The notes under the pieces are model-generated. The model was not told where the DNA came from. It saw only the letters and a program-made list of their open reading frames with translations, and did no database searches. Source: Phycisphaerales bacterium (GTDB lineage: Bacteria; Planctomycetota; Phycisphaerae; Tepidisphaerales; Tepidisphaeraceae). Taken from it: a stretch of DNA of 64,000 nucleotides. The translations under genes were made by a program, and so were the position numbers. Within the stretch, counting starts at the first letter, position 1. Each line of letters opens with the position of its first letter. The stretch is from the NCBI GenBank assembly GCA_020847375.1, contig JADLCB010000014.1, positions 124,001 through 188,000 on the forward strand, written 5' to 3'. Of this stretch, positions 1 to 64,000 are shown in pieces.

Positions 1-819
1 CCCGCCTTGCCGCTGGTTGGTTGGTACCAACCAACGCGACAGGACCTGGAGCTGGATGCATCGATGGTGGGCATGCCCAAGCTTATGAATGCAGCCGAAG
101 AAAAGTTGATGTTTCTTCGGTTCAATTTTGCCAAGAGGCAGTTGCAGAAACTGCAGAAGAAGATTGTCAAACAGGGGCTGACGGCTGCGCTGGCCAAGCA
201 GATGCTGCAGTGGCATGATCGAGCCAAACATTGCCGCGAATATCTGGTGCGCACGAACCTGACGCTGGTGCTGGCAATGGCCAAACGGACGCGGCTCGGT
301 GAGACCGATTTTGCCGAGATCGTCTCGGAAGGAAACATGGCGCTGTTGCGCGCGATTGAAAAATTCAACGTTGATCGCGGATTCAAGTTCAGCACCTATG
401 CCTGCCGGGCAATTCTCAAGGCGTTCAGCCGCACGGCGCAGAAGGCGGCACGTTATCGCAATCGCTTTCCGGTTGAATTTGAACCTGATCTGGAAAAGAG
501 CGATTGGGCCGACCAGAAGCGCGATATTGTCGAGGAGGAATGCATTGACGAACTGAAACAGATCGTCGATCGCAATCTGGCTGACCTGAGCGATACCGAG
601 CAGACGGTGATTCGTCGTCGTTTCAACTGGCAGGAACAGGAAGATCAACCGTTGACGCTGGAAGAGGTCGGCAAGATTATCGGTGTGACCAAGGAGCGCG
701 TGCGTCAGATCCAGAATAAGGCGCTGGTGAAGATTCGCCAGGTGATGGAAGATGGCATTTTGCGCACTACACCGCAATCAACGGATGCGCAGGCACAGGG
801 GCCAGTTGTCAATGGTTAA
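1..819 (+). CDS. RNA polymerase sigma-70 family factor (5' end cut by the window)
   Basis: Directs RNA polymerase to promoters. Counting from the TTG at 7, sigma region 2 lies at about residues 78-145, with core-binding and -10 recognition sequence such as EIVSEGNMALLRAIEKF and FKFSTYACRAI. Region 4 lies at about 190-246, with a helix-turn-helix LTLEEVGKIIGVTKERVRQI that reads the -35 box. No long region 1.1 or region 3 is evident, so it looks like an alternative (group 2/3-like) factor rather than the housekeeping one. The frame is open to base 1 and no convincing start is seen, so the protein probably begins upstream. A strong hairpin terminator follows at 917-954. The family is certain; the regulon is unknown. 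Confidence 0.9.
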   Translation, partial: PALPLVGWYQPTRQDLELDASMVGMPKLMNAAEEKLMFLRFNFAKRQLQKLQKKIVKQGLTAALAKQMLQWHDRAKHCREYLVRTNLTLVLAMAKRTRLGETDFAEIVSEGNMALLRAIEKFNVDRGFKFSTYACRAILKAFSRTAQKAARYRNRFPVEFEPDLEKSDWADQKRDIVEEECIDELKQIVDRNLADLSDTEQTVIRRRFNWQEQEDQPLTLEEVGKIIGVTKERVRQIQNKALVKIRQVMEDGILRTTPQSTDAQAQGPVVNG

Positions 820-916
820 GGAGATGCCTGTGCGCAACGGAAAGTAAGGTGAGCGATAGTGAGCGATTAAGCTTTGAACGTTGATGGTTCGTATCGCTGC
901 TGAATGTGTTCCTCCT

Positions 917-954
917 TCCGCCCTGAGATTTCTTCCGCTCAGGGCGGACTTTTA
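917..954 (+). terminator. Rho-independent terminator after the sigma factor gene
   Basis: A perfect 11-bp inverted repeat (TCCGCCCTGAG at 917-927, CTCAGGGCGGA at 938-948) with a 10-base loop is followed by CTTTTA. This is a classic terminator on the + strand, about 100 bases after the sigma factor stop codon. Confidence 0.8.
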
Positions 955-962
955 TATCCATC

Positions 963-1104
963 CAGGGCAAACGCAAGTAGGCGTCCGATAGGCAATCTCT
1001 TACGAGCCGCGACCGTCAGGGAGCGGTTTTGAACCGATCACCGCTCCCTGACGGTCGCGGCTCGTTAATACATCGACCCTCGCGGGCTACTTGCGATTAC
1101 CCTG
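963..1104. mobile_element. MITE-like element, copy 1 (142 bp, with 10-bp target duplication)
   Basis: A short non-coding element bounded by 18-bp terminal inverted repeats: CAGGGCAAACGCAAGTAG at 963-980 and CTACTTGCGATTACCCTG at 1087-1104, with two mismatches. The interior holds a long GC-rich palindrome (ACGAGCCGCGACCGTCAGGG and its complement). It is flanked by the exact direct repeat TATATCCATC at 953-962 and 1105-1114, the footprint of a transposition event. Copies 2 and 3 are at 7313-7455 and 53068-53209. There is no transposase inside, so it must move in trans. The open frame across it that reads LPDGRGSL is an artefact of the palindrome. Confidence 0.85.
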
Positions 1105-1192
1105 TATATCCATCGCATTTGATTGAGCACAGGTTTTATTTCGAGACTGATCGGTTAATCTGTCATTTGGCCAAAGCGAAAGGACAGCCACC

Positions 1193-2152
1193 ATGTGGGG
1201 CAACCGATTGGGATGGAGTATTTCCGTTGTCATTGTGGCGATCTTCGCCTTTGTGGGCTATCTCATCGTCAGGGGCGGGCGCACAACACCCCCCACGGCG
1301 CTAAGTCTGTCTGATCCCGTCATTAACCAGCCGCTGGCGATGCCGATTGATCCCGCAACGATCGTAGCGATGGACCAGGCTGGTGTGGCCGGGCCGCTCT
1401 ATCGCCAGGCAATTGATGATTATCTGGCCAACCCGGGTCTCTACGAGCGTCTGCTGACCAATCGCGATCCTGATTTGCAATCCTTACTGCCCGGCCAGCA
1501 GGCACTGATCGATGCGACCCATCTGGCGCAGATGGATTTGTTTGCGCGTTTTCCCGATCAGGTGATCAGTTACACTTCAGCGCTGCCGCAGCTCGATGCA
1601 CTGGCGCGGGTGGCGCAGAGCCTGAATCTGTTGGGACAGCGCAATCAACACGCCGGCGACACGCAGCGGGCAATCAGTTATTTTCAAGCCACGTTTACGC
1701 TGGGGGCGCGATTGTTTTCCGAGGGGGTCAGTTATCCCGAAGTCTCAGTGGGCTTGGGGATGATGGCAACGGCGGGGGGGCAGTTGGAAAAACTGGAACC
1801 CGAGCGAGCCGGGCAGATCAGGGCATTTCGCGAAGCCTATGCTGATTACGCCGGCAAGCTCCAGGAAGCGCAGCGCAAGATCAACAGCATGGATCGCAAA
1901 ATCTCCTACCGTCATACCGGTGATGTTTATCGCATTGCCAGGGATCAAAACGTGGCGCGGTTGTGGCGTGTCGAGGCGTTGCTGAAGCTGGGGCGAATCC
2001 GTTTTGATGCCAATCCGTACTATCCCGGTGATCAGCGATCGGCGCTGCCGACGGTGAAAAAATATCTCAATGACCCTGATCCCGCCATCAAATCAGCAGC
2101 CCAACTGGCGGCGGATTTGACCGAAATCCAGTTCCGAAAACTCGGATCGTGA
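1193..2152 (+). CDS. Membrane-anchored hypothetical protein
   Basis: A 319-residue protein with one N-terminal transmembrane segment at about residues 8-27 and a large, mostly helical soluble part. There is no cleavable signal motif, so it is probably anchored with its body outside the cytoplasm. The repeated helical pattern, for example RLWRVEALLKLGRIRFDA followed by a stretch ending DPAIKSAAQLAADLTE, looks like TPR or HEAT-type solenoid sequence, but no named domain is certain. The ATG at 1193 is preceded by AAAGGA. The MITE copy ends about 90 bases upstream, so the element sits in this gene's promoter region. Function unknown. Confidence 0.7.
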   Translation: MWGNRLGWSISVVIVAIFAFVGYLIVRGGRTTPPTALSLSDPVINQPLAMPIDPATIVAMDQAGVAGPLYRQAIDDYLANPGLYERLLTNRDPDLQSLLPGQQALIDATHLAQMDLFARFPDQVISYTSALPQLDALARVAQSLNLLGQRNQHAGDTQRAISYFQATFTLGARLFSEGVSYPEVSVGLGMMATAGGQLEKLEPERAGQIRAFREAYADYAGKLQEAQRKINSMDRKISYRHTGDVYRIARDQNVARLWRVEALLKLGRIRFDANPYYPGDQRSALPTVKKYLNDPDPAIKSAAQLAADLTEIQFRKLGS

Positions 2153-2164
2153 AAAATTGGACGT

Positions 2165-2205
2165 CTGAAAATAAACATGCGCGCCACGGTTTGGTGACGC
2201 GCATG
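2165..2205 (-). terminator. Hairpin terminator between convergent genes
   Basis: Inverted repeat CATGCGCGCCAC (2176-2187) and GTGACGCGCATG (2194-2205) pairs at 11 of 12 positions. Read on the minus strand, the hairpin is followed by a T-rich run (TTTATTTTC), so it most likely ends the glycogen phosphorylase transcript. It lies between two genes that converge. Confidence 0.6.
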
Positions 2206-2236
2206 GTCCGGGATTATTGTTGCAACCAGTGGCCGA

Positions 2237-4807
2237 TCAATTCCACAGGATCAGCCCAGGCTCGAACGGGGTCGCCAGATCGGGATAGCCGGGCAGCACG
2301 CGAACCGCAAAGCCCTGACGACCGCTGGTTGTGCAGGCGACATTGCCCACGAACAGGTGGCGGTTCGGCCCCATTTCCCGACTATGCCGCATTTTCATCG
2401 CCTGGGGCTGTTCGATTTGGCCGGTGGCGCTGATCGGGCCGAAGAACATTTCAACACTGATGTCCTGCGGGTTGATGTCCGGCAGATCAACCAGCGCTTC
2501 AACCTGCATGTTCTCACCAACGCGGTAATGACCATTGCCGGAAGTATGCACCGCGACAATTTTGATTCCGCCCCAGCGGTGGCGCAACTGGTCTTTGGCA
2601 TGGGCCAGGGCAACGGCCCGTTTCAATTCGTCATTAGCCAGCTCGGCTCCGCGCTCGTGGCTGGGCCAGTAAAACATTTCCGTGTAGTTTTGCACCATGC
2701 GGTTTGTGTTGAAACGCGGGGCCAGCACGCGCATGCAGTTTTTCATGCGGGCGATCCATTCCTTGGGAATACGATCAGCCGTGCGCTGATAAAACAGCGG
2801 AACAATCTGCTTTTCCAGAATGTCGTACAGGGAATGACACTCGATGGTGTCCTGCATGTTGGCATCGGTGTAGGTTTCGCCACGACCAATCGCCCAGCCC
2901 AGATCAGGCTGATATCCTTCGACCCACCACCCATCCAGGATCGAACAGTTGAGTACGCCATTGGCAGCAGCTTTCATCCCGCTGGTGCCCGAGGCCTCCA
3001 TTCCGCGGCGCGGCGTGTTCAGCCATACATCCACGCCCTGCACGAGATAACGGGCGATGTTGATGTCGTAGTTTTCCAGGAAAACGATCCGGCGACGAAT
3101 ATCGGCTGATCGGGCGAACTGCACAATGGCGCGGATCAATTCCTTGCCTTCGTTGTCGGCGGGGTGGGCCTTGCCGGCGAAGATGAACTGAACCGGTCGT
3201 TTGGCATCGGTGAGCAGCCGGCGCAGACGATCGGGATCGCGCAGCAGCAACGCGCCACGTTTATAGGTGGCAAAGCGGCGGGCAAAACCGATGGTCAGCG
3301 CTTCAGGGTCGAGCACTTCTTCGGCGGTGGCGATTTCATCATAAGAACCGCCGCGTTTGACGAGCTGATCTTTCAGTTGCTGACGCGTCCAGCTAACCAG
3401 CCGCTCGCGGCTGCGTTCGTGGGCGCGCCAGAGTTCCTCATCGGGAATCTGGTTGACGTTTTCCCAGACGCTCTGGTCGCACGGATCGCTGCGCCAGGCT
3501 TCGCCGAGATAACGATCCAGCAGATCGGCATTTTCCTGCGACAGCCACGAACGGGCGTGAATGCCGTTGGTGACGTATTTGATCGGTACATCCGATGGCG
3601 GCACCTGCGGCCAGATATTGTGCCACATATGGCGCGACACATCGCCGTGCAGCCAGGACACGCCGTTGATCGAATCCGCCAGACGGATGGCCAGAACCGC
3701 CATCGAGAATCCCTGCTTCTTGTTGGACAGGTCTTCACGTCCCAGCGCCAAAAATCCTTCCTCATCCAGTTTAAGGCTGGGGATCAGGCTCTTGAAGTAT
3801 TTGAGCATCAGGTCCGGCGCGAACATATCAATGCCGGCGGGAACCGGTGTATGGGTGGTGAAAACGTTGGTTGCCATCACCTGCTGACGCGCTTCGTCGA
3901 AAGTAAAGGTCGAATGCTTTTCCAGCAGAACGCGAATACGTTCCAGCGCCAAAAAGGCGGCATGACCTTCATTCATATGCCAGACATTGACGGGCATGTT
4001 CAGGGCATCCAACGCGCGCACGCCGCCGATGCCCAGGACAATTTCCTGTTTGATGCGCATTTCCGTGCCACCGCCATACAAACGGCTGGTGATATCGCGA
4101 TCCGCCGGTGAATTTTCCTGAAGGTTGGTATCCAGCAGGATCAGCGGAATACGGCCGATGCTGGCTTTCCAGACGCGGCAGAAGACGGCGTTGTCGGGAA
4201 GATCAACACGGATGCGCACGGCAGAACCATCGGTATAGCGCAGCGGTTCGATCGGTAGGGTGTAAAAATCCAGTTCGGGGTAAGCCTCCTGCTGCCAGCC
4301 GTCGCCGGAGAGATATTGCTGGAAGTAACCATTGCGATAGAGCAACCCCACGCCAACCAGCGGCAATCCGATTTCGCTGGCGCTTTTCAGATGATCGCCA
4401 GCCAGAACACCCAGACCACCGGAATAGATCGGCAGTGATTCATGCAGGCCGAATTCAGCCGAAAAATAGGCGACACTCATTTTGTTGTCACCATATTTTT
4501 TGTGGAACCAGCCTTCTTCCTTGAGATGTTCCTGAAACCAGCCATAGACGCGGTTCATGTGGGCTAGATAGCTGTTGTCTTCACTGGCCTCTTTCAGGCG
4601 CTGCTGGGAGAGGCTGCCGAGCATTTTGATTGGATTGTGGTACGCCGTTTCCCATGCCTGGCGGTCCAGGCGGCGAAAAAGCTCAACGGCATCGGGATGC
4701 CAGCACCACCAGAGGTTCTGGGCCATATCGACCAGTGGTTGCAGCGGCTGGGGAATGTCGGGAAATACTTGGAAAGTACGAATCGTCGGGATGGCGAAGT
4801 CGGCCAT
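2237..4807 (-). CDS. glgP: Alpha-glucan (glycogen) phosphorylase, GT35
   Basis: Removes glucose units from alpha-1,4-glucans with phosphate, releasing glucose 1-phosphate, in cytoplasmic glycogen breakdown. At 856 residues it is of the bacterial type with an N-terminal DUF3417-like segment (about residues 12-115, with the signature NLWWCWHPDAVELF). It is not the longer maltodextrin-phosphorylase layout. The PLP-binding motif EASGTSGMKAAANG places the cofactor lysine near residue 612, and EGHAAFLALER and FARRFATYKRG are further family blocks. The ATG at 4807 has AGGTAG upstream. It is transcribed alone, and a hairpin follows at 2165-2205. Function is confident; whether glycogen or maltodextrin is the main substrate is not visible. 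Confidence 0.95.
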   Translation of the reverse strand: MADFAIPTIRTFQVFPDIPQPLQPLVDMAQNLWWCWHPDAVELFRRLDRQAWETAYHNPIKMLGSLSQQRLKEASEDNSYLAHMNRVYGWFQEHLKEEGWFHKKYGDNKMSVAYFSAEFGLHESLPIYSGGLGVLAGDHLKSASEIGLPLVGVGLLYRNGYFQQYLSGDGWQQEAYPELDFYTLPIEPLRYTDGSAVRIRVDLPDNAVFCRVWKASIGRIPLILLDTNLQENSPADRDITSRLYGGGTEMRIKQEIVLGIGGVRALDALNMPVNVWHMNEGHAAFLALERIRVLLEKHSTFTFDEARQQVMATNVFTTHTPVPAGIDMFAPDLMLKYFKSLIPSLKLDEEGFLALGREDLSNKKQGFSMAVLAIRLADSINGVSWLHGDVSRHMWHNIWPQVPPSDVPIKYVTNGIHARSWLSQENADLLDRYLGEAWRSDPCDQSVWENVNQIPDEELWRAHERSRERLVSWTRQQLKDQLVKRGGSYDEIATAEEVLDPEALTIGFARRFATYKRGALLLRDPDRLRRLLTDAKRPVQFIFAGKAHPADNEGKELIRAIVQFARSADIRRRIVFLENYDINIARYLVQGVDVWLNTPRRGMEASGTSGMKAAANGVLNCSILDGWWVEGYQPDLGWAIGRGETYTDANMQDTIECHSLYDILEKQIVPLFYQRTADRIPKEWIARMKNCMRVLAPRFNTNRMVQNYTEMFYWPSHERGAELANDELKRAVALAHAKDQLRHRWGGIKIVAVHTSGNGHYRVGENMQVEALVDLPDINPQDISVEMFFGPISATGQIEQPQAMKMRHSREMGPNRHLFVGNVACTTSGRQGFAVRVLPGYPDLATPFEPGLILWN

Positions 4808-5329
4808 AATGATCTACCTGTTAAGACTGCTAAAATAGAGCGCGCAGTATAACTGCGAAAACGGGGAATACTGTACCGATTATCGGCTCTGGCAACCCAT
4901 TTTCCCCATGAATAGGGGTAGTGGCAAGTGATTTATGTTGCGAAACATTGTTTTCTGCATGGGAGGGAATGGTTTCAAAAAATTGTCTTTTGGTTCTATC
5001 GGAGGAAAGAGAGGGAAATGTTCATCGCTTGGCGGATACGCAGTGGAGTGATCAGGCATGGCCGGTTCGATCGCACCTGCAACGTGCCGGAGAACGCGAC
5101 CCGAAAACCGACCCGAAAACCGAACCGAAAAACGAGCTGGAACGAGCTGGAAGCGTTAGCGACAGACTCCCCGACGGACTTCAACTTCAACCGACTCGGC
5201 CTGAAAAAGCTCATCATCACCAGCTACGAGGGTTCGCCCATCGTCGGGAAATTGCTATTCACCATCAATGACACGCATGGTCAATGATGATAAGCTGAGG
5301 CCGGCCACTACATATCAGGGATTCGCATT
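4808..5329. other. Gene-poor stretch next to an acquired nuclease gene
   Basis: About 520 bases between glycogen phosphorylase and the HsdR-N protein. Two overlapping + strand frames of about 116-119 codons run through it (roughly 4921-5287), but neither has family resemblance or a good ribosome site, so neither is called as a gene. The region changes from AT-rich to a short tandem repeat at 5099-5134. It may be the scar or promoter region of a horizontally gained segment. Confidence 0.5.
5099..5134. repeat. Three tandem copies of a 12-bp unit
   Basis: The unit ACCCGAAAACCG occurs twice exactly (5099-5110, 5111-5122) and a third time as AACCGAAAAACG (5123-5134). It is followed by a partial repeat of AGCTGGAACG. 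It lies upstream of the HsdR-N gene in sequence with no convincing coding content. Confidence 0.75.
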
Positions 5330-6475
5330 ATGAATAAGGTCATTCAGGTCATCGAAAATATCCGGCCCAAAATCGAGGAGTGGCGCAGGAAGGCTCTCAA
5401 GGAAACGCAGACGCGCACCATCGTGATCGCCCCCCTGCTGGAGGCCTTGGGTTGGGATGTGCGCGATCCGGATGAGGTGCAGGAGGAGTTCCCGACCGTT
5501 GACGGCAAATCCGTTGATTACGGTCTCAAACTCAACAAAAAGTGCGTGTTGCTCATCGAAGCCAAGGCCCTCGACGATCCGCTGACAGATATCAAGGCGG
5601 TCACGCAGGCCGTCAACTATGCCAGCAACGAGGGCGTCGTCTGGTGCATCCTCACCAACGGGGTGACGTGGAAGGTGTACAAGAGCAGTGAGAATTGCCC
5701 GGCACCGGAAAAGCTCATGTACGAAGTCTCGATCGATCCACGGGATTCTGACGACGTGTCGGTCAAGGATATTGCCGAGAAAATGTGGCGGTTCTCGCGC
5801 GACGGAATCGCCAAAGGCACGCTGGGCCCACTCGGGGAGCAGATCTTCAACGACAGTAAAGTGCGAAAGGCGTTGAACCAAATCATGGCCAACCCGCTCC
5901 CCTCGCTTATCAAAGCACTTCGCGAGGCGACTGGCAACCCGCCGATCACCCCGAAGCAAGTCAAGGCAAGCCTCGCGCGGATCTGGCAGGAACCCGGCTC
6001 CTATTCCATCGCCGAGGATAATGCGAGTCTCTCTCAGACCAAGACGGCACTGGGACGCGCCGAATCCCCGGGCAAAGCATTGCGGACTTCCGCAGTGCTC
6101 AAACGCGGATCAGAACGGGATGAAGCGCATCACGTCGCCGGCAAACCCAAAGAAGTCGTCGAGTTATATCGGGCGCTTGATCGCCTCTGTTTCTCGTTCG
6201 CCCCAGGCGCGACGACCAAGAGATACCTTGCCAAGTCCATAACCTACAAAGGAGCCGGGCGGTCCTTCTGCGATGTCCACCTTAATCAAGGCGGATTGCG
6301 CGTGTGGCTCAGGCTGAAGTTCGGCCGTTTGACCAATCCACCGGATTTTGCGAGGGACGTATCCGGTCGCGGCCACTGGGGCAGCGGTGACGTTGAACTC
6401 AGTTTAACGAGCATCTCTCAATTGCCTGAGGCGGAGAAGCTCATCCGACAGTCCTTTGGCGCAGCCGCTGTGTGA
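5330..6475 (+). CDS. Stand-alone type I restriction HsdR N-terminal domain protein with DUF5655-like C-terminus
   Basis: A 381-residue protein. The N-terminal half is the nuclease domain of type I restriction R subunits: ALKETQTRTIVIAPLLEALG, then VDYG with Asp63, then LLIEAKAL with Glu77-x-Lys79. This is a PD-(D/E)xK active site, and QAVNYA follows. The C-terminal part, from about residue 275, resembles DUF5655 (PGATTKRYLAKSITYKGAGR, VWLRLKFGRL). No helicase motor and no HsdM or HsdS neighbour is present, so it is not a classical type I enzyme. It sits alone between glgP and rex in a patch with repeats on both sides, which suggests transfer. A defence or DNA-processing role is an inference from the nuclease fold. 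Confidence 0.85.
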   Translation: MNKVIQVIENIRPKIEEWRRKALKETQTRTIVIAPLLEALGWDVRDPDEVQEEFPTVDGKSVDYGLKLNKKCVLLIEAKALDDPLTDIKAVTQAVNYASNEGVVWCILTNGVTWKVYKSSENCPAPEKLMYEVSIDPRDSDDVSVKDIAEKMWRFSRDGIAKGTLGPLGEQIFNDSKVRKALNQIMANPLPSLIKALREATGNPPITPKQVKASLARIWQEPGSYSIAEDNASLSQTKTALGRAESPGKALRTSAVLKRGSERDEAHHVAGKPKEVVELYRALDRLCFSFAPGATTKRYLAKSITYKGAGRSFCDVHLNQGGLRVWLRLKFGRLTNPPDFARDVSGRGHWGSGDVELSLTSISQLPEAEKLIRQSFGAAAV

Positions 6476-6489
6476 TGCTACAGGTTTTT

Positions 6490-6552
6490 CGATGAGGCGG
6501 TGACCAACCGCCGGGGGATTTTCGAGTATCTGTTGGGCGCGGTCAACCGACA
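6490..6552. repeat. Downstream repeat shared with the restriction-modification locus, copy 1
   Basis: From 6490 about 47 bases, beginning CGATGAGGCGGTGACC and including ATTTTCGAGTATCT, match 59712-59758 with four mismatches by eye; the similarity then fades. The only other copy in the window lies just after the XhoI-like nuclease gene. Copy 1 is in frame with the stop of the preceding gene and would read DEAVTNRRGIFEYLLG, so it could be the remnant of a longer or different reading frame. Confidence 0.65.
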
Positions 6553-6600
6553 AAAAGCTGTTGGCGGGGCAGTTTTCGTTTTATGCGTTGTCCGTTGTAC

Positions 6601-7251
6601 CTAGCTGTTTTTCAGAGTGCTGATCTGGAAGGAGAGTTGTTCGAGTTGTACGGCTAGATCGACGGAGTTGGTGGCGATATTTTCGGGGATATTGAGCGAA
6701 ACCGGGGCGAAATTCAGCAGCCCCTTGATGCCTGCCTCGATGAGCTGATTAGCGACAATTTGGGCAAAATCGGCTGGTACGGCCAGAATCGCCAGCCGGA
6801 TATCCAGGGTCTGGATCGTTGGCTGCAGTTTTTCCATTGGCAAAACGGTGAAATTACCCAGTTTTGCGCCCGTTTTGGCGGGATCAGCATCAAAAACAGC
6901 CACCAGATTAAATCCTTTGGCACTGAAACCGCGATACCCCATCATCGCCCGGCCCAGGTTGCCTGCTCCAACCAGCAGCACATTCCAGAGCTTGTCGGTT
7001 CCGAGAATGCGTCGAACCCGCGCGATCAGGTCTTCCACGTGATACCCAATACCCGGATGCCCAAACTGCCCGAAATAGGCCAGGTCTTTGCGAACCTGGG
7101 CATCGGTCAGGCTTAATGATTGTCCCAGCTCTTTGGATGAAATGGTCGGGCGATTTTGACGATGCCACTCTTCGAGCTGTCTCAGGTACAGGCTGAGACG
7201 GCGTACGGCAGGGTCGGGGATGGATTCGGACCTAGGTGAGTCCATGTTCAT
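6601..7251 (-). CDS. rex: Redox-sensing transcriptional repressor Rex
   Basis: Represses fermentative and anaerobic genes when the NADH/NAD+ ratio is low, and is released from DNA by NADH. The 216 residues match the usual Rex length. A winged helix comes first (QVRKDLAYFGQFGHPGIGY, about residues 52-70), followed by a Rossmann domain starting with LLVGAGNLGRA at about 92-102 and a C-terminal swap helix. The ATG at 7251 has an alternative ATG two codons later (7245); neither has a clear ribosome site. It is monocistronic here. Together with the ferredoxin-dependent oxidoreductase in this window it suggests growth under changing oxygen. No Rex operator was recognised by eye nearby. Confidence 0.95.
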   Translation of the reverse strand: MNMDSPRSESIPDPAVRRLSLYLRQLEEWHRQNRPTISSKELGQSLSLTDAQVRKDLAYFGQFGHPGIGYHVEDLIARVRRILGTDKLWNVLLVGAGNLGRAMMGYRGFSAKGFNLVAVFDADPAKTGAKLGNFTVLPMEKLQPTIQTLDIRLAILAVPADFAQIVANQLIEAGIKGLLNFAPVSLNIPENIATNSVDLAVQLEQLSFQISTLKNS

Positions 7252-7312
7252 TGCATTATTGGCTCAGGAGATCGCCGGTCAAGGCCGCCAGTCATAAAAC
7301 CGCACAGGTTGT

Positions 7313-7455
7313 CAGGGCAAACGCAAGTGGGCGTCCGATAGGCAATCTCTTACGACCCGCGACTGCAAAGGAGCGATTTTTGAGCCGATCACCGCTCCCT
7401 GACGGTCGCGGCTCGTTAATACACCGACCCTCGCGAGCTACTTGCGATTGCCCTG
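7313..7455. mobile_element. MITE-like element, copy 2 (143 bp)
   Basis: Terminal inverted repeats CAGGGCAAACGCAAGTGG (7313-7330) and CTACTTGCGATTGCCCTG (7438-7455) enclose the same GC-rich hairpin core as copies 1 and 3. The left arm of the core has diverged (GACTGCAAAGGAGCG instead of GACCGTCAGGGAGCG). No 10-base flanking duplication is visible, so this is probably an older insertion or one affected by rearrangement. It lies upstream of rex (leftward) and of the exported protein gene at 7655 (rightward), in their shared regulatory space. Confidence 0.8.
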
Positions 7456-7654
7456 TTCTACTGCGTCGCCAGAATCTTGTTTTATTGACTCTTTTACGGG
7501 CTTCAGATACTTTCGCTGCACGGGTAAAGTTGCGTCAATCCGTGAGATGGAACAAAATTTCGGAGTCCTGCCGCACCAATTATCATAATTTTTGAACAAT
7601 GCGGTTCATGCGTTGGCGATACAAATGCCCGATGAACCAGCGGAGATACGCCTC

Positions 7655-8749
7655 ATGACTCGACACCGTAGCGGACTGTGGTTGGTAATTCTAGGTCTTG
7701 TTTTTTTCTGTTCCAGCGTCTGGGGACAGGGAGTTGCGCAGATACCGGTTGATGTGCGCACCGCTGTTTCCCTCAACAGCACGCAGCAGAAGCTCATCGC
7801 CGATGCCATCACCGCCGAAATGACCAAAATGCAAAGCGATGACCCAGCGGCGCAGCAGTCCGCGCGTGATGCGCTGTCGGAGGCTTTGCGTGATCGCGGC
7901 GAGCTGAAGTGCAGCCCTGCGTTTTCGCGTCAGTTTGCGCTGGTGCTGAATCAGGCGATGCTGGATCTGCCAGCCGATGCCCAGTTGCGCGTTCGCCTCA
8001 ATGCCGCGATTGCCACGGATCGAGTGGCCGAGCTGGCCAAGAGTTCAATGCTGTCGCGCGCTGCCCGGAAGTTCATGGCGGATGAATCCATGCCGGTGGC
8101 ATTATGGGGTGTTAAATCCGCCCGTTGGATTTTGCCGTACGAGGCGGCAGCCAGCGCTTTATTTTCCGCCAATAACGATCTTTTGGTTGCCATTACCAGG
8201 GCGGTGGCGCAGCACGATACCGAACCGGTGATTGATGAAGCGTATAACACGCTGGGTTTGTTGCTGAATGACCCGTCTGTGCCCAAGCCCCCAGCCGAAT
8301 CGTTGCGCATCGTCGCAGCGGTCATGCAGAATTTATTGCAACAGCGAATCGCGCTGTATGCCAATGGCCCCATTGCCCAGCCGCTGACGGAAGTGCGCGC
8401 GGTCAATTTTCTGGCCCATCCTGATGTTTATCGCGCCGAAGATCAGGCTGCCCATCTGCAAACAGTTCAGTTGACCGTGCAGTTGCTTGAAGCGGCGATT
8501 AAAAATGCTGCCGCTGCCACGGGCGATGACCGCGCGGTCTATCTTCAGTTGACGCGCGATATGGCCAACGTCATAACCGTCATCGGCGGGTACGAGAAGA
8601 ATCCCCCCATACAGACGGCAGCCCGCGCCTTGGCGCAGGTGCAAAACAACACCACGGCGCCTGAAATCGATGCAGCCAAAGATGCGGTGCTTAAGGCGCT
8701 CAAAGCCATCCCGGCGTTTAAGGATGTGCAGACGGCCGCTGCGTCGTAA
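7655..8749 (+). CDS. Exported hypothetical protein
   Basis: 364 residues. The ATG at 7655 is chosen over an upstream in-frame TTG at 7592 because GGAGATA precedes it and the product then begins with a signal peptide (GLWLVILGLVFFCSSVWGQG). The rest is helical and Ala/Gln-rich, without a domain I recognise and without cysteine or metal motifs. It is the first + strand gene before the peptide transporter cluster, about 70 bases upstream of the first binding protein, so it may be co-transcribed with it. Any transport link is only a matter of position. Confidence 0.65.
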   Translation: MTRHRSGLWLVILGLVFFCSSVWGQGVAQIPVDVRTAVSLNSTQQKLIADAITAEMTKMQSDDPAAQQSARDALSEALRDRGELKCSPAFSRQFALVLNQAMLDLPADAQLRVRLNAAIATDRVAELAKSSMLSRAARKFMADESMPVALWGVKSARWILPYEAAASALFSANNDLLVAITRAVAQHDTEPVIDEAYNTLGLLLNDPSVPKPPAESLRIVAAVMQNLLQQRIALYANGPIAQPLTEVRAVNFLAHPDVYRAEDQAAHLQTVQLTVQLLEAAIKNAAAATGDDRAVYLQLTRDMANVITVIGGYEKNPPIQTAARALAQVQNNTTAPEIDAAKDAVLKALKAIPAFKDVQTAAAS

Positions 8750-8821
8750 CGCCGATTCTGTGAACCGGCGGTCTGGTTCATCCGGCGTGCGCGGGCGTGT
8801 TGTTGGTTTGATCTCAATTCC

Positions 8822-10513
8822 ATGACCCGGCTTGTACTCATTCCTTTGGTTCTGCTGCTGTTGCTGGCAGGCGCCCTGTTCTGGTCGGGGGTGACGGCAG
8901 AAAAACCGGCGGACTTGCGCTGGATCAATGCCGGCGACCCCAAGACACTTGATCCGGGCAGTATGTCGTGGGGGCAGGATATTCGCCTGGCCAGTGCGCT
9001 GTGGGAGGGTCTGTATCGCTTTGATTCGACCTCCGATCAGCCCCAGCCCGGGGTGGCGCAAAGCGTGGATGTCAGTTCCGACGGTTGCACCTATACATTC
9101 CATCTGCGGCCCGGGGCGCTGTGGTCCAACGGAGATCCGGTTGTGGCGGGCGATTTTGTTTTCGCCTGGAAGCGCGTTCTGGATCAACCGGCTGGTTATA
9201 CATCATTGCTGTTTTATATTGACGGGGCACAGGAGTATTGCCAGAACGTGCAACTGGCGCAGCAACAGTTGCGCGACGGTGCTGATCCCTCGGCCATTTC
9301 GCAACCGCAGTTCTCCCTGGTTGGCATTCATGCAGTTGATGATGCGACTTTGCGCGTGCAGTTAAAGCATCCCGTGCCTTATTTTCTGGAACTGTGCTCG
9401 TTTGCCACTTTTTATCCGCTGCACGAACGATCGATTGCGCCTGATTTGATCAGCCGCCATCCCGTCACTGGCGCGATCGAAATACGTCAGGGTTTTGCCA
9501 AACCGCCGCTGGTCACCAATGGCCCGTTTACGCTCAGCCAGTGGAGCTACAAACAGCGGATTCGCCTTTTGAAAAACCCGTATTACTGGGGCGCTTCGGA
9601 GGTGAGTCTGAACATTATTGACGTTATCAGCGCTGAAGATGGTTTTGCGGCTTTTCAGATGTATGAGACCGGCGCGGTCGACTGGATTGCTGATGTCAAT
9701 CCCGAAGTGGCTGCCAAACTGGTTCGTGCCAACCGTGATGATTTTCATGTGACCACCGGTTTTGGTACGTACTACTACGAATTTCTCTGTGATCGCACGC
9801 TGCCCGATGGTCGGGCGAATCCTTTTTTCGATCCGCGCGTGCGCCAGGCATTTGCCCGGGCGATTGATAAGCAGACCATTGTCAGCAATATCGTCCTGAC
9901 CGGGGAAAAAGCATCGGATACCTATATTCCGCGGGGGATTTTCGCCAACTATGATTCGCCGCGGGGGTTGTCCTATGATGTGCCGCGCGCGCGTCAGTTG
10001 CTGGAAGAGGCGGGTTATCCGGGTGGCCAGGGATTCCCGAAGATCACACTGCTCTACAACACCAACGCCGGCCATGAAGCCATTGCCCAGTATGTTCGCC
10101 GGCAGTGGCTGGATCATCTGGGTGTTCAGGTGGCGCTGGAAGGGGTGGAGGTTAAAACCTTCGGTGCACTCAAGGAACAAAAAAAGTTTCAGATCTGTCG
10201 CGCTTCATGGATTGGCGATTATTCCGATCCGACCACGTTCAGCGACAAATATCTATCGTTCAGCCAGAACAACGACGCTGGCTGGGTGAATGTCGAGTAT
10301 GATCGCCTGTGTGCTGCGGCGTCGTTGGAACAGGATGTGCATCGTCGGATGGCGCTGCTGGAACAGGCTGAACAGCTTTTGCTGGATGAGGCGCCCCTCA
10401 TTCCGATATACAACTATGTGAATCGGGTGCTGCGTCGCCCGTATGTAAAAGGCCTGCAACCCAATCCGCGCAACCAGCAGGATTTTCGTCGCCTGCGGAT
10501 TGAAAAACATTGA
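8822..10513 (+). CDS. Peptide ABC transporter substrate-binding protein (SBP_bac_5), importer 1
   Basis: Extracytoplasmic binding protein that delivers oligopeptides to the permeases encoded next. The 563 residues carry the family 5 fold: NAGDPKTLDPG near the start, LASALWEGLYRFD, then PDGRANPFFDPRVRQAFARA at mid-length and a late IGDYSDPTTF block. The N-terminus (LVLIPLVLLLLLAGALFW) has no lipobox cysteine, so the protein appears to be held by an uncleaved membrane segment rather than a lipid. It is followed by the permease genes at 10604 and 11539. The ligand class (di- or oligopeptide, or another solute) cannot be fixed from sequence. Confidence 0.9.
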   Translation: MTRLVLIPLVLLLLLAGALFWSGVTAEKPADLRWINAGDPKTLDPGSMSWGQDIRLASALWEGLYRFDSTSDQPQPGVAQSVDVSSDGCTYTFHLRPGALWSNGDPVVAGDFVFAWKRVLDQPAGYTSLLFYIDGAQEYCQNVQLAQQQLRDGADPSAISQPQFSLVGIHAVDDATLRVQLKHPVPYFLELCSFATFYPLHERSIAPDLISRHPVTGAIEIRQGFAKPPLVTNGPFTLSQWSYKQRIRLLKNPYYWGASEVSLNIIDVISAEDGFAAFQMYETGAVDWIADVNPEVAAKLVRANRDDFHVTTGFGTYYYEFLCDRTLPDGRANPFFDPRVRQAFARAIDKQTIVSNIVLTGEKASDTYIPRGIFANYDSPRGLSYDVPRARQLLEEAGYPGGQGFPKITLLYNTNAGHEAIAQYVRRQWLDHLGVQVALEGVEVKTFGALKEQKKFQICRASWIGDYSDPTTFSDKYLSFSQNNDAGWVNVEYDRLCAAASLEQDVHRRMALLEQAEQLLLDEAPLIPIYNYVNRVLRRPYVKGLQPNPRNQQDFRRLRIEKH

Positions 10514-10603
10514 ACGATACAGGCAGGCACGGGACAGGAACGAAAAAAGTTGTTGGCTGTGCGCGTCGGGCGCTGATCGAAAGCATTTAGGGAATGGCTG
10601 CTG

Positions 10604-11542
10604 ATGGGTAAGTTTATTCTTTATCGTCTGGCCCAGTTTCCGCTGATCCTGGCGATTATTTATCTGGTGACGTTTGCCCTAGTATGGGTTGCGCCGGGCG
10701 ACCCGCTGGATCAGCCCGACCGCAATATCGACCCCGGAACCAAACAGGCGCTGCGCCAGCAGTTTCACGCGGATTCCGCCGTCGGATTTCTGGCCTATTA
10801 TCCGTGGCGGTTGATCACAACCGGCGACTTCGGCCCGAGCATGGCCAACCCCGACTGGAGCGTGAATGAGATTCTTCTGCGTTCGCTGCCCGTTTCGATA
10901 ACGCTGGGCTTATTTGCCATTTTGCTGGCCACGGTGATTGGTGTGGCGGTGGGAACCCTGGCTGCGCTGGCTCGTGGTGGGGTGTTTGACTGGTTGAGTT
11001 TATCGCTGACGCTGGCGGGTATCAGCCTGCCGAGTTTTGTGGTGGCCTCGCTGTTGTTAAGCCTGTTCGCCGTCAAACTCGGATGGTTTGGCGTTGGTTC
11101 ATGGGGTTCGGTGCGTGATCTGGTTCTGCCGGGAATCGCGCTGTCGCTCCTGCCAATGGCTTATATTGCGCGGTTGACGCGCGTGGCGATGATCGACGTG
11201 CTCAGCAGCGATTTTGTCCGTACCGCCCGTGCCAAAGGCCTTAGACGCAGCGCGGTGATCTGGCGTCACTGTCTGCGCAATGCGTTCCTGCCGGTTCTGA
11301 GTTATCTGGGGCCAGCGATGGCTATCGCCATGACTGGATCATTTGTTGTCGAAAAGGTGTTTAACGTGCCCGGGTTGGGTCAGCATTTTGTCAACAGCGT
11401 CACCAACCGCGACCGAACACTGATTCTCGGTGTGGTGCTGGTTTATGGAACAATGGTACTGCTGTTTAATCTTCTGGTTGATCTGGCCTATGCGTGGGTC
11501 GATCCGCGCATCGAGATGCAGGTGGGGGGTGGTAACGGATGA
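10604..11542 (+). CDS. Peptide ABC transporter permease, OppB type, importer 1
   Basis: Inner-membrane channel subunit of 312 residues, the usual OppB/DppB length. It has an N-terminal membrane helix after MGKFILYRLAQF, the family block LVWVAPGDPLD, and a cytoplasmic coupling (EAA) loop RTARAKGLRRSAVIWRHCLRN followed by the typical FVVEKVFNVPGLGQHFVNSV. It starts 90 bases after the binding protein gene and overlaps the next permease gene by four bases (ATGA), a sign of translational coupling. It would pair with the permease at 11539 and with the shared ATPases at 16864 and 18002, since no ATPase gene is adjacent. Confidence 0.92.
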   Translation: MGKFILYRLAQFPLILAIIYLVTFALVWVAPGDPLDQPDRNIDPGTKQALRQQFHADSAVGFLAYYPWRLITTGDFGPSMANPDWSVNEILLRSLPVSITLGLFAILLATVIGVAVGTLAALARGGVFDWLSLSLTLAGISLPSFVVASLLLSLFAVKLGWFGVGSWGSVRDLVLPGIALSLLPMAYIARLTRVAMIDVLSSDFVRTARAKGLRRSAVIWRHCLRNAFLPVLSYLGPAMAIAMTGSFVVEKVFNVPGLGQHFVNSVTNRDRTLILGVVLVYGTMVLLFNLLVDLAYAWVDPRIEMQVGGGNG

Positions 11543-12519
11543 TGGCTGACGAAGGCAACATGACAACTGGCAAGCCCGACATGATGGTTGCACCCGTTGG
11601 CCAATCCGTGTCTGATCGCCACTCGCCACGCTATCTGCGCAGCGGACGAGTTATTATTGGTGGCGGATTTTTACTGCTGATGGTTCTGCTTTGCCTCGGT
11701 TCGCTGCCCTGGACACTCTGGGGCAGCGGCTCACTTTATTACGACCATCAGGACTCGGTGCGGTCGCTGCTGGGGCCGGACGATTCCATACCGGGTTTGA
11801 TGGGCAGTGACAAACTGGGTCGCAGCTTGCTGGGCCGATGCCTGGTTGGTGGAACGATCAGCCTGTTCATCGGTTTGTCCGCCGCGACGATTTCCGTTGT
11901 CCTGGGGGTGCTGGTTGGTCTGCTGGCGGGTTATCACGGCGGCTGGGTTGACGGGCTTTTAATGCGCGCGGTGGATGTGCTGTTTGCCCTGCCTTATGTG
12001 TTGATGGTGATTCTGATCAAGGTGGGGTTTGAAGATCATTTAGCCAACCTGCTGGGGAATCAGATGCTGGCGAATCTGCTGGTGCTTCTGATTGCGATTG
12101 GTTCGGTGTCGTGGTTGACCATGGCGCGGGTGATTCGCGGGCAGGTGCTGTCGCTGCGCGCCCAGCCATTTATCGAAGCAGCCCAGGCGGCGGGTCTGGG
12201 CGAAGGGCGCATCTTCATGCGTCATCTCCTGCCCAATCTTGTCGGCCCGATCACGGTCTACGCGACCCTGATCGTACCCCAGGCGATTTTGCAGGAATCA
12301 TTTCTCAGCTTTCTGGGTATTGGCATCCAGCCGCCGCTGCCGACATGGGGCTCGCTGGCTGCCGATGGATTACTGCCCGCTTTGAACAGTATTTCGCCGG
12401 ACTGGTGGTTGTTGCTTTTCCCCTGTCTGCTTCTGGCCGTTACGCTGCTGAGTCTGAATTTTCTGGGCGATGGGTTGCGCGATTTGTTTGACCCGAAGCG
12501 CGAGTCCGCGAAGATATGA
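11539..12519 (+). CDS. Peptide ABC transporter permease, OppC type, importer 1
   Basis: Second channel subunit, 326 residues. An N-terminal helix (VIIGGGFLLLMVLLCLGSL) is followed by the OppC landmark LMGSDKLGRSLLGRCLVGG. The coupling loop IEAAQAAGLGEGRIFMRHLL and the block QESFLSFLGIGIQPPLPTWG come later. The start overlaps the stop of the preceding permease gene by four bases. It belongs to the same run as the second importer that begins at 12629. Confidence 0.92.
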   Translation: MMADEGNMTTGKPDMMVAPVGQSVSDRHSPRYLRSGRVIIGGGFLLLMVLLCLGSLPWTLWGSGSLYYDHQDSVRSLLGPDDSIPGLMGSDKLGRSLLGRCLVGGTISLFIGLSAATISVVLGVLVGLLAGYHGGWVDGLLMRAVDVLFALPYVLMVILIKVGFEDHLANLLGNQMLANLLVLLIAIGSVSWLTMARVIRGQVLSLRAQPFIEAAQAAGLGEGRIFMRHLLPNLVGPITVYATLIVPQAILQESFLSFLGIGIQPPLPTWGSLAADGLLPALNSISPDWWLLLFPCLLLAVTLLSLNFLGDGLRDLFDPKRESAKI

Positions 12520-12628
12520 ACCGGCACGCCGCTGGTGATCGTCGCTGGGGCGGTGGTTGGTTGCAACTGTTATTGCGCTGACCGGTGCTATTGGCAGCAG
12601 CATGCGCGAGTAATCTCAAAGGGTGCAC

Positions 12629-14485
12629 ATGGATAATCGCTTTGGCGTCAAGGATTTCGTACTCTTCCTGCTGGTGGGACTGATCGCGGTTCTGTTCGTT
12701 GTGAAGATGGTCCAGGATGACCGTCAGTGGGATCAGTTGCGCCAAGCCAACACCACGCTGCAAAGCCACACACGCGATCTGACCCGCATCACCAATCTGC
12801 TGCGCGAAGGTGTTCCGACGACCAGTCCTACGACCCAGCCTTCGGATCAGCCGGTTGGTTCGTCTGCCGCCGGCCAGGACGATGCCTTTGAACGTATCCG
12901 CCAGGCCCATGCCCAACCTGATTACGCCGAGGGCGATTTTTTTATCAACGCGGATCAGACCCCGCCGGATCGATTGACGCCGATTATTTCCGCCGATCTT
13001 TTTTCCGCCACGGTGCAAAGTTACGTGCTGGAAAGCCTGATCGATCGGGATCCGGACACGCTGCAATGGAAACCCAAGGTGGCGAGGTCGTTCCAAGTGT
13101 CGCAAGACGGGTTGACGATCGATTTTGAATTGCGACGTGATGTCGTTTTTTCCGATGGTTCGCCGCTGACGGCGGATGATGTGGTCTGGACGTACAACTG
13201 GATCATGAATCCCGAGGTACAGGCGCCGCGGCAGCGCATCTACTATGAAAAGATCGCGCAGGTGCAAAGCGACGATCCGTATCACGTGCGTTTTATTTTC
13301 AAAGAGCCATATTTTCTGAGTCTGAGTGTGGCTGGTGGGCTGGAGATTCTGCCGCGTCATTTTTATGAAAAATACACACCCGACCAGTTCAATACATCGG
13401 TGGGTCTGCTGATGGGTTCCGGGCCGTATCGACTGGCCGATTCAGTGAACTGGCGACCGGAACCCGGCAAACCGATCGAACTGGTGCGTAACGAGCGTTA
13501 CTGGGGACCGGCTCCATCGTTTGACCGGATTATCTGGCGCATCATCGAAAATCCCGCAGCCCGTTTGACGGCTTTTCGCAATGGCGAGATTGATCGCCTG
13601 GGGGCATTGCCGGAGCAGTATGTGCAGCTCTTGAAGGATGAAGAATTGCGCCGCCGGGTCAACAACTATGAAATGATGCTGCCGGCTTCGGGTTACATGT
13701 TTATCGGCTGGAACGAAAAGCGCAATGGCCAAGCCACGCCATTCGCCGATCAGCGCGTGCGTCAGGCGATGACCATGCTCATCGATCGTCAGGCGATTAT
13801 TGATCAGGTGTTGCTGGGTTATGGCAATATCGCCACCGGCCCGTTTAATCCGCTGGGCAAACAGAATGATCCATCCATCAAACCCTGGCCCTATGATCCG
13901 CAGCGGGCCATCGCGCTGTTGAAGGAAGCGGGATTCAGCGACCGCAATGGCGATGGTGTCATTGATACGCCGGAGGGTCAGCCGTTTCATTTTGAGATCA
14001 GTTATCCAAGCACCAGCACCACGCTGGAACGGGTGGCGCTGCAAGCCAAGGACAGCCTCCAGCGGGCGGGGATTCTGGCTGAGCCGCGCCCGACGGAGTG
14101 GTCGGTCTTGCTGGAGCGGATGGATCAGCGTGATTTCGATGCCTCGATCCTCGGCTGGGGTGGCACGATCGAGAGTGACATTTACCAGATGTTTTCATCC
14201 ACCTCGATGGCTGGTACGGGGGATAACAACGTGCAGTACAGTAATCCGCGTCTGGATGAAGTGATGAGCCAGGCCCGGCGCACAGTTGATGAAGAAGCGC
14301 GAAACAAGCTGTGGCATGAGGCGCACGCGATTCTGCATGAAGACCAGCCCTATACATTTTTGTTCAACAGCAAGGCGTTGATGTTCGTTGACAAGCGGTT
14401 TCATAATATCCAGCGGGTTCGCACGGGTCTGAATCCGCTGCTGGAATGGTATGTTCCTGAAGATCAGCAGAAATGGACGCACTAA
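12629..14485 (+). CDS. Peptide ABC transporter substrate-binding protein, importer 2, with N-terminal anchor and coiled coil
   Basis: About 618 residues. A single transmembrane helix (FVLFLLVGLIAVLFVVKMV) is followed by a short coiled-coil-like stretch and then a Thr/Pro/Gln linker (TSPTTQPSDQP). The family 5 binding protein fold begins at about residue 105. Landmarks are VLESLIDRDPDTLQWKPKVA, FSDGSPLTADDVVWTYNW and FADQRVRQAMTMLIDRQAI. There is no lipobox. The ATG at 12629 is preferred to the GTG at 12623 because AAAGGG lies at 12618-12623. Sequence and architecture differ from the first binding protein, so the two importers probably take different ligands. Confidence 0.9.
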   Translation: MDNRFGVKDFVLFLLVGLIAVLFVVKMVQDDRQWDQLRQANTTLQSHTRDLTRITNLLREGVPTTSPTTQPSDQPVGSSAAGQDDAFERIRQAHAQPDYAEGDFFINADQTPPDRLTPIISADLFSATVQSYVLESLIDRDPDTLQWKPKVARSFQVSQDGLTIDFELRRDVVFSDGSPLTADDVVWTYNWIMNPEVQAPRQRIYYEKIAQVQSDDPYHVRFIFKEPYFLSLSVAGGLEILPRHFYEKYTPDQFNTSVGLLMGSGPYRLADSVNWRPEPGKPIELVRNERYWGPAPSFDRIIWRIIENPAARLTAFRNGEIDRLGALPEQYVQLLKDEELRRRVNNYEMMLPASGYMFIGWNEKRNGQATPFADQRVRQAMTMLIDRQAIIDQVLLGYGNIATGPFNPLGKQNDPSIKPWPYDPQRAIALLKEAGFSDRNGDGVIDTPEGQPFHFEISYPSTSTTLERVALQAKDSLQRAGILAEPRPTEWSVLLERMDQRDFDASILGWGGTIESDIYQMFSSTSMAGTGDNNVQYSNPRLDEVMSQARRTVDEEARNKLWHEAHAILHEDQPYTFLFNSKALMFVDKRFHNIQRVRTGLNPLLEWYVPEDQQKWTH

Positions 14486-14503
14486 CTGCGCGGGTGATCG
14501 CTC

Positions 14504-15646
14504 ATGCTCACATATATCATCCGACGCCTGCTGTTGATCATTCCGACGATTTTCGGAATAACCCTGCTGGTATTCTTCTTCCTCGCCTTTGCCCCGGGGG
14601 GAATCGGCGGGGCGGCGCTGCAGGCGTCCGGTGGTGAGCAAAGCGCCGAAGGGCGGCGTGTTCGGGAATACTACAATCAGCGTTATGGTCTGGATAAGCC
14701 GGTGCTGGTGCAGTACGGCCGCTGGTTGAACCGTATGTCCCCCCTCGGTTTTGCCACCTATGCCAGCGATGATCCGGCGGTGATTCAATCCCGTCAGGCT
14801 GCGCCGGCATCGCCAGCCATCCGCGCCGGTGATATCCGGTTCGACCGGATCATCTTCAAATGGCCTGATCTGGGGGAAAGCCTGATCCGCCACCGGCCGG
14901 TGATCGATCTGGTGAAAGAGGCGCTGCCGGTCACGTTGCTGCTGAATCTTGTCAGCCTGCCGCTGGTTTATGTGGTTGGAATTGTCAGCGGCATGATCGC
15001 CGCGCGCCGGCGCGGGCAGGCGTTTGACGTGGGATGGAGCGTTTTTTCCCTGGCGTTGTGGTCGATCCCGACGATCTGGGCTGGAGTCATGCTGATCGGT
15101 TTTCTCGCCAACCGGCAATACATCAAACTGTTCCCCACCAGCGGCCTGGCCAGTACGTTGGCAGCGGACATGCCGTTTTTGCCCAGCCGCGCGATGGATG
15201 GCGCTTGGCAGGCGGGGTGGCTGCTCGATGTGCTGTGGCATTTGTCGCTGCCGGTGTTGTGCATGACGTATGGTGGTTTTGCGATGCTCTCCAAATTGAT
15301 GCGTGGGTCGATTCTGGACAACCTGAATCAGGATTATGTGCGCACCGCGCTGGCCAAGGGGCTGGCGGATAATGCCATCATGTACCGTCATGTTTTTCGT
15401 AACAGCCTCCTGCCACTGATTACCGTGGCGGCCGGGATTCTGCCGTCGCTGCTGGGTGGTTCGGTGATTGTGGAGACGATTTTCGGCATACCGGGCATGG
15501 GGCAGTTGACAGTACAGGCGGTGAGTTATCGTGATCGGGAGTTGGTGCTGGCTTCGACGTTTGTACTGGGTGTGATATCGCTGCTCAGCCTGTTGCTGCG
15601 CGACATCTGCTATGCCCTGGCTGATCCGAGGGTGAGCTATGACTGA
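14504..15646 (+). CDS. Peptide ABC transporter permease, OppB/YejB type, importer 2
   Basis: 380 residues, longer than the first OppB-like permease because of an extra extracytoplasmic segment between the first and second membrane helices (about residues 35-140). The N-terminus TYIIRRLLLIIPTIFGITLL and the block VETIFGIPGMGQLTVQAV are typical. The coupling loop is RTALAKGLADNAIMYRHVFR. It starts 18 bases after the binding protein gene and overlaps the next permease gene by eight bases. The insertion recalls the YejB subgroup of peptide permeases; that is an analogy by length and position. Confidence 0.9.
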   Translation: MLTYIIRRLLLIIPTIFGITLLVFFFLAFAPGGIGGAALQASGGEQSAEGRRVREYYNQRYGLDKPVLVQYGRWLNRMSPLGFATYASDDPAVIQSRQAAPASPAIRAGDIRFDRIIFKWPDLGESLIRHRPVIDLVKEALPVTLLLNLVSLPLVYVVGIVSGMIAARRRGQAFDVGWSVFSLALWSIPTIWAGVMLIGFLANRQYIKLFPTSGLASTLAADMPFLPSRAMDGAWQAGWLLDVLWHLSLPVLCMTYGGFAMLSKLMRGSILDNLNQDYVRTALAKGLADNAIMYRHVFRNSLLPLITVAAGILPSLLGGSVIVETIFGIPGMGQLTVQAVSYRDRELVLASTFVLGVISLLSLLLRDICYALADPRVSYD

Positions 15647-16862
15647 AATCCAGGTCATTCTGCCTGATCGGGATGGTCAGCCCGTGCCTGACATGTTGCC
15701 GGATGCGCCGCAGCACGTTGCGGGGTTGTGGCAGCAGGCGTTGCGGGCCACGCTGCGCCGCTGGGCAGCACGCATTGGTTTGATCTGGATTGCCGTGCTG
15801 GTGCTGGGGGCAGTCTTTGCGCCGTTGATCGCCAGTTCGCATCCGCTGGCGATGAAAGTTGACGGCCAGTGGACCAGCCCGTTGTTGCACCATCTTGCGC
15901 CGCAGGACTGGATTCTGCTCATTGTTTTCCTGGCTGCACTGGGTCTGTATTTTCTGAAGGTAATATCGACCCGCATTCGCATGTTGATGCTGATGGCGGT
16001 TCTGGTGGTGGTGTCGGCGCTCTCCTTGTGGCTGGTGCAGCCGCCGCGCACGGTGGTGTATGACACCTACCGCACCATGACTCAGCAGGGGAAAATTCAA
16101 TCAGCCATTTATACGCCCATCGCCTATTCGCCGGATGATCGGTTGCGCGATCAACCCAATTCGCGCCTACAGGCGCCGTCGGCCCAGCATCTCATGGGAA
16201 CAACTGACAACGGCGCCGATCTGCTGGCCAATATGCTCTATGGCACGCGCATTGCCCTGTCGATTGGATTTATTTCCACGGGCATCGCCATCATCATCGG
16301 GGTGCTGATCGGGGGGATGATGGGTTTTTTCAGTGGACCGGTCGATCTGCTGGGTATGCGCATCGTGGAAATTTTCGGCGCAATTCCAACGCTGCTCCTG
16401 CTGCTGTGTTTCGTCGCATTTTTCGAGCCGAATCTTTATGTGATGATGGCGATTATCGGCGTGACCGGATGGGAGGGGTACGCGACATTCATCAGGGCGG
16501 AGTTTCTCAAACTGCGGAATCAGGATTTTGTCCAGGCGGCGATTGCCGCAGGTCTGCCGTTGCGCTCGGTGCTGTTCCGCCATATGCTGCCCAATGGCAT
16601 GACGCCGGTGCTGGTCAGCGCCAGCTTTGGCATCGCCTCAGCCATTCTGGCGGAAAGTACGCTGAGTTTTCTGGGCATCGGGTTGGTCAGCGAATCGAGC
16701 TGGGGCAAGTTGCTGAATCAGGCACTGGGGGCGGGCGGTGGTTTTTACTGGTGGATCGCGATTTATCCGGGGCTGGCTATTTTTTTGACGGTTTTTGCCT
16801 ATAACCTGATTGGTGAAGCGTTGCGTGATGCGTTGGATCCGAGGCTGTTGAAAAAGGAATAA
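15639..16862 (+). CDS. Peptide ABC transporter permease, OppC/YejE type, importer 2
   Basis: 407 residues, about 80 more than a standard OppC. The extra length is an insertion at about residues 75-170 holding two additional hydrophobic segments ([17 protein letters not shown] and [19 protein letters not shown]) before the conserved [20 protein letters not shown]. The coupling loop [20 protein letters not shown] and the block [19 protein letters not shown] follow. It overlaps the upstream permease gene by eight bases, and the ATPase gene begins two bases after its stop, so the genes form one operon. Confidence 0.9.
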
Positions 16863-16863
16863 G

Positions 16864-18009
16864 ATGTCCGGTCCGCTGCTGGAATTGCAGGATTTACAAG
16901 TGGGTTTTGATACCGGCCGCAAGGTGATTCATCCGGTGCGGGGGGTGTCCCTGGCGATTTATCCCGGACAGACGGTGGCGTTGGTCGGCGAAAGTGGTTG
17001 TGGTAAGAGTGTCAGTGCCTTGTCAATTTTACGTTTGATCCCCCAGCCGCCAGGGCGCTATACCGGCGGGAGGATCATGTTTGATGGTCGTGATCTTCTT
17101 AAGCTCAGCCAGCGGGAAATGCGCGCGGTGCGTGGCCGGGAAATCGCCATGATCTTCCAGGAGCCGATGACTTCGCTTAATCCGGTCTACACCGTCGGCG
17201 ATCAGATCATGGAAGCGGTTGTGCTGCATCAGCGCGTAAACACGCGCCGCGCCAGGGAGATTGCCGAACAGAGTCTGCGTGATGTCGGCATTGCCGATCC
17301 AGCGCGTCGTCTGGATGAATATCCGCATCAGCTATCCGGCGGTATGCGCCAGCGGGTGATGATTGCCATGGCGCTTTCCTGCCAGCCACGACTGTTGATT
17401 GCCGACGAACCGACCACCGCGCTGGATGTCACCATTCAGGCGCAGATTCTGGAGTTGTTGCGCCATCTGCAGCAGACGCGCAACATGGCGATGCTGCTGA
17501 TTACACATGATCTGGGCGTGGTGGCGGAAAATGCGGATGTGGTCAACGTGATGTATGCCGGCAGGATTGTCGAAAGCGCCGGGGTGGAGGAATTGTTTGA
17601 TCATCCGCTGCATCCGTATACCCAGGGATTATTCCGATCCCTGCCGCGGCTGGGCCATAAAACAGTCCGCCTGCAGACGATCGAAGGGATGGTTCCTTCG
17701 CCGGCACACTGGCCGCCCGGGTGTAAATTTCATCCGCGCTGTCATTTGACGCGCGAGCTGGCGGCGCGCGCCAAGGATGATGAGACAGTGACGATCAATG
17801 CCGATGATGGGCTTGTTCGCGTGATGAGGCGATGTGTGCAGGTGATGCCGGATTTGCCCACGTCGGCTGAGCCGGATCTGCGCCAGGTCGGCGTCGATCA
17901 CTGGGCTGCATGTCATTATGTCGATCATTATGTCGGTAGTGCCATAACGCCGCCGGTGCTGAACCATCAACGGCAGGTCGTTCATCAGACAGGGGCTGTG
18001 CATGAATAG
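16864..18009 (+). CDS. oppD: Peptide ABC transporter ATPase, OppD/DppD type (shared)
   Basis: Cytoplasmic ATPase that powers peptide import. In 381 residues it has a Walker [12 protein letters not shown], a signature [15 protein letters not shown], a Walker [13 protein letters not shown], and the C-terminal oligopeptide-transporter extension [12 protein letters not shown]. Further cysteines follow (RRCVQ and AACHY), the pattern that in DppD-type proteins can ligate an iron-sulfur cluster. The gene starts two bases after the second OppC-like permease and overlaps oppF by eight bases. With oppF it is the only ATPase pair for two sets of permeases, so it probably serves both. Confidence 0.94.
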
Positions 18010-19081
18010 CAACTCATTACCATCAGGCCAATCCCCGGAGAATAAGCTGATCGAAGTTCGTGATTTGCGAACCTATTTTCCGATCCGCCGCGGCCTTCTT
18101 TCGCGTACGGTGGGGTATGTAAAAGCGGTTGACGGCGTCAGTTTCACGGTTGGCGCGGGAAAAACCCTGGGGCTGGTGGGGGAATCAGGTTCGGGTAAGA
18201 CGACGGTGGGGCGAACCATGTTGCGCTTGGTGCGTTCAACCGGCGGTCAGGTGCTGTTCAAGGGGCAGGATGTTTTTTCGATGGGTTCGCGCGAGTTGCG
18301 GCGGTTGCGGCGACACATGCAGATCATATTCCAGGATCCGATGAGCAGCCTGAACCCGCGCATGACCATCGGCAATATCATCGGTGAACCGCTGCAGGTA
18401 CACGGGATTGCCCGTGGGGCGCAGAAGAATGAACGGGTGGCGGCGCTGCTCAAGCGCGTGGGGCTGGATTCATCGTACATGTATCGCTACCCGCACGAAT
18501 TTTCCGGCGGTCAGCGGCAACGGATCGGCATTGCCCGGGCCATTGCGCTCAAACCTGATTTCATTGTCTGCGATGAACCGGTCAGTGCCCTGGATGTGTC
18601 GATTCGCAGCCAGGTTCTGAATCTGCTGGATGATCTGCAGAAGGAGTTGAACCTGTCGTATCTGTTCATCGCGCACGATCTGGCGGTGGTGGAACATTTC
18701 AGCGATGAGGTCGGGGTGATGTATCTGGGGAAAATTGTGGAAAAAGCCACCGCGGCGGAGTTGTACCGCAACCCCAAACATCCCTACACCAGTTCGCTGC
18801 TCAGTGCTGTTCCGCAACCTGATCCGCGGCCAATCAGACAGCGGATCGTTTTGCGCGGCGAGATTCCATCGCCATCCAACCCGCCCAGCGGTTGCCCGTT
18901 TCACCCGCGCTGCCCACTGACGCGCGAAGTGGCAGCGCATGCGCCGGAAAAGGATACGGTTGAAATTGAAAGTCTGGGGGAGCGTTTTCGCGTGTTGCGC
19001 AAGTGTGTCATGGAAGTGCCACCGTTGCAGACCAAACAGGGCGAGGCCGGCCACATTGCCGCGTGCTGGGTAACTCAGTAA
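18002..19081 (+). CDS. oppF: Peptide ABC transporter ATPase, OppF/DppF type (shared)
   Basis: Second ATPase of the importer, 359 residues. It has a Walker [16 protein letters not shown], the Q-loop region [17 protein letters not shown], a signature [15 protein letters not shown], a Walker [15 protein letters not shown], and the C-terminal extension [15 protein letters not shown] with a late cysteine (AACWV). It overlaps oppD by eight bases. It is the last gene of the rightward run that begins at 8822 (possibly at 7655). No clear terminator was seen before the convergent CBS protein gene at 19173-20609. Confidence 0.94.
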
Positions 19082-19172
19082 CGCAACGTCTCAGCAGCTC
19101 AATGGCTTGATAACTCAATAATCCGGTGACGCAATGGTGCTGATGGCGACTTGTGCTGGATCGGTGAAGAAT

Positions 19173-20609
19173 TTATTTCCCGCTTTTATCGGTTTCATCC
19201 GTGATGGGGATGATGAGAATGCGGTTGACGCGCCGATTCTGCACGCTCAGGATGCGCGCACGAAATTTCGGGCTTAGATCGACCACATCACCCTGACGCG
19301 GCCAGCGACCCAGTTTCTGGATCAAATAACCGCCGATGGTATCCACTTCGCCCGATTCGATCTCACCCAGTGGCAGTTTGCTGCGCAGCTCGTGCAGCAG
19401 GTAGGAACCGACGACCCGGTAATTTTCGCCATCGGGTACAAAATCGCGGGCGGCGCTGGATGTACCGTCAAACTCATCTTCAATATCGCCGACGATCTGT
19501 TCGATCACATCTTCCAGAGTCACAATGCCCTGCGTGGCGCCATATTCATCGACAACAACCGCCATATGAACATGCGAATTCTGAAATTGGCGCAACAGGC
19601 GGGTCACGGGCAGCAATTCAGGTACGAACAGAATATCACGGCGAATTTTCGTCAGGTCGATATCCCCAGAGCCGATGACATGGACGCTGGAACCGGGCAG
19701 GCCGTCCGCAATGGCAATGGCGGCATCGTCGGAAGTTCTGCCATCGGCAAAGCGCAACCGGCCGGGGACGAGTTTGAGATGGTTGAACAGATCCTTCATA
19801 TGAACGACACCGACAACATGATCGATATCGCCGTCGCACAAGGGCATGCGGGTGTAGGATGATTTCTGGATGACCTGCAACAATTCGCCGATGGGCTGGC
19901 CCAGCAGCAGGAAATCGACCTCGGTGCGCGGGGTCATGATCTGGCGGGTTTTCAGATCGCCAAACCCGAAAGCGCCGGTGAGGATGCGCTTCTGGCTTTC
20001 CTGGATGGTTCCTTTTTCAATGGATTCAGCCAGCAATCGTTTCAACTCAGCAGCCGTATGCGGCAAGCTGCCATGGCTGGCTTGGTGGACATTGATGCCG
20101 GAGATTTTCAGCAGCAGATTACTGGCGGAATTAAGCAGCCAGATCACCGGATAAAACGTGTAGGTAAATGCGATGAGCGGCAGGGCGACAATGGGCAGTA
20201 ACCGGTCAGGGTAGAAAATGGCCCAGTTTTTTGGGGCAACTTCACCCACCACGACGTGCAGCGCGGTGCTGACCGCCAGGGCAATGGCAATGGCCAGGGT
20301 CGTGTGCTGACCGGGCAGCGGCGCGGCGATTCCCAGCCAGTGCAGCAACGGATCGATCAATGCTGCCACGGCTGGTTCGGTGACGGCCCCCAGCCCCAGC
20401 GAGGCGAGGGTAATACCAAGCTGGCAGGTTGACAGGTACAGGTCGAGCTTGTGCTTGATGAGCAAAGCGCCGCGCGCCAGCAATGATTTTTTGGCGACTG
20501 ATTCCAGCCGCGATTGTCGCGCGCTCACGGCGGCGAATTCAGAAGCAACGAAATAGCCGTTGAGCAGAACCAGCCCGAGCGTCGCTAGAATTTTCCAAAC
20601 AATATCCAC
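19173..20609 (-). CDS. CNNM/CorC-HlyC family membrane protein with CBS domains
   Basis: 478 residues in the order DUF21 membrane domain (about 1-200, opening with LLNGYFVASEFAAVSARQSR), paired CBS domains (about 215-345, with TPRTEVDFL and VVVDEYGATQGIVTLEDVIE), and a C-terminal CorC_HlyC domain. Relatives are linked to magnesium or cobalt efflux and sometimes named hemolysins; transport is the better supported role. The start is a GTG at 20609. It follows the oxidoreductase genes on the same strand with a GC-rich hairpin between, so it may have its own promoter. Confidence 0.9.
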   Translation of the reverse strand: MDIVWKILATLGLVLLNGYFVASEFAAVSARQSRLESVAKKSLLARGALLIKHKLDLYLSTCQLGITLASLGLGAVTEPAVAALIDPLLHWLGIAAPLPGQHTTLAIAIALAVSTALHVVVGEVAPKNWAIFYPDRLLPIVALPLIAFTYTFYPVIWLLNSASNLLLKISGINVHQASHGSLPHTAAELKRLLAESIEKGTIQESQKRILTGAFGFGDLKTRQIMTPRTEVDFLLLGQPIGELLQVIQKSSYTRMPLCDGDIDHVVGVVHMKDLFNHLKLVPGRLRFADGRTSDDAAIAIADGLPGSSVHVIGSGDIDLTKIRRDILFVPELLPVTRLLRQFQNSHVHMAVVVDEYGATQGIVTLEDVIEQIVGDIEDEFDGTSSAARDFVPDGENYRVVGSYLLHELRSKLPLGEIESGEVDTIGGYLIQKLGRWPRQGDVVDLSPKFRARILSVQNRRVNRILIIPITDETDKSGK

Positions 20610-20692
20610 CGTGGTCTTTTTTAACTCCTGTCAGTCGATATGACAACAATACTCTGATAACCACCCCGGCGGCAAAGCGCATGAAGGCGGAT

Positions 20693-20735
20693 CCCGCCCC
20701 GGGCAGCCGTCAGCCGCGGGGCGGGCTGAGTTTTT
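20693..20735. terminator. GC-rich hairpin between the oxidoreductase beta subunit gene and the CBS protein gene
   Basis: CCCGCCCCG (20693-20701) and CGGGGCGGG (20717-20725) form a perfect 9-bp stem. The T run (TTTTT at 20731-20735) is on the + strand side, whereas both neighbouring genes are on the minus strand. The hairpin may therefore slow or end transcription from the oxidoreductase operon without a classic U tract. Confidence 0.45.
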
Positions 20736-20748
20736 CCCGATGTTTCAA

Positions 20749-21774
20749 TTATTGCACTTCCCAGGTGTCATTACCGGCGACCAGTTGCTGCAGGTCGCTG
20801 GTGCCGAAACGCTGCCGGGCCTGCTCAGACTGATTGACGACAACATCGCCATAGGTGGCATATTCAATATCACGGAAAACACCAACGGGTTCGGGCATTT
20901 CCGGATGGTGCATCCGACTGAGCAGGAAGGCCAGGCTGGTATTGACCGCCTTTTCGTCATGGACGAGCAGTTGATCTTCAGCGACGCTGTCACGATTGAC
21001 CACTTCCATTTTCATATTGGCCACGCGGACAACCTTGTCATCATTGTGCCCAAAGACCAGGGGTTTGCCATGTTCAAGGTAAATGACATGATCCTTGCCG
21101 GTGGTGCGGTCGGTGGCGTAGTTGAACGCGCCATCATTGAAGATATTGCAGTTCTGATAGATTTCAACGAAGGCGGAACCGCGGTGACGGGCAGCGCGTT
21201 CCAGCACGTATTCCATGTGTTTGATGTCGCGATCAAGCGTGCGGGCGACAAATGTCGCGTTGCAGGCGACAGCCAGACTTAACGGATGAATCGGTAGATC
21301 GGGCACGCCCATCGGCGCACTCTTGCTGGGCTTTTGCTGTTCGGTGGTGGGGGAGTATTGCCCCTTGGTCAACCCGTAAACACGATTATTAAACAGCAGC
21401 AGTTTGATATCGACGTTGCGGCGCATGGCGTGGATCACATGATTGCCGCCGATGCTCAGGGCATCGCCGTCGCCGGTGATGACCCATACATCAAGATCAG
21501 GCCGCGCCAGCTTCAGGCCCGTCGCCAGTGTCGGGGCGCGGCCATGAATCGAATGAAACCCATAGGTGTTCATGTAGTACGGAAAGCGCGATGAGCAGCC
21601 AATGCCGGAGATGAAGACCGTTTTACTGCGGTCGGCATTCATCTTGGCCATGACCTTTTTCATTTGCGCCAGAATGGCGTAATCGCCGCAACCCGGGCAC
21701 CAGCGGACATCCTGGTCGGAACCGTAATCGGACGGTTTGGGAGCGGCAAAACTGGTGGGATTGGCAACGTTCAT
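20749..21774 (-). CDS. korB: 2-oxoacid:ferredoxin oxidoreductase, beta subunit
   Basis: Thiamine-diphosphate-binding subunit of a KorAB-type enzyme that oxidatively decarboxylates a 2-oxoacid (2-oxoglutarate or pyruvate) to the acyl-CoA with reduction of ferredoxin, or runs in reverse. The 341 residues include VRWCPGCGDYAILAQ, GIGCSSRFPYYM and the TPP site GDGDALSIGGNHVIHA, with FNNRVYGLTKGQ further on. It is encoded 168 bases after the alpha subunit gene on the same strand. No separate delta (ferredoxin domain) gene is adjacent, so the enzyme probably uses an external ferredoxin such as the one at 61797-62057. Confidence 0.92.
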   Translation of the reverse strand: MNVANPTSFAAPKPSDYGSDQDVRWCPGCGDYAILAQMKKVMAKMNADRSKTVFISGIGCSSRFPYYMNTYGFHSIHGRAPTLATGLKLARPDLDVWVITGDGDALSIGGNHVIHAMRRNVDIKLLLFNNRVYGLTKGQYSPTTEQQKPSKSAPMGVPDLPIHPLSLAVACNATFVARTLDRDIKHMEYVLERAARHRGSAFVEIYQNCNIFNDGAFNYATDRTTGKDHVIYLEHGKPLVFGHNDDKVVRVANMKMEVVNRDSVAEDQLLVHDEKAVNTSLAFLLSRMHHPEMPEPVGVFRDIEYATYGDVVVNQSEQARQRFGTSDLQQLVAGNDTWEVQ

Positions 21775-21942
21775 AACATTTCTCGAAAACGAATTTCTGA
21801 ATCAGTCGAAGTAAACGGATCGATTTTATGCTTCGGCCACATCGATTTTCTCACGCGCCTGCTGAAGATACTGACCAGACGATTGACCATCGATGCGGGA
21901 AACGACCGGAGCACGTTTGAAAATCTGTTTGAACCCAGCCGG

Positions 21943-23859
21943 CTAGGCGGATTGGGCGGTTTCCTCCGCAGCGACAATGCCTTGGATGGCCCGGACAACT
22001 TCGGCGATGGTGAAGGGCTGACCGCGCACTTTGTTCAGCCCCTTGGCATCAACCAGCCAGCGGGCGCGGATCAACATCCGCAACTGGCCGCTGTTCAGCT
22101 CAGCCACCACCACATGACGGAAATTGCGCAGGAGATCGCCCAGTTGGGGCAGGGGATTGAGGTAGCGCAAATGAGCGTGGGCTGTCTTGATCCCCTGTTC
22201 GTTTAATTTCATGGTCGCGACTTTCAGCGCACCATGCGTTCCGCCCCAGCCGATGATCAGCACATCGCCACGTTCAGGCCCGGTCCAGAGCAGCGGTTCG
22301 CCGGCGGGTTTGATTCCGGCGACTTTGTCAGCCCGCAGTTTGACCATGTGCTCATGGTTGGCCGGATCGTAGCTGACATTGCCGGTTTCGTCCTGCTTTT
22401 CCAGACCGCCGATGCGGTGCTCCAGAGCCGGCGTACCGGGAATGGCCCAGGGGCGGCTGAGATCGGCATTACGCTTGTAGGGCATGAATCCGCGATCATC
22501 ATTGATCTGCGTCGGATGATCAATCACCAGAGGGTCAATCGTGCTGACATCAGGAATCATCCACGGTTCGGCGCTGTTGGCGATGTAGCCGTCGCTGAGA
22601 ACAAAGACGGGCGTCATGTAACGGGTGGCGATGCGGAATGCTTCAATGGCAGCGTTGAAGCAATCGGATGGGCTGGCGGCGGCGATGACGGGAACAGGGC
22701 ATTCGCCGTTGCGTCCGTACATGATCTGCAGAAGATCAGCCTGCTCCGTTTTGGTGGGCAGGCCGGTGGATGGACCACCACGCTGAACGCTGATGACCAC
22801 CACGGGCAATTCAACCATCACCGCCAGGCCGATGGCTTCGCTCTTGAGGGCGATACCCGGGCCGCTGCTGCCAGTGACCGCCAGTTCCCCGCCGAAACTG
22901 ACACCGATGGCAGCTCCGATCGCGGCGATTTCATCCTCAGCCTGGAAGGTGATGACGTTGTGTTGCTTGAGATGCGACAACGAGTGAAGAATGTCGCTGG
23001 CTGGCGTTATGGGGTAGCTGCAGTAGATAACTTTTTTGCCCGAAATTTTGCTAGCAGTCACGATACCCAGGGCAATGGCGTCATTGCCGGTGACTTTACG
23101 ATAGGTTCCCGGCGCCAGTTTGGCTTTGGGAACCTGATATTGCTCGTGAAAAAGTTCCAGCGTTTCGCCGTATGCGTGACCGCTTTTGATTGCGGCTTCA
23201 TTGGCTTGCAGAATATTCGGCTTTTTGGCAAATTTTTTATGCAGATACTTCAGCGTTGTTTCCAACCCGCGCCCGTACAGCCAGTAGACCAAGCCCAGCG
23301 CGAACATATTTTTGCAGCGCTCGGCTTCTTTGACGGTCAGGCCGGCATCGCTGGTGGCGGCTTTGTTAAGTTTGGAAATCGGCACTTTGATCAGGCGATA
23401 GCGACTGGAAAGGGCTGGATCATCCAGCGGATTATCCGTGTAGCCGGCTTTTTTCAGATCGACCGGGCCAAAGGCATCTTCATTGACAATGACGATTCCG
23501 CCGTCGCGCACAGCCGCCAGATTGACGCGCAAGGCAGCGGGGTTCATCGCGACCAAGGCATCAACTTCATCGCCGGGCGTGTAGATTTCTTCAGCGCTGA
23601 AATGAACCTGAAACCCCGATACACCGGCCAGTGTTCCAGCCGGGGCGCGGATTTCCGCAGGGTAATCAGGAAAAGTGCTGACATCATTGCCCAGCAGGGC
23701 CGAGGTGTCAGTGAACTGGCTGCCCGCCAGCTGCATACCATCACCGGAATCGCCGGCAAAACGGACAGCGACATTGGTCAGTTGACGGACAGGTTTATTT
23801 GGTTTTGCCTTGGGTGATCCATTGGGGTTATCTGGATCCGATTGCGGGCCGGTTGCCAT
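21943..23859 (-). CDS. korA: 2-oxoacid:acceptor oxidoreductase, fused gamma-alpha subunit
   Basis: 638 residues. The N-terminal gamma domain (about 28-200) is recognised from VRFAGDSGDGMQLAGSQF and PAEIRAPAGTLAGVSGFQVH. A pyrimidine-binding alpha domain follows from about residue 245, with YPITPASDILHSLS, FQAEDEIAAIGAAIGVSFGG and TGSSGPGIALKSEAIGLA. A C-terminal domain carries the TGPERGDVLIIGWGGTHG region. This gamma-alpha fusion is the common KorA layout. The ATG at 23859 has GGAG about 11 bases upstream. It is first in the operon with korB. The acid used is not certain from sequence. Confidence 0.92.
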   Translation of the reverse strand: MATGPQSDPDNPNGSPKAKPNKPVRQLTNVAVRFAGDSGDGMQLAGSQFTDTSALLGNDVSTFPDYPAEIRAPAGTLAGVSGFQVHFSAEEIYTPGDEVDALVAMNPAALRVNLAAVRDGGIVIVNEDAFGPVDLKKAGYTDNPLDDPALSSRYRLIKVPISKLNKAATSDAGLTVKEAERCKNMFALGLVYWLYGRGLETTLKYLHKKFAKKPNILQANEAAIKSGHAYGETLELFHEQYQVPKAKLAPGTYRKVTGNDAIALGIVTASKISGKKVIYCSYPITPASDILHSLSHLKQHNVITFQAEDEIAAIGAAIGVSFGGELAVTGSSGPGIALKSEAIGLAVMVELPVVVISVQRGGPSTGLPTKTEQADLLQIMYGRNGECPVPVIAAASPSDCFNAAIEAFRIATRYMTPVFVLSDGYIANSAEPWMIPDVSTIDPLVIDHPTQINDDRGFMPYKRNADLSRPWAIPGTPALEHRIGGLEKQDETGNVSYDPANHEHMVKLRADKVAGIKPAGEPLLWTGPERGDVLIIGWGGTHGALKVATMKLNEQGIKTAHAHLRYLNPLPQLGDLLRNFRHVVVAELNSGQLRMLIRARWLVDAKGLNKVRGQPFTIAEVVRAIQGIVAAEETAQSA

Positions 23860-24000
23860 GTATACTGCGCTCCAATAATTTATCTTTCCTATAGACTAAG
23901 GGGATTATTGCATGAACCGGGTGCAAAATTCAACCCCACGCAAGCAAACGATGATAGGACGGGTTGGCCATGTTGGTCATCCGGGGAGGAAAAATTGCAA

Positions 24001-24237
24001 CTATATACTTGACGCAGTGAGGAGATAGGGTGGCGGAACGGGCAGGATGCTTGGCTTATTTTTCCCTCGCCTAGGTTTCGCACGTGGCGTGGCGTGAGGC
24101 CGTGGAACTATGGCGGGTGCAATGGATATCAAGTGCGTTAGTGTGCCCCGGAACCGCTCGGCGGCCAATGATCCTTCGAGATAGTCACCACGGGAGGTAT
24201 GAGGCCGTTCTTGCGAATTGCGTGATTTTGTTGCCAT
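24001..24237 (-). CDS. Possible small basic protein downstream of the PIN gene
   Basis: A frame of 78 codons starting at ATG 24237, two bases after the PIN gene stop (or GTG 24243, overlapping the stop as GTGA), with GGAG within the end of the PIN gene. The product is rich in Arg, Lys and Pro (for example TKSRNSQERPHTSRGDYLEG) and matches nothing I know. Tight coupling to the PIN gene is the only support, and the C-terminal half looks poorly protein-like. It could be a small third component or a chance frame. Confidence 0.25.
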   Translation of the reverse strand: MATKSRNSQERPHTSRGDYLEGSLAAERFRGTLTHLISIAPAIVPRPHATPRAKPRRGKNKPSILPVPPPYLLTASSI

Positions 24238-24239
24238 CG

Positions 24240-24731
24240 TCACTCCGAAACGTCGAGGGTCATTTGGCCGAATTCTCCTGGTCGTTTAATAGGCAAGGCG
24301 GGAGAACCGATAGTGCCATTCTTGCCTAAAAGCTTGTCCGCATCCCCGCCATCCCCGTCATAGGTATAGAATACACGGCACTCAGTGCGGATAGCAGTCG
24401 CAACATGAATAGCATCCGGCGGCTTTAATCGATGGTTTCTAACAATTTCAGCAGCTTGCCGGGCAACAATTCTGTCCACCGGAACAACGCGGATGAACTT
24501 GTGACGGAAATATGAATCAATTTGCTGTCGTTCCGGCTCTGATAGCTCATTATTCGTCCCAAGTCGAACCACCTCCGCTATCGTTAATGCGGACGTAAAA
24601 ATGGCTAATTTTCCGCCTTTAGCCTGAGATTCCAATTCTGCAATCTGGGGCCAACGAGAGCGGGTCTTGCGTAGGCCATCAATAAATACGCAGGAATCCC
24701 AATAGATTGACTCCACATTATTATTGCCCAT
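24240..24731 (-). CDS. PIN-domain ribonuclease-like protein (VapC-like toxin candidate)
   Basis: 163 residues with the four acidic positions of PIN nucleases: Asp in YWDSCVFIDGL, Glu in TIAEVV, Asp in LKPPDAIHVATA, and Asp in YTYDGDGG. PIN toxins usually cut tRNA or rRNA. The C-terminal tail beyond the fourth acidic residue is longer than in most VapC proteins. The gene overlaps the upstream 244-residue gene by 11 bases, so the two are translated as a pair. No usual VapB-type antitoxin (short, with a DNA-binding fold) is nearby. The locus is more AT-rich than its surroundings and lies beside a decayed insertion sequence. The PIN call is firm; toxin function is inferred. Confidence 0.85.
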   Translation of the reverse strand: MGNNNVESIYWDSCVFIDGLRKTRSRWPQIAELESQAKGGKLAIFTSALTIAEVVRLGTNNELSEPERQQIDSYFRHKFIRVVPVDRIVARQAAEIVRNHRLKPPDAIHVATAIRTECRVFYTYDGDGGDADKLLGKNGTIGSPALPIKRPGEFGQMTLDVSE

Positions 24732-25455
24732 CGCGCAGCTGCCTTATGTATTGTTCCGACGACATCGCTCCGGCCAAATCAATCGGCGACATTTCCGAGA
24801 ACAACAGTGGAGGCGCGTCATCCAAAGATTCGATAGTTTCGACTTGGATAGATACCGGCAAATCATCATTGGCACGATATTTTACAATACCAGCCGCAAT
24901 GATTCGCTTGCCGATGTTTCTTTTTACTGCCTCTAGAAGTTCATCGGGAAATTTGCAACGAATCTCCCGATGGTCAACATCATCAAATATGCTGAATTTT
25001 GCGGTAGTATGAACGTTTACAATATCCAAGGTTCCATCAATCGATCCTTGCGCCATGTAAAAACCACGAGATAGCGATTGCTGGGCATTTCTAAATAGTT
25101 GCGCCGTGGGCTGAAATTCCGGCTGTCCTTCCGGTTCAAAAATAACCTTCGTGTCGTTCTCGATACGTTTGCCGAGCCGTTTGACTGCCTTGGTGGCGTT
25201 GGAATTCAACGGATTTGGTTTTCCGTCTTCAATTTTTTTCATGCCGAACACAAGAAGCATGAATACCGCCCATTGGCTTGCCAAGACGACTTTCATGGGG
25301 CTATTTTTTTGCAGTGAAATTATTTGCCAGTCAGGATTCTTGCCTTGTTCCGTGGCAATCGCATCCAGTGCATCCAGAACATCATCCAAGACATTACAGA
25401 ACGCGCGTGCATCAGCGTTTTTGGTAACGACCGTTATATTCAGGCGTTCGGACAT
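24721..25455 (-). CDS. Uncharacterised 244-residue partner of the PIN protein
   Basis: Begins MSERLNITVVTKNADARAF and ends SSEQYIRQLRDGQ. The first half is mixed alpha/beta, and the second half, from about residue 135, looks beta-rich (GSIDGTLDIVNVHTTAKFSI, IIAAGIVKYRANDDLPVSIQ). No signal peptide, membrane segment or known DNA-binding motif is visible. It lies directly upstream of the PIN gene and overlaps it by 11 bases, the position of an antitoxin, but it is about three times the size of a typical VapB. It may be an antitoxin, a regulator or the sensor of a two-gene defence module. I recall similar C-termini beside PIN genes elsewhere but cannot confirm this here. Confidence 0.75.
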   Translation of the reverse strand: MSERLNITVVTKNADARAFCNVLDDVLDALDAIATEQGKNPDWQIISLQKNSPMKVVLASQWAVFMLLVFGMKKIEDGKPNPLNSNATKAVKRLGKRIENDTKVIFEPEGQPEFQPTAQLFRNAQQSLSRGFYMAQGSIDGTLDIVNVHTTAKFSIFDDVDHREIRCKFPDELLEAVKRNIGKRIIAAGIVKYRANDDLPVSIQVETIESLDDAPPLLFSEMSPIDLAGAMSSEQYIRQLRDGQ

Positions 25456-25576
25456 ATTTTTCGTTTGCCTCTTCGCTGTCGATTCATGATACCAACGTCT
25501 GCTGCTGTTCCCCGATCAATCCTTTATACGTCAACCGCTTACCGTCCACTTGCCTCAGCACTTTCAAGAATCTGCC

Positions 25577-26421
25577 TCAGTCTTCCACCTTGCGATTATT
25601 GGACCGAAAAGCCTCTGCATCAAGGTATCGAAAAAGATGGAAGCGCTCTACAGAAATATGCTTACCCTTGATGCACAGCTTGAACAGGCTCCAATAATTT
25701 TTTAGGCCGTTCGTGTGGATGTTGCCTTTGACATAACATTCCGCATAGTCAATCACCGAATGAACGTACTCGGGCACAAGGCCATTGTATCGCGCCAGCG
25801 CATCGGTGAAAACGGCCGTTCCCTTTTCAACATGTCGGCGGACAATGGGCTGTAGCGTTCACCTACGGGTATTATCGACCACAAAGGTACGAACTTCTCC
25901 ATGCCTTTACAGCAGTCCCATAACAAGGGCCTTCCTGACTGCGTCACGGCCGTTGGCCTTACGGCGACCGGGGCGTATGTTGCGAGCCTTGCCCTCGATG
26001 AACGTCTCGTCGCCCTCGACTTCTCCGACAAGCATCTTGTCAAACGTGCCGGTCTACAGTGCCAACCGAATGCGATGCTGCAGGAACCACGCCGTTTTTT
26101 GAGTTACTCCAAGGTGGCGACTGACTTCGTAGCTGCTAATGGAATTCTCGGCGCTCACTACCAGCCAAACGGCTATAAGGCATTTATCGATTGACAGCTC
26201 GCAATCTTCAAAATCGTCCCAACCTTGATCGAAAATTGGCGTCGGGTATGCTTTTCTAGGCATTCACAAGTGCACCGGGTCGGGATGTACAGAACACGCT
26301 CCGATCCGCAATGCTGGCAGCGAACCCCTAGCGGCCACCGGATTTTGGCAAAGAATTTTGTTGCAACGTCCAGATCAGAAAACACGCGGGCGACTTCGAT
26401 CGGCGTTCCCGGGAATTGCAT
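25577..26421 (-). pseudogene. Decayed IS1595 (ISXO2-like) transposase
   Basis: Pieces of one transposase lie in order on the minus strand but in different frames. They are an N-terminal zinc ribbon with CQHCGSERVLYI and CTCECLEKHTRRQFSIKVGT (26173-26421), a helix-turn-helix part ISSYEVSRHLGVTQKTAWFL (26054-26263), a scrambled middle (about 25753-26043), and a C-terminus HTNGLKNYWSLFKLCIKG plus FHLFRYLDAEAFRSNNRK (25577-25777). At least three frameshifts break the gene, so it is inactive. Terminal inverted repeats could not be identified. It separates the PIN module from the HicB-like gene and marks this stretch as a landing zone for mobile DNA. Confidence 0.85.
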
Positions 26422-26610
26422 ATCGCTGATATCCGCGCCTGTATTGTAATGTGCCTAGGCTACTGAGCCAAATACATTATTGCGAAAAAATGCCTGGTCG
26501 AGGGGATGATTTGGTAAAACAAGTCACAAAATGAGATTTTCCGAATATTGCGGTACAAAGTTTTGCTTGACAGAACTTCAGGACTATTTGGACAATGTTG
26601 ACAGGCCATT

Positions 26611-26865
26611 ATGAAGCAGAATTTTCATACCATTTTCAAGCCTGATCGCAACGGTTGGTTTGTCGGCTGGGTGGAGGAGATTCCCGGTACGATCACCTAT
26701 GGCAAGTCGTTGGAAGACTGTCGGCGCAATCTGAAAGCCTCATTGCAACTGATGCTCGACACCAATCGGGATGAAGCGCGCCGCTGGCTGGCGCCGGGGT
26801 GCATTCAGGAGGCGATGGAAATCGACACCAGCGAAGATCGGATCATTTTTACCTCCGCCCACTGA
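26611..26865 (+). CDS. HicB-like (UPF0150) protein without a HicA partner
   Basis: 84 residues with the HicB partial RNase H-like fold: HTIFKPDRNGWFVGWVEEIP, GTITYGKSLEDCRRNLKASL. In toxin-antitoxin pairs HicB neutralises the HicA ribonuclease, but no HicA-like frame lies on either side, and there is no C-terminal DNA-binding domain. It may be an orphan antitoxin, a remnant, or a stand-alone regulator. The adjacent IS remnant upstream offers a possible reason for loss of a partner. Confidence 0.8.
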   Translation: MKQNFHTIFKPDRNGWFVGWVEEIPGTITYGKSLEDCRRNLKASLQLMLDTNRDEARRWLAPGCIQEAMEIDTSEDRIIFTSAH

Positions 26866-26894
26866 ATTGCGCAACCCTGCCTCACTTGGTTTAT

Positions 26895-27524
26895 TCATTG
26901 TGTTTTTGATGTTTCCTCCGTCCACGCCTGCTGAAGATTGAGAAACTCAAGCATCTGCTGATCGAAAACCTGTTGCGACTTGGGTTCGTTCAGCGAGAGT
27001 CTCATCTCATTGATGACTTTTGTCCCCATGCCGATCCATTTATGCCAGCAGTCGTAGCAGACATGCGTGTAAATGAATTGCCCCAGCGGATGTTTGAATG
27101 GGGCAGCGCTGAGCATCGATTTAACCTGACCACAACGGCTGCATTGTACCTGGCCGGTTCCGATGGGGTTATTGCTGGAACGTGAAGGCAGCGCCGGCAC
27201 GTCGGCGCCCAGATTCTCAAGCCTTTCGATCATGGCGTTCTTGACCAGCAGATCACCACGCTGATGGGCAACCAGCAGGCCCTTGGTCAGGGTTTCGATG
27301 GCAGGTTGCTTGTGATTCAGTTGCAGCTGGGCCTCAGCCAGCAACTGATAACACTTGGATAAATTGGCGTTTATTTCCAGGGCGCGGTTGAAACTATCAA
27401 TCGCCTGGGCGTGCTGACCGGCTTCCAGGCAGGCTCGGCCCAGGGAAAAATGCCCCAGCTCATTGTCCGGGTCGGCTTGGGTCATCTTACGGAACTGCTG
27501 AATCCGCGCGTCGTTGTCAGCCAT
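26895..27524 (-). CDS. TPR protein with C-terminal YggX-like (iron-trafficking) domain
   Basis: 209 residues from the ATG at 27524, chosen because AGGAG lies five bases upstream; an earlier in-frame start at 27593 lacks this. TPR repeats fill about residues 20-105 (ELGHFSLGRACLEAGQHAQA). The C-terminal part has two CxxC pairs (Cys128/131 and Cys156/159) and the sequence WHKWIGMGTKVINEMRLSLN, which resembles the bacterial Fe(2+)-trafficking protein YggX (WxxW, then INE-RL). In YggX this region helps protect iron-sulfur enzymes from oxidation. The extra cysteine pairs suggest a bound metal, probably zinc or iron. The YggX link is by eye. Confidence 0.65.
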   Translation of the reverse strand: MADNDARIQQFRKMTQADPDNELGHFSLGRACLEAGQHAQAIDSFNRALEINANLSKCYQLLAEAQLQLNHKQPAIETLTKGLLVAHQRGDLLVKNAMIERLENLGADVPALPSRSSNNPIGTGQVQCSRCGQVKSMLSAAPFKHPLGQFIYTHVCYDCWHKWIGMGTKVINEMRLSLNEPKSQQVFDQQMLEFLNLQQAWTEETSKTQ

Positions 27525-27648
27525 CAGATCTCCTGATTGAGTATTGTTCGCCGGGGCAAAACATAATCCGGCATTCTCATTGCGGTCATTCAACCAGAGC
27601 GCATCGCCAAAGAGATGGCCCGGTCATCTTGGGCACATGATAAGCGTA

Positions 27649-28371
27649 TTATTTCCGCCCGACCACTACGAAAATACGATGCGGAACCAGCAGCGGTTGA
27701 GGCCAGTCGGTCAGCATTTGCGCATGTTCTGTTTCAAAACGATTCAAAGTAAGTGGCGGCATGGAAGGTCCGACGGCGCTGATGGTGCGGATAAATCCCT
27801 GCCACTGCTGGCGCGAAAATGAAAGTTGTTGATCGAAGCTGAAGCACTCGATATCGGTAAAACCGGCGACCGACAGATCGCGCAGTGGCGGGCCGGAAAT
27901 ACCGGCGGAGTTGGCGTGCTTCCAGCCGGGCCGATGCTTGAGAATCAGTGCTTCGCTGGCTTGGGCGACATTGCCCGGCAGGGCCAGATACATCTGGTAA
28001 ATAATCGCAACGCGCCCGCCGGGGCGCAGCACCCGTTTCACTTCAAATGGGGCTGTGTACCGATCAAACCAATGCCACGACTGGGCGGCGACCACGACAT
28101 CAAAACTCTCCGCTGCCAGGGGAAGCTGCTCGGCCCGTGCGACGATGAGCTGACCCGATGCCGCGCAACTCAGCAGGGTTGGGCTGAGATCACACAATAC
28201 GACCTGTGCGCCGCCGTCACTGAGGGCATCAGCCAGCAGCCCTGAACCAGCGCCCACGTCCAGTATTTTCTGCGCTCCGCCAATTCCAAAGCGTTGCAGC
28301 CGCGCGAAAAGTTCGGGCGGGAACGAACGGCGGTAACGCACATAGTCGGTGGAGGCGGGGGTGAAATCCAT
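27649..28371 (-). CDS. SAM-dependent methyltransferase (Methyltransf_11 type)
   Basis: 240 residues with a class I methyltransferase fold: motif I ILDVGAGSGLLADAL (about residues 36-50), an acidic strand end VVLCDLSP, motif IV ESFDVVVAAQSWHWFD, and post-motif VLRPGGRVAII. This resembles small-molecule methyltransferases of the UbiE/COQ5 or trans-aconitate group. The substrate is unknown. No neighbour points to a pathway. Confidence 0.85.
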   Translation of the reverse strand: MDFTPASTDYVRYRRSFPPELFARLQRFGIGGAQKILDVGAGSGLLADALSDGGAQVVLCDLSPTLLSCAASGQLIVARAEQLPLAAESFDVVVAAQSWHWFDRYTAPFEVKRVLRPGGRVAIIYQMYLALPGNVAQASEALILKHRPGWKHANSAGISGPPLRDLSVAGFTDIECFSFDQQLSFSRQQWQGFIRTISAVGPSMPPLTLNRFETEHAQMLTDWPQPLLVPHRIFVVVGRK

Positions 28372-28547
28372 CGGCTAACACAAGTCCAGGGAGACGATAA
28401 AACAGACAACGAATCAACAATACCGCCAGCGCCCAGTTTCTCATAGTCATCATTTTCCATCATCACGCGGTCAGCCAAGTGGCGCCGGAAAATCCCAACG
28501 GCAACACCAATTGCGGGTGCGCTGGCGATCGCGGTGCTGTTGATCGG

Positions 28548-29345
28548 TTACTGTGCTGGTGCGGTTGTCGGTGTCGTGGCGGGCGTTTCAGTTGGGGCAG
28601 CGTCCGGGCCAGCAGCCGATTGGGCCTCAACCGCCTCAACCGCAGGTTGAGTGGTCGGGGCAGTGATCGGGTCATTGGCAGGGGCGCTGGTGGGGGATGG
28701 TGCGCCTGATTCATGCGCCGGTTCGCTTTGCATCAAAAGGTTGTACAACGTCTGTTTGGCTTGTTCTGCCGTGCGGTATTTGTTCTCCTTGATTTCCTGA
28801 CTGATGGTTGCAATGGCGTTGTTGAAGCTGTTGATTTGCGCAATGCGTTCATCAAGCGAATCATTTTTCAGATCATCCGCCAGCGTTTCGACCGGCACGT
28901 GCCACTGGCCGTTGGTTTGTTCCAGCCGCACCGGGGGAGACTGCACATCTTTGAACGTGACAACAGCATTATTGCCATCAATGCTTTCGGTGGCTTGATT
29001 CAGGTAGGATAGATCAGGTTCGGCGCTGGCTGGCAGTGGGCCGATCAGCGTGGCGGCCTGATCTGCTCCCCAGGCACTTAAAGCGTTGGTGTGCAGGTCA
29101 TGGACAACCACCGCCGTCTGGATCATGGCGTTGATCATCTGCTGTTGTTGCGGATTTTCAGCCAGGAGAATGGATTTCAAACTGGCGGTGTCGGCCTGTT
29201 GGATTGCTATCGCCAGCATTTTCAGCGTTCCGCGCGGCGTGGAGCGATCGGCGGGAACATTTTGAGTTGGCAGCTCCTGGGCGGGTGCGATGCAGGTGAG
29301 AATCATCAGCAGCAAACCCGTCAGCCCAACGATGCAGTATTTCAT
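28548..29345 (-). CDS. Exported hypothetical protein with Thr/Pro/Ala-rich tail
   Basis: 265 residues from the ATG at 29345, chosen because the product then starts with a signal peptide (MKYCIVGLTGLLLMILTCIA, cleavage near APAQE); an in-frame upstream start at 29447 gives no signal peptide. A helical core of about 180 residues (GTLKMLAIAIQQADTASLKS; an NTF2-like fold is conceivable but unproven) is followed by a low-complexity tail (TTAPAQ and similar). Function unknown. Confidence 0.6.
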   Translation of the reverse strand: MKYCIVGLTGLLLMILTCIAPAQELPTQNVPADRSTPRGTLKMLAIAIQQADTASLKSILLAENPQQQQMINAMIQTAVVVHDLHTNALSAWGADQAATLIGPLPASAEPDLSYLNQATESIDGNNAVVTFKDVQSPPVRLEQTNGQWHVPVETLADDLKNDSLDERIAQINSFNNAIATISQEIKENKYRTAEQAKQTLYNLLMQSEPAHESGAPSPTSAPANDPITAPTTQPAVEAVEAQSAAGPDAAPTETPATTPTTAPAQ

Positions 29346-29609
29346 CTTCCGTACTTTCACAATGGTTAAGTGCTGAGGCCCAAATCGTTCATTGCGCACC
29401 CATTGACGCAATAATTGAAGCTGGGATTTTTCTCCAGCCTGAACCATTGTGCCGGCCTTTACTCAGGCGGGCAAGAAGCCGCCCGTTTCCAGCAGAATCG
29501 TCCGACGCGCAAAGGCGGCCGCCCGCCTTCCCCAGACGCTGCGCACGCAATTATCGCCGGCGCCATTTTGCGCAAGGTCAGCTGGCGCCCCCGTTCGCGG
29601 GTTGATCCG

Positions 29610-30125
29610 TTATTTGGAGAAAAAGTTCCAGGAAAAACCGCCGTTGAGATTCGACGTTGTCTGCCCGGAGTATGAGCCGTTGCTGTTGTAGTAGTTTTGT
29701 CCACCGAAAGGATTGGACATTGACTGCCCTGAGTATGAGCCGTTGCTGTTGTAGTAGGTCTGTCCGCCGAAGATATTTGACGTTGACTGCCCTGAGTATG
29801 AGCCGTTACGGTTGTAGTAGTTCTGTCCGCCAAAGATGTTTGACGTTGACTGCCCTGAGTATGAGCCGTTGCGGTTGTAGTAGTTTTGTCCGCCGAAAAT
29901 GTTGGACGTTGACTGTCCGGCGTACGAGCCGTTGCTGTTGTAGTAGTTCTGCCCGCCGAAGATATTTGATGTTGTATATCCCGGAGAAGTTCCGCCGGAA
30001 TTGTTGGAGGGAAATACCTGAGCCGTTGCTGGCGAAGACATGGCCAGCGTTATCATCGCTGCTGCCATAGCCGAAAAAGCCAATCGTCCCAAATTACGAT
30101 AAACAGGTTGCTTGAGCGGATTCAT
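29610..30125 (-). CDS. Exported protein made of 21-residue tandem repeats
   Basis: 171 residues. A signal peptide (about 1-36, ending PATAQ) is followed by five near-identical 21-residue units of the form GQSTSNIFGGQNYYNRNGSY(S) and a sixth degenerate unit that ends the protein. The units are poor in charged residues and rich in Asn, Gly, Ser and Tyr, suggesting an extended surface or matrix polypeptide. Similar GGQ-x-YY-x-x-NGSY repeats occur in uncharacterised secreted proteins of many bacteria. No enzymatic motif is present. It is transcribed alone. Function unknown. Confidence 0.75.
   Translation of the reverse strand: MNPLKQPVYRNLGRLAFSAMAAAMITLAMSSPATAQVFPSNNSGGTSPGYTTSNIFGGQNYYNSNGSYAGQSTSNIFGGQNYYNRNGSYSGQSTSNIFGGQNYYNRNGSYSGQSTSNIFGGQTYYNSNGSYSGQSMSNPFGGQNYYNSNGSYSGQTTSNLNGGFSWNFFSK
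29640..29985. repeat. 63-bp coding tandem repeats
   Basis: The DNA behind the 21-residue units repeats every 63 bases, with about 5.5 copies and a few changes per copy, mainly at the Ser/Arg codon and at silent sites. Such arrays can gain or lose units by slippage or recombination. The repeats are coding and contiguous, with no spacers, so this is not a CRISPR array. Confidence 0.8.
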
Positions 30126-30295
30126 AGGTCACGACCTCGCGTTAAAAGATAAACCTTACATCGTACTCCGGCTGCAACCATAGCAAAAACATGCAGAAAC
30201 GGTCAAGAAATATCCGGTAATTCTGGCTGGGAATTTTGGATCAGTAAAAAAAGGGTTGTTTGTAGTCATGCCGCTGATATCGGGCTATTTTGTAC

Positions 30296-30327
30296 TTGTA
30301 ACACGGTATTGGCCGTGGTATACCACG
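30296..30327 (+). promoter_or_regulatory. Promoter and operator of the first GntR-type regulator
   Basis: TTGTAA (30296-30301), 17 bases, then TATACC (30319-30324) form a plausible sigma-70 promoter. The -10 box is inside the perfect 14-bp palindrome CGTGGTATACCACG (30314-30327), whose core TGGTATACCA has the form of FadR-subfamily operators. The ATG is at 30335, so the transcript would start only a few bases before it. Confidence 0.6.
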
Positions 30328-30334
30328 TGATGTC

Positions 30335-31009
30335 ATGATTGATCGGACTTATAACCGGCTGAAAGAGTCAATCTATCGCGGTCGTCTGCGACCCGGTCAG
30401 CGCATTGTCGAGCGAAAACTGGCGCACCGACTGGGGATCAGCCGCATACCGTTGCGTGAATCGTTGCGGCGGCTGGAGGCTGAGGGGCTGGTGCGTACGA
30501 TTCGCAACACGGCGACGTTTGTCGAAGATTTTGCACCGGCGGATATTCTGGAAATCTATTCGATGCGCGTATTGTTGGAGCCTCACGCAGCCTATCTGGC
30601 AGCGCCCAAGGCTGATGCGGGATTGATCAATACGCTAAAGCGGCTGTGCGCCCAAATGACCATCCATACACTCAAGGGGGACATTCCGCGTCTGGATCGT
30701 ACAGACTATCAGTTTCACCGGGCGATTGTGGCGGCCAGCGGGCACAAACGGTTGCTGCACGCTTATGACAGCGCGCATATTCAGATCGTCGGGCCGCAAA
30801 CTCAGTATGCTGACCTGATGGCCATGCCAAGCGATGCCAGCGCTCAGCAACATGCCGAGATTATCCAGACTCTGGAAGTGCATGATGCCGAAGCCGCCCG
30901 ACGCGCAGCCTACGAGCATGTGCAGCGGTCACGAGTGGGCATTGAAAAACTTTTGCGCAGCAAGGATCAATCGGCGCAACGTGAGTGCAACCCGTGGCAA
31001 TCGCGGTAA
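30335..31009 (+). CDS. GntR-family regulator, FadR/FCD subfamily
   Basis: 224 residues: an N-terminal winged helix (about 1-65, LKESIYRGRLRPGQRIVERK and LGISRIPLRESLRRLEAEGL) and an all-helical FCD ligand-binding domain (about 75-210, with the metal-site style pattern DRTDYQFHRAIVAASGHKRL). FCD regulators bind small acids or sugar acids. The overlapping palindrome upstream suggests autoregulation. There is no Shine-Dalgarno sequence, in line with a near-leaderless mRNA. It opens the catabolic cluster and converges on the Gfo/Idh gene. Confidence 0.9.
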   Translation: MIDRTYNRLKESIYRGRLRPGQRIVERKLAHRLGISRIPLRESLRRLEAEGLVRTIRNTATFVEDFAPADILEIYSMRVLLEPHAAYLAAPKADAGLINTLKRLCAQMTIHTLKGDIPRLDRTDYQFHRAIVAASGHKRLLHAYDSAHIQIVGPQTQYADLMAMPSDASAQQHAEIIQTLEVHDAEAARRAAYEHVQRSRVGIEKLLRSKDQSAQRECNPWQSR

Positions 31010-31022
31010 ATCAATGACAGCC

Positions 31023-31042
31023 AAACCCGTCAGCACGGGTTT
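31023..31042. terminator. Hairpin between convergent genes
   Basis: AAACCCGT (31023-31030) and ACGGGTTT (31035-31042) form a perfect 8-bp stem with a 4-base loop between the GntR gene and the Gfo/Idh gene. Stretches of T and A at the stem ends allow termination from either side. Confidence 0.6.
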
Positions 31043-31078
31043 GCCCAGCCGTAGTCGGTTTTGTGCAGCAGCGTAAAC

Positions 31079-32071
31079 TTAGCCCTGTATTGTCTGCCAG
31101 GTTCCGCTTTCGACACTGGCCAGGATCGCGCGGTTGACTTTCAACGTCTGCAGGCCTTCAGCCAGCGAGCATCGCGGCGCTTTGGCGTGTTCAATGGAAT
31201 CCATGAATGCGCTGGCCTGTGACGAGAAGGCGGTGTCGCGCTCCAATGGTGTTGAAGGGGCATAATTCCATCCGCTGTCCGGTTTTTCCATCCAGCCCCA
31301 GCGGTTGTTGTGCAGTTCCAGCCGGACGGTGGCTTTCGGGCAGATGACGGTCACGGTAAATTCGTTGGCCGACTGATGCTGATTCAGGCTGTACAACCCC
31401 ATTGTCGCGCCATGTCGGGCGATGACGTGGACCGTATCTTCGACGTTCACATCCGCCAGTACCTTGTGATCCAGATCAGCAACCAACCGAGTGACCGGGC
31501 CGCCGAACCATTCGGCGGTGTTCATCAGATGCGTCATTGCATCCTGAACCGCACCACCACCGCTGGCGCGCGAGGCGTAATACGTTTTGGCGTAGGCAGG
31601 GCGGTAGGTGGGAAAGTTTTGGCCGGTGACGCCGACGATCTGCAGTGGGGCGCCGAATCGACCTTCGTGAATGGCTTGGCGCATTTCCGCCAGAACCGGA
31701 TAGGACCGCAGCACATAGGCGGTAACGGCGGTCAGTTTTTTCTCCGCCAGGATCGACTGCAATTCCGGTATTCCCTCCAGGGTGACACTTAACGGTTTTT
31801 CAATCAGCACATGCACACCGGCTTGCGCCAGGCGCGTGGCAATGGGAATATGCAGCGGGGCCGGCGTTGCGATAACGGCTGCCTGAAATTTATGACGGGC
31901 CAGTGCCTCGTCCAGGGTCGGCCAGGCGTGCTGAAGTTTGTAGCGCTCGCGGATGGTGTTGCGCAGTTGTTCGTTGGGTTCGACGATGGCAATCTGGGCG
32001 CGATTGGTCGCCAGAAAACAACGAACATGACGTTCGCCAATCGACCCGGTTCCGATGACAAGTATTTCCAT
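31079..32071 (-). CDS. Gfo/Idh/MocA family oxidoreductase (first)
   Basis: 330 residues. An N-terminal NAD(P)-binding Rossmann domain (ILVIGTGSIGERHVRCFL) is followed by VIATPAPLHIPIATRLAQAG and the family signature VLIEKPLSVTLEG, where the lysine is catalytic. The C-terminal substrate domain starts near residue 125. Members oxidise or reduce sugars, inositols and amino sugars. It is encoded 51 bases downstream of the FGGY kinase gene on the same strand, so the two probably share an operon with the ceramidase-like gene. The exact substrate is unknown. Confidence 0.88.
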   Translation of the reverse strand: MEILVIGTGSIGERHVRCFLATNRAQIAIVEPNEQLRNTIRERYKLQHAWPTLDEALARHKFQAAVIATPAPLHIPIATRLAQAGVHVLIEKPLSVTLEGIPELQSILAEKKLTAVTAYVLRSYPVLAEMRQAIHEGRFGAPLQIVGVTGQNFPTYRPAYAKTYYASRASGGGAVQDAMTHLMNTAEWFGGPVTRLVADLDHKVLADVNVEDTVHVIARHGATMGLYSLNQHQSANEFTVTVICPKATVRLELHNNRWGWMEKPDSGWNYAPSTPLERDTAFSSQASAFMDSIEHAKAPRCSLAEGLQTLKVNRAILASVESGTWQTIQG

Positions 32072-32122
32072 AAGATGATCTCACTTTCAGTGCTTCAAAC
32101 TCGTTGCTCGTAATTTAGAATG

Positions 32123-33448
32123 TTATCGCCAAGTATCAACTGCGCCAGTCAGCAGGGCAGCGCCGAGACTGGTTGGTTCGGGTGAATCCACCACGGCGGC
32201 GGTGGCATTGATTTTATCGGCCTTGAGTTTTCGTAACAATCTGCTGCGGGCAGCCCCGCCGAGACAAAAGATCTGGCTGGGTTTTTGTTGCGGGCAAAGA
32301 TGGCGCACCTGATCAGCCAGCGCATCGGAAATTGCCTGATAAATAGCCAGAATATGATGGCCATGCGGATTGTTCGCAGGCGTACCGATGAAGATCGGTT
32401 TACCTTCGCTGCGCGAAGCGGCGATATCCAGGGATACCGGATTGGTGGCTGGGTTGACCTGTTCAGCCAGTTGGTTCAGTTCATCCCAGGTGTGTTGAGA
32501 TGCTGAGCTTCGATAGTACGTTTCCAGCAGATGAGCGGAGATATCGCTGACCATCATCCGGTAGTAGTAACCTTCACGAAACGACGGGCCTTGATAAACG
32601 CCGCTGGTTTGTAAGGCGGGATCGAATTGGTCGGACAGGGTCACACTGGCCAGGGCGGTTCCGGTGGTTTCCGAGACAACGCCGGGACGAATGTTGCCGG
32701 CTGCAATTGCGCCAGCGTATTGATCCAGACATCCAAGATAAACCCGCAGCTTGTGCGGCAGATGCAGTTGATCAGCCGTCTGGGGCAGTATGTTTCCGAC
32801 AAGTATGCCAGCCCGTTGAATTTGTGGCCGGCGGATATGGTGCAGTTTCAGTGTCTCAATGACTGGTTGACGCCATTGCAGTTGATGAATGTCAATCAAG
32901 CCGGTTAATCCGGCAGCGCCCGCCTCGGTGACGTGCTGACCGGTAAGCCAGTACGTCAGGTAATCGCCGATCAGAAAGAGTTTGTGGGCGCGCTGAAACA
33001 ATTCAGGCTGATGCTCGCGCAACCAGTGCAGCTTGGCGGGCATGAACTGGCTGTCCCATTCAGGCAGACCGGTTTGCTGGTAGAACTCAGGCCGCTGACT
33101 GAGGGTGCTAATGATGGGCGCCACCGGTTGAGCGCGTCGGTCGGTCCATAGAATGATCGGGGTTAACGGTTGATCCTGATCATCCAACAGAACGAAGCTG
33201 TTGGTCTGAGTGGCGAAAGAGATCCGCGCGACAGCGGCGAACTGCTGAGGGTTATCACGATGAAGCTGATTGGCAAGCGTGATAATGGCTGCACGAAAAT
33301 TATCGACTGATACTTCGTGCCAGCCGGGATGCGGGTGCGTTGTCGGCAGCGGCGCCCTGGCCAGCGCCAGCAGCCTATGATTTTCACTGAAAATCGCGGC
33401 CTTGATAAAGGTTGTGCCCAGATCGAAGGTCAGAATCGTTGACGCCAT
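32123..33448 (-). CDS. FGGY-family carbohydrate kinase (xylulokinase-like)
   Basis: 441 residues of the two-domain sugar kinase fold. FDLGTTFIKAAIFSE (residues about 8-22) is the first phosphate-binding loop. The catalytic aspartate is likely in LGCLDQYAGAIAAGN, ETTGTALASVTL follows, and CLGGAARSRLLRKLKADKIN is the adenosine-site block. It is somewhat shorter than E. coli xylulokinase. It would phosphorylate a ketose, polyol or cyclitol intermediate of the pathway encoded around it. Substrate not determinable by eye. Confidence 0.88.
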   Translation of the reverse strand: MASTILTFDLGTTFIKAAIFSENHRLLALARAPLPTTHPHPGWHEVSVDNFRAAIITLANQLHRDNPQQFAAVARISFATQTNSFVLLDDQDQPLTPIILWTDRRAQPVAPIISTLSQRPEFYQQTGLPEWDSQFMPAKLHWLREHQPELFQRAHKLFLIGDYLTYWLTGQHVTEAGAAGLTGLIDIHQLQWRQPVIETLKLHHIRRPQIQRAGILVGNILPQTADQLHLPHKLRVYLGCLDQYAGAIAAGNIRPGVVSETTGTALASVTLSDQFDPALQTSGVYQGPSFREGYYYRMMVSDISAHLLETYYRSSASQHTWDELNQLAEQVNPATNPVSLDIAASRSEGKPIFIGTPANNPHGHHILAIYQAISDALADQVRHLCPQQKPSQIFCLGGAARSRLLRKLKADKINATAAVVDSPEPTSLGAALLTGAVDTWR

Positions 33449-33533
33449 GGCGGATTGATCTCCATCGACATTTGGTCTGCTACCGCCAGTGCGCTGTGGT
33501 CAGTTTCAGCCTGGCGCAACGTGTTGCAGCCCA

Positions 33534-34883
33534 TTACTTTTCTGCGATGGCGGTTAACAATTTTTCGGATGTTGCAACCAGCAACTCGCCTGACTGGGGG
33601 CTGGCGAAGAGCGCAATGCCCGATTCGTAGGCTTTTTGGTCGACGGCCTGTTGCGTCACCAGGTATCCATCAAGGTGGCCGTTGGCAACGGTAACGATGT
33701 GGGCATTGGGGAATTTCTGGCGAAGCTCAATGGCGAATTCGACAAAAACCTCGCCTGGCCAGCCAACAAACTGCAAATCGCCCACGCGAATCACCTGAAT
33801 AACCACAGGCAAAATGCTTTTGACGGTTCGTGCCAGTTGGTCGGTGGCGGCGGCACGACTCAACGTTACCGTTTCTTCCGCGCCAAACCAGTCAACTTCA
33901 GCCGTACGGATGGTGGTGCGGGGCGCGTGATCGCGACGCAGTTGATCAAGGCGATTCCTAGCGGCGGTTTCCTGCTTTTCAGCTTCGGCGATCGATGGAA
34001 AACTGCGAACGGGCAGGTCAATTTCGGTTGTGCGCGCCTGCAACTGCCATGAATTGACTGGTTTAGCGGTAGCCAGCGCCTTGGTAATGCTGCTGGCCAG
34101 CAATCCGCCCAGACGGTCGGCCTGCTCAAAAGTATTCTGACTGACGACGTGCCGCGGACTTTGGTTGCCGCTGGCGCCCATGTGATAGACAAAGGGAAGA
34201 TCAGGCGCCAACAGTGTCTGCTGGAGATGCGTTCGCGCCAATCCGGGAAAATCCCCGCTGATCAGGGTTGAATCCTCATGCAGCACGGTGGGGTGCATCG
34301 AACAGACCGCCATGATGGCGATGGGTCGGGTCGTACCAGCTTCGTAGGCGGCTAAGACGGGTATTTCACGGATACGCGGGCCAGCCGGATCGTGACGATT
34401 AGTACCCAGGCCGGTGCTATCGGCTATCGCGGTTACGAGTGTTGCGGGTTTGGCATTTTGTTTGGCCAGCCCGGCGACACGGATGATTGCTTCTTCCAGT
34501 TTCTGCAGATATTCCGGATCGGGCCGGGGTACGGCGGTGTCATGCGAAGTACAGAGGATTTCGCAGGCAACCGGCGCGGAATGGGTGTGGCTGGCGGTGA
34601 GCATGACCTGAGAGGTCGAGATTCCGAGCTGGCTGGCGATTTTCTGGCGGGCGCGGCGACACAGATCATTGGGCAGGTACAAAATATCGTTGCCGATGAA
34701 CACAACTGGATGCTGACCATCGTCCAACCAGAGCGCAGAAGTGAACAAACGGTCATGAACGCCGGTATGATAGCGCTCGACGTGGGGGTAGCCATGCAAA
34801 AATGACCGTTTTTCTGGGGTAATATCAAGTTGTGCCGCGCCAGCCAAAGATGATTTCGCCACGATGTCGCCTTTTCCTTTCAT
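33534..34883 (-). CDS. Neutral ceramidase N-terminal domain-like hydrolase
   Basis: About 449 residues from ATG 34883. LDITPEKRSFLHGYPHVE, ASHTHSAPVAC (metal-binding histidines), VCSMHPTVLHED and HMGASGNQSPRHV match the alkaline/neutral non-lysosomal ceramidase family, in which zinc activates water for amide hydrolysis. No signal peptide is seen, so it is probably cytoplasmic. In a sugar cluster the likely role is cleavage of an amide such as an N-acyl group, not ceramide. A GTG at 34862 with AAGG seven bases upstream is a good alternative start. It is transcribed away from the DeoR gene, sharing its control region. Confidence 0.82.
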   Translation of the reverse strand: MKGKGDIVAKSSLAGAAQLDITPEKRSFLHGYPHVERYHTGVHDRLFTSALWLDDGQHPVVFIGNDILYLPNDLCRRARQKIASQLGISTSQVMLTASHTHSAPVACEILCTSHDTAVPRPDPEYLQKLEEAIIRVAGLAKQNAKPATLVTAIADSTGLGTNRHDPAGPRIREIPVLAAYEAGTTRPIAIMAVCSMHPTVLHEDSTLISGDFPGLARTHLQQTLLAPDLPFVYHMGASGNQSPRHVVSQNTFEQADRLGGLLASSITKALATAKPVNSWQLQARTTEIDLPVRSFPSIAEAEKQETAARNRLDQLRRDHAPRTTIRTAEVDWFGAEETVTLSRAAATDQLARTVKSILPVVIQVIRVGDLQFVGWPGEVFVEFAIELRQKFPNAHIVTVANGHLDGYLVTQQAVDQKAYESGIALFASPQSGELLVATSEKLLTAIAEK

Positions 34884-34885
34884 AG

Positions 34886-34936
34886 TTGACAACAACGACC
34901 ATGTTCAGTATAAACATAATATAACATGATTGAACA
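34886..34936 (+). promoter_or_regulatory. Near-consensus promoter and palindrome at the DeoR gene start
   Basis: TTGACA (34886-34891), 17 bases, TATAAA (34909-34914) is close to the sigma-70 consensus. The inverted repeat TGTTCA (34902-34907) and TGAACA (34931-34936) brackets the -10 box and the ATG at 34926, a plausible DeoR operator. The transcript would begin about five bases before the ATG. The left edge touches the start of the divergent ceramidase-like gene, so both directions may be controlled here. Confidence 0.65.
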
Positions 34937-35726
34937 CGATCATGCAACCTTCAGTCCTCAAACTCGCCGTCAGCGCATTCTAGAGCGCTTGGATAGCGAT
35001 GGCGAATGTTCAATTGATCAATTGGTTAAGGAATTTGGCGTCAGTGGTATGACGATTCGCCGGGATTTGAGTGATCTGGAAGCGGCGGGTTCGATCATTC
35101 GCACGCACGGCGGAGCGGCGCCCAGCGGGCAGGTGGTGTTCGATTTTCAGTTCCTGCAGCGGATTCGCCTTCGCGCCCATGAAAAAGAAGAAATTGCCCG
35201 GGTGGCGGTCAGTCTGGTTCAACCCGGACAGCATGTGTTTCTTGATTCCAGCAGCACAACACTGGCGATAGCGCGGCAAATTAAAACATTAAGTAGCGTT
35301 ACGGTTGTAACGACTTCCCTGCCGGTGGCTGCGACGCTTTTTGGGTTGGACCATGTTGAGGTGATCTTGCTGGGGGGGCAGTTGCGCAAAAATGCGCCGG
35401 ATCTGAGTGGCCCCATCACTGAGCGAGCGATCGAGGTGTTGCGCGGACATGTGGCGTTTATCGCCTGCGACGCGGTGGATGAGCGCGGCGCGGTCAGCAC
35501 CAATTCGGTACAACTGGTTCGGCTGCTTGGTTTACTGGAACGATCGGTGGAACGGCGGTATATCGTTGCCGACCATACGAAACTTAACAGCACTGCCTTG
35601 ATGCAGTTTGCGGATTTGCGCCAGTGGGATGGATTGATTACCGACAGCAGCGCCTCGCCCAAGGCCCTTGAGACGTTGCGCCAGTCGGGAGTGAAAGTGT
35701 TTATACCTCCAATGATGAAAGGTTGA
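34926..35726 (+). CDS. DeoR-family transcriptional regulator
   Basis: 266 residues. An N-terminal helix-turn-helix (RRQRILERLDSDGECSIDQL and VSGMTIRRDLSDLEAAG) is joined to a DeoR sensor domain with the sugar-phosphate site VFLDSSSTTLAIARQ and the later GGQLRKNAPDLSGP. DeoR regulators usually respond to phosphorylated sugars. The kinase and deacetylase in the cluster fit such an effector. The gene directly precedes the deacetylase gene, with two bases between its stop codon and the ATG at 35729. Confidence 0.92.
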   Translation: MIEHDHATFSPQTRRQRILERLDSDGECSIDQLVKEFGVSGMTIRRDLSDLEAAGSIIRTHGGAAPSGQVVFDFQFLQRIRLRAHEKEEIARVAVSLVQPGQHVFLDSSSTTLAIARQIKTLSSVTVVTTSLPVAATLFGLDHVEVILLGGQLRKNAPDLSGPITERAIEVLRGHVAFIACDAVDERGAVSTNSVQLVRLLGLLERSVERRYIVADHTKLNSTALMQFADLRQWDGLITDSSASPKALETLRQSGVKVFIPPMMKG

Positions 35727-35728
35727 TA

Positions 35729-36919
35729 ATGAACAGTGTGCTGATTCAAAATGCGCGTGTACTGGAGCCAGGGGTTGGAATCGTTGGCCATTCGCTGCTG
35801 ATCAGCGATAAACGTGTCGCAGCGATTGATCCGGTCAATACCCCGGCAGCGCAGACGATCGACGCGGGTGGTCGGTTATTGACGCCTGGCCTGATCGATA
35901 TGCACACGCACGGGTTTGGCAGGGATTTGTATGAGCATGGTCCCGAGGCGATGCGGCGTATTTTGTCAGCACTGCCGCAGTTCGGCGTCACCTGCATTAC
36001 CCCGACTCTTTACGCGAACTTGACCCGGGCGCATCTGGGCGAATTATCAGCCCTGGGCGCCATTGCCCAGGCAGATGATCAGGACGTGGCGATAGCGGGT
36101 TTTCACCTGGAAGGGCCATTTTTGGCACTGCCCGGAGCCGGAGCGTCGACGCTCGATGGGGATGTGGCACTGCTGGATGATCTGCTGGATGCCTGTAAAC
36201 GGGTGGCAGCGGTGTCGATCAGCCCGGACACGCCGAAGATCGGCCCGGTGATCGAACATCTGCGCGATCGTGATATTGCGGCATTCATAACGCACACCAA
36301 GGCTAGCGCCGAACAGACCGAGCAGGCGATTCAGCTCGGGGCCAGGCATGCCACGCATTTTTACGATGTGTTTTATGCACCAGAGGTAACTGACCTGGGG
36401 GTGCGGCCAGTCGGAGCGGTCGAGTCGATTCTGGCGGATCCGCGCGTGACGGTCGATTTCATTGCTGATGGAATTCATGTGCACCCGACTGCCATTCGGG
36501 CTGCACTGGCGGCCAAAGGGCCGGCCGGTGTGGCGCTGATTACCGATTCATACTTCGGTGCGGGTCTGCCTCCGGGCATTTATGAAAATGAGGGCGGTTA
36601 TTCGGTGCGCGTTACTGATGGCGATGCGCTGCGCATCCACGAACCGGGCAGCAGCCGGCACAACGGGTTGTCGGGAAGCGGGCTGACCATGAGTCGCGGC
36701 GTCAGCAATCTGCGCAAATGGTTGAATTTGCCGGAGCATGCGGTCTGGCAAATCGCCACGCGCACGCCGGCGACGGTTCTGGGGCTGAAACGCAAGGGGA
36801 GTTTGCTGGCTGGCTGTGATGCGGACCTGGTGTTGTGGGATGACGATGGCAGCCTGTTGACAGCCAGATACACCTGGGTTGGCGGCAGGAAGGTCTATTC
36901 CTCCAGCAATGCATCGTAA
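35729..36919 (+). CDS. NagA-like amidohydrolase (N-acetylglucosamine-6-phosphate deacetylase family)
   Basis: 396 residues from ATG 35729; AAAGG lies at 35718-35722, so the earlier TTG at 35723 is rejected. Metal-dependent amidohydrolase motifs are in order: LIDMHTHGFGRDLYE, GFHLEGPFLALPGAGAS, ARHATHFYDVFYAPEV, FIADGIHVHPTAIRAALA and LITDSYFGAGLPPG (catalytic Asp). In NagA the reaction removes acetate from GlcNAc-6-phosphate. FYDVF replaces the usual FNAM after the conserved histidine, so a related N-acyl substrate is possible. The next gene encodes an isomerase/deaminase-like protein, the usual next step. Confidence 0.85.
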   Translation: MNSVLIQNARVLEPGVGIVGHSLLISDKRVAAIDPVNTPAAQTIDAGGRLLTPGLIDMHTHGFGRDLYEHGPEAMRRILSALPQFGVTCITPTLYANLTRAHLGELSALGAIAQADDQDVAIAGFHLEGPFLALPGAGASTLDGDVALLDDLLDACKRVAAVSISPDTPKIGPVIEHLRDRDIAAFITHTKASAEQTEQAIQLGARHATHFYDVFYAPEVTDLGVRPVGAVESILADPRVTVDFIADGIHVHPTAIRAALAAKGPAGVALITDSYFGAGLPPGIYENEGGYSVRVTDGDALRIHEPGSSRHNGLSGSGLTMSRGVSNLRKWLNLPEHAVWQIATRTPATVLGLKRKGSLLAGCDADLVLWDDDGSLLTARYTWVGGRKVYSSSNAS

Positions 36920-36987
36920 ATTGTGAATGTACAGGCAACAATGGATTTATTTGTTTCAACAGGACTTTAACGAAAGGAGAGAACTGA

Positions 36988-37920
36988 ATGAGCCGTTTTG
37001 ACTTTGAACCATCACCCCATGTTCCGTTCCGGGACAAGGAGGCGATTGCGCGTTGCCGCGCGATTCGTCGCGAGGATATGGAGAAGCACCCCAATCCTGA
37101 CTTTAAGATCCGGGTCGTGGATGATCGGGACATCGAGCCGATCATCGTTGCTGACATGGTGGGTCGCATCGTCCGGGCGCGGCAGGAGGGACGCAAATGC
37201 GTCATGATTCTGCCCAATCCGATGCCCACCTACCGCATTATCGCACGCATTCTTAACGCCATGCGGCTGGACTGCTCGCACGTGTTTGGCTTTGCCATGG
37301 ATGAGTATGCGGATCAGGACGGGCGCATCGCCCCGCCGGATTGGGAGTTTGGTTTCGTTGCTGCGCTGCATAAATACTTCTGGGCCGAATTGGATGAGGA
37401 TCTGCGGCCGCCGCTTAAACAGATCATCGGGCCTACCAACAAGACGGTCGATGTCTACGACAAGATGATCGCCGATGCAGGTGGAGCAGAGATTTGTTAC
37501 ACCGGGCCGGGTTGGACCGGGCATGTGGCCTTCATCGAGCCTGATGCGCCCGAGTTCGATGCGCCGCTGGAGGAATGGATGAAGATGGGGACGCGCATCT
37601 GCACGCTCAGCCCGTTCACCCTTGCGCAGAACTCATTGTACGGAAGCTTCGGCAAGAGCGGCGATCTGGCCGCCGTCCCGCCCAAGGCCGTGACGATCGG
37701 GCCGGCCACCGTGGTAAACGCCAGAAACCGCATGGAGTTTGCAGCCATCGGTGTACACGGGACGAGCACTTCGTGGGAACGCATGATTGCCCGGTTGTGC
37801 TATCACGGACCGGTTTCGCCGCAGCTGCCAAGTTCCATTCACCAACGTCTGCGGACCGACTGTTATATCTCTGAAACAATCGCCGCCAACATCGAGCCAG
37901 ACTGGCTCAAAGGATACTAA
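36988..37920 (+). CDS. Glucosamine-6-phosphate isomerase/deaminase-like protein
   Basis: 310 residues. The NagB landmarks are recognisable but altered: FGFAMDEYADQDG for the DEY loop, and GPGWTGHVAFIEPDAPEFDA where NagB has GxDGHIAFNEP. In NagB the Asp of GxDGH takes part in catalysis; here it is replaced by Trp-Thr, so the chemistry or substrate may differ. KAVTIGPATVVNARNRM corresponds to the sugar-phosphate site. A strong AAAGGAG precedes the ATG. The next gene starts two bases after its stop, so they are co-translated. Deaminase activity should not be assumed. Confidence 0.82.
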   Translation: MSRFDFEPSPHVPFRDKEAIARCRAIRREDMEKHPNPDFKIRVVDDRDIEPIIVADMVGRIVRARQEGRKCVMILPNPMPTYRIIARILNAMRLDCSHVFGFAMDEYADQDGRIAPPDWEFGFVAALHKYFWAELDEDLRPPLKQIIGPTNKTVDVYDKMIADAGGAEICYTGPGWTGHVAFIEPDAPEFDAPLEEWMKMGTRICTLSPFTLAQNSLYGSFGKSGDLAAVPPKAVTIGPATVVNARNRMEFAAIGVHGTSTSWERMIARLCYHGPVSPQLPSSIHQRLRTDCYISETIAANIEPDWLKGY

Positions 37921-37922
37921 AC

Positions 37923-39305
37923 ATGACTGCAACACAAGCATTTTCAACCCTGGAGTGGGGACGCGTTGATCTGAACCAGGTTCCCAATCTGGTCACGAAG
38001 ACACCCGGACCCAAGAGCCACGAATATCACACCCGCTGCACCAAGTATTTCAAAGGTCTCAGCGGACAGGTCAAGCTTTTCCCGGTTGTGTTTGACCGTG
38101 GCGAAGGCTGCGTGCTGCACGACGTGGACGGCAACAGCTACATCGACTTTTCCAGCGGGATTTATGTGACGACGCTGGGGCATTGTCATCCGGAGATTTC
38201 CGAAGCCATTGCCAAGATGTCGCATACGCTGATGAACGCCCACGACTTTGTGTCGCCGGTTAAAACGGAGCTGTGCGAAAAGCTGGCGGAGATTCTGCCC
38301 GGCGATTTGAGCGGTTTTCAGTTTTATGATTCCGGTACGACGGCGGTGGAAGCCGGTCTGCGCGTTCTGCGGGCGGCAACGGGCAAGAACGAAATCATCT
38401 CCTGTTTCAACGATTTCCACGGCAAGAGTTATGGCAGCGTCTCCCTGGCTGAGATTCGCAGCAAGGTTTATGGTCCGGTGCGGGCGCCAGGGATGCACAT
38501 GGTTCCGCGCCCCAATCCGTATCGTCCGATGTGGACCAAGGCGGATGGGACGATTGATACCGATGCCTATCTTGATTTTTATGATCAGTATCTGGGTCGG
38601 GCGACGGTGCATGACGTGGCCGGTTTCTGTCTGGAACCGATCCAGGGATGGGGTGGTTCGGTCATGCCGCCGGATGACTTTTTCCCGAAATTGCGCAAAT
38701 TCTGTGATGAGCGCGGTCTGTTGCTGATGGTTGACGAAGTTCTGGCGAGCTGGGGGCGCACGGGCAAATGGCTGTGCGTTGAGCACTGGGGCATTGTTCC
38801 CGATGTCGTCACCATGGGTAAAGGGTTCGGCAACGGTTTCCCGGTGACGTGTGTCGCCGTGCGTGAGCCGTATAAGGAAAGTTTTGAAAAGATCAGTGCC
38901 AGTTCCAGTTATGGTGGCAACCCAGTGGCTTGTGCAGCAGCACTGGCTTCGACGGTGGTCATCGAGCGTGACAATCTGCTGGCGCATGCGACCCACCTGG
39001 GTGAGATTGCGCTGAAGCATATGAACCAGATGAAGGCCAAGCACAGCATCATCGGCGATGTGCGTGCCAAGGGCTGCCTGATGGGCATCGAGCTGGTGAA
39101 GGATCGCAACACCAAGGCACCATTCGATGAAGCGGGCAAGCGCGTTTATCAAAAGGCGTTTGCCAAGGGCCTGGCGTGGATTCCGGCAGGGCACATTTTG
39201 CGCATGAGCCCTCCGATCATCATGGATGAAAAGACGCTGATCAAGGGTCTGGACATCATTGATGAATCCATTGGAGAAACCGAGCGCGAGCTGGGCTGCA
39301 AGTAA
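37923..39305 (+). CDS. Class III PLP-dependent aminotransferase (first)
   Basis: 460 residues of the acetylornithine/4-aminobutyrate/dialkylglycine family. Landmarks are FQFYDSGTTAVEAGLRVLRA, ISCFNDFHGKSYGS (cofactor ring stacking), LLLMVDEVLASWGRTGK (Asp to the pyridine nitrogen) and VVTMGKGFGNGFPVTC (the PLP lysine). It would exchange an amino group and a keto group on a sugar or cyclitol intermediate. It is translated directly after the isomerase-like gene. Because of the cluster, removing or adding an amino group on a sugar-like compound is more likely than arginine metabolism. Confidence 0.9.
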   Translation: MTATQAFSTLEWGRVDLNQVPNLVTKTPGPKSHEYHTRCTKYFKGLSGQVKLFPVVFDRGEGCVLHDVDGNSYIDFSSGIYVTTLGHCHPEISEAIAKMSHTLMNAHDFVSPVKTELCEKLAEILPGDLSGFQFYDSGTTAVEAGLRVLRAATGKNEIISCFNDFHGKSYGSVSLAEIRSKVYGPVRAPGMHMVPRPNPYRPMWTKADGTIDTDAYLDFYDQYLGRATVHDVAGFCLEPIQGWGGSVMPPDDFFPKLRKFCDERGLLLMVDEVLASWGRTGKWLCVEHWGIVPDVVTMGKGFGNGFPVTCVAVREPYKESFEKISASSSYGGNPVACAAALASTVVIERDNLLAHATHLGEIALKHMNQMKAKHSIIGDVRAKGCLMGIELVKDRNTKAPFDEAGKRVYQKAFAKGLAWIPAGHILRMSPPIIMDEKTLIKGLDIIDESIGETERELGCK

Positions 39306-39552
39306 ACGGCAGCCACAGGCCACATGATTTTCGGATGTGTGATCCAGGCAGTCGTCGGCAGTGACCTCCAACAGGCAGGCACTGCTGACGGCTGTGTTGG
39401 CCGCAATGGATGACACTTGTTTGCGTTGGGTTGTGTGGTCGGCGCATAATGCACGTTATTGATCGGCGGGCAAACGTTGTCCGCGCGTGCGTCAACGGGA
39501 TCTGTGCACGATCAAAAGTGATGAGCAAGGCAGAACTTTTTGGGGCTTAATT

Positions 39553-40332
39553 ATGAATGTTATCGATACATTTCGCTTGAATGGAAAAACGGCGTTGATG
39601 ACGGGTGGCGCCGGTCTGTACGGTCAGCAGATCGCCCGGGCGCTGGCGATGGCGGGGGCTAAAACGTTCATGGCCAGCCGCAATCTGGAAAAACTGGACA
39701 AGCAGGCGCAGATTTTTCGTGATGAAGGTCTGGATGTCACCGCCTATCAACTGGATCAAAGCGATGAAAAGCAGATTTTGAAATTGCGTGACCGGTTGAA
39801 TGAGGAAACCGGCGGCGTTGACATTCTGATCAACAACGCCGTGATCCGGTGTATGAGCAGTTGGGAGGACGATGCGGATAATCTTCGCAAATCGCTGGAT
39901 GTGAACATCACCGGCGTGTTTTTGATGACCCGCGTTTTTGGCGACCAGATGGCGGCCCGCGGCGGCGGGAGCATTATCAATATTGGTTCGATCTATGGGA
40001 TGGTCTCGCAGGACTATTCGCTGTATGAGGGAACCGATATGCACGGTGATATTCCCGATTACTGGATGCACAAGGGGTCGATGGTTCAGTTCACCCGCTT
40101 TGCCGCAGCCAAACTTGGCCCGCATGGCGTGCGCGTGAATACGGTCAGCCCCGGTGGGTTGTTCAACAACCAGAACCCAATCTTCGTCAAGCGTTACAAT
40201 GCCCGGACGTTTCTTGGTCGGATGGCGAATCAGACGGATCTCATGGGCACGATCGTGTTTCTGGCATCGGATGCGTCAGCCTATGTGACAGGTGTCAATA
40301 TCCCTGTTGATGCTGGGTTTACAGCTAAGTGA
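39553..40332 (+). CDS. SDR-family dehydrogenase (first)
   Basis: About 259 residues from ATG 39553; an in-frame start at 39487 is rejected because the extension is not SDR-like. Cofactor site MTGGAGLYGQQIARALA, structural NNAVI, catalytic Ser in NIGSIYGMVSQDYSLYEG, and Tyr-x3-Lys in DYWMHKGSMVQFTRF. The end VTGVNIPVDAGFTAK is typical. It probably oxidises a hydroxyl of the pathway intermediate with NAD(P). The second SDR gene starts ten bases after the stop. A gap of about 250 bases upstream, without recognisable genes, may hold an internal promoter. Confidence 0.9.
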   Translation: MNVIDTFRLNGKTALMTGGAGLYGQQIARALAMAGAKTFMASRNLEKLDKQAQIFRDEGLDVTAYQLDQSDEKQILKLRDRLNEETGGVDILINNAVIRCMSSWEDDADNLRKSLDVNITGVFLMTRVFGDQMAARGGGSIINIGSIYGMVSQDYSLYEGTDMHGDIPDYWMHKGSMVQFTRFAAAKLGPHGVRVNTVSPGGLFNNQNPIFVKRYNARTFLGRMANQTDLMGTIVFLASDASAYVTGVNIPVDAGFTAK

Positions 40333-40342
40333 GCGATGGACC

Positions 40343-41134
40343 ATGCTGGGTAAATTGTTTGATCTGACCGGCAAGGTGGCGCTGGTTGCTGGTGGCGGTG
40401 GCTATCTTGGTTATTCCATCTGCCGGGCGCTGGCGGCCCATGGTGCGCGTGTCGGCGTTGGCGACATCAACGAGCAGGCAATTCATCGCAGCGTCGATGC
40501 GGTGCAAGGCGATGGAGGCCAGGCGGTTGCTGTGCAACTGGATAGCGGCAAGGAAGAATCGATTGAGCGGTCGCTGGATCAGGTTCAGCAGTCGTTGGGG
40601 CCGGTGAGCATCGTGGTGAATTGTGCCACAACGGCCACAGGTAAGAGCCACGAAAATCTGACCGTGGAAGATTGGCAGACTTGCCTGCAGACGACTTTGG
40701 TTGGCGAGTTTTTGATCGCGCGCTCGGCAGCGAGGCGCATGATCAAACAAGGTGGCGGTGGGAGCATCATCCACTTTGGTTCGATGTACGGCATGGTCAG
40801 CCCCAACCCCGTTGCCTACGGCGATAAAATGCCGATGAATCCCCCGGATTATGGTGCGGCCAAGGCGGGCGTGTTGCAACTGACACGCTATCAGGCCGTG
40901 TTGTGGGGTAAGCATGGCATTCGTGTCAACGCTGTTGTGCCCGGGCCGTTTCCCAATCCTGGCGTTCAAGCGAAGCATCCGGATTTTGTTGATCGCCTGA
41001 GTCAACGTGTGCCGATGGCCCGGATAGGGCAGGGTGATGAAATTGCCGGTGCCGTCGTTTATCTGGCTTCGTCAGCCTCCAGCTATGTCACGGGCACATC
41101 ACTGGTGGTCGATGGGGGATGGACAGCCTGGTGA
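40343..41134 (+). CDS. SDR-family dehydrogenase (second)
   Basis: 263 residues from ATG 40343, which has GATGGA just upstream; the earlier start at 40292 overlaps the preceding gene and adds non-family sequence. Motifs: VAGGGGYLGYSICRALA, IVVNCATTATG in place of NNAG, HFGSMYGMVSPNPVAYG, and YGAAKAGVLQLTRYQA for Tyr-x3-Lys. The end SYVTGTSLVVDGGWTAW is complete. It is a paralogue of the preceding SDR, and the two may act on successive carbons or as a heteromer. Confidence 0.9.
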   Translation: MLGKLFDLTGKVALVAGGGGYLGYSICRALAAHGARVGVGDINEQAIHRSVDAVQGDGGQAVAVQLDSGKEESIERSLDQVQQSLGPVSIVVNCATTATGKSHENLTVEDWQTCLQTTLVGEFLIARSAARRMIKQGGGGSIIHFGSMYGMVSPNPVAYGDKMPMNPPDYGAAKAGVLQLTRYQAVLWGKHGIRVNAVVPGPFPNPGVQAKHPDFVDRLSQRVPMARIGQGDEIAGAVVYLASSASSYVTGTSLVVDGGWTAW

Positions 41135-41249
41135 AGACTGCTGGGACACTGACAAGCAGGTGACATGCGGTGGATGCGACTGTTGTGATTATTACTGTGC
41201 TGAAAGCTGAAGTAGCAGCTACAACTTTTTTACTCTTGCGAGTTTGATT

Positions 41250-42215
41250 ATGGCGAAACCACTGGTTCGTGATCGTGATAATATCCGCCTGGCGATGCTG
41301 GGCATGGTTGAGGGTAATGGTCATCCGTTTAGCTGGAGCGCCATTGTCAATGGAACGTACAACGCCAGCGAAATTATCGCTGGCGGCTATGGGGGTATTG
41401 TTGATTATCTGAAGATTCAACCGCCGGGCGCTCTGGGAATTGCCGGCGCCAAAGTGACGCATGTCTGGTGCGACAACCGTGCTGATGCTGATCGTGTTGT
41501 GCGCGCTTCAGGCGTGGCGCACGCTGTTGACCGGGCGGAGGATGTGATCGGGCAGGTCGATGCGGTGATCGTGGCGACGGATAAGGGTCACGAACACGTG
41601 GATCGCGCCCGGCCGTTCATCGAGGCGGGCCTGCCGGTGTTTATTGATAAACCGTTGACGGATCGGGCGGACCACCTGCAGCAGTTCATTGACTGGCAAA
41701 GGCAGGGCAAGGCGCTTATGTCAACCAGTGCCATGCGCTACGCCAGGGAATATCTCGACCTGAAGGCGCGCCTGAACGAAGTGGGCCAACCGCGGCTGAT
41801 TATCGGCAACATGCTTAAAGACTGGGAACGCTACGGTATTCATGCCCTGGAGGCGGTCTATCAACTGCTGGAACCAGGTGGCTGGCAGTGGCTGACCAAC
41901 AGCGGCGATGAAAAGGCGAGCATTGTTCATATTCATCATCGCAGTGGCGTTGATGTGGTGCTGAATGTGATCAAGGATATGATTGGCGGATACGGAATCG
42001 TGGGTATTTATGGAACCACCGGTTATGTGCAAACCAAGTTGAGCGACACGTTCAATGCCTTCAAGTCGCAACTGGTGACCTACATCGATTATCTGCGCAG
42101 CGGGGAGCTGCCGTTTTCCTTCGATCAGACGGTTGAACAGATGAAAATCATCATCGCAGGCATCCTCAGCAAGGAACAGGGCGGTCGGCGTGTCGAGATC
42201 GACAGCGTTTTATAG
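41250..42215 (+). CDS. Gfo/Idh/MocA-like protein (second, with unusual N-terminus)
   Basis: 321 residues from ATG 41250 (the TTG at 41244 is less likely). DAVIVATDKGHEHVDRARPF and GLPVFIDKPLTDRADHL place it in the family, with the catalytic-type lysine in DKPL. The first strand reads IRLAMLGMVEGNGHPFSWSA and lacks the usual GxGxxG dinucleotide fingerprint. A segment of about 45 residues (ASEIIAGGYGGIVDYLKI) intervenes before the part that aligns. Cofactor binding may therefore be altered, or the cofactor may be held permanently. It sits between the SDR pair and the aldolase gene. Confidence 0.85.
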   Translation: MAKPLVRDRDNIRLAMLGMVEGNGHPFSWSAIVNGTYNASEIIAGGYGGIVDYLKIQPPGALGIAGAKVTHVWCDNRADADRVVRASGVAHAVDRAEDVIGQVDAVIVATDKGHEHVDRARPFIEAGLPVFIDKPLTDRADHLQQFIDWQRQGKALMSTSAMRYAREYLDLKARLNEVGQPRLIIGNMLKDWERYGIHALEAVYQLLEPGGWQWLTNSGDEKASIVHIHHRSGVDVVLNVIKDMIGGYGIVGIYGTTGYVQTKLSDTFNAFKSQLVTYIDYLRSGELPFSFDQTVEQMKIIIAGILSKEQGGRRVEIDSVL

Positions 42216-42274
42216 GCCGGCATGATTTTTTTGGTTTAATAGTAATCCATACTTTTTTAATAGTGAGCATTTTT

Positions 42275-43108
42275 ATGAGTTCATCACCTCAAAGTCCGTA
42301 TGCGGCGTCACCAGGTTCGGCAGCGGGGCAGTCCAATCAGCCCGTGCTTTTGCGTCCGAGCCGGGTGCTGCAGAAAATGCGTGCCGGTCAGACCGCCGGT
42401 TGTGTGAAGTTGAATCTGGCTGATGCGCGCGTTGCCGAAATTGCGGCGCTGACCGGTATTGACTGCATCTGGGCCGATCTGGAGCACGTGCCCAATACGC
42501 TGCACGACATCGAAAACCAGGTGCGGGCAGCCAAGATGCACAACACGGATACGATTGTTCGTGTTCCGCGCGGCAGTTATTCGGATTTGATCTATCCGCT
42601 GGAGATGGATGCTGCCGGCATTATGGTTCCGCACGTTAAGACGGCTGCCGAGGCGCGGTGGATCGCCCAGCAGACCAAGTTTCAACCCGTCGGTCGGCGC
42701 GCCCTTGATGGCGGCAATGCTGATGGGGCTTACTGCGGCGCTGACATGTCGGACTATATCCGCCACGCCAATGAGCAGCGGTTTGTCATCGTTCAGATTG
42801 AAGACCCTGAAGCGATGGACGAGCTGGACGAAATAGCAGCCGTACCCGGGGTGGACATGATTTTCTTCGGCCCGGGCGATTTCAGCCATGGCCTGGGCAT
42901 TGCCGGTCAAATCAACGACCCGCGCGTGGTCGCAGCACGGAAGGCGGTTGTGCAGGCGGCTTTGAAACACGGCAAGTTTGCCGGTACGGTGGGGGGGCTG
43001 GGTAATCGTCAGGAACTGATCGACATGGGGTTCCGCTTTTTGAGCATCGGGGCTGATGTTGTGGCGATCTACGAATACTTTGCCAACATCGCCAAAGCCT
43101 TCAAATAA
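42275..43108 (+). CDS. HpcH/HpaI-type class II aldolase
   Basis: 277 residues from ATG 42275. Members cleave 2-keto-3-deoxy acids into pyruvate and an aldehyde using a divalent metal. Motifs: IDCIWADLEHVPNTLHDIEN (general base region), IVRVPRGSYSDLIYPLEMDA (the Arg and the first metal-side Glu), IVQIEDPEAMDELDEIA (metal-binding Glu), and MIFFGPGDFSHGLG (Asp). It is last in the rightward operon and followed by a bidirectional terminator. It is the natural final step: a keto acid made by the preceding enzymes would be split to central metabolites. Confidence 0.9.
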   Translation: MSSSPQSPYAASPGSAAGQSNQPVLLRPSRVLQKMRAGQTAGCVKLNLADARVAEIAALTGIDCIWADLEHVPNTLHDIENQVRAAKMHNTDTIVRVPRGSYSDLIYPLEMDAAGIMVPHVKTAAEARWIAQQTKFQPVGRRALDGGNADGAYCGADMSDYIRHANEQRFVIVQIEDPEAMDELDEIAAVPGVDMIFFGPGDFSHGLGIAGQINDPRVVAARKAVVQAALKHGKFAGTVGGLGNRQELIDMGFRFLSIGADVVAIYEYFANIAKAFK

Positions 43109-43132
43109 TTTTTTTCTCAAAGAATAAAATAA

Positions 43133-43168
43133 AAACACCAGATCACGGGCAACCATGATCTGGTGTTT
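43133..43168. terminator. Bidirectional terminator between aldolase and aminomutase-like genes
   Basis: AAACACCAGATCA (43133-43145) and TGATCTGGTGTTT (43156-43168) form a perfect 13-bp stem with a 10-base loop. Both ends carry A/T runs, so it can stop transcription from both convergent genes. Confidence 0.85.
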
Positions 43169-43192
43169 GTTGTCAGGGACAGGCTTGCCGGC

Positions 43193-44557
43193 TTAGCTCA
43201 GTCGGGCAAAACCGCTTTGTTTGACCGGGCTGCCCAGTCGTTTTTCCGCGTCGCCTTTGGCCATCGCATCCGCCAGTTCCGCATAAACTTCGTCAGCGGC
43301 CAGGAGATATTTCTCCACGTGCCCAGGCTGGTGGGCGAGCGTGGGATAGAATGAAGCGCCGGTCAGGTAACCGTGATCGAGCATACGCACGGTGTAGAGC
43401 GTCATCAGGGCAGCGCCCTGCGGGTGATCGAAGGCGTAGTGGGCGATGCAGGGGTGTCCGGCGACTTTCAGAGGCAACTTGTGTTTTTGTGCCAGCTTGG
43501 TCAGACCGTTGGCGTATAGCTTGCCGATATTGTCAACGTGGGCCGGAACATCGTTTTCCTCCATGACCTTCATCGTGGCCAGTGCTGCAGCAAAGCCGAC
43601 ACCTTCGGTCCAGTAGGTGCTGGAGATGAAGCTGTCCTGGGCGGATGCCATGACCTGCTCGCGGCCGAGAACCGCGCCGATGGGATGACCATTGCCCAGT
43701 GCCTTGGCAAAGACGGCAATATCAGGATCGACACCATAGCGCAGATGCGCCCCGCCACGGGCCAGGCGGAAACCCGCTGAGATTTCGTCGAAGATGAACA
43801 CCGCGCCGCATTCGTGCGCCAGCGCCTTGGCCTGCTGGAGGAACTGATTTTGCGGTTCCTGGTTGCGGGTTGGTTCCATGATAACGGCGGCCAGGTTTTT
43901 GCCGTGTTTGGCGACAATTTCCTCAAGCTGTTTGATCTGGTTGTATGCGAAAGGAAGCGCGGTGGCTTTAAGGCCGCGCGGTACGCCGGTGGGGGACAAA
44001 CCGGGCAGGAGGTGCCCATCGAGTGCGCCGTGTTCGCCGAGATTGGCAGCCAGATACCAGTCTGACCAGCCGTGATAACCGCAGAAAGCGACGACATCGC
44101 GGCGGGTGTGGGCGCGGGCGATACGCACGGCGACCGCCATTGATTCGCCGCCGGTTCGGGCGTAGCGAACCGCGCCGGCCCAGGGGTGCCAGTCGATCAA
44201 TTTCTGGGCAACCTGAACCTCTTCGGGATTGTTCAATGTACAGAATGAACCGCGCTGAATGCGGTCAATCACGGCTGCCGTGACCTCCGGATGATTGAAC
44301 CCCAGCAGGCATCCGCCGATGCCGTTGGTCACCATATCGATCAGTTTGTTGCCGGACAGATCCGTGACCTGGCAGCCGGCAGCTTCACGGTAGTAGGCCG
44401 GCCAGCGATCCGGTGCAAACATTTCCGGGCGTTTGCTCAGCAGTTGCGTACCGCCGGGGATCATGGTTTTGGCCAGTTTATACAGGCCCTGGTTATCCCC
44501 GGCATCGATCAGTTGCTGGATTTGGGCTGAACGGTTGGGACTGAGTGTTGCGGTCAT
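43193..44557 (-). CDS. Glutamate-1-semialdehyde aminomutase-like class III aminotransferase
   Basis: 454 residues from ATG 44557, which has AGGAG five to eight bases upstream; the earlier in-frame start at 44629 is unlikely. TNGIGGCLLGFNHPEV, ARTGGESMAVAVRIARA, VVAFCGYHGWSDWY, AVFIFDEISAGFRLARGG and IAVFAKALGNGHPIGA (PLP lysine) place it near HemL and related sugar aminotransferases. It is longer than HemL and sits beside a GntR regulator in a sugar cluster rather than with heme genes, so it is probably not HemL. It is encoded just downstream of the GntR gene on the same strand. Confidence 0.88.
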   Translation of the reverse strand: MTATLSPNRSAQIQQLIDAGDNQGLYKLAKTMIPGGTQLLSKRPEMFAPDRWPAYYREAAGCQVTDLSGNKLIDMVTNGIGGCLLGFNHPEVTAAVIDRIQRGSFCTLNNPEEVQVAQKLIDWHPWAGAVRYARTGGESMAVAVRIARAHTRRDVVAFCGYHGWSDWYLAANLGEHGALDGHLLPGLSPTGVPRGLKATALPFAYNQIKQLEEIVAKHGKNLAAVIMEPTRNQEPQNQFLQQAKALAHECGAVFIFDEISAGFRLARGGAHLRYGVDPDIAVFAKALGNGHPIGAVLGREQVMASAQDSFISSTYWTEGVGFAAALATMKVMEENDVPAHVDNIGKLYANGLTKLAQKHKLPLKVAGHPCIAHYAFDHPQGAALMTLYTVRMLDHGYLTGASFYPTLAHQPGHVEKYLLAADEVYAELADAMAKGDAEKRLGSPVKQSGFARLS

Positions 44558-44597
44558 GGTTCGACTCCTTTGGTAAAGAACTATTGTTGGTAAAAAA

Positions 44598-45260
44598 CTA
44601 TGGTTGAATCGTTTGGTCCAACTGGACAAGGCATTGTTCCAGATCTTTGCGCATCAGGGCATCGGCTTGATCGGGTGAGGCGTTCACCATCGCTTCGATC
44701 AACTCGACGTGGTGATTCGGTTCGGCCGAGAGCACCGGCGGTATCAGGATTTCGACGGACAGAAACAGGCCGACGCGCAGAACTCGACGCAGCGCCTTGA
44801 CCAGGGCATCGCAACCGCTCAGCTCCGCCAGCGCCAGATGCAGCTCAACTTCGAGCTTATAGTCCTGCGGCGTCATGGGCGGGGTGGCATCGCTGAGACG
44901 GGCCAGTTGCATGATACGTGCCTTGGCGCGACGCAGTGGCAGGCCGCAGTACATTCGGGCAGCCTGGCATTCCAGCGCCAGACGCAGAACGACCTGATCG
45001 CGTACTTCCTGACGGTTGAGCAGCCGCACCTGCGTGCCACGTTTTCCGATGGGTTGCAAAAGCCCTTCGGACTGGAGACGCACGAATGCTTCGGCTGATG
45101 GGGCCAGACTTACCCCGACTTCATCGGCCACCTGACGGCGATTGAGCAATTGCCCGGGGACGAGCTGACGGTTGAGCATCTTTTCGAGCAGGTGATCGTA
45201 GATCTGGTCCGACAGGGATCGATCATCCCGATGCGTCGAAGGTGACAGAATCCTTGACAT
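44598..45260 (-). CDS. GntR-family regulator, FadR/FCD subfamily (second)
   Basis: 220 residues from ATG 45260. A winged helix (LSDQIYDHLLEKMLNRQLVP and VADEVGVSLAPSAEAFVRLQ) is followed by a helical FCD domain. The start at 45260 is chosen over 45296 because the promoter -35 box occupies 45291-45296. Its own operator-like palindrome is just upstream. The aminomutase-like gene follows 40 bases downstream, so the two form an operon at the end of the catabolic cluster. Confidence 0.85.
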   Translation of the reverse strand: MSRILSPSTHRDDRSLSDQIYDHLLEKMLNRQLVPGQLLNRRQVADEVGVSLAPSAEAFVRLQSEGLLQPIGKRGTQVRLLNRQEVRDQVVLRLALECQAARMYCGLPLRRAKARIMQLARLSDATPPMTPQDYKLEVELHLALAELSGCDALVKALRRVLRVGLFLSVEILIPPVLSAEPNHHVELIEAMVNASPDQADALMRKDLEQCLVQLDQTIQP

Positions 45261-45266
45261 GTCATA

Positions 45267-45296
45267 TGATATATCACGATGCACCTGTTTTGTCAA
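45267..45296 (-). promoter_or_regulatory. Promoter and operator of the second GntR-type regulator
   Basis: On the minus strand TTGACA (45296-45291), 17 bases, then TATATC (45273-45268) precede the ATG at 45260 by seven bases. The palindrome TGATATATCA (45267-45276) covers the -10 box. The layout is the same as for the GntR gene at 30335. Confidence 0.6.
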
Positions 45297-45374
45297 GTTG
45301 GTTTTCGTCGCGACGAATTATTGAGGTTAATGGCAGGTGGTGCGTGCTTTGAGCAAATCGTTTACATCAGGAGA

Positions 45375-45410
45375 TAAAAAAACGACGGCGTACTTGTGGT
45401 ACGTCGTCGT
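45375..45410 (-). terminator. Rho-independent terminator (minus strand)
   Basis: ACGACGGCGTAC (45382-45393) and GTACGTCGTCGT (45399-45410) pair at 11 of 12 positions with a 5-base loop. Read leftward, the stem is followed by a run of seven T. It probably ends the glycosidase-like transcript. The 350 bases between the GntR gene and the glycosidase-like gene otherwise hold AT-rich sequence with no gene I can support. Confidence 0.75.
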
Positions 45411-45611
45411 CCTCTCTCACTCTCTTCACCCGTATTATAGACCATGTCCAGTGATTACACAACAATTTATTTTCGACATTACGACGTTTATTAAGTGTAA
45501 AATGGGGAAACTTTGTCTTTGGAAAGGCTTGCGAGCGATCAAAACGAGGCCAAAATACAAGCGATTGTGTTGTGGTTGGCTGAACAAAGGCAGAAGCACG
45601 TATTTTGTTGA

Positions 45612-46700
45612 TCAGTTGACCGACCAGCGTGGTTTGCCCAACCACTGACGCAAAACCTGTTCAGCCGGTTTGCCGGCGGGTGTGTATCCGCGATCTGACG
45701 GCCCGCTTTTATCAGGTGGCCATTCCCAGATCATAAAACCGCCCAACTGCGGATTGCCCCACCAACTGAGGAAAAATCCTTCATACAGACGGCGTTGCAG
45801 GTCCAGATCGATGGGTTCCGTGGGGATGGTGTAGTCCCACGGCGTGCTGGCAGCATTGGCCAGTGAGCACCAGCCAACTTCCAGAAACACAAGCGGTTTG
45901 CCTTGTTTGGCTTGAAAAGCGAGCAGATTCCTTTGGATTTCCTTCCAGCGCTGCTGGATCTGTTCGATGGTGACCTGGCGGTTATCACCGAGTTTGTAGT
46001 AGCTGTTCATGCTGATCAGATCGAGCTGATCCCAGAACTTGATGGAGCTGTAATGATCCCAGTTGGCGGAGTAGGTTAGCCGGCCTTTGTAGGTTTTGCG
46101 GACATAATCAATGGTTTGGCGCCATTGATCGACTTGCGGCTCGCTGGTAACCAGCTCCGAACCGATGACCAGAACATCAACGCCGGTTGCCTGGGCGATC
46201 CAGGCGAAATGACCGATCATGTCGCGATACGAATCGAACCATTGCGGCCAACTGATGGGTTTGAGCGTGCCGCGCCACTCGTTGCCGCGTGGCGCATCCA
46301 GCAGCACAATGGGCATGAGGATGACGCGCAGACCTTTGTTTTTGGCGTGCTGGATCAGGTCGGTCAATTGTTCGGAGGTGGGGGTCATGCGCATATCGAG
46401 ATAGATATGGCTGCTGGTTCCATTTTCCTGGCGGGCATCAACCACCAGTAAAATTGTGTCGGCTCCGATGTCAGCGATTTGGTCGATGCTTTGCTTGTAG
46501 CGGTCGATCCAGTCCACGCGCTGAATCTGCATGCCGACACCGACCAAGGGAAGATCCGTGGTGGCCAGTGTGCGCGGTGGGCCGGATGGGCTGGTCGGAT
46601 CGGACGAAGCGTGTGCGTTGCGCTGGCCAAACAGTGTCAGGGCGCAAATCGCCAGAAAAACGGTGGTGGCAGCGATGATGATGACGCGATTGAGTCGCAT
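45612..46700 (-). CDS. Membrane-anchored TIM-barrel glycosidase-like protein (GH113-like)
   Basis: 362 residues from ATG 46700, with one N-terminal hydrophobic segment (VIIIAATTVFLAICALTLF) as anchor or signal. The rest reads as a clan GH-A barrel: VGVGMQIQRVDWIDRYKQSI, VDVLVIGSELVTSE with a likely acid/base Glu at the end of strand 4, LDLISMNSYYKLGD, and KPLVFLEVGWCSLANAAS with a likely nucleophile Glu at strand 7. This matches the GH113 (beta-mannanase) pattern best; the polysaccharide is unknown. A TTG at 46742 in the same frame is a less likely start. It acts outside the cytoplasm. Confidence 0.7.
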   Translation of the reverse strand: MRLNRVIIIAATTVFLAICALTLFGQRNAHASSDPTSPSGPPRTLATTDLPLVGVGMQIQRVDWIDRYKQSIDQIADIGADTILLVVDARQENGTSSHIYLDMRMTPTSEQLTDLIQHAKNKGLRVILMPIVLLDAPRGNEWRGTLKPISWPQWFDSYRDMIGHFAWIAQATGVDVLVIGSELVTSEPQVDQWRQTIDYVRKTYKGRLTYSANWDHYSSIKFWDQLDLISMNSYYKLGDNRQVTIEQIQQRWKEIQRNLLAFQAKQGKPLVFLEVGWCSLANAASTPWDYTIPTEPIDLDLQRRLYEGFFLSWWGNPQLGGFMIWEWPPDKSGPSDRGYTPAGKPAEQVLRQWLGKPRWSVN

Positions 46701-46834
46701 GGAGTCCAAAGCAAAGCATAAATAGTGCCTGCCTGCAATCAACCACGGAGGCGGAAAATTTGTGGCCGGGGTTTGAAGAAAAGGTATTGTCGATGGCGGG
46801 AGGGACGAGGTCAGATAGCGCGGGCAGGCAAAAA

Positions 46835-48187
46835 CTAGAGCGGGTTGGGGGTTGGGTTTTCCTGGCCGCCGACCAGAAAAATGCTGTTTTTCCCGGATCG
46901 TTTTGCGCCGAACATCAGCGCTTGATCGGCGGCATTGATCAATTCGGGCACGTTGCTGGCATCGTAGGGATAGACAGCCAGCCCGCCGGAGATGGTCAGA
47001 CTGCCGTGGCCTTGCGGGCCGAGAAAGGGGTATTCCTGGCTGGACAAGTTGCGCTTGAAACGATCCAGAATCTGCATGATGTTGTGCGGCACGCGCGAGA
47101 CGGGCGTGCTGGTGGATTGGCGCGGTTGGCGCGGGCCTTCCTTTTCCCAGAAGACAACGGCAAATTCATCGCCGCTGACCCTGGCGACCAGATCATGATC
47201 GCGACAGCAGCGTTTGATGACGGATCCGGTCTGACGAAGGATTTCGTCGCCGATCACGTGGCCGTAGGTGTCGTTGTAGTTTTTGAAATTGTCAATGTCG
47301 AACATCAGCAGCGTGACGGGAAACCGCAGCGCTCGCGCTTTTTCGACGATACGCGAAAGAAAATGACGGAAGTAGCGACCGTTGTACAGGCCGGTCAATT
47401 CATCGGTAATCGCCAGTTTCTGCAGGGCACTGTGACGCTGTTGCAGAAGGATAAGTTTGGCCAGTGGCTCAGCCAGTTGATCCAGAAAACGGCGGGGGAT
47501 GGTTTGATCTGCATCGTGGGTCAGATGCAGATATAAAATGCCCAACGATTCAGTTTCATGATGAATCGGATGCGACAGCAGCACGGAATCATCAGTGCTT
47601 TGCGGTGCGGGCTTATCCGGTGCGACCAGCTCCAGGCGCATATCCGAGCCGAGTTGTTCGTTCAGCAATTGCACGGCCCCGGCAGGGGCATCGGAGGGAT
47701 ATTGAAGCTGGGCATCGAGCATGAGGTCTGATACGTCAGCGACCAGCAGGGAGGCCGGGTCAGGCGGCGTGGCGCGAGCGACGTGAACCGGTTGGTCAGT
47801 CTGCCCTTCATCAGCCAGATGAAGCGAGATACTACCCAAAATCCGCTGCAGTTCCTGTGGTGTCGAGGGGTTGATCAGGTAGTCATCGCAACCATATTCC
47901 AGCATTTGACGCGAAACGGGTTCAAGCGTTGGCGAGCCGAACAACAGCAGGCGGGCAGGGCCGGCGATGCTGCGCAGCGCCTGCACCGCAGCCTGGGCAC
48001 GGCGCGCGACAGGCTCGATGGCGGCTAGAACCGTCGTGAAGTGACCGGCAGCCAGTTCGGCAATGCCGTCAAAAACGGTGTGGACGGTCATGATCTGCGC
48101 TCCGGGCAGCGCCTGGCTGGCAGCAGCATACATCTGGCGATCATCGTCGCCGATCAGTAGGAGTTGTTCCTGAAGTATGCGGGCCAT
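46835..48187 (-). CDS. Receiver-like/GGDEF protein (diguanylate cyclase candidate)
   Basis: 450 residues. An N-terminal receiver-like domain (about 1-125, LLLIGDDDRQMYAAASQALP; YGCDDYLINPSTPQEL) has Asp-rich strand 1, but the usual phospho-acceptor position reads AAIEP, so phosphorylation is doubtful. A GAF-like middle is followed by a GGDEF domain from about 265 (LAITDELTGLYNGRYF, LMFDIDNFKNYNDTYGH). The active site reads VSGDEFAVVF, Ser replacing the first Gly, and an inhibitory RxxD site (RDHD) lies five residues before it. Cyclic-di-GMP synthesis is likely. Encoded beside another receiver-like protein. Confidence 0.85.
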   Translation of the reverse strand: MARILQEQLLLIGDDDRQMYAAASQALPGAQIMTVHTVFDGIAELAAGHFTTVLAAIEPVARRAQAAVQALRSIAGPARLLLFGSPTLEPVSRQMLEYGCDDYLINPSTPQELQRILGSISLHLADEGQTDQPVHVARATPPDPASLLVADVSDLMLDAQLQYPSDAPAGAVQLLNEQLGSDMRLELVAPDKPAPQSTDDSVLLSHPIHHETESLGILYLHLTHDADQTIPRRFLDQLAEPLAKLILLQQRHSALQKLAITDELTGLYNGRYFRHFLSRIVEKARALRFPVTLLMFDIDNFKNYNDTYGHVIGDEILRQTGSVIKRCCRDHDLVARVSGDEFAVVFWEKEGPRQPRQSTSTPVSRVPHNIMQILDRFKRNLSSQEYPFLGPQGHGSLTISGGLAVYPYDASNVPELINAADQALMFGAKRSGKNSIFLVGGQENPTPNPL

Positions 48188-48263
48188 TGCAGTCTCTTGG
48201 TCATTCAGCGCCGCAGCGCTGGTTGGCAGTCACATTATACGCGGATCGATAATTCTGTTCGTC

Positions 48264-48950
48264 CTAAAAATCGGGTTGATCCTGAAGCAGGGCACGCAAT
48301 TCCTCGGCGGTGAGAATTGGTTCGCCCATGGGATGATCCATCGTGCCGAGCTGGTATCGATCATCGGGTTGGTCCGCGAGTTTGTCTTTGCCAATCATAT
48401 TTTCTGGATGTTCGCGCGGGTTGTCGATGGCGCGATCAACCGGTCTGGCCGGTGCCGATCGGTTGCGGGCAGCCGGATCAGTCGGTTGCGGAGTCGGCGG
48501 GGTGATTGGCTCATCCGGCGGAGCTTCCTCCAGTTCCACCTCCGGCCCCAGTGATTCATCAGGGACCTGACTGCCCAGACGCGGCCCGCTGATACGATGC
48601 AGACCATCGTCGGCGAGCAGCCCATCAGCCCCAAGCCGCAATGCCTCGGCCAGCGAAGACTGGCGGCCTTCCATGTCAGTCAACCAGATATCAATATGAC
48701 TGAATCGTTTTTTGATGGTGGCGATGAAGATCAATTCTTCGGTAAACAGGCTGTTCAGGCTGATGATCAGGGCGCGATAGACCAGCGGTCGCTGGCAAAG
48801 TTCGGCCATGGCGGCGTAGGGGTCTTCCAGCTCGGCGCATTGAAAGCCCATGCGCGACAGTGAAGCCCGCGGTGCCCCGCGGCAGGAGGAATTGCCCACA
48901 ATCAGGGCTTTGCCCACGGGTCTGGAAATTGGTATGGATGTACCGGACAT
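48264..48950 (-). CDS. Receiver-like hypothetical protein with disordered tail
   Basis: 228 residues. The first 115 look like a degenerate response-regulator receiver (KALIVGNSSCRGAPRASLSR, YRALIISLNSLFTEELIFIA, ALRLGADGLLADD) without the phospho-acceptor Asp. A Pro/Glu/Asp-rich linker follows, then the tail PILTAEELRALLQDQPDF. It is 76 bases upstream of the receiver/GGDEF gene on the same strand, so the two may be co-transcribed and act together. No enzyme domain is present. Confidence 0.6.
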   Translation of the reverse strand: MSGTSIPISRPVGKALIVGNSSCRGAPRASLSRMGFQCAELEDPYAAMAELCQRPLVYRALIISLNSLFTEELIFIATIKKRFSHIDIWLTDMEGRQSSLAEALRLGADGLLADDGLHRISGPRLGSQVPDESLGPEVELEEAPPDEPITPPTPQPTDPAARNRSAPARPVDRAIDNPREHPENMIGKDKLADQPDDRYQLGTMDHPMGEPILTAEELRALLQDQPDF

Positions 48951-49186
48951 CCCGCTCCCGAAAAGTCAGTTTTGCATCGCAAACAAGGCCGCATACATCA
49001 TACCCGCGCCCCGATGGGGGGCAATTGGCGATCGGTGCAGGATTGGAAATAAGACAGCGGGTTTTGATGAAAAGGGAAAAGAATAACGCGCCTGCCAGCC
49101 GAGGGGGCTGTAACGGCTGGCGGGGTGCGCATATCGTGGGTCTGGCCAGGCGAGGGAAGGGCCTGTGCTGAGCTTCGGGCGACAAC

Positions 49187-49888
49187 TTAGCTGAGCTGCA
49201 TGCGCGATTCCTCGGGGGTCACTGATTTTTGCAGATATCCTTTCAGCGCCACCGGATCGAAGTAGATTTTATTGCGGCCGGTGCGAACCAGATGCTGATG
49301 GCGGAGCTGGGTGAGCGCCAAGCTGACCGTTTCGCGGGCTGTGCCGATGAACAGAGCAAGCTGTTCGTGGGTGATGTTCAGGCGAATTCCATTGGGTGTC
49401 GGTTGGGCGGCCGGCGAAGCAGCGAAGCGCAAAATCGCCTTGACAAGTCGACGCGGGATATCGTCGAAAATCAGGCTGGTTATTTCCTGGATGAAGTGGG
49501 CTGATAGCCAAGCCAGCAACTGACAGAGCTGAACGGCAGCGGCAGGGGCGGCTTGAAGAGCTGGCAGAAACTGATCAACACTGAGTCGCAATAACACTGT
49601 AGGCTCGACTGCCACTGCTTCCTCAGCGATGGGTACCGTCTGCGCCAGGGCAATGATACCGAACCATTCCGACGGGCCGAGAATGGTTAGAAGCCGGCGG
49701 CGCTGATTTTCCAGCAGATAGTGCAGGTGGACCTGCCCTTGGAGGATATAATGCACATACTTGTTGGGCGGGTCGGATCCATAAATTTGTCCACCCTGGG
49801 GTAAAACAATGCGCTGAACAGGGTTGGCGGGATTCTCGAAAATCTGGCGAATGGCTTCGGTTTCTTTTTTGCGGTCGTAGGTATTCAT
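49187..49888 (-). CDS. Crp/Fnr-family transcriptional regulator
   Basis: 233 residues: a cyclic-nucleotide-binding-like beta barrel (about 30-140, VHYILQGQVHLHYLLENQRR and LGPSEWFGIIALAQTVPI), a dimer helix, and a Crp helix-turn-helix (LNITHEQLALFIGTARETVS, recognition helix ETVSLALTQL). There is no N-terminal cysteine cluster as in FNR, and the cAMP site is not conserved enough to name the ligand. It is monocistronic. The upstream AT-rich gap contains inverted repeats that could be its own site. Confidence 0.9.
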   Translation of the reverse strand: MNTYDRKKETEAIRQIFENPANPVQRIVLPQGGQIYGSDPPNKYVHYILQGQVHLHYLLENQRRRLLTILGPSEWFGIIALAQTVPIAEEAVAVEPTVLLRLSVDQFLPALQAAPAAAVQLCQLLAWLSAHFIQEITSLIFDDIPRRLVKAILRFAASPAAQPTPNGIRLNITHEQLALFIGTARETVSLALTQLRHQHLVRTGRNKIYFDPVALKGYLQKSVTPEESRMQLS

Positions 49889-50004
49889 AAAGTTATCACT
49901 TCATGAGATTTATTCGGCGATCGGATCACTCGAATTGACGTGAGCTGCCCATACTTATTTCGACATATTATATCACGTGGAATTATGAAATTTCCATAAA
50001 ATAA

Positions 50005-50033
50005 ATTATGCGGATATTGGCATACCGCATAAT
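50005..50033. promoter_or_regulatory. Inverted repeat in the AT-rich control region
   Basis: ATTATGCGG (50005-50013) and CCGCATAAT (50025-50033) are perfect 9-bp arms around an 11-base centre. They lie between the divergent Crp-like gene and the exported protein gene at 50181. It may be a regulator site or a hairpin. No T run follows, so it is not a usual terminator. Confidence 0.5.
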
Positions 50034-50180
50034 AGTTAACGGCCGTAATATGGATAAGTTGCACACGCCTTGCGATTCGTTCCGCAGCGAAGTGTGAATT
50101 TGGAGCGCTTGACGCAATTGGGTCATTGCGTCGATGATTCACCGTGCGGTTTACACGTGAAATCCAGTTTTGGAGAGTCC

Positions 50181-50702
50181 ATGAACGTTAAACAACAAAT
50201 GGTCTTTATCATCGGGATGATTGCGCTGGCACTGGCGGGTGGGGCTTTGGCTCAGGAGAGTGCCCCGACGACTCAACCAAGCTCGTCCGCCGATCAGTTG
50301 CTGGATCGGATGCTCAAGTCTGGAAGTGCAAACGAAACGCTGGCACCTGCCACCAATGAGTCGGCGGACGATACCGCGCGTGATTCGTCCGCGGTAGCGC
50401 CGGAAGCGTCCAAAGTTACGGTCATGCGCGAAGGGAGCCATATTGTCGATCGCGCGGGCCGTTTGTCGCCCAGTCGCGATGGTCAGCAGATGCTGTTTGT
50501 TTTTGAATCCGATGGTCAGGCGCTGCAAGATCCGCCGATGACGGTTCTACCGAGTTTGAAGTTGATGGACATGGAATGGGCCAGGCAGACCAAAGGCCCG
50601 GATACCAAATTCCGGGTCACGGGCATGGTGACAGAATACAAGGGGCATAATTATATTTTGCTGGACAAGGTTGTTGTTATCACCGAACCCCAGGTTCAAT
50701 GA
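50181..50702 (+). CDS. Exported hypothetical protein upstream of the BatA-like gene
   Basis: 173 residues from ATG 50181, chosen because GGAGAG lies just upstream and the product then begins with a signal peptide (MVFIIGMIALALAGGALAQE). A Thr/Gln/Pro linker and a helix (ADQLLDRMLKSGS) are followed by a beta-rich C-terminal domain (FRVTGMVTEYKGHNYILLDK) that has the look of an OB fold. The stop overlaps the start of the next gene by four bases (ATGA), so they form an operon. I recognise similar layouts from planctomycetes, but the function is unknown. Confidence 0.65.
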   Translation: MNVKQQMVFIIGMIALALAGGALAQESAPTTQPSSSADQLLDRMLKSGSANETLAPATNESADDTARDSSAVAPEASKVTVMREGSHIVDRAGRLSPSRDGQQMLFVFESDGQALQDPPMTVLPSLKLMDMEWARQTKGPDTKFRVTGMVTEYKGHNYILLDKVVVITEPQVQ

Positions 50703-52321
50703 TTTTTTTAGCTCCTGCGTGGCTGGGTTTACTGTTGCCCTGGGCGCTGCTGGCGTTGTGGTTGTTGCGTCGCAGCAAGCGTAGTGCGCCCGTTCCGTTT
50801 GTAGCCCTGTGGCGGACGGAACATGATGCGGCACCCGTCATTCGCCGGCGCTTTGAATTTCCACTTCATCTGATACTGATTCTGCTGGCGCTGGGGTCGA
50901 TCATTCTGGCAGCAGCAAAGCCGGGAATACGTTGGTCAACCGTCGTTGGTCAACCCGTGTGGTTGATTGTCGATACCGGCTTGGGAATGTCGGCAGCGCA
51001 GGATCAAACAACGATTGCTTCGTCGCTGGTGCAGGAGGTGGCGAAAAAATTGCGGGCAACGGGTAATTTGCAGCAGCCCGTTAACCTTGTGATTGTACCG
51101 GGCCAGGGCGCGCAACGGATCAACCTGAACGATCTGGCTGGGCTGGCTGAACAATTACCATCGACTGCGATTGATACACAGCAGATGGTTGAGTCAACCG
51201 TGCGTCAGGTGCTGGAACAGGCCGATGCGCCGGTGATTGTGGTGTCCAACCACAAGTTGGGGGTGAATGATGACCGACTGATGCAGCAATCATCATCACA
51301 TTTATCTGACAATGCAGGAATTGTTGCCGCTTCGGTTGCGGATGGTGCGCCAGCTCAGCTCATGGTTCGCGTGGTGAATCAGTCGGGGCAGACAGCGGGA
51401 CGACTGCTGATCAATCATCAACCGCCGGTTGATATAACCCTGCCACCACCCGGGCAGATGCGCAATTATTTTGTTGATCTGCCGGAGCCGTTGCCGGTGG
51501 TTATGCAGATCAAACTTGAACCGGATGATGAGCTGACGATGGATAACCAGTGGTGGCTGGTGCAGCAGCAGCGTGCGCCTCGGATTGAAATCGATGGTCA
51601 AGTGCCGTCGTTTGTGAAGAGGATGGTACAGGTGTATCAGGCGCAGCACCCGGCTGAGGCGCAAGCGCTGCAGATCTGGGTCAGTGCTGCGAATTGGCAG
51701 TCGGCTGCGTCAATCGCGCCAATGGTAATTCTGGCAGGCGGGAGCAGCGGGCATCAGGTTGAAGGGGCTGTCGAAGTTCGGCCGCATGCGCTGAGCAGCG
51801 ATATCGATTGGGAAAAAGTTTTCCATCAACCGGTAACGGTGACTCAATTGCCTGATGATGGATGGAGCGTTGTCTTGCAACGATCCGGCCAGGCACTGCT
51901 GGCGACCAAAGAAAATCCGCGGCGTGTCTGGATCGGGTTTGACCAGTCATTCATGGCAGATCAACCGGCCTTCGTCATCCTGTGGGCCAATATTTTCGAT
52001 TGGCTTGGTGGTGAAGGGGATGACTGGAAAAGCGAAGAACCACATGATCTTGGTCAGTCGTGGCAACGCATTACACCGGCGGTGTTGCCGGCGGGGGTTG
52101 AACCCGGATGGGTGACGGGCGTTTATCAGCAGGATGGACAGCTTCTGGCGATCAATGCCCGGGGGAGGATATGGGGTGAACCAGCACCATCTGACGGATT
52201 AGGGCATTTGGACCGATGGGCGCAGAGCGGCGGGTATTGGGCGTTGCAGCCGATGCTGGCGCTTTTGGCGCTGGCGCTGGTGTTATTGGCGACCGGTTGC
52301 TGGCCAAGGGCTGGTGAATAA
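50699..52321 (+). CDS. BatA/VWA-like membrane protein
   Basis: 540 residues. The N-terminus (FLAPAWLGLLLPWALLALWL, then a second helix FPLHLILILLALGSIILAAA) is the BatA 'aerotolerance regulator' N-terminal domain. A von Willebrand A-like domain follows, but its metal site reads VWLIVDTGLGMSAAQ instead of DxSxS, so metal binding is doubtful. A beta-rich region and a late glutamine-amidotransferase-like barrel segment (WIGFDQSFMADQPAFVILWANIFDWL) precede a C-terminal helix. Related planctomycete proteins occur with MoxR ATPases, but none is adjacent here. It starts in the stop of the upstream gene. Function unproven. Confidence 0.75.
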   Translation: MIFLAPAWLGLLLPWALLALWLLRRSKRSAPVPFVALWRTEHDAAPVIRRRFEFPLHLILILLALGSIILAAAKPGIRWSTVVGQPVWLIVDTGLGMSAAQDQTTIASSLVQEVAKKLRATGNLQQPVNLVIVPGQGAQRINLNDLAGLAEQLPSTAIDTQQMVESTVRQVLEQADAPVIVVSNHKLGVNDDRLMQQSSSHLSDNAGIVAASVADGAPAQLMVRVVNQSGQTAGRLLINHQPPVDITLPPPGQMRNYFVDLPEPLPVVMQIKLEPDDELTMDNQWWLVQQQRAPRIEIDGQVPSFVKRMVQVYQAQHPAEAQALQIWVSAANWQSAASIAPMVILAGGSSGHQVEGAVEVRPHALSSDIDWEKVFHQPVTVTQLPDDGWSVVLQRSGQALLATKENPRRVWIGFDQSFMADQPAFVILWANIFDWLGGEGDDWKSEEPHDLGQSWQRITPAVLPAGVEPGWVTGVYQQDGQLLAINARGRIWGEPAPSDGLGHLDRWAQSGGYWALQPMLALLALALVLLATGCWPRAGE

Positions 52322-52334
52322 ACGGCGGATCAAT

Positions 52335-53003
52335 TCATGCGATGTAACGGGTTGGGTCGGCGACACCAGCCTGGGCAAAGCCCCGGCGGCGCAGGAGACA
52401 ACTATCGCAATGTCCACAGGCCCGGCCATCTGGGGCGGGGTCGTAGCAACTGTGCGTCAAACTGAAATCCACGCCCAGGCGGTGGCCGAGCTGAATGATC
52501 TGCGCCTTGCTGAGATGTAATAGCGGGGCGTGAATGGTGAAGTTATCCAGCGTCGTGCCGGCACGAGCGGCAGCCTGAAATGCCTGAATAAAAACCGGCC
52601 GGCAGTCAGGATAACCGCTGAAATCGACCGCGTTGACACCGATGAACACATCGGAAATTTTCAGGACTTCGGCCCAGGCCAGGGCGTAACTGAGGAAAAT
52701 GGTGTTGCGCGCCGGCACGTACGTGATGGGGATGCCGGGTTGATCAACCTGATCGTGGGGGACGGCGATATCCGCCGTCAAAGCGCTGGCGCCGAATTGG
52801 CGCAGGTCGATCGTGACGAGGCGATGTTCGACGACGTTCATCGACCGGGCGATAAGCTCAGCAGCGCGCAGCTCGTGATGATGGCGCTGGCCGTAATCGA
52901 AGGTCATGGCGTAGAGCGGGGCAAAGCCCTGATCGCGGGCGATGGCCAGGCAGGTGGCTGAATCCAGACCGCCACTGGTTAAAACGATTGCGCTTTTGGG
53001 CAT
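52335..53003 (-). CDS. queC: 7-cyano-7-deazaguanine synthase
   Basis: Converts 7-carboxy-7-deazaguanine to preQ0 with ATP and ammonia, in queuosine tRNA modification. From ATG 53003 the 222 residues start [20 protein letters not shown], with the SGGLDS ATP-pyrophosphatase loop in the usual place. Zinc ligands are in [21 protein letters not shown] longer frame reaches 53141, but that N-terminus is the translated MITE, so it is rejected; ATG 53021 is possible. Neither start has a clear ribosome site. No queD, queE or queF is in the window. Transcribed convergently with the BatA-like gene. Confidence 0.95.
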
Positions 53004-53067
53004 GGGTGAATTGTCAATCATAGCAGCAGGCAAGTCGAGCGCAACCGGCGCGATTGGGTCAATGATC

Positions 53068-53209
53068 CAGGGTAAACGCAAGTAGGCGTCCGATAGGCAA
53101 TCTCTTACGAGCCGCGACCGTCTGGGAGCGGTGATCGGCACAAAACCGCTCCCTGACGGTCGCGGCTCGTTAATACATCGACCCTCGCGGGTTACATACG
53201 AAAGCCCGG
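53068..53209. mobile_element. MITE-like element, copy 3 (142 bp, with 10-bp target duplication)
   Basis: The left terminal repeat CAGGGTAAACGCAAGTAG (53068-53085) is intact; the right one (53192-53209) has six mismatches. The GC-rich hairpin core is as in copies 1 and 2. The direct repeat GTCAATGATC at 53058-53067 and 53210-53219 is exact. It lies between clpC and queC, starting about 65 bases before the queC start codon, where the queC promoter should be. Confidence 0.85.
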
Positions 53210-53260
53210 GTCAATGATCCGTGCCGGCCAAGCGCAGGGTTGCGGACGATTCAACGATCC

Positions 53261-53291
53261 GGCCCCCGCGACGAATAAGGTCACGGGGGCC
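53261..53291. terminator. Hairpin downstream of clpC
   Basis: GGCCCCCGCGAC (53261-53272) and GTCACGGGGGCC (53280-53291) pair at 11 of 12 positions with a 7-base loop, about 90 bases beyond the clpC stop. No T run follows on the minus strand, so termination strength is uncertain. Confidence 0.5.
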
Positions 53292-53377
53292 AGAACAGGT
53301 AGTGACACCGACTTTCAAAAGGGCATCATGAGTTGTCGTTTTCAACGTATCACGATGATCCGTGCAAGCGGCGGCGA

Positions 53378-55918
53378 TCAAGTGGCGTCGCTGCCCGCCT
53401 GTGCCAGTTGTTTTTTCCCGTCTTCATCCGGTTTATCGAGCTTGACGGCTTCAAAGAACAGGTGATCGGGTTTTTCGCCTTCGGTTTCTTCCTTGATGCT
53501 GATCTTGACCAGATCCTTGTCTTTGAACTGGCCGCGAAGAATATCCTCGCTGAGCGGGTCTTCCACGTACTGCTCGATGGCGCGGCGCAGCGGCCGGGCA
53601 CCGAAATCGGTATTGGTTCCCTTTTCGATGAGGAACTCCTTGGCTTTTTCAGTGACTTCGATCTTCAGACCGTGGTCGGTCAGGCGCTTGGTCACTTTTT
53701 TCAACTCCAGCTCGACAATGTGCTCCAGATCCTGGCGCGACAAGGGGCGGAAGACGATGACATCATCCAGTCGCCCGATGAATTCCGGGCGGAAGAAGCG
53801 TTCGACTTCCTTCATGACCGTGCCCTTGATCGTCTGGTAGGTGCGTTCTTCCTGGGCACCCTTGGTTTTGGAATGCAGGCCAAAGGTCTGCCCGCCACCC
53901 TTGATCAGTTCTGAACCGATGTTGGATGTCATGATCAGGATGACGTTGCGGAAATCGACGCGCCGGCCGAACGAATCGGTCAGGTGGCCTTCCTCCATGA
54001 TCTGCAGGAGCATGTTGAAGACATCGGGATGTGCCTTTTCCACTTCGTCCAGCAGCACCACTGAATAAGGCCGGCGACGAATGCGTTCGGTGAGCTGGCC
54101 GCCTTCCTCATACCCGACATAGCCGGGAGGCGCGCCGATCAAGCGCGAGACGTTGTGTTTCTCCATGTACTCGCTCATGTCGATCATGACCATGGCGTCA
54201 GCATCGCTGAACATGAACTCCGCCAGCGCCTTGGACAAGAGCGTTTTACCCACGCCGGACGGGCCGAGGAACAGGAAGCTGCCCATGGGACGGTTGGGGT
54301 CTTTCATACCCGAACGGGCGCGGCGGATGGTCTTGGCGATGGCTTTGATCGCTTCATCCTGCGAGACCACTTTCTTATGCAGCTCGTTTTCCAATTCCAG
54401 CAGGCGCTGGGCTTCCTCTTTTTCCAGGCGGGTGAGCGGTACGCCGGTCATCTTGGAGACCACTTCCGCGATGACTTCCTCGTCAACAACGCCGTCGATC
54501 TCCTTGGATTTTTCGCGCCACTGTTTCTGCATTTCCTCTTTTTGCTTGCGCAGTTCATCTGCCTTGTCGCGCAAACGCGCCGCCTCCTCATATTCAGCGT
54601 TTTTGACGGCTTCATCCTTCTGAATGCTCAGCCGGTCGATCTGGGCTTCCAGATCAGCCAGATTGGGCGGTTTGGTCATCGAGCGCAGGCGGATGCGGGC
54701 GCCGGCTTCATCCAGCACGTCAATCGCCTTGTCAGGCAGGGCGCGGCCGGTGATGTAACGGTCGGACATATCCACCGCTGACTGCAACGCCGCGTCGGTG
54801 ATGCGCACGCGATGATGCGCTTCGTAACGATCACGCAGCCCGCGCAGAATCTCAACCGCGTCCTCCTTGGAGGGCGGGTTGACGTGAATCGGCTGGAAAC
54901 GCCGGGCCAGGGCGGCGTCTTTTTCGATGTATTTGCGATATTCATCGAACGTGGTGGCGCCGATGCACTGGATTTCGCCGCGCGACAGGGCGGGTTTGAG
55001 GACGTTGGAGGCGTCAATCGCGCCTTCAGCGCCACCGGCACCGACCAGCGTGTGCAGTTCGTCGATGAACAGGATGACATTCTTGGCGCGGCGCACTTCG
55101 TTCATGACCGCCTTGATGCGTTCTTCAAACTGACCGCGATATTTGGTACCGGCGACCATCATCGCCAGGTCGAGCACGACGATCCGGCGATCATGCAGGA
55201 TCTCCGGTACATCGTTGCTGATGACCATCTGGGCCAGACCTTCGACAATGGCGGTCTTACCGACACCGGCTTCGCCGAGCAGCACGGGATTGTTTTTCTG
55301 GCGGCGGCAGAGAATCTGAATCACGCGCTCGATTTCATTGGCCCGGCCGATGACCGGATCAAGCTGATTTTCGCGGGCCAGCTCGGTCAGATCACGTCCG
55401 AAACTGTCCAGAGCGGGGGTTTTGCTCTTACTTTTCTGACCGGTTTTATCGCTGTTGGAGGGGGTTTCTTCGTTTTCCACGCCGGCTCCCAAAAGGCTGA
55501 GAACTTCTTCGCGGACATCTTCCAGTTTCAGACCCAGATTCATCAAAACCTGGGCGGCAACGCCGTCGTGTTCGCGCAGCAGGCCCAGCAGCAGATGCTC
55601 CGTGCCCACATAGTTATGGTTGAGATTGCGCGCTTCTTCGATGGCGTACTCGATCACCTTCTTGGCCCGGGGGGTCTGGGGCAGCTTGCCCATGGTGACC
55701 ATATCCGGGCCACTTTTGACGAGTTTTTCCACTTCCAGGCGAACCTTGCGCAAATCGACATCGAGGTTTTTCAGGACATTGGCCCCGACGCCGCTGCCTT
55801 CCTTGACCAAGCCCAGAAGGATGTGCTCGGTGCCGATATATTCATGGTTGAATCGCTGGGCCTCCTGGTTGGCCAGCGCCATGACTTTGCGTGCGCGATC
55901 GGTAAATCGTTCAAACAT
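53378..55918 (-). CDS. clpC: ATP-dependent Clp protease ATPase subunit ClpC
   Basis: Hexameric unfoldase that feeds proteins to ClpP. The 846 residues contain two N-terminal Clp repeats (about 1-145, [20 protein letters not shown]), a first AAA module with Walker [14 protein letters not shown] near residue 220, a UVR-type middle segment ([20 protein letters not shown]) characteristic of ClpC as opposed to ClpB, and a second AAA module with [17 protein letters not shown] and the [20 protein letters not shown] block. The C-terminal domain is present. The ATG at 55918 has AGGAG upstream. No ClpP or McsB-type partner gene is adjacent. A CtsR or CIRCE site was not recognised. Confidence 0.96.
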
Positions 55919-56248
55919 TACATTCTCCTGCGTGTCAGCCCGGGTTTGTTGTTGTATCTGCCGTCAGATCTTATTGTTTGGTTGCCCGGGCTTGTCAGCT
56001 AATAAGTCATACGAATTTTCGCGCATTTTGTTCAGCGCATCACAACTTTGCTGTAATTGTAGGGGTTGTCCCCTGCAGAGCAAAGCGCTGGGCATTGCCC
56101 TGTGTGCTCAATATCGGCCTGCCAGTAGCGCGCAATGAGCAGGGAACCAGCAACATACCGGGGAATAATCAGCCGAAAATATTGATTGGTTCGGCTGCGT
56201 GACCGTCGAATTGGGCGCACAAGGCTATCAGTCGTGACAGGGCGTTGA
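55919..56248. other. Non-coding gap upstream of clpC
   Basis: About 330 bases that presumably hold the clpC promoter. AGCCCGGG (55937-55944) and CCCGGGCT (55985-55992) form an inverted repeat in the clpC leader. No heat-shock operator, RNA gene or small gene was recognised in the rest. Confidence 0.4.
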
Positions 56249-57001
56249 TTACCGGTCCACCCGCCGGGCCAACCGCATGTAGCTGCTGCTGAAATAGGGG
56301 CGCAAATAATGCTTCCAGGTCTTGAAGAAATTTCGCCGCGGTTGAATCCAGTATCCATCGAAGGGTTCATAACCAGTGCGCCGCAGCAGGGCATCGAGCG
56401 TGGTCGGGTCCTGCCAGTTCAGGTGGTCTTCGTGAACCATGGGTTTGCCGTAACGCCATATTTTCCAGGTCTGGCCGACATAAAAAGGGTTGGGCGTGGA
56501 GATGATCAAGACGCCGCCGGGTTTGAGATGGCGACGAAGATTGCGCAAAAATAGGCCGCAATTTTCCAGATGTTCGATGATTTCCCCGGCGATGATGGTG
56601 TCAAACTGCCGCTGCAGGTCCATCGTTTCGACATCGGCGCAGGCAGCGTGATACCCCTGGGATTGGAGCTGTTCGATTCCCTGCGGATCAATATCAACCC
56701 CCAGCACATCGGGGTTGATCTCGTGCGTCCGTTTGAACAGGAAATTGGGTTTGGCGATGCGCTGATCAACGGTGTTGCGCTGCGGGCGGGCATCAACACA
56801 GCCTAGATCCATCACCTGCCGCGGTGGCTGGGCGTATTGGGCGAGAATGGGAAAACGATCAGATAGTACGGTGGTAAACATGCGGTAATGAGCAATGTCC
56901 GTGGATTGATCACGCCTGTCAATTGGTGCTGGGATGAAATTATGATGATTCCAAGGATGGTTGGACGACAACCAATGCCGGGCCAGTTCAGAAATTGGCA
57001 A
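56249..57001 (-). CDS. Class I SAM-dependent methyltransferase
   Basis: Up to 250 residues. VMDLGCVDARPQRNTVDQRI holds a variant motif I (GCVDARP rather than GxGxG), VLGVDIDPQGIEQLQSQGYH the acidic strand-2 end, FDTIIAGEIIEHLENCGLFL motif IV, and LKPGGVLIISTPNPFYVG the post-motif, as in UbiG-like enzymes acting on large or lipid-linked substrates. The start is uncertain: TTG 57001 gives the full frame, and ATG 56881 still includes the catalytic domain. It is encoded upstream of clpC on the same strand, 330 bases away. Substrate unknown. Confidence 0.82.
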   Translation of the reverse strand: MPISELARHWLSSNHPWNHHNFIPAPIDRRDQSTDIAHYRMFTTVLSDRFPILAQYAQPPRQVMDLGCVDARPQRNTVDQRIAKPNFLFKRTHEINPDVLGVDIDPQGIEQLQSQGYHAACADVETMDLQRQFDTIIAGEIIEHLENCGLFLRNLRRHLKPGGVLIISTPNPFYVGQTWKIWRYGKPMVHEDHLNWQDPTTLDALLRRTGYEPFDGYWIQPRRNFFKTWKHYLRPYFSSSYMRLARRVDR

Positions 57002-57075
57002 TTATCGATTGTCGGGGGATTTGCGTTTTGCCGCAGCGTTGCGTATGGTATCAGCCACAATCTGGGCAGTATGCT

Positions 57076-57166
57076 GGAGAGGTGGCCGAGCGGCTGAAGG
57101 CGCTGGTTTGCTAAACCGGTTTAGGGGGTCATACCCTTAACGCGGGTTCGAATCCCGCCCTCTCCG
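57076..57166 (+). tRNA. tRNA-Ser (anticodon GCU)
   Basis: The 7-bp acceptor stem GGAGAGG/CCTCTCC, a D arm from TGGCCGAG, the anticodon loop TTGCTAA (anticodon GCU, reading AGC/AGU), a long class II variable arm, and the T arm GGGTTCGAATCCC give a complete serine tRNA of 91 bases. The CCA end is not encoded. It lies between the methyltransferase and the cytochrome c gene, and the restriction-modification locus begins about 800 bases downstream. Confidence 0.95.
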
Positions 57167-57314
57167 TTACATTTCTATAGTCGGGACGCAAAGAGGGTTG
57201 TAGCGGGGGCTATCCACCCGATCAGAACGAGCAAAAATGCTCTGATGGTCTGATCGTACTGGCTCGGTAAAAGAGCAAATATTCAGTTGAAAATAGCGCA
57301 AAATAACTTCTGAT

Positions 57315-57773
57315 ATGTCGAACAAGTCATCACCGTGGATCGTTGCACTCATTCTTTTTCTGGCAGCGATTGGCGTTGGCGGAACCGTGGTGCTGGTGGT
57401 TTTGGCGTTGCAGGTGCAAAAGCCGGGAGAGCAGGTTGAGCAAGCGCCGCTGGGGCCGCTGGAAACGCGGGGGCGTGCGCTGTTTCAGGCGCGGGGGTGC
57501 AATGCGTGTCATACGGTGGATGGAAGCGCGGGAATTGGCCCGAGCATGGCCGGGTTCTGGGGCAGGCAGCGTCAACTGGCGGACGGGGGGCAGGTGACGG
57601 GGGATGAGGCCTATTTCATTGAATCCGTGCGCGACCCGCAGGCGAAGGTGGCAGCCGGTTTCCGACCGGCGATGCCGGAGTTTGGCAACAGCATTACCGA
57701 CAACGATCTGGCAGCGATCATGGCGTATGTGCGCACGCTGCCGGCGCAACAGTCAGCGGACAAGGCGCACTAA
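57315..57773 (+). CDS. Membrane-anchored c-type cytochrome
   Basis: 152 residues. One N-terminal membrane segment (IVALILFLAAIGVGGTVVLV) anchors a small periplasmic domain with a single heme site ARGCNACHTVDGSAGIGPSM (CxxCH) and a likely axial Met in FRPAMPEFG. It resembles the cytochrome c domain found at the end of cytochrome oxidase subunit II, so it may carry electrons to an oxidase not encoded here. It ends just before the restriction-modification locus. Confidence 0.88.
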   Translation: MSNKSSPWIVALILFLAAIGVGGTVVLVVLALQVQKPGEQVEQAPLGPLETRGRALFQARGCNACHTVDGSAGIGPSMAGFWGRQRQLADGGQVTGDEAYFIESVRDPQAKVAAGFRPAMPEFGNSITDNDLAAIMAYVRTLPAQQSADKAH

Positions 57774-57972
57774 AAATAGTTGCGGATTGCTTGTAAGGCA
57801 GGGTTGGTTAGACTCTCGCGGGCGGCGGGACGACCAACATCGAGGATGTACAGATCTGTCTCAAGAAGAACAAGGCCGCCAAGGCCGCCCGCATCCCGCG
57901 GAAGGCGGATGCTCGGGGAAAATACCACGGTGGCGACTTCCGCAGCACCCACATCCGGCATAGGATATTGCC
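57774..57972. other. Left edge of the restriction-modification insert
   Basis: About 200 bases between the cytochrome c gene and the methyltransferase gene. A + strand frame without a good start (through about 57850-57975, reading KKNKAAKAARIPRKADARGK) ends at a TGA overlapping the methyltransferase GTG. It might be the tail of a lost gene. No repeat matching the right edge was seen here. Confidence 0.35.
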
Positions 57973-58968
57973 GTGACGACCGCATTAACTCCAAGTCGCG
58001 TCGAACTTGATGAGCGGATACTCCTCGATGAGCTGCTGTCGCGAGGGAATCTCGATGATATGATTCCACAACTCGCTCGCGATTCACAAGCGATTGCGCG
58101 GATTGAAGACATCGTCCAGCGACGACATACATCGCACGAGTTACGCATTCAGGATGCTCGATGCGCTGCCAATCTGGATGAGGGCTCAATCCATCTGGTC
58201 GTTACGTCACCCCCTTACTGGACGCTCAAACGTTACAACGAAGGCAACGATCAGCTCGGCCACATCATTGAGTACGACGAATTTATCGCTGCGCTTGATG
58301 CCGTGTGGAGCCACTGCTATCGAGCACTGGTGCCCGGTGGAAGGCTGGTCATTAACGTAGGCGACGTGTGCCTTTCGCGAAGAAAGAACAACGGTCGTCA
58401 CACCGTCGTACCCCTTCACGCAACCATACAGGAACACTGCAAGCGGATTGGATTCGATAACCTCTCGCCGATTATCTGGCACAAGATTGCAAACGCCAAC
58501 TACGAAGCAAATGGCGGAGGGGGCTTCCTTGGAAAGCCATACGAACCCAACGCCGTTATCAAGAACGACATCGAATTCATTCTCATGCAACGTAAGCCCG
58601 GCGGCTATCGCAGTCCTTCGAAAGCCGAGAGATTGCTCAGTATTGTCAGTGCGGAAAACTACCAGCTATGGTTTCGGCAAATCTGGTCGGACGTGAAGGG
58701 AATGTCCACGGCGAAGCATCCAGCACCCTATTCGGCTGATTTCGCCGAGCGGCTGGTCCGCATGTTCTCGTTCGTCGGCGACACCGTTCTTGATCCGTTT
58801 ATGGGAACGGGATCGACCAATGTCGCTTGCGCGCGCTGGGGCCGGAACAGTATTGGAATCGAAGTCGATCCGGCATATTTCGAAATGGCCCGAACCCGTC
58901 TTGTCGATCATGGGGCGGATCTCTATCTAACTTCCACTGTGAGCACCCGAACCAATGGGCATCGGTGA
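57973..58968 (+). CDS. Type II DNA methyltransferase (beta class)
   Basis: 331 residues. Catalytic motif IV LVVTSPPYWTLKRYN comes before motif X/I TVLDPFMGTGSTNVACARW, the order of beta-class enzymes. SPPYW is typical of N4-cytosine methylases but is also found in some N6-adenine ones. It modifies DNA to protect it from the nuclease encoded next; the genes overlap by 14 bases. The start is a GTG at 57973. The first 70 residues lie before the catalytic core and may include the recognition part. By pairing it should recognise CTCGAG, which is an inference. Confidence 0.9.
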   Translation: MTTALTPSRVELDERILLDELLSRGNLDDMIPQLARDSQAIARIEDIVQRRHTSHELRIQDARCAANLDEGSIHLVVTSPPYWTLKRYNEGNDQLGHIIEYDEFIAALDAVWSHCYRALVPGGRLVINVGDVCLSRRKNNGRHTVVPLHATIQEHCKRIGFDNLSPIIWHKIANANYEANGGGGFLGKPYEPNAVIKNDIEFILMQRKPGGYRSPSKAERLLSIVSAENYQLWFRQIWSDVKGMSTAKHPAPYSADFAERLVRMFSFVGDTVLDPFMGTGSTNVACARWGRNSIGIEVDPAYFEMARTRLVDHGADLYLTSTVSTRTNGHR

Positions 58969-59680
58969 TTTAGAATCAAACCTTCGTACTGCTGTTCGGC
59001 ACTTCTGGCAGACAAGAACCGATCAGTCCTCAAGACAAACCGCCGCGGGATCGCGCGACCGCGGCAGCCGCGCTGCCGTCACGGGTGGTAAGCAGATGGA
59101 TGGCTTCACCCGTTTGGTGCGACGATTACTCATCGAGGCGAACGTTCCGGAATCGTGTATCGCGGTTGACAAACACGTCGAATTACCCGGCTGGTTTCGC
59201 GCCGAAAAGAAATGGGACTTGGTAATCGTCCATGACCAGGAGCTCATAGCCGCAGTCGAGTTTAAGTCTCAGACCGGTCCATCCTTTGGCAACAATTTCA
59301 ACAACCGCACTGAAGAAGCACTTGGCAGCGCCACGGACATCTGGGCGGCATATCGTGAAGGTGCATTTAAACCCTCAAATCGCCCCTTTCTTGGGTACCT
59401 CATGCTTCTGGAAGACTGTGATCGCTCTCGGACTGCGGTCAAAATCGCCGCGCCACACTTTCCTGTTTTTCCTGAGTTTCGAAGCGCATCATATCGCGAT
59501 CGCTACGCCATCTTCATCGAAAAGATGCTGCGTGACCGGCTTTATGACGGCGCTTGTTTTCTGCTATCGCAGACTGCATCGGCTGATACGGGCGACTACA
59601 TCGAGCCGCATCCTGAACTCACTTTCAGCAAGTTCATTACGCCGCTGCTTGCTCGCGCCGCCACGATCTGTCAGCAGTGA
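58955..59680 (+). CDS. XhoI/PaeR7I-type restriction endonuclease
   Basis: 241 residues, close to XhoI in length and sequence. Shared blocks include a GGKQMDGF-like segment, the active site KWDLVIVHDQELIAAVEFKS (Asp, then Glu-x-Lys), TGPSFGNNFNNRTEEALGSA and APHFPVFPEFRSASYRDRYA. These are the hallmark sequences of the family that cuts CTCGAG to leave 5' TCGA ends. Start ATG 58955 overlaps the methyltransferase stop. Family assignment is from recalled XhoI sequence. A repeat found elsewhere only after the HsdR-N gene follows the stop. Confidence 0.92.
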   Translation: MGIGDLESNLRTAVRHFWQTRTDQSSRQTAAGSRDRGSRAAVTGGKQMDGFTRLVRRLLIEANVPESCIAVDKHVELPGWFRAEKKWDLVIVHDQELIAAVEFKSQTGPSFGNNFNNRTEEALGSATDIWAAYREGAFKPSNRPFLGYLMLLEDCDRSRTAVKIAAPHFPVFPEFRSASYRDRYAIFIEKMLRDRLYDGACFLLSQTASADTGDYIEPHPELTFSKFITPLLARAATICQQ

Positions 59681-59711
59681 GATCGCTGGCTGCGACGCAA
59701 AAGCCAGCCGC

Positions 59712-59770
59712 CGATGAGGCCGTGACCCACCGCCGGGGAATTTTCGAGTATCTATTGGTCGGGGCGATTA
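59712..59770. repeat. Downstream repeat shared with the HsdR-N locus, copy 2
   Basis: CGATGAGGCCGTGACCCACC and the following bases, including ATTTTCGAGTATCT, match 6490 onward with four mismatches in 47 bases. It lies 32 bases after the endonuclease stop and reaches the 3' end of the convergent acyltransferase gene. It is not in frame with the endonuclease gene, so the shared sequence is not a shared protein tail. Confidence 0.65.
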
Positions 59771-60886
59771 GGCGGACAACGAAACTTGTTTAAGCGCGGA
59801 GGAGGTGCTGCGCGGCGGCGAGGCGGTACGGGTGGGCATGGTGAACCAGCCCTGGCGGATGTACCAGCGTCGGCCGGTGCGCAGATGATCGATCATGGCG
59901 CGTTGCAGGGAGGTGAGGCGGGGTAGCTGGTCGATATTTTCCGGTACAGCGCCGAAGACAAAGCGGAGGGCTTTGAAGCTGTCTTCGATCAAAGCCGAAC
60001 CAAGATTAAATCGACGCTGAAACAGAATGATGTTGGACTGATGGGGCAGATAATCAGCCAGTTGGGGATCGAGCAGCCACGATTCGCAGGTGGCGCGGGT
60101 GATCTTTTTGTCGGGAATGATGCGAGAGAAAAAATCCGCGGCTTGGGTGATGGACTCGTCGCAGGCGTCGGGGGTCATGGGGCCGCTGAAATCGGGAATA
60201 TGCAGCGAGAGGATGGGGCTGCTGGCGTCGTAGGGTTGATGGGTGGCGATCAGGGCGTTTTGCAACCAGCCGGGCATGGCTTGGAGTTCAAATTGCAAAC
60301 GGCCGAGCTGATAGAGCATGCCGCGAAAATGGAGCATGAGCCAGTAAGGGCCAGCCAGACCGCTGCCGCCATGACGTTTTTCATGGACGCGCATATGCCG
60401 GCCAATATCCGCCAGGGTTGCGCGGGTAATGGCGGGATCGACACCCAGACGCTGATGATACTGTTTGAGGGCGGGGGTGGCAGCAGCGAATACATGGATA
60501 TAGAAGTAGCGATAGTCGGGATCATTGACATCGCGCAAGATCGGGAAGACCGGCGGTTTTTGCAATGAACCGAGGCTGGCGATGAGTGATTGGGTGGCTT
60601 GCTGAAATACCTGCCACATGCGCGGTTGGTTATGTCGATCCGGGCGCAGGGCCAGGATGGGGGAAATGTCGGACGGGGGGACATCCATTTCCTGCAGCAA
60701 CTGGGTCAGCACATCGTCGGTGGGCAGGTCAATCGACTGAGCGTCATCAGCCAGCGCTGATAGAGAATCAAACCAGCCCAGGGTCTGAAGCGTATCGACA
60801 AAAATAGATTGAGGTTGATCGCGATTGGTTTTCGTAGTTCTGGCTCCTCGGAGTTTAATTTTGAAATACAAAACAAGGGGAAGCAA
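59768..60886 (-). CDS. Acyltransferase domain protein (GNAT_C type)
   Basis: Up to 372 residues. The C-terminal two thirds carry the blocks of the GNAT_C family: GLAGPYWLMLHFRGMLYQLG, GRLQFELQAMPGW, ILSLHIPDFSGPMTP, TRATCESWLLDPQLADYLPH and SNIILFQRRFN. An N-terminal helical part (residues about 30-120) may be the NAT_N companion domain. Members are annotated as acyltransferases, but substrates are largely unknown. The start is unclear: the frame opens with TTG 60886 and has no ATG for about 65 codons, so the N-terminus may be misjudged. It converges on the restriction-modification locus. Confidence 0.75.
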   Translation of the reverse strand: MLPLVLYFKIKLRGARTTKTNRDQPQSIFVDTLQTLGWFDSLSALADDAQSIDLPTDDVLTQLLQEMDVPPSDISPILALRPDRHNQPRMWQVFQQATQSLIASLGSLQKPPVFPILRDVNDPDYRYFYIHVFAAATPALKQYHQRLGVDPAITRATLADIGRHMRVHEKRHGGSGLAGPYWLMLHFRGMLYQLGRLQFELQAMPGWLQNALIATHQPYDASSPILSLHIPDFSGPMTPDACDESITQAADFFSRIIPDKKITRATCESWLLDPQLADYLPHQSNIILFQRRFNLGSALIEDSFKALRFVFGAVPENIDQLPRLTSLQRAMIDHLRTGRRWYIRQGWFTMPTRTASPPRSTSSALKQVSLSA

Positions 60887-61051
60887 ATGCTTTTGGTTAT
60901 CGGCTGAGGCTGGGGAGGAAGGCGTCTTTGATTAAATCGTAATAATTGAGTTAGTTGGCGGGGGTATGACTATCGACTTATCTGGCCGGAATTGCAGGAG
61001 TTGGCGGATGGACGTGTGGAGAAAATCGCGTGGAGTGCGGAGCAGGTGTAA

Positions 61052-61067
61052 TGTTCCACGTGGAACA
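61052..61067. other. parS-like centromere site
   Basis: TGTTCCACGTGGAACA is a perfect 16-bp palindrome (18 bp with flanking A and T) and matches the ParB-binding parS consensus TGTTnCACGTGnAACA, being the variant known from Pseudomonas. It lies in the non-coding gap between the acyltransferase and HAD genes, 25 bases after the HAD stop. ParB bound to parS organises chromosome segregation, usually near the replication origin. No second site and no parA or parB gene was seen in the window. Confidence 0.75.
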
Positions 61068-61092
61068 TTGTAGCTGGGGGTGGACAGGGCGG

Positions 61093-61680
61093 TCAGAGCA
61101 GCGATTGGAGCAGGTGGAGCAGCTCGATCAGGCTGGTCAAGGTGCGGGTGGGGCAGGCGGCGAAATCGCGCGGGTGCTGATGGCTGATCCAGATGGTGGT
61201 GATCCCGGCGGCGTGACCGGCGAGTATGTCAAACGCTGCATCGCCGACCATCCAGGCTTGCTGGTGGGTGATACCCAGATGCTGACAGGCGAAGAGGAGC
61301 GGAGCGGGGTGGGGTTTGTGCGGCAGGTCGTCATCGCGCGTGATGAGCAGATCGACGTGGAGGTTGTGGGCGGTGCAGATGGTGGTGGCGCTGGCGCGGC
61401 TGTTGCGGGTGATGATTGCGCTGGCGATATTGTTGAGATGCAACCAGTCGAGCAAATCGCAGCAACCGTCATTAAGGCGGGCGTTGCGGGCAGCGGTTTG
61501 CTCGTGGCGCTGGAGGATGGCCAGGGCGGGTTGGCGCTGCACCGGTGGGAGCGCAGCCAGTGCTTCGAGGATGGGTTGATTGCCAATGCCCATTTCGCGT
61601 TTGATGGCGGGGAAATCCAGCATGGGCTGGGTGAGCGTGCCGTCCATGTCAAAGAGAATAGCGCGGGGGAGGGTGAGCAT
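61093..61680 (-). CDS. HAD-superfamily phosphatase (phosphoglycolate phosphatase-like)
   Basis: 195 residues from ATG 61680. Motif I AILFDMDGTLTQPML (nucleophile and acid Asp), motif II IASAIITRNSRAS, motif III lysine in PHKPHPAPLLFACQHLGI, and motif IV WMVGDAAFDILAGHAAGI are all present, with a helical cap between. A longer frame reaches 61728 but runs through the ferredoxin terminator, so it is rejected. Small-molecule phosphate monoester is the expected substrate; phosphoglycolate is one candidate. Confidence 0.88.
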   Translation of the reverse strand: MLTLPRAILFDMDGTLTQPMLDFPAIKREMGIGNQPILEALAALPPVQRQPALAILQRHEQTAARNARLNDGCCDLLDWLHLNNIASAIITRNSRASATTICTAHNLHVDLLITRDDDLPHKPHPAPLLFACQHLGITHQQAWMVGDAAFDILAGHAAGITTIWISHQHPRDFAACPTRTLTSLIELLHLLQSLL

Positions 61681-61713
61681 GATGATGACGGCTGAACCGC
61701 GCCGAATGGTTAC

Positions 61714-61774
61714 AAAAAACGCCCGCAACCAATTGAGAAAGAGCTAAAACTCTGTCTCGCGGGATTGCGGGCGT
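61714..61774 (-). terminator. Rho-independent terminator after the ferredoxin gene
   Basis: On the minus strand CGCCCGCAATCC (61773-61762) and GGTTGCGGGCG (61730-61720) form a long stem with one bulge, with an inner loop of about 31 bases that can fold further (AGAGTTTTAGCTCT). The run of six T follows (61719-61714). It separates the ferredoxin and HAD transcripts. Confidence 0.75.
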
Positions 61775-61796
61775 CAACGAGTCGGAAGTAAGTCAA

Positions 61797-62057
61797 TTAT
61801 TTCTTGTAGTACTGATCGTTGCGCTGGATGAAGTCGGACCATTCAGGCGGAAGATCTTCCTGGGGGAAGATGGCCTGCACGGGGCATTCATCAACGCACA
61901 AACCGCAATCGATACAGTTTTCCGGATCGATGAACAACTGTTCCTCATCGTCAAAATTGGATTCATCCTTGGTGGGATGGATACAGTCGACCGGACATAC
62001 GGTGACGCAGGCAGTGTCCTTGGTTCCGATGCACGGTTGAGCAATAATGTGGGCCAT
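61797..62057 (-). CDS. 7Fe-type ferredoxin
   Basis: 86 residues. Cysteines are spaced C9-x7-C17-x3-C21-P-x2-C25 and then CIDCGLCVDECPVQAI. The missing cysteine between C9 and C17 is the arrangement of ferredoxins with one [3Fe-4S] and one [4Fe-4S] cluster, as in Azotobacter FdI. The acidic middle and tail are typical of soluble cytoplasmic electron carriers. It could serve the 2-oxoacid oxidoreductase encoded at 20749-23859, though it is 38 kb away. Single gene with its own terminator. Confidence 0.92.
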   Translation of the reverse strand: MAHIIAQPCIGTKDTACVTVCPVDCIHPTKDESNFDDEEQLFIDPENCIDCGLCVDECPVQAIFPQEDLPPEWSDFIQRNDQYYKK

Positions 62058-62262
62058 TGTGGCTGAACTCCTTCGTGTTCTGAATATTCGACCCGTTTAA
62101 GTCGGGTAATTATAGATGCTATCGGCAGGTGGGCAACAGGCTTCCATTTTTATTGAAAGAATAGAGCATCTTGCGTGTTGGTTTTAGTTTGTCCTTGCTG
62201 GCATTACCGCGTTCAGGGCCGATAACATGGCGATGGCTTGGCAGCGCTGCGCGAGCCTGCCA

Positions 62263-63999
62263 TCACATCTGTGGTGGATGTTCGATACCAAGCAGATCCA
62301 GACCCAATGATAAAGTGCGCGCGGTCAGATCGATCAGCCCCAGGCGGCTGGTGCGCACGGGTTCGTCGCTTTGCAGCACCGGACAATTTTCAAAAAAACC
62401 GGAAAAACGGGTTGATAAATCGTACAGATAGCTGCACAGATGATGCGGTTTGAGTTCGCGGCTGACCAGCTCGAGCACTTCGCCAAAGCGGGTGAGGTGT
62501 TGGGCCAATGCCAGCTCATGCGGCGAATCCAGTTGAATCTGGCTGGGTGGGGTGTAGGCGATTCCGCGCTCCTCGGCCCGGCGGAAGATCGAACGCACGC
62601 GGGCATGGGCGTATTGCAGGTACGGCGCGGTATTGCCGTCCAGGGAGAGCATTTTGTCGAAGGAAAAGACGTAGTCGCTGATACGATCCTTGGACAAATC
62701 AGCATACTTGACGGCGCCAATGCCCACGGCAATGGCGATTTGGTGTTTTTGTTCATCACTGAGATCAATGCTTTTGTTGGTGACGACGGCAGCAGCCCGT
62801 TGCTGCGCTTCGTCGAGCAGGTCTTTGAGTTTGGCCGTGCCTCCCTTGCGCGTGGCGAAGGGGCGGCCATCCTCACCGAGCATCGTGCCAAAAGCCGCAT
62901 GTTCCAGCGACACGCCAGCGGGTATCCAGCCCGCTTTACGGGCGGTGGCGAAGACCTGCTGGAAATGCTGCGACTGGCGGGCATCGACCAGATAGATCAC
63001 CCGCTGGGCGTGCAGCGTGCTGGTTCGATAGCGCAGTGCTGCCAGATCGGTGGTGGCGTAGAGATAACCGCCGCCACTTTTTTCGATGATCAGCGGGGTT
63101 TTATCAGGTCCGTCGATAAAGACAGCCGTTGCGCCCTGTGATTGCTCCGCCAGCCCGGCCGCTTTGAGATCAGCCACCACCGGCGCCAGCATGTCGTTGT
63201 AAAATGATTCGCCGCGCTCGTCTTCCGGTGTCAGCAGAACACCCAAGCGCTGGTAGATGGGTTGGTAATGTTCGCGGGTTTTGTGAACCAGCATCTGCCA
63301 GTCTTTCAACGTGGCGGGATCACCGGATTGCAGCTTGACGACATTTTGCCTGGCCCGTTTCTGAAAATCCTCATCGTCTTCAAACCGTTTTTTGGCCTGG
63401 ACGTAAAAACTTTCCAAGTCTTTCAGATCGATCCGGGTTCCCTGCGCCGATAGATCCTGCAGGTTGGCGATGAGCATGCCAAACTGCGTGCCCCAGTCGC
63501 CGATGTGGTTCTGTCGGATCACCTCATCGCCTTGAAAGCTCAGCACGCGCACCAGGGCATCGCCGATGATCGTCGAGCGCAAGTGACCAACATGAAGCTC
63601 CTTGGCGATATTGGGGGCGGAGTAGTCCACCACCACTTTCTGCGGCGATTCGACCGGATCAATGCCCAACCGGTCTGACTGAAGCATCTGCGCCAGGCGC
63701 TGACCCATCCATCCAGCCGAGAGTTTCACATTGATAAAACCCGGGCCGGCGATACTGACCGATTCAGCCATCTCCCCCAGCTCCAGTTTGGCGATGATCT
63801 GTTCAGCGATCTGCCGCGGATTGGTTTTCTGCCCCGTTTGCTGCGCGAGGGTTTTGGCCAGCCCCATGGCGGCGTTAGCTTGATAATCACCAAATTTTGG
63901 GTTCTGTGAAACGGAAATAAGCGGATCAGCTTCCACGCCAAGGGCGGTCTGAATGGCTTGGCGAAACGATGCGGACAGTTGGGCGGTGATACTCTGCAT
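62263..63999 (-). CDS. argS: Arginyl-tRNA synthetase
   Basis: Charges tRNA-Arg with arginine. The 578 residues show an N-terminal additional domain (about 1-110, NPKFGDYQANAAMGLAKTLA), the class I HIGH-type motif SAPNIAKELHVGHLRSTIIG, the arginine-specific FGTMLGEDGRPFATRKGGTA in the KMSKS position, and a C-terminal DALR domain (YLQYAHARVRSIFRRAEERG to the end LGIEHPPQM). The ATG at 63999 gives a complete protein, but only one base of upstream sequence is in the window, so a slightly earlier start cannot be excluded. Confidence 0.95.
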   Translation of the reverse strand: MQSITAQLSASFRQAIQTALGVEADPLISVSQNPKFGDYQANAAMGLAKTLAQQTGQKTNPRQIAEQIIAKLELGEMAESVSIAGPGFINVKLSAGWMGQRLAQMLQSDRLGIDPVESPQKVVVDYSAPNIAKELHVGHLRSTIIGDALVRVLSFQGDEVIRQNHIGDWGTQFGMLIANLQDLSAQGTRIDLKDLESFYVQAKKRFEDDEDFQKRARQNVVKLQSGDPATLKDWQMLVHKTREHYQPIYQRLGVLLTPEDERGESFYNDMLAPVVADLKAAGLAEQSQGATAVFIDGPDKTPLIIEKSGGGYLYATTDLAALRYRTSTLHAQRVIYLVDARQSQHFQQVFATARKAGWIPAGVSLEHAAFGTMLGEDGRPFATRKGGTAKLKDLLDEAQQRAAAVVTNKSIDLSDEQKHQIAIAVGIGAVKYADLSKDRISDYVFSFDKMLSLDGNTAPYLQYAHARVRSIFRRAEERGIAYTPPSQIQLDSPHELALAQHLTRFGEVLELVSRELKPHHLCSYLYDLSTRFSGFFENCPVLQSDEPVRTSRLGLIDLTARTLSLGLDLLGIEHPPQM

Positions 64000-64000
64000 G

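What the first reader, a model, noticed from the sequence alone, without database searches (positions are those of the whole stretch)
963..1104. A three-copy MITE-like family with exact 10-bp target duplications
Copies at 963-1104, 7313-7455 and 53068-53209 share a 142-143 bp length, 18-bp terminal inverted repeats and a long GC-rich inner palindrome. Copies 1 and 3 are flanked by exact, different 10-bp direct repeats (TATATCCATC and GTCAATGATC), showing independent insertions. No transposase of matching ends is visible in the window. A 10-bp duplication is a useful fingerprint for the missing transposase family. Three copies in 64 kb suggest many in the genome. The chance peptide LPDGRGSL across the hairpin probably creates many false hypothetical proteins in databases.
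Basis: seen in the sequence. Interest (0 to 1): 0.7.

Follow-up and report, generated by a model that had tools for sequence, protein, structure and literature searches.

The report
ISAs1-type miniature transposon carrying captured REPIN
The repeated 142-base elements are real miniature transposons whose ends and 10-base target duplications match the ISAs1 transposon family, and the long hairpin inside is a second, unrelated mobile repeat (a REP doublet) that appears to have been carried along and now survives in this genome only inside the first.

Summary
Observation confirmed; interpretation right but incomplete. The genome (3.0 Mb draft) holds about 29 near-full-length copies plus some ten fragments. 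Of 27 copies with two readable ends, 16 have a 10-bp target duplication matching at 8 or more positions (9 exact), against 1 of 702 mismatched flank pairs. The missing transposase family can be named: ISAs1 (PF13808+PF01609). ISAs1 elements in class-mates end in CAGGGCnnnCGCATGTAG-like repeats and make 10-bp duplications; one in the same taxonomic family ends in CAGGGCAATCGCGAGTAG (17/18 identical). No ISAs1 transposase was found in this genome.

The new part is the inner palindrome. It is a REP doublet (REPIN): two inverted copies of GAGCCGCGACCGTNAGGGAGCGG, a hairpin with covarying stem and GTNA loop. The same REP occurs, without these ends, in 102 of 397 class genomes and flanks RAYT (Y1/HuH) genes there. 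Here all 59 exact copies lie in MITE loci, and the only RAYT is flanked by a different REP. So an ISAs1-type MITE captured an orphan REPIN and amplified it. A second ISAs1-end MITE (40+ copies, another genome) independently carries a GTAG-tagged REPIN. New variant of known kinds; no experiment, no empty site.

The parts
953..962 (.). left 10-bp target site duplication of copy 1 (TATATCCATC)
   Evidence: genome-wide statistics
963..1104 (+). MITE copy 1, 142 bp, both terminal inverted repeats intact
963..980 (+). left terminal inverted repeat CAGGGCAAACGCAAGTAG, ISAs1-type
   Evidence: compared with ISAs1 ends
1004..1027 (+). first REP unit (type A) GAGCCGCGACCGTCAGGGAGCGGT
   Evidence: RAYT association; covariation
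1040..1063 (-). second REP unit, inverted; with the first it makes the REPIN
1087..1104 (-). right terminal inverted repeat CAGGGTAATCGCAAGTAG
1105..1114 (.). right 10-bp target site duplication of copy 1
7313..7455 (+). MITE copy 2, 143 bp, no target duplication left; 5' REP arm decayed; lies between the rex gene start (7251, - strand) and the ORF at 7592
7391..7414 (-). intact inverted REP unit of copy 2
53058..53067 (.). left target site duplication of copy 3 (GTCAATGATC)
53068..53209 (+). MITE copy 3, 142 bp, right end decayed, spacer between REP arms inverted relative to the outer arms; lies between queC and a Clp ATPase gene (both - strand)
53109..53132 (+). first REP unit of copy 3 (1 mismatch)
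53145..53168 (-). second REP unit of copy 3
53210..53219 (.). right target site duplication of copy 3

Best explanation
The element is a non-autonomous ISAs1-type MITE in which the interior between the two transposon ends is a captured REPIN. Shown from sequence: (1) terminal inverted repeats and 10-bp target duplications at most readable copies; (2) ISAs1-family insertion sequences in related genomes have near-identical ends and the same duplication length; (3) the inner palindrome is two inverted REP units of a family that flanks RAYT (class-3-like TnpA-Y1) genes elsewhere in the class and exists there without the MITE ends; (4) in this genome all exact REP units of that type lie in MITE or MITE-fragment loci, and the resident RAYT is flanked by a different REP type. 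Inferred: a REPIN landed in (or was enclosed by) an ISAs1-type element, which was then moved and multiplied by an ISAs1 transposase acting in trans; the REPIN spread by DDE transposition rather than by its own RAYT; the transposase was later lost or is missing from the assembly, so the family is probably now quiescent. Copies in the window sit between genes and probably do nothing beyond adding a strong hairpin to intergenic DNA.
For: Copy number and ends: 34 forward and 34 reverse terminal-repeat hits versus 3 and 0 for the control. Target duplications: 16 of 27 at 8/10 or better, 9 exact, versus 1/702. ISAs1 link: G041 (1530 bp) and G013 (1313 bp, same family) IS copies end in CAGGGCAATCGCATCT / CAGGGCGATTGCATGT with exact 10-bp (once 9-bp) duplications; further ISAs1 loci show CAGGGCAATCGCA ends with 10-bp duplications; G172 1339-bp IS with CAGGGCAATYGCATGTAG ends and transposase, G016 CAGGGCTTTCGCATGTAGCC next to a transposase; G007, same family, CAGGGCAATCGCGAGTAG next to a transposase C-terminus. 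REP identity: relatives share only positions about 40-103, as doublets with variable spacers or as single arms; exact unit in 102/397 class genomes, 0 in reversed control; REP-pattern units around 12 of 18 close RAYT homologues (mean 0.02 hits per shuffled locus, 0 of 20 ISAs1 loci), with like hairpins visible by eye at at least 3 more; stem pairs 100% with covariation above all 500 shuffles. Orphan status: 59 of 59 exact type-A units in this genome fall in the fetched MITE loci; own RAYT flanked by GAGCCGGAAGCGTNAGCGACGG instead. Independent parallel: G215, at least 40 copies of a 154-bp ISAs1-end MITE around a GTAG-tagged REPIN, 26/29 with 8/10 or better 10-bp duplications, and a REPIN of that kind free of the MITE in the same genome.
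Against: No empty site in a sister strain: no other genome of the genus appeared among the relatives searched. No autonomous element in the genome itself, so the ISAs1 link rests on ends and duplication length of elements in other genera. The capture event itself is not observed. Position 14 of the terminal repeat differs (A here, usually T in ISAs1 elements). The draft genome (31 contigs, 94.8% complete) may hide an active copy.
Confidence: 0.9

Rival explanations
1. Ordinary MITE: an internally deleted IS whose interior happens to be palindromic; the resemblance to REPs is coincidental or the REP spread out of the MITE.
For: MITEs often have long internal palindromes (own knowledge; PMC4133298, describes strong folding as typical).
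Against: The same 23-nt unit is exact in 102/397 class genomes with 0 in the reversed control, occurs there as single or paired units with unrelated spacers and no ISAs1 ends, and flanks RAYT genes.
Confidence: 0.04
2. The whole 142-bp unit is moved by the RAYT (a long REPIN), and the outer arms are just REPIN-flanking sequence.
For: REPINs are RAYT-linked miniature mobile DNA (PMC3116915, title and abstract); the genome has one RAYT.
Against: Single-strand HuH transposition is not expected to leave 10-bp target duplications (established knowledge of IS200/IS605); duplications are found at most copies. The resident RAYT is flanked by a different REP type.
Confidence: 0.03
3. Mobilised by another DDE family with 10-bp duplications that shares CAGGG ends by convergence.
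For: No transposase with these exact ends was found in the same genome; other families can also make about 10-bp duplications (own knowledge).
Against: Up to 17 of 18 end positions match ISAs1 elements of the same taxonomic family and the duplication length agrees.
Confidence: 0.06
4. Fixed structural RNA or regulatory element rather than a mobile element.
For: Strong fold, intergenic positions in the window; base N of the REP unit equal in both arms in 19 of 22 copies.
Against: No Rfam match; target duplications, different neighbourhoods and absence of the full unit from all relatives searched.
Confidence: 0.01

Closest known systems
ISAs1 family insertion sequences (PF13808 + PF01609 transposase)
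   Same: terminal repeats CAGGGCnnnCGCA..., 10-bp target duplications
   Different: 142 bp, no transposase; position 14 is A instead of the usual T; interior is a REP doublet
REPINs / REPtrons with TnpA-Y1 class 3 (RAYT-like) of Planctomycetes, Acidobacteria and Proteobacteria (PMC6006769)
   Same: inverted pair of REP hairpins; relatives' RAYT genes flanked by inverted copies; protein motifs THVH or NHVH, WT, YVVxEQ-like
   Different: here the REPIN is enclosed in a DDE-type MITE, has no matching RAYT in the genome, and occurs only in that form
Bacterial MITEs in general (Correia elements, TIMEs; PMC4133298)
   Same: short, terminal inverted repeats, target duplications, strong fold, no coding
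   Different: interior is an independently mobile repeat family of another mechanism
ISPpu9, an IS inserted into REP sequences (PMC8450116)
   Same: physical association of an IS with REPs
   Different: the reverse nesting: here REPs lie inside the transposon ends and move with them

Membership tests
MITE | short (under about 300 bp), non-coding, terminal inverted repeats, multiple copies | tested here: met
   142-143 bp, 68 terminal-repeat hits, about 29 near-full-length copies
MITE | target site duplication of constant length | tested here: met
   10 bp; 16/27 at 8/10 or better versus 1/702 control
MITE | mobilised in trans by a transposase of an autonomous relative | not testable with these tools
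   needs an experiment; no candidate in this genome
ISAs1-derived | terminal repeats of ISAs1 type | tested here: met
   closest 17/18 in G007
ISAs1-derived | 10-bp target duplication as in related ISAs1 elements | tested here: met
   G041, G013, G047 copies: 10 bp, once 9
ISAs1-derived | ISAs1 transposase present in the genome | tested here: not met
   no PF13808 or PF01609 match in G000; draft genome, so absence is provisional. The element is therefore called ISAs1-type by its ends, not an ISAs1 insertion sequence
REPIN | two REP hairpin units in inverted orientation | tested here: met
   the single-unit fold alone is not above shuffles, covariation is
REPIN | REP type flanks a RAYT gene | tested here: met
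   in relatives G047, G052, G061, G073, G078, G092
REPIN | matching RAYT in the same genome | tested here: not met
   single Y1 gene, flanked by another REP type
TnpA-Y1 class 3 REP | 5' tetranucleotide foot CnGA | tested here: inconclusive
   CCGA precedes the unit in some relatives, ACGA in this genome; published alignments are in a supplement not readable here
TnpA-Y1 class 3 protein | motifs NHVH, W[TA], YV[VI]xEQ | tested here: inconclusive
   own RAYT: THVH, WT, YVVDEQ; one residue off in the first and last (motifs from PMC6006769)

The most novel reading that the evidence does not exclude
REPIN capture by DDE-type MITEs is a recurrent route by which REP repeats outlive or outrun their RAYT: orphan REPINs are repeatedly enclosed by ISAs1-type (and other) ends and amplified, perhaps because the hairpin itself favours transposition or tolerance of the MITE. 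Two independent ISAs1-type cases (this genome, G215) and a likely third with unrelated ends (G078) are seen.
Probability: 0.35. Interest if true: 0.65.

Novelty: new variant of a known kind. Interest (0 to 1): 0.5.

Why it matters
It names the missing transposase family from ends and duplication length alone, and shows a nested element in which a RAYT-dependent repeat has switched carrier to a DDE transposon. That gives a testable answer to how REP sequences persist in genomes without a matching RAYT. It also explains a recurrent false peptide (PLPDGRGSL and reading-frame variants) in predicted proteins: the REP unit is exact in a quarter of the class genomes searched.

Tried and rejected
ISAs1 or other DDE_Tnp_1 transposase in the genome itself: none. 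Rfam: only a tRNA in the window. Exact terminal-repeat scan of genome contigs: 31 single-hit loci in scattered taxa, no REP core, taken as chance. Literature on REPINs inside MITEs: none found in the searches made. G003 terminal repeat with 21 matching bases: single end, no partner or transposase. G209 and G204 ISAs1-end MITEs: no REP recognised inside. The organism was not identified by name; prepilin-like proteins and class-3-like RAYTs suggest Planctomycetota, which is inference only.

Full report
Observation. Copies 1 and 3 carry exact 10-bp duplications; copy 2 does not. The whole genome (3,022,698 bases, 31 contigs; the window is contig C14:124001-188000) has about 29 near-full-length copies and some ten fragments, and the terminal 18-mer gives 68 hits against 3 for the reversed pattern.

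Target duplications. I located both ends in 27 copies by fuzzy match to the terminal repeat and compared the flanking 10-mers. Nine are identical, 16 match at 8 or more positions, 20 if a one-base shift is allowed. Pairing the left flank of one copy with the right flank of another gives 1 of 702 at 8 or more. Copy 3 of the window (exact duplication, decayed right end) is not among the 27. The mix of exact, decayed and lost duplications points to insertions of different ages.

Transposase family. The genome has no PF13808 or PF01609 match. In class-mates, ISAs1 elements (both domains verified on the G172 protein) were delimited by comparing copies within a genome. G041 copies (about 1530 bp) begin and end with CAGGGCAATCGCATCT and G013 copies (1313 bp, same family as this genome) with CAGGGCGATTGCATGT or a variant; flanking duplications are 10 bp, once 9. 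A class-wide terminal-repeat search then found ISAs1 loci with still closer ends: G172 CAGGGCAATCGCATGTAG, G016 CAGGGCTTTCGCATGTAGCC, and G007 of the same family CAGGGCAATCGCGAGTAG beside a transposase C-terminus. The MITE variants CAGGGCAAACGCAAGTAG, CAGGGCAATCGCAAGTAG and CAGGGCTTTCGCAAGTAG fit this set.

The inner palindrome. A search of 100 relatives with the whole element matched only positions about 40-103, often only one arm. Reading the places shows two inverted copies of CGAGCCGCGACCGTNAGGGAGCGGT with spacers of unrelated sequence, or single copies. Two of the first places lay beside an ORF of RAYT type. A RAYT search in relatives and a pattern scan around the genes showed inverted REP units on both sides of many of them; 12 of 18 close homologues have units of the pattern, at least three more carry a like hairpin by eye, while shuffled loci give 0.02 per locus and 20 ISAs1 loci give none. 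Eight REP types from different genomes fit one hairpin, GAG + stem + GNNA loop, with all cells paired and covariation above every one of 500 shuffles. Taken alone, the DNA fold of a single type A unit is not better than shuffles (z -1.1), so the covariation is the evidence for the single hairpin. The variable base N lies in its loop. The exact unit is in 102 of 397 class genomes and 0 in the reversed control.

Orphan REPIN. All 59 exact type A units counted in this genome (30 forward, 29 reverse) fall in the loci fetched for MITE copies and fragments (59: 30 and 29). The one RAYT of the genome (C29:14062-14604) is flanked by another type, GAGCCGGAAGCGTNAGCGACGG, with about 12 copies, half of them around the gene. 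Hence type A has no visible partner here and is found only as MITE cargo.

Recurrence. Its interior is a doublet of a GTAG-tagged hairpin, GTAGCGGCCGACCCCCGTGTCGGCCGT (single unit z -5.2), and a doublet of that kind without the MITE arms occurs in the same genome. G078 carries the type A REPIN between other ends, GAACGTGTGTGAGAAG, without a tested duplication. Two ISAs1-type captures of different REP types therefore look independent.

Palindrome behaviour. In 22 readable copies the variable base N is the same on both arms in 19, with all four bases represented. In four copies (L023, L025, L028, L029) the spacer is inverted relative to the outer arms. Both fit conversion or inversion between the arms of a long palindrome; selection for pairing is not excluded.

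Limits. Literature searches found no report of REPINs enclosed in MITEs, but only open-access papers were searched and the searches were few. What is known of class 3 TnpA-Y1 proteins and their atypical hairpins is taken from PMC6006769.

Noticed in passing
L031:5904-6287 (G000 contig C2:65903-66286): Head-to-tail array of six 63-bp units, each one REP arm plus the right outer arm of the MITE, ending in one intact terminal repeat: a MITE half that has become a tandem repeat.
   Followed up: partly
window 5144-5165: A type B-like REP unit (GAGCTGGAAGCGTTAGCGACAG, 2 mismatches), the type that flanks the genome's own RAYT.
   Followed up: no
window 29638-30037: 63-bp tandem repeat, five copies, coding on the - strand for a 21-residue repeat (SNIFGGQNYYNSNGSYSGQST).
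   Followed up: partly
window 6490-6542 and 59712-59764: A 53-bp dispersed repeat, 89% identical, 53 kb apart, nature unknown.
   Followed up: no
L054 (G061) and L104: A RAYT gene with REP units lies in one open frame of a much longer ORF; REP units are read in frame as PLPDGRGSD / PLPYGRGSD peptides.
   Followed up: no
G019, L131-L133 and L137: Type A REPINs share longer flanks with GTCATCCTGAG...CTCAGGATGAC, possibly a further carrier element.
   Followed up: no
window 52335-53141: Longest-ORF calling extends queC into MITE copy 3, giving a false N-terminal extension; the likely start is near 53006.
   Followed up: partly

Follow-up and report, generated by a model that had tools for sequence, protein, structure and literature searches.

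A PIN-domain gene and its OB-fold partner, probably a toxin-antitoxin-like module, are cargo of IS1595-family transposons and persist in a decayed copy between korA and hicB

The antitoxins associated with PIN proteins are described as small proteins of the HTH, RHH, AbrB or MerR types (PMC2701414). Toxin-antitoxin (TA) pairs are carried by Tn3-family transposons as conserved passengers, some of them with PIN toxins, the combinations being PIN_3 with RHH_6, PIN with Phd (Phd/YefM) and PIN with AbrB, and in one Tn5501 variant a truncated toxin lies beside an intact antitoxin (Lima-Mendez 2020, PMC7157771). In the two-gene PIN system DS-5, the partner carries DUF5830 and an AcrIF4-like domain and is needed for defence, not for restraint, and its deletion did not unleash toxicity (PMC13092281). 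By analogy, DS-5 warns that a PIN protein and its partner need not be a TA system. Transposons of the IS1595 family that carry passenger genes were reportedly described by Siguier, Gagnevin and Chandler in 2009. An IS1595 element with a PIN and OB-fold pair as its cargo was not found in the literature searched.

The locus studied here lies in a stretch of 64,000 nucleotides from a Phycisphaerales bacterium, hereafter called the window, and its features are collected in Table 1. It resembles VapBC in several respects: the PIN protein has four acidic residues and a VapC-like fold, and the partner gene is located directly upstream in the same operon and overlaps it, an antitoxin-first order known from type II TA systems. 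The partner, in contrast, is three times the usual size of VapB, a DNA-binding protein of about 75 residues, and combines an OB-fold with an N-terminal domain of no known family. Since it lacks the antitoxin domain by which VapBC is defined, the module is not filed as VapBC. In our opinion, the pair is probably a TA-like two-gene module that travels as cargo of an IS1595-family transposon, of which the window holds a decayed copy between korA and hicB; the TA reading is supported indirectly, by gene order, overlap, polarity of decay and the C-terminal tail of the partner.

Table 1. Positions of the module, its carrier and the predicted parts of the partner protein (nucleotide positions refer to the window, residues to the partner)
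Feature	Position	Strand	Description
PIN gene	24240-24731	-	163 aa; VapC-like putative ribonuclease; PF01850, E 1.4e-16
Partner gene	24721-25455	-	244 aa; ATG start, TAA stop; proposed antitoxin/regulator
Overlap of 11 nt (end of partner gene, start of PIN gene)	24721-24731	-	translational coupling
Third frame	24001-24243	-	GTG start, 80 codons; regarded as non-coding (spacer from PIN stop to terminal repeat)
Whole degenerate IS1595-family transposon	23996-26484	-	2489 bp; transposase - partner - PIN
Decayed IS1595-family transposase	25511-26382	-	directly upstream of partner, same strand; frameshifts, in-frame stops
PIN-side terminal inverted repeat	23996-24019	+	TGCAACTATATACTTGACGCAGTG; 16/24 to consensus GGCGATTATATACTTGACAAACCC, shuffle p 0.009
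Transposase-side terminal inverted repeat	26461-26484	-	reads inward CGCAATAATGTATTTGGCTCAGTA
Partner N-terminal alpha/beta domain	residues 1-129		AlphaFold2 model
Partner OB-fold (beta-barrel)	residues 132-210		AlphaFold2 model
Partner C-terminal helix SSEQYIRQLRDGQ	residues 233-242		AlphaFold2 model; preceded by flexible, lower-confidence linker

The catalytic quartet of the PIN protein (D12, E53, D106 and D125) is complete in the window copy and well conserved among 87 homologues, in which the four positions are retained in 85, 87, 87 and 83 sequences, respectively. Its AlphaFold2 model (pLDDT 92.8) has VapC20 of M. tuberculosis as best match in the PDB (E 1.2e-5), with other VapC toxins also near. 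From these data we infer a VapC-like ribonuclease, whose activity is predicted. The VapC-like fold, together with the antitoxin-first order of overlapping genes, could be taken to indicate an ordinary VapBC system with an enlarged antitoxin and no new mechanism. This explanation appears very unlikely, as the NCBIfam VapC equivalog does not call the window PIN (16.9 bits, with the cut-off at 80), no AbrB, RHH, Phd, HTH or MerR domain was found with any library in the window partner or in 75 homologues, and the partner is modelled as an alpha/beta domain followed by an OB-fold.

The preliminary description of this DNA had noted that the PIN gene overlaps by 11 bases a gene for a 244-residue protein of no recognised family. 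The coordinates were correct. Indeed, neither Pfam nor NCBIfam has a family that the protein matches above the curated cut-off, and no match in PADLOC or PHROGs was credited; PF23759 and YfbV were discarded as candidate families, their matches being below cut-off and not common to the homologues. Across homologous pairs, the length of the partner centres on 248 residues. An alignment of eight partners contained no stretch sufficiently conserved for pattern scans, and an AlphaFold2 model built from an alignment of 62 rows reached a pLDDT of 92.2 and a pTM of 0.73. In Foldseek comparisons the predicted barrel matches the OB-folds of SSB, of the Lys- and Asp-tRNA synthetases and of ExoVII (E 1e-3 to 1e-2). 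Over its full length, the modelled fold resembles unnamed phage proteins in BFVD, one of which is labelled DUF6575 (E 5e-10 to 3e-8); a search for DUF6575 in 99 genomes of the phylum gave no match, the controls likewise giving none. The tails of the partners come in two types, ...DxTGGxDsaEYvRrLRD, to which the window copy belongs, and ...LPtadDVRGIl, and a conserved tail arginine is missing in one subgroup (L006, L007, L009), a point against the TA-like reading. In two homologous loci the partner frame is extended at its N-terminus before the family domain, by about 290 codons in L069 (2172-3806) and by about 230 codons in L090 (2661-3992), which may be fusions or merely open frames.

That the 244-residue protein might repeatedly neighbour PIN genes was already envisaged, and the pairing turned out to be near-obligate. 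In GTDB genomes, the partner lies directly upstream of the PIN gene in 79 of the 80 loci retrieved with the PIN as query, a count that includes one doubly decayed copy (L112); the sole exception, L110, is at a contig end with only 180 bp upstream. The same arrangement is found in 12 of 12 distinct viral loci of IMG/VR obtained in the PIN-first way. Searches starting from the partner lead to the same picture. Specifically, six further homologues of about 20-30% identity in 397 genomes of the same class are all directly followed by a PIN gene, and a phylum-wide partner profile added seven more, all with PIN, after the removal of one false positive. A class-wide search around an alphaproteobacterium found PIN in 11 more loci. 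In L014 and L016 the PIN comes from another branch; among partner-first loci, L134 has no PIN downstream and L135 stops at the contig edge. Of 94 homologous pairs, nearly all have a gap of -20 to +6 nt between partner and PIN, and the pairwise distances of the two proteins are strongly correlated (r 0.88 over 82 pairs; maximum of 2000 shuffles 0.22). Taken together, the PIN-first, partner-first, gap and distance results speak against homologues occurring mostly without PIN, and show that partner and PIN form one conserved, overlapping and co-inherited gene pair. A GTDB scan with the single partner sequence returned nothing, because the partner is too divergent, and the PIN alignment succeeded where that query had failed; one partner subgroup, used as query against viral sequences, likewise gave no match. 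Three candidate loci (L017, L140, L141) were rejected as false positives with other domains.

In many relatives, the pair lies within a mobile element. Upstream of the partner and on the same strand, 36 of 102 evaluable loci encode an IS1595-family transposase at a distance of 18-129 bp; none of 13 control loci does. DDE_Tnp_IS1595 (PF12762) was recognised in 17 of 117 flanking proteins, while other domains, with the exception of the zinc ribbon of IS1595 itself, occurred at most twice. The transposase is open and near full-length in 21 loci outside the window. In loci with an intact transposase, terminal inverted repeats of about 24 bp, close to GGCGATTATATACTTGACAAACCC, bracket the transposase, partner and PIN genes; these repeats were missed by a generic repeat search and became visible by comparison with intact relatives. 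Both repeats together with perfect 8-bp target duplications are present in 16 loci, 15 of them distinct as L127 repeats L067, and the intact elements measure 2.4-3.1 kb. In addition, the transposase diversifies together with the partner (r 0.62, p 0.0004, 19 loci). These observations establish an IS1595-family transposon with a two-gene partner-PIN cargo, which shares with the known passenger transposons of this family a DDE transposase, terminal inverted repeats, a cargo located downstream of the transposase and, in the 16 loci just mentioned, an 8-bp duplication. With the Tn3 passengers it has in common that the pair travels inside a transposon; the Tn3 elements, however, have tnpA and a resolvase, and the carrier described here belongs to the IS1595 family and brings a partner with an OB-fold. 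Locus L034 (3013-4616) is a derivative of 1604 bp that lacks the transposase and contains, between terminal repeats and with a TTCAATTA duplication, little more than partner and PIN; that is, a non-autonomous mobile TA-like unit. About two thirds of the loci have no transposase nearby, and therefore the pair also travels without it.

The copy in the window is a dead transposon inserted between korA and hicB, dead because its transposase is broken. The transposase, the only one of the IS1595 family in the host genome, matches PF12762 (E 7.3e-31) with stops inside the match. The two terminal repeats agree with each other at 16 of 24 positions (shuffle p 0.002), and the transposase-side repeat agrees to the same extent with the verified repeat of L034 (16/24, p 0.012). 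The flanks of the element are A-rich (GGAAAAAT / AAAAAATG) and no clean 8-bp duplication remains. In four relatives (L116, L117, L121 and L123), korA and a HicB-like gene are separated by 225-390 bp with nothing between them, as opposed to 2751 bp in the window; removal of the element and 8 bp would leave a gap of about 255 bp, within the range of the relatives. The empty site thus indicates that the pair inserted there and that HicB is an old neighbour. The HicB-like orphan itself (26611-26865) is 58-65% identical to its counterparts beside korA in the four same-family relatives and has no evident HicA.

These results change how the surroundings of the pair are to be read. A broken insertion sequence had been noticed alongside; it is present, as an IS1595 transposase with frameshifts and stops, but it is no mere neighbour: one and the same element comprises this transposase and the pair. 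The patch had rightly been called AT-richer, with 49.7% GC at 23996-26484 against 56.3% in the remaining window. The orphan HicB had been counted as context of the module and belongs instead to the inherited surroundings of korA, which four relatives without the module share. As for the small frame thought to be coupled to the PIN stop, it ends within the terminal repeat, belongs to no family and has no relative in any fetched locus, and for the first and last of these reasons it was rejected as a gene. The proposal of an undescribed PIN module with a large partner in antitoxin position is well supported by the near-obligate pairing across many phyla; it lapses for the third frame and HicB as context, and its anti-phage reading finds hardly any support.

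The PIN-first loci span 17 named phyla, one of which, Verrucomicrobiota (L112), is represented by a decayed copy only, so that the module occurs in at least 16. Among them are Planctomycetota, the phylum of the host, Pseudomonadota, Actinomycetota, Cyanobacteriota, Latescibacterota, Nitrospinota, Armatimonadota, Chloroflexota and Gemmatimonadota, and the module is also found in IMG/VR contigs and in a Pseudomonas phage. Within classes it is sparse: 7 of 397 genomes carry it in the class of the host, and a search of 385 genomes from another class yielded about 13 true matches. In the phage, vB_PaeS_AV001 (L010, PQ349086.1, 2551-3907), the pair corresponds to genes 054/055 beside a repressor, and the PIN is annotated 'repressor protein'.

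A fixed order of transposase, partner and PIN in one apparent operon, and the co-diversification of transposase and cargo, would also be expected if the cargo served the self-control of the transposon, with the PIN cutting the transposase mRNA or the OB protein binding the element ends and copy number kept at one. Each of the 19 genomes searched does hold a single copy, which is weak evidence since MAG assemblies collapse identical copies. We regard self-control as rather improbable, given that the module remains intact in copies with a dead transposase, the window copy among them, and persists in loci devoid of transposase and in a phage. The cargo genes of the window copy are open although the transposase is ruined, which would suggest that the pair is maintained in its own right.

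The decay of the module has a direction. Both genes are intact in 93 of 114 non-redundant loci, and six loci (L048, L077, L097, L105, L129 and L133) combine an intact partner with a broken PIN. A truncated PIN beside an intact partner is also seen in L015 and L016, and both genes are damaged in L103, L106 and L112. None of the 114 loci has an intact PIN beside a partner that is clearly broken, L076 being cut at a contig edge. If breaks were random by length, the finding of six out of six in the PIN, which makes up 40% of the coding length, would have a p of about 0.004, a value derived from small counts in which many genomes are MAGs prone to frame errors. Moreover, a PIN-first search favours intact PINs, and its bias therefore runs against the observed polarity. 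A broken PIN beside an intact partner fits a toxin plus antitoxin, and is the pattern of the Tn5501 variant mentioned above; of the indirect evidence that the PIN is the toxin, this polarity is the best. In L103 (4468-7229), the doubly decayed pair is followed by tandem ATPase-like genes, which enclose a further PIN fragment.

Such a polarity is not predicted by a two-component defence against phages or other elements outside the TA scheme, in which the OB-fold partner would recognise the nucleic acid of an invader and direct or switch on the PIN. On this hypothesis both genes would be required and the PIN alone would be harmless, as exemplified by DS-5, where a PIN and its partner provide defence and no toxicity arises when the partner is absent (PMC13092281). 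DS-5 and the present pair have in common that one of two proteins is a PIN nuclease and the other not a known antitoxin; they differ in the DUF5830 of the DS-5 partner, which is not among the matches listed for 76 partners here and gave no match in the window copy. The modelled OB-fold may suggest nucleic-acid recognition, and the presence of the module in IMG/VR contigs and next to the phage repressor is in line with defence. Among the genes next to the module, on the other hand, IS1595 transposases and housekeeping genes prevail over defence genes. Distant partner branches weakly match PDC-M32A (E 9e-5), a component of the PADLOC candidate PDC-M32. Identity with that candidate system was not supported: the window partner gives only E 0.014, and a true PDC-M32A member is not aligned by the profile (probability 1.2%) and is not followed by a PIN gene. 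On balance, defence without a TA is an unlikely alternative. As a separate observation, a Methylobacterium genome (G750, L113) has, besides the PIN pair, a gene that is a strong candidate for PDC-M32A (E 9e-48); the gene after it encodes 137 aa and matches no Pfam family.

Under the favoured TA-like reading, the partner would be made first and, by translational coupling, be followed by the PIN, which it would bind through its C-terminal tail and hold inactive. The OB-fold may sense or bind nucleic acid, that is, operator DNA, tRNA or other RNA, or single-stranded DNA. Loss of a labile partner would then free the PIN nuclease. The advantage would lie in the retention of the element by its host and, in a possible second role, in protection from other invading elements. 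No match was obtained in 72,556 plasmids with three queries, which would be unusual if the pair were an addiction module. A more speculative proposal, which we put forward tentatively and consider on the whole unlikely, is that of a transposon-carried exclusion system, in which the OB-fold sensor would release the PIN ribonuclease upon detection of foreign or replicating nucleic acid. If true, phage single-stranded DNA, tRNA damage or a second copy of the element might act as triggers, and the element would guard the host cell from rivals and itself from loss.

The pair adds an unnamed antitoxin-like family, made of an OB-fold and a tail and associated with PIN proteins across at least 16 phyla as well as in phages. 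In addition, IS1595 elements would represent a second transposon family, besides Tn3, that apparently carries a TA-like pair, a finding that bears on the question whether TA modules serve their mobile carriers. As small intact elements of 2.4-3.1 kb have been identified, direct tests are within reach for toxicity and its neutralisation, for an influence on transposition and for protection against phages.
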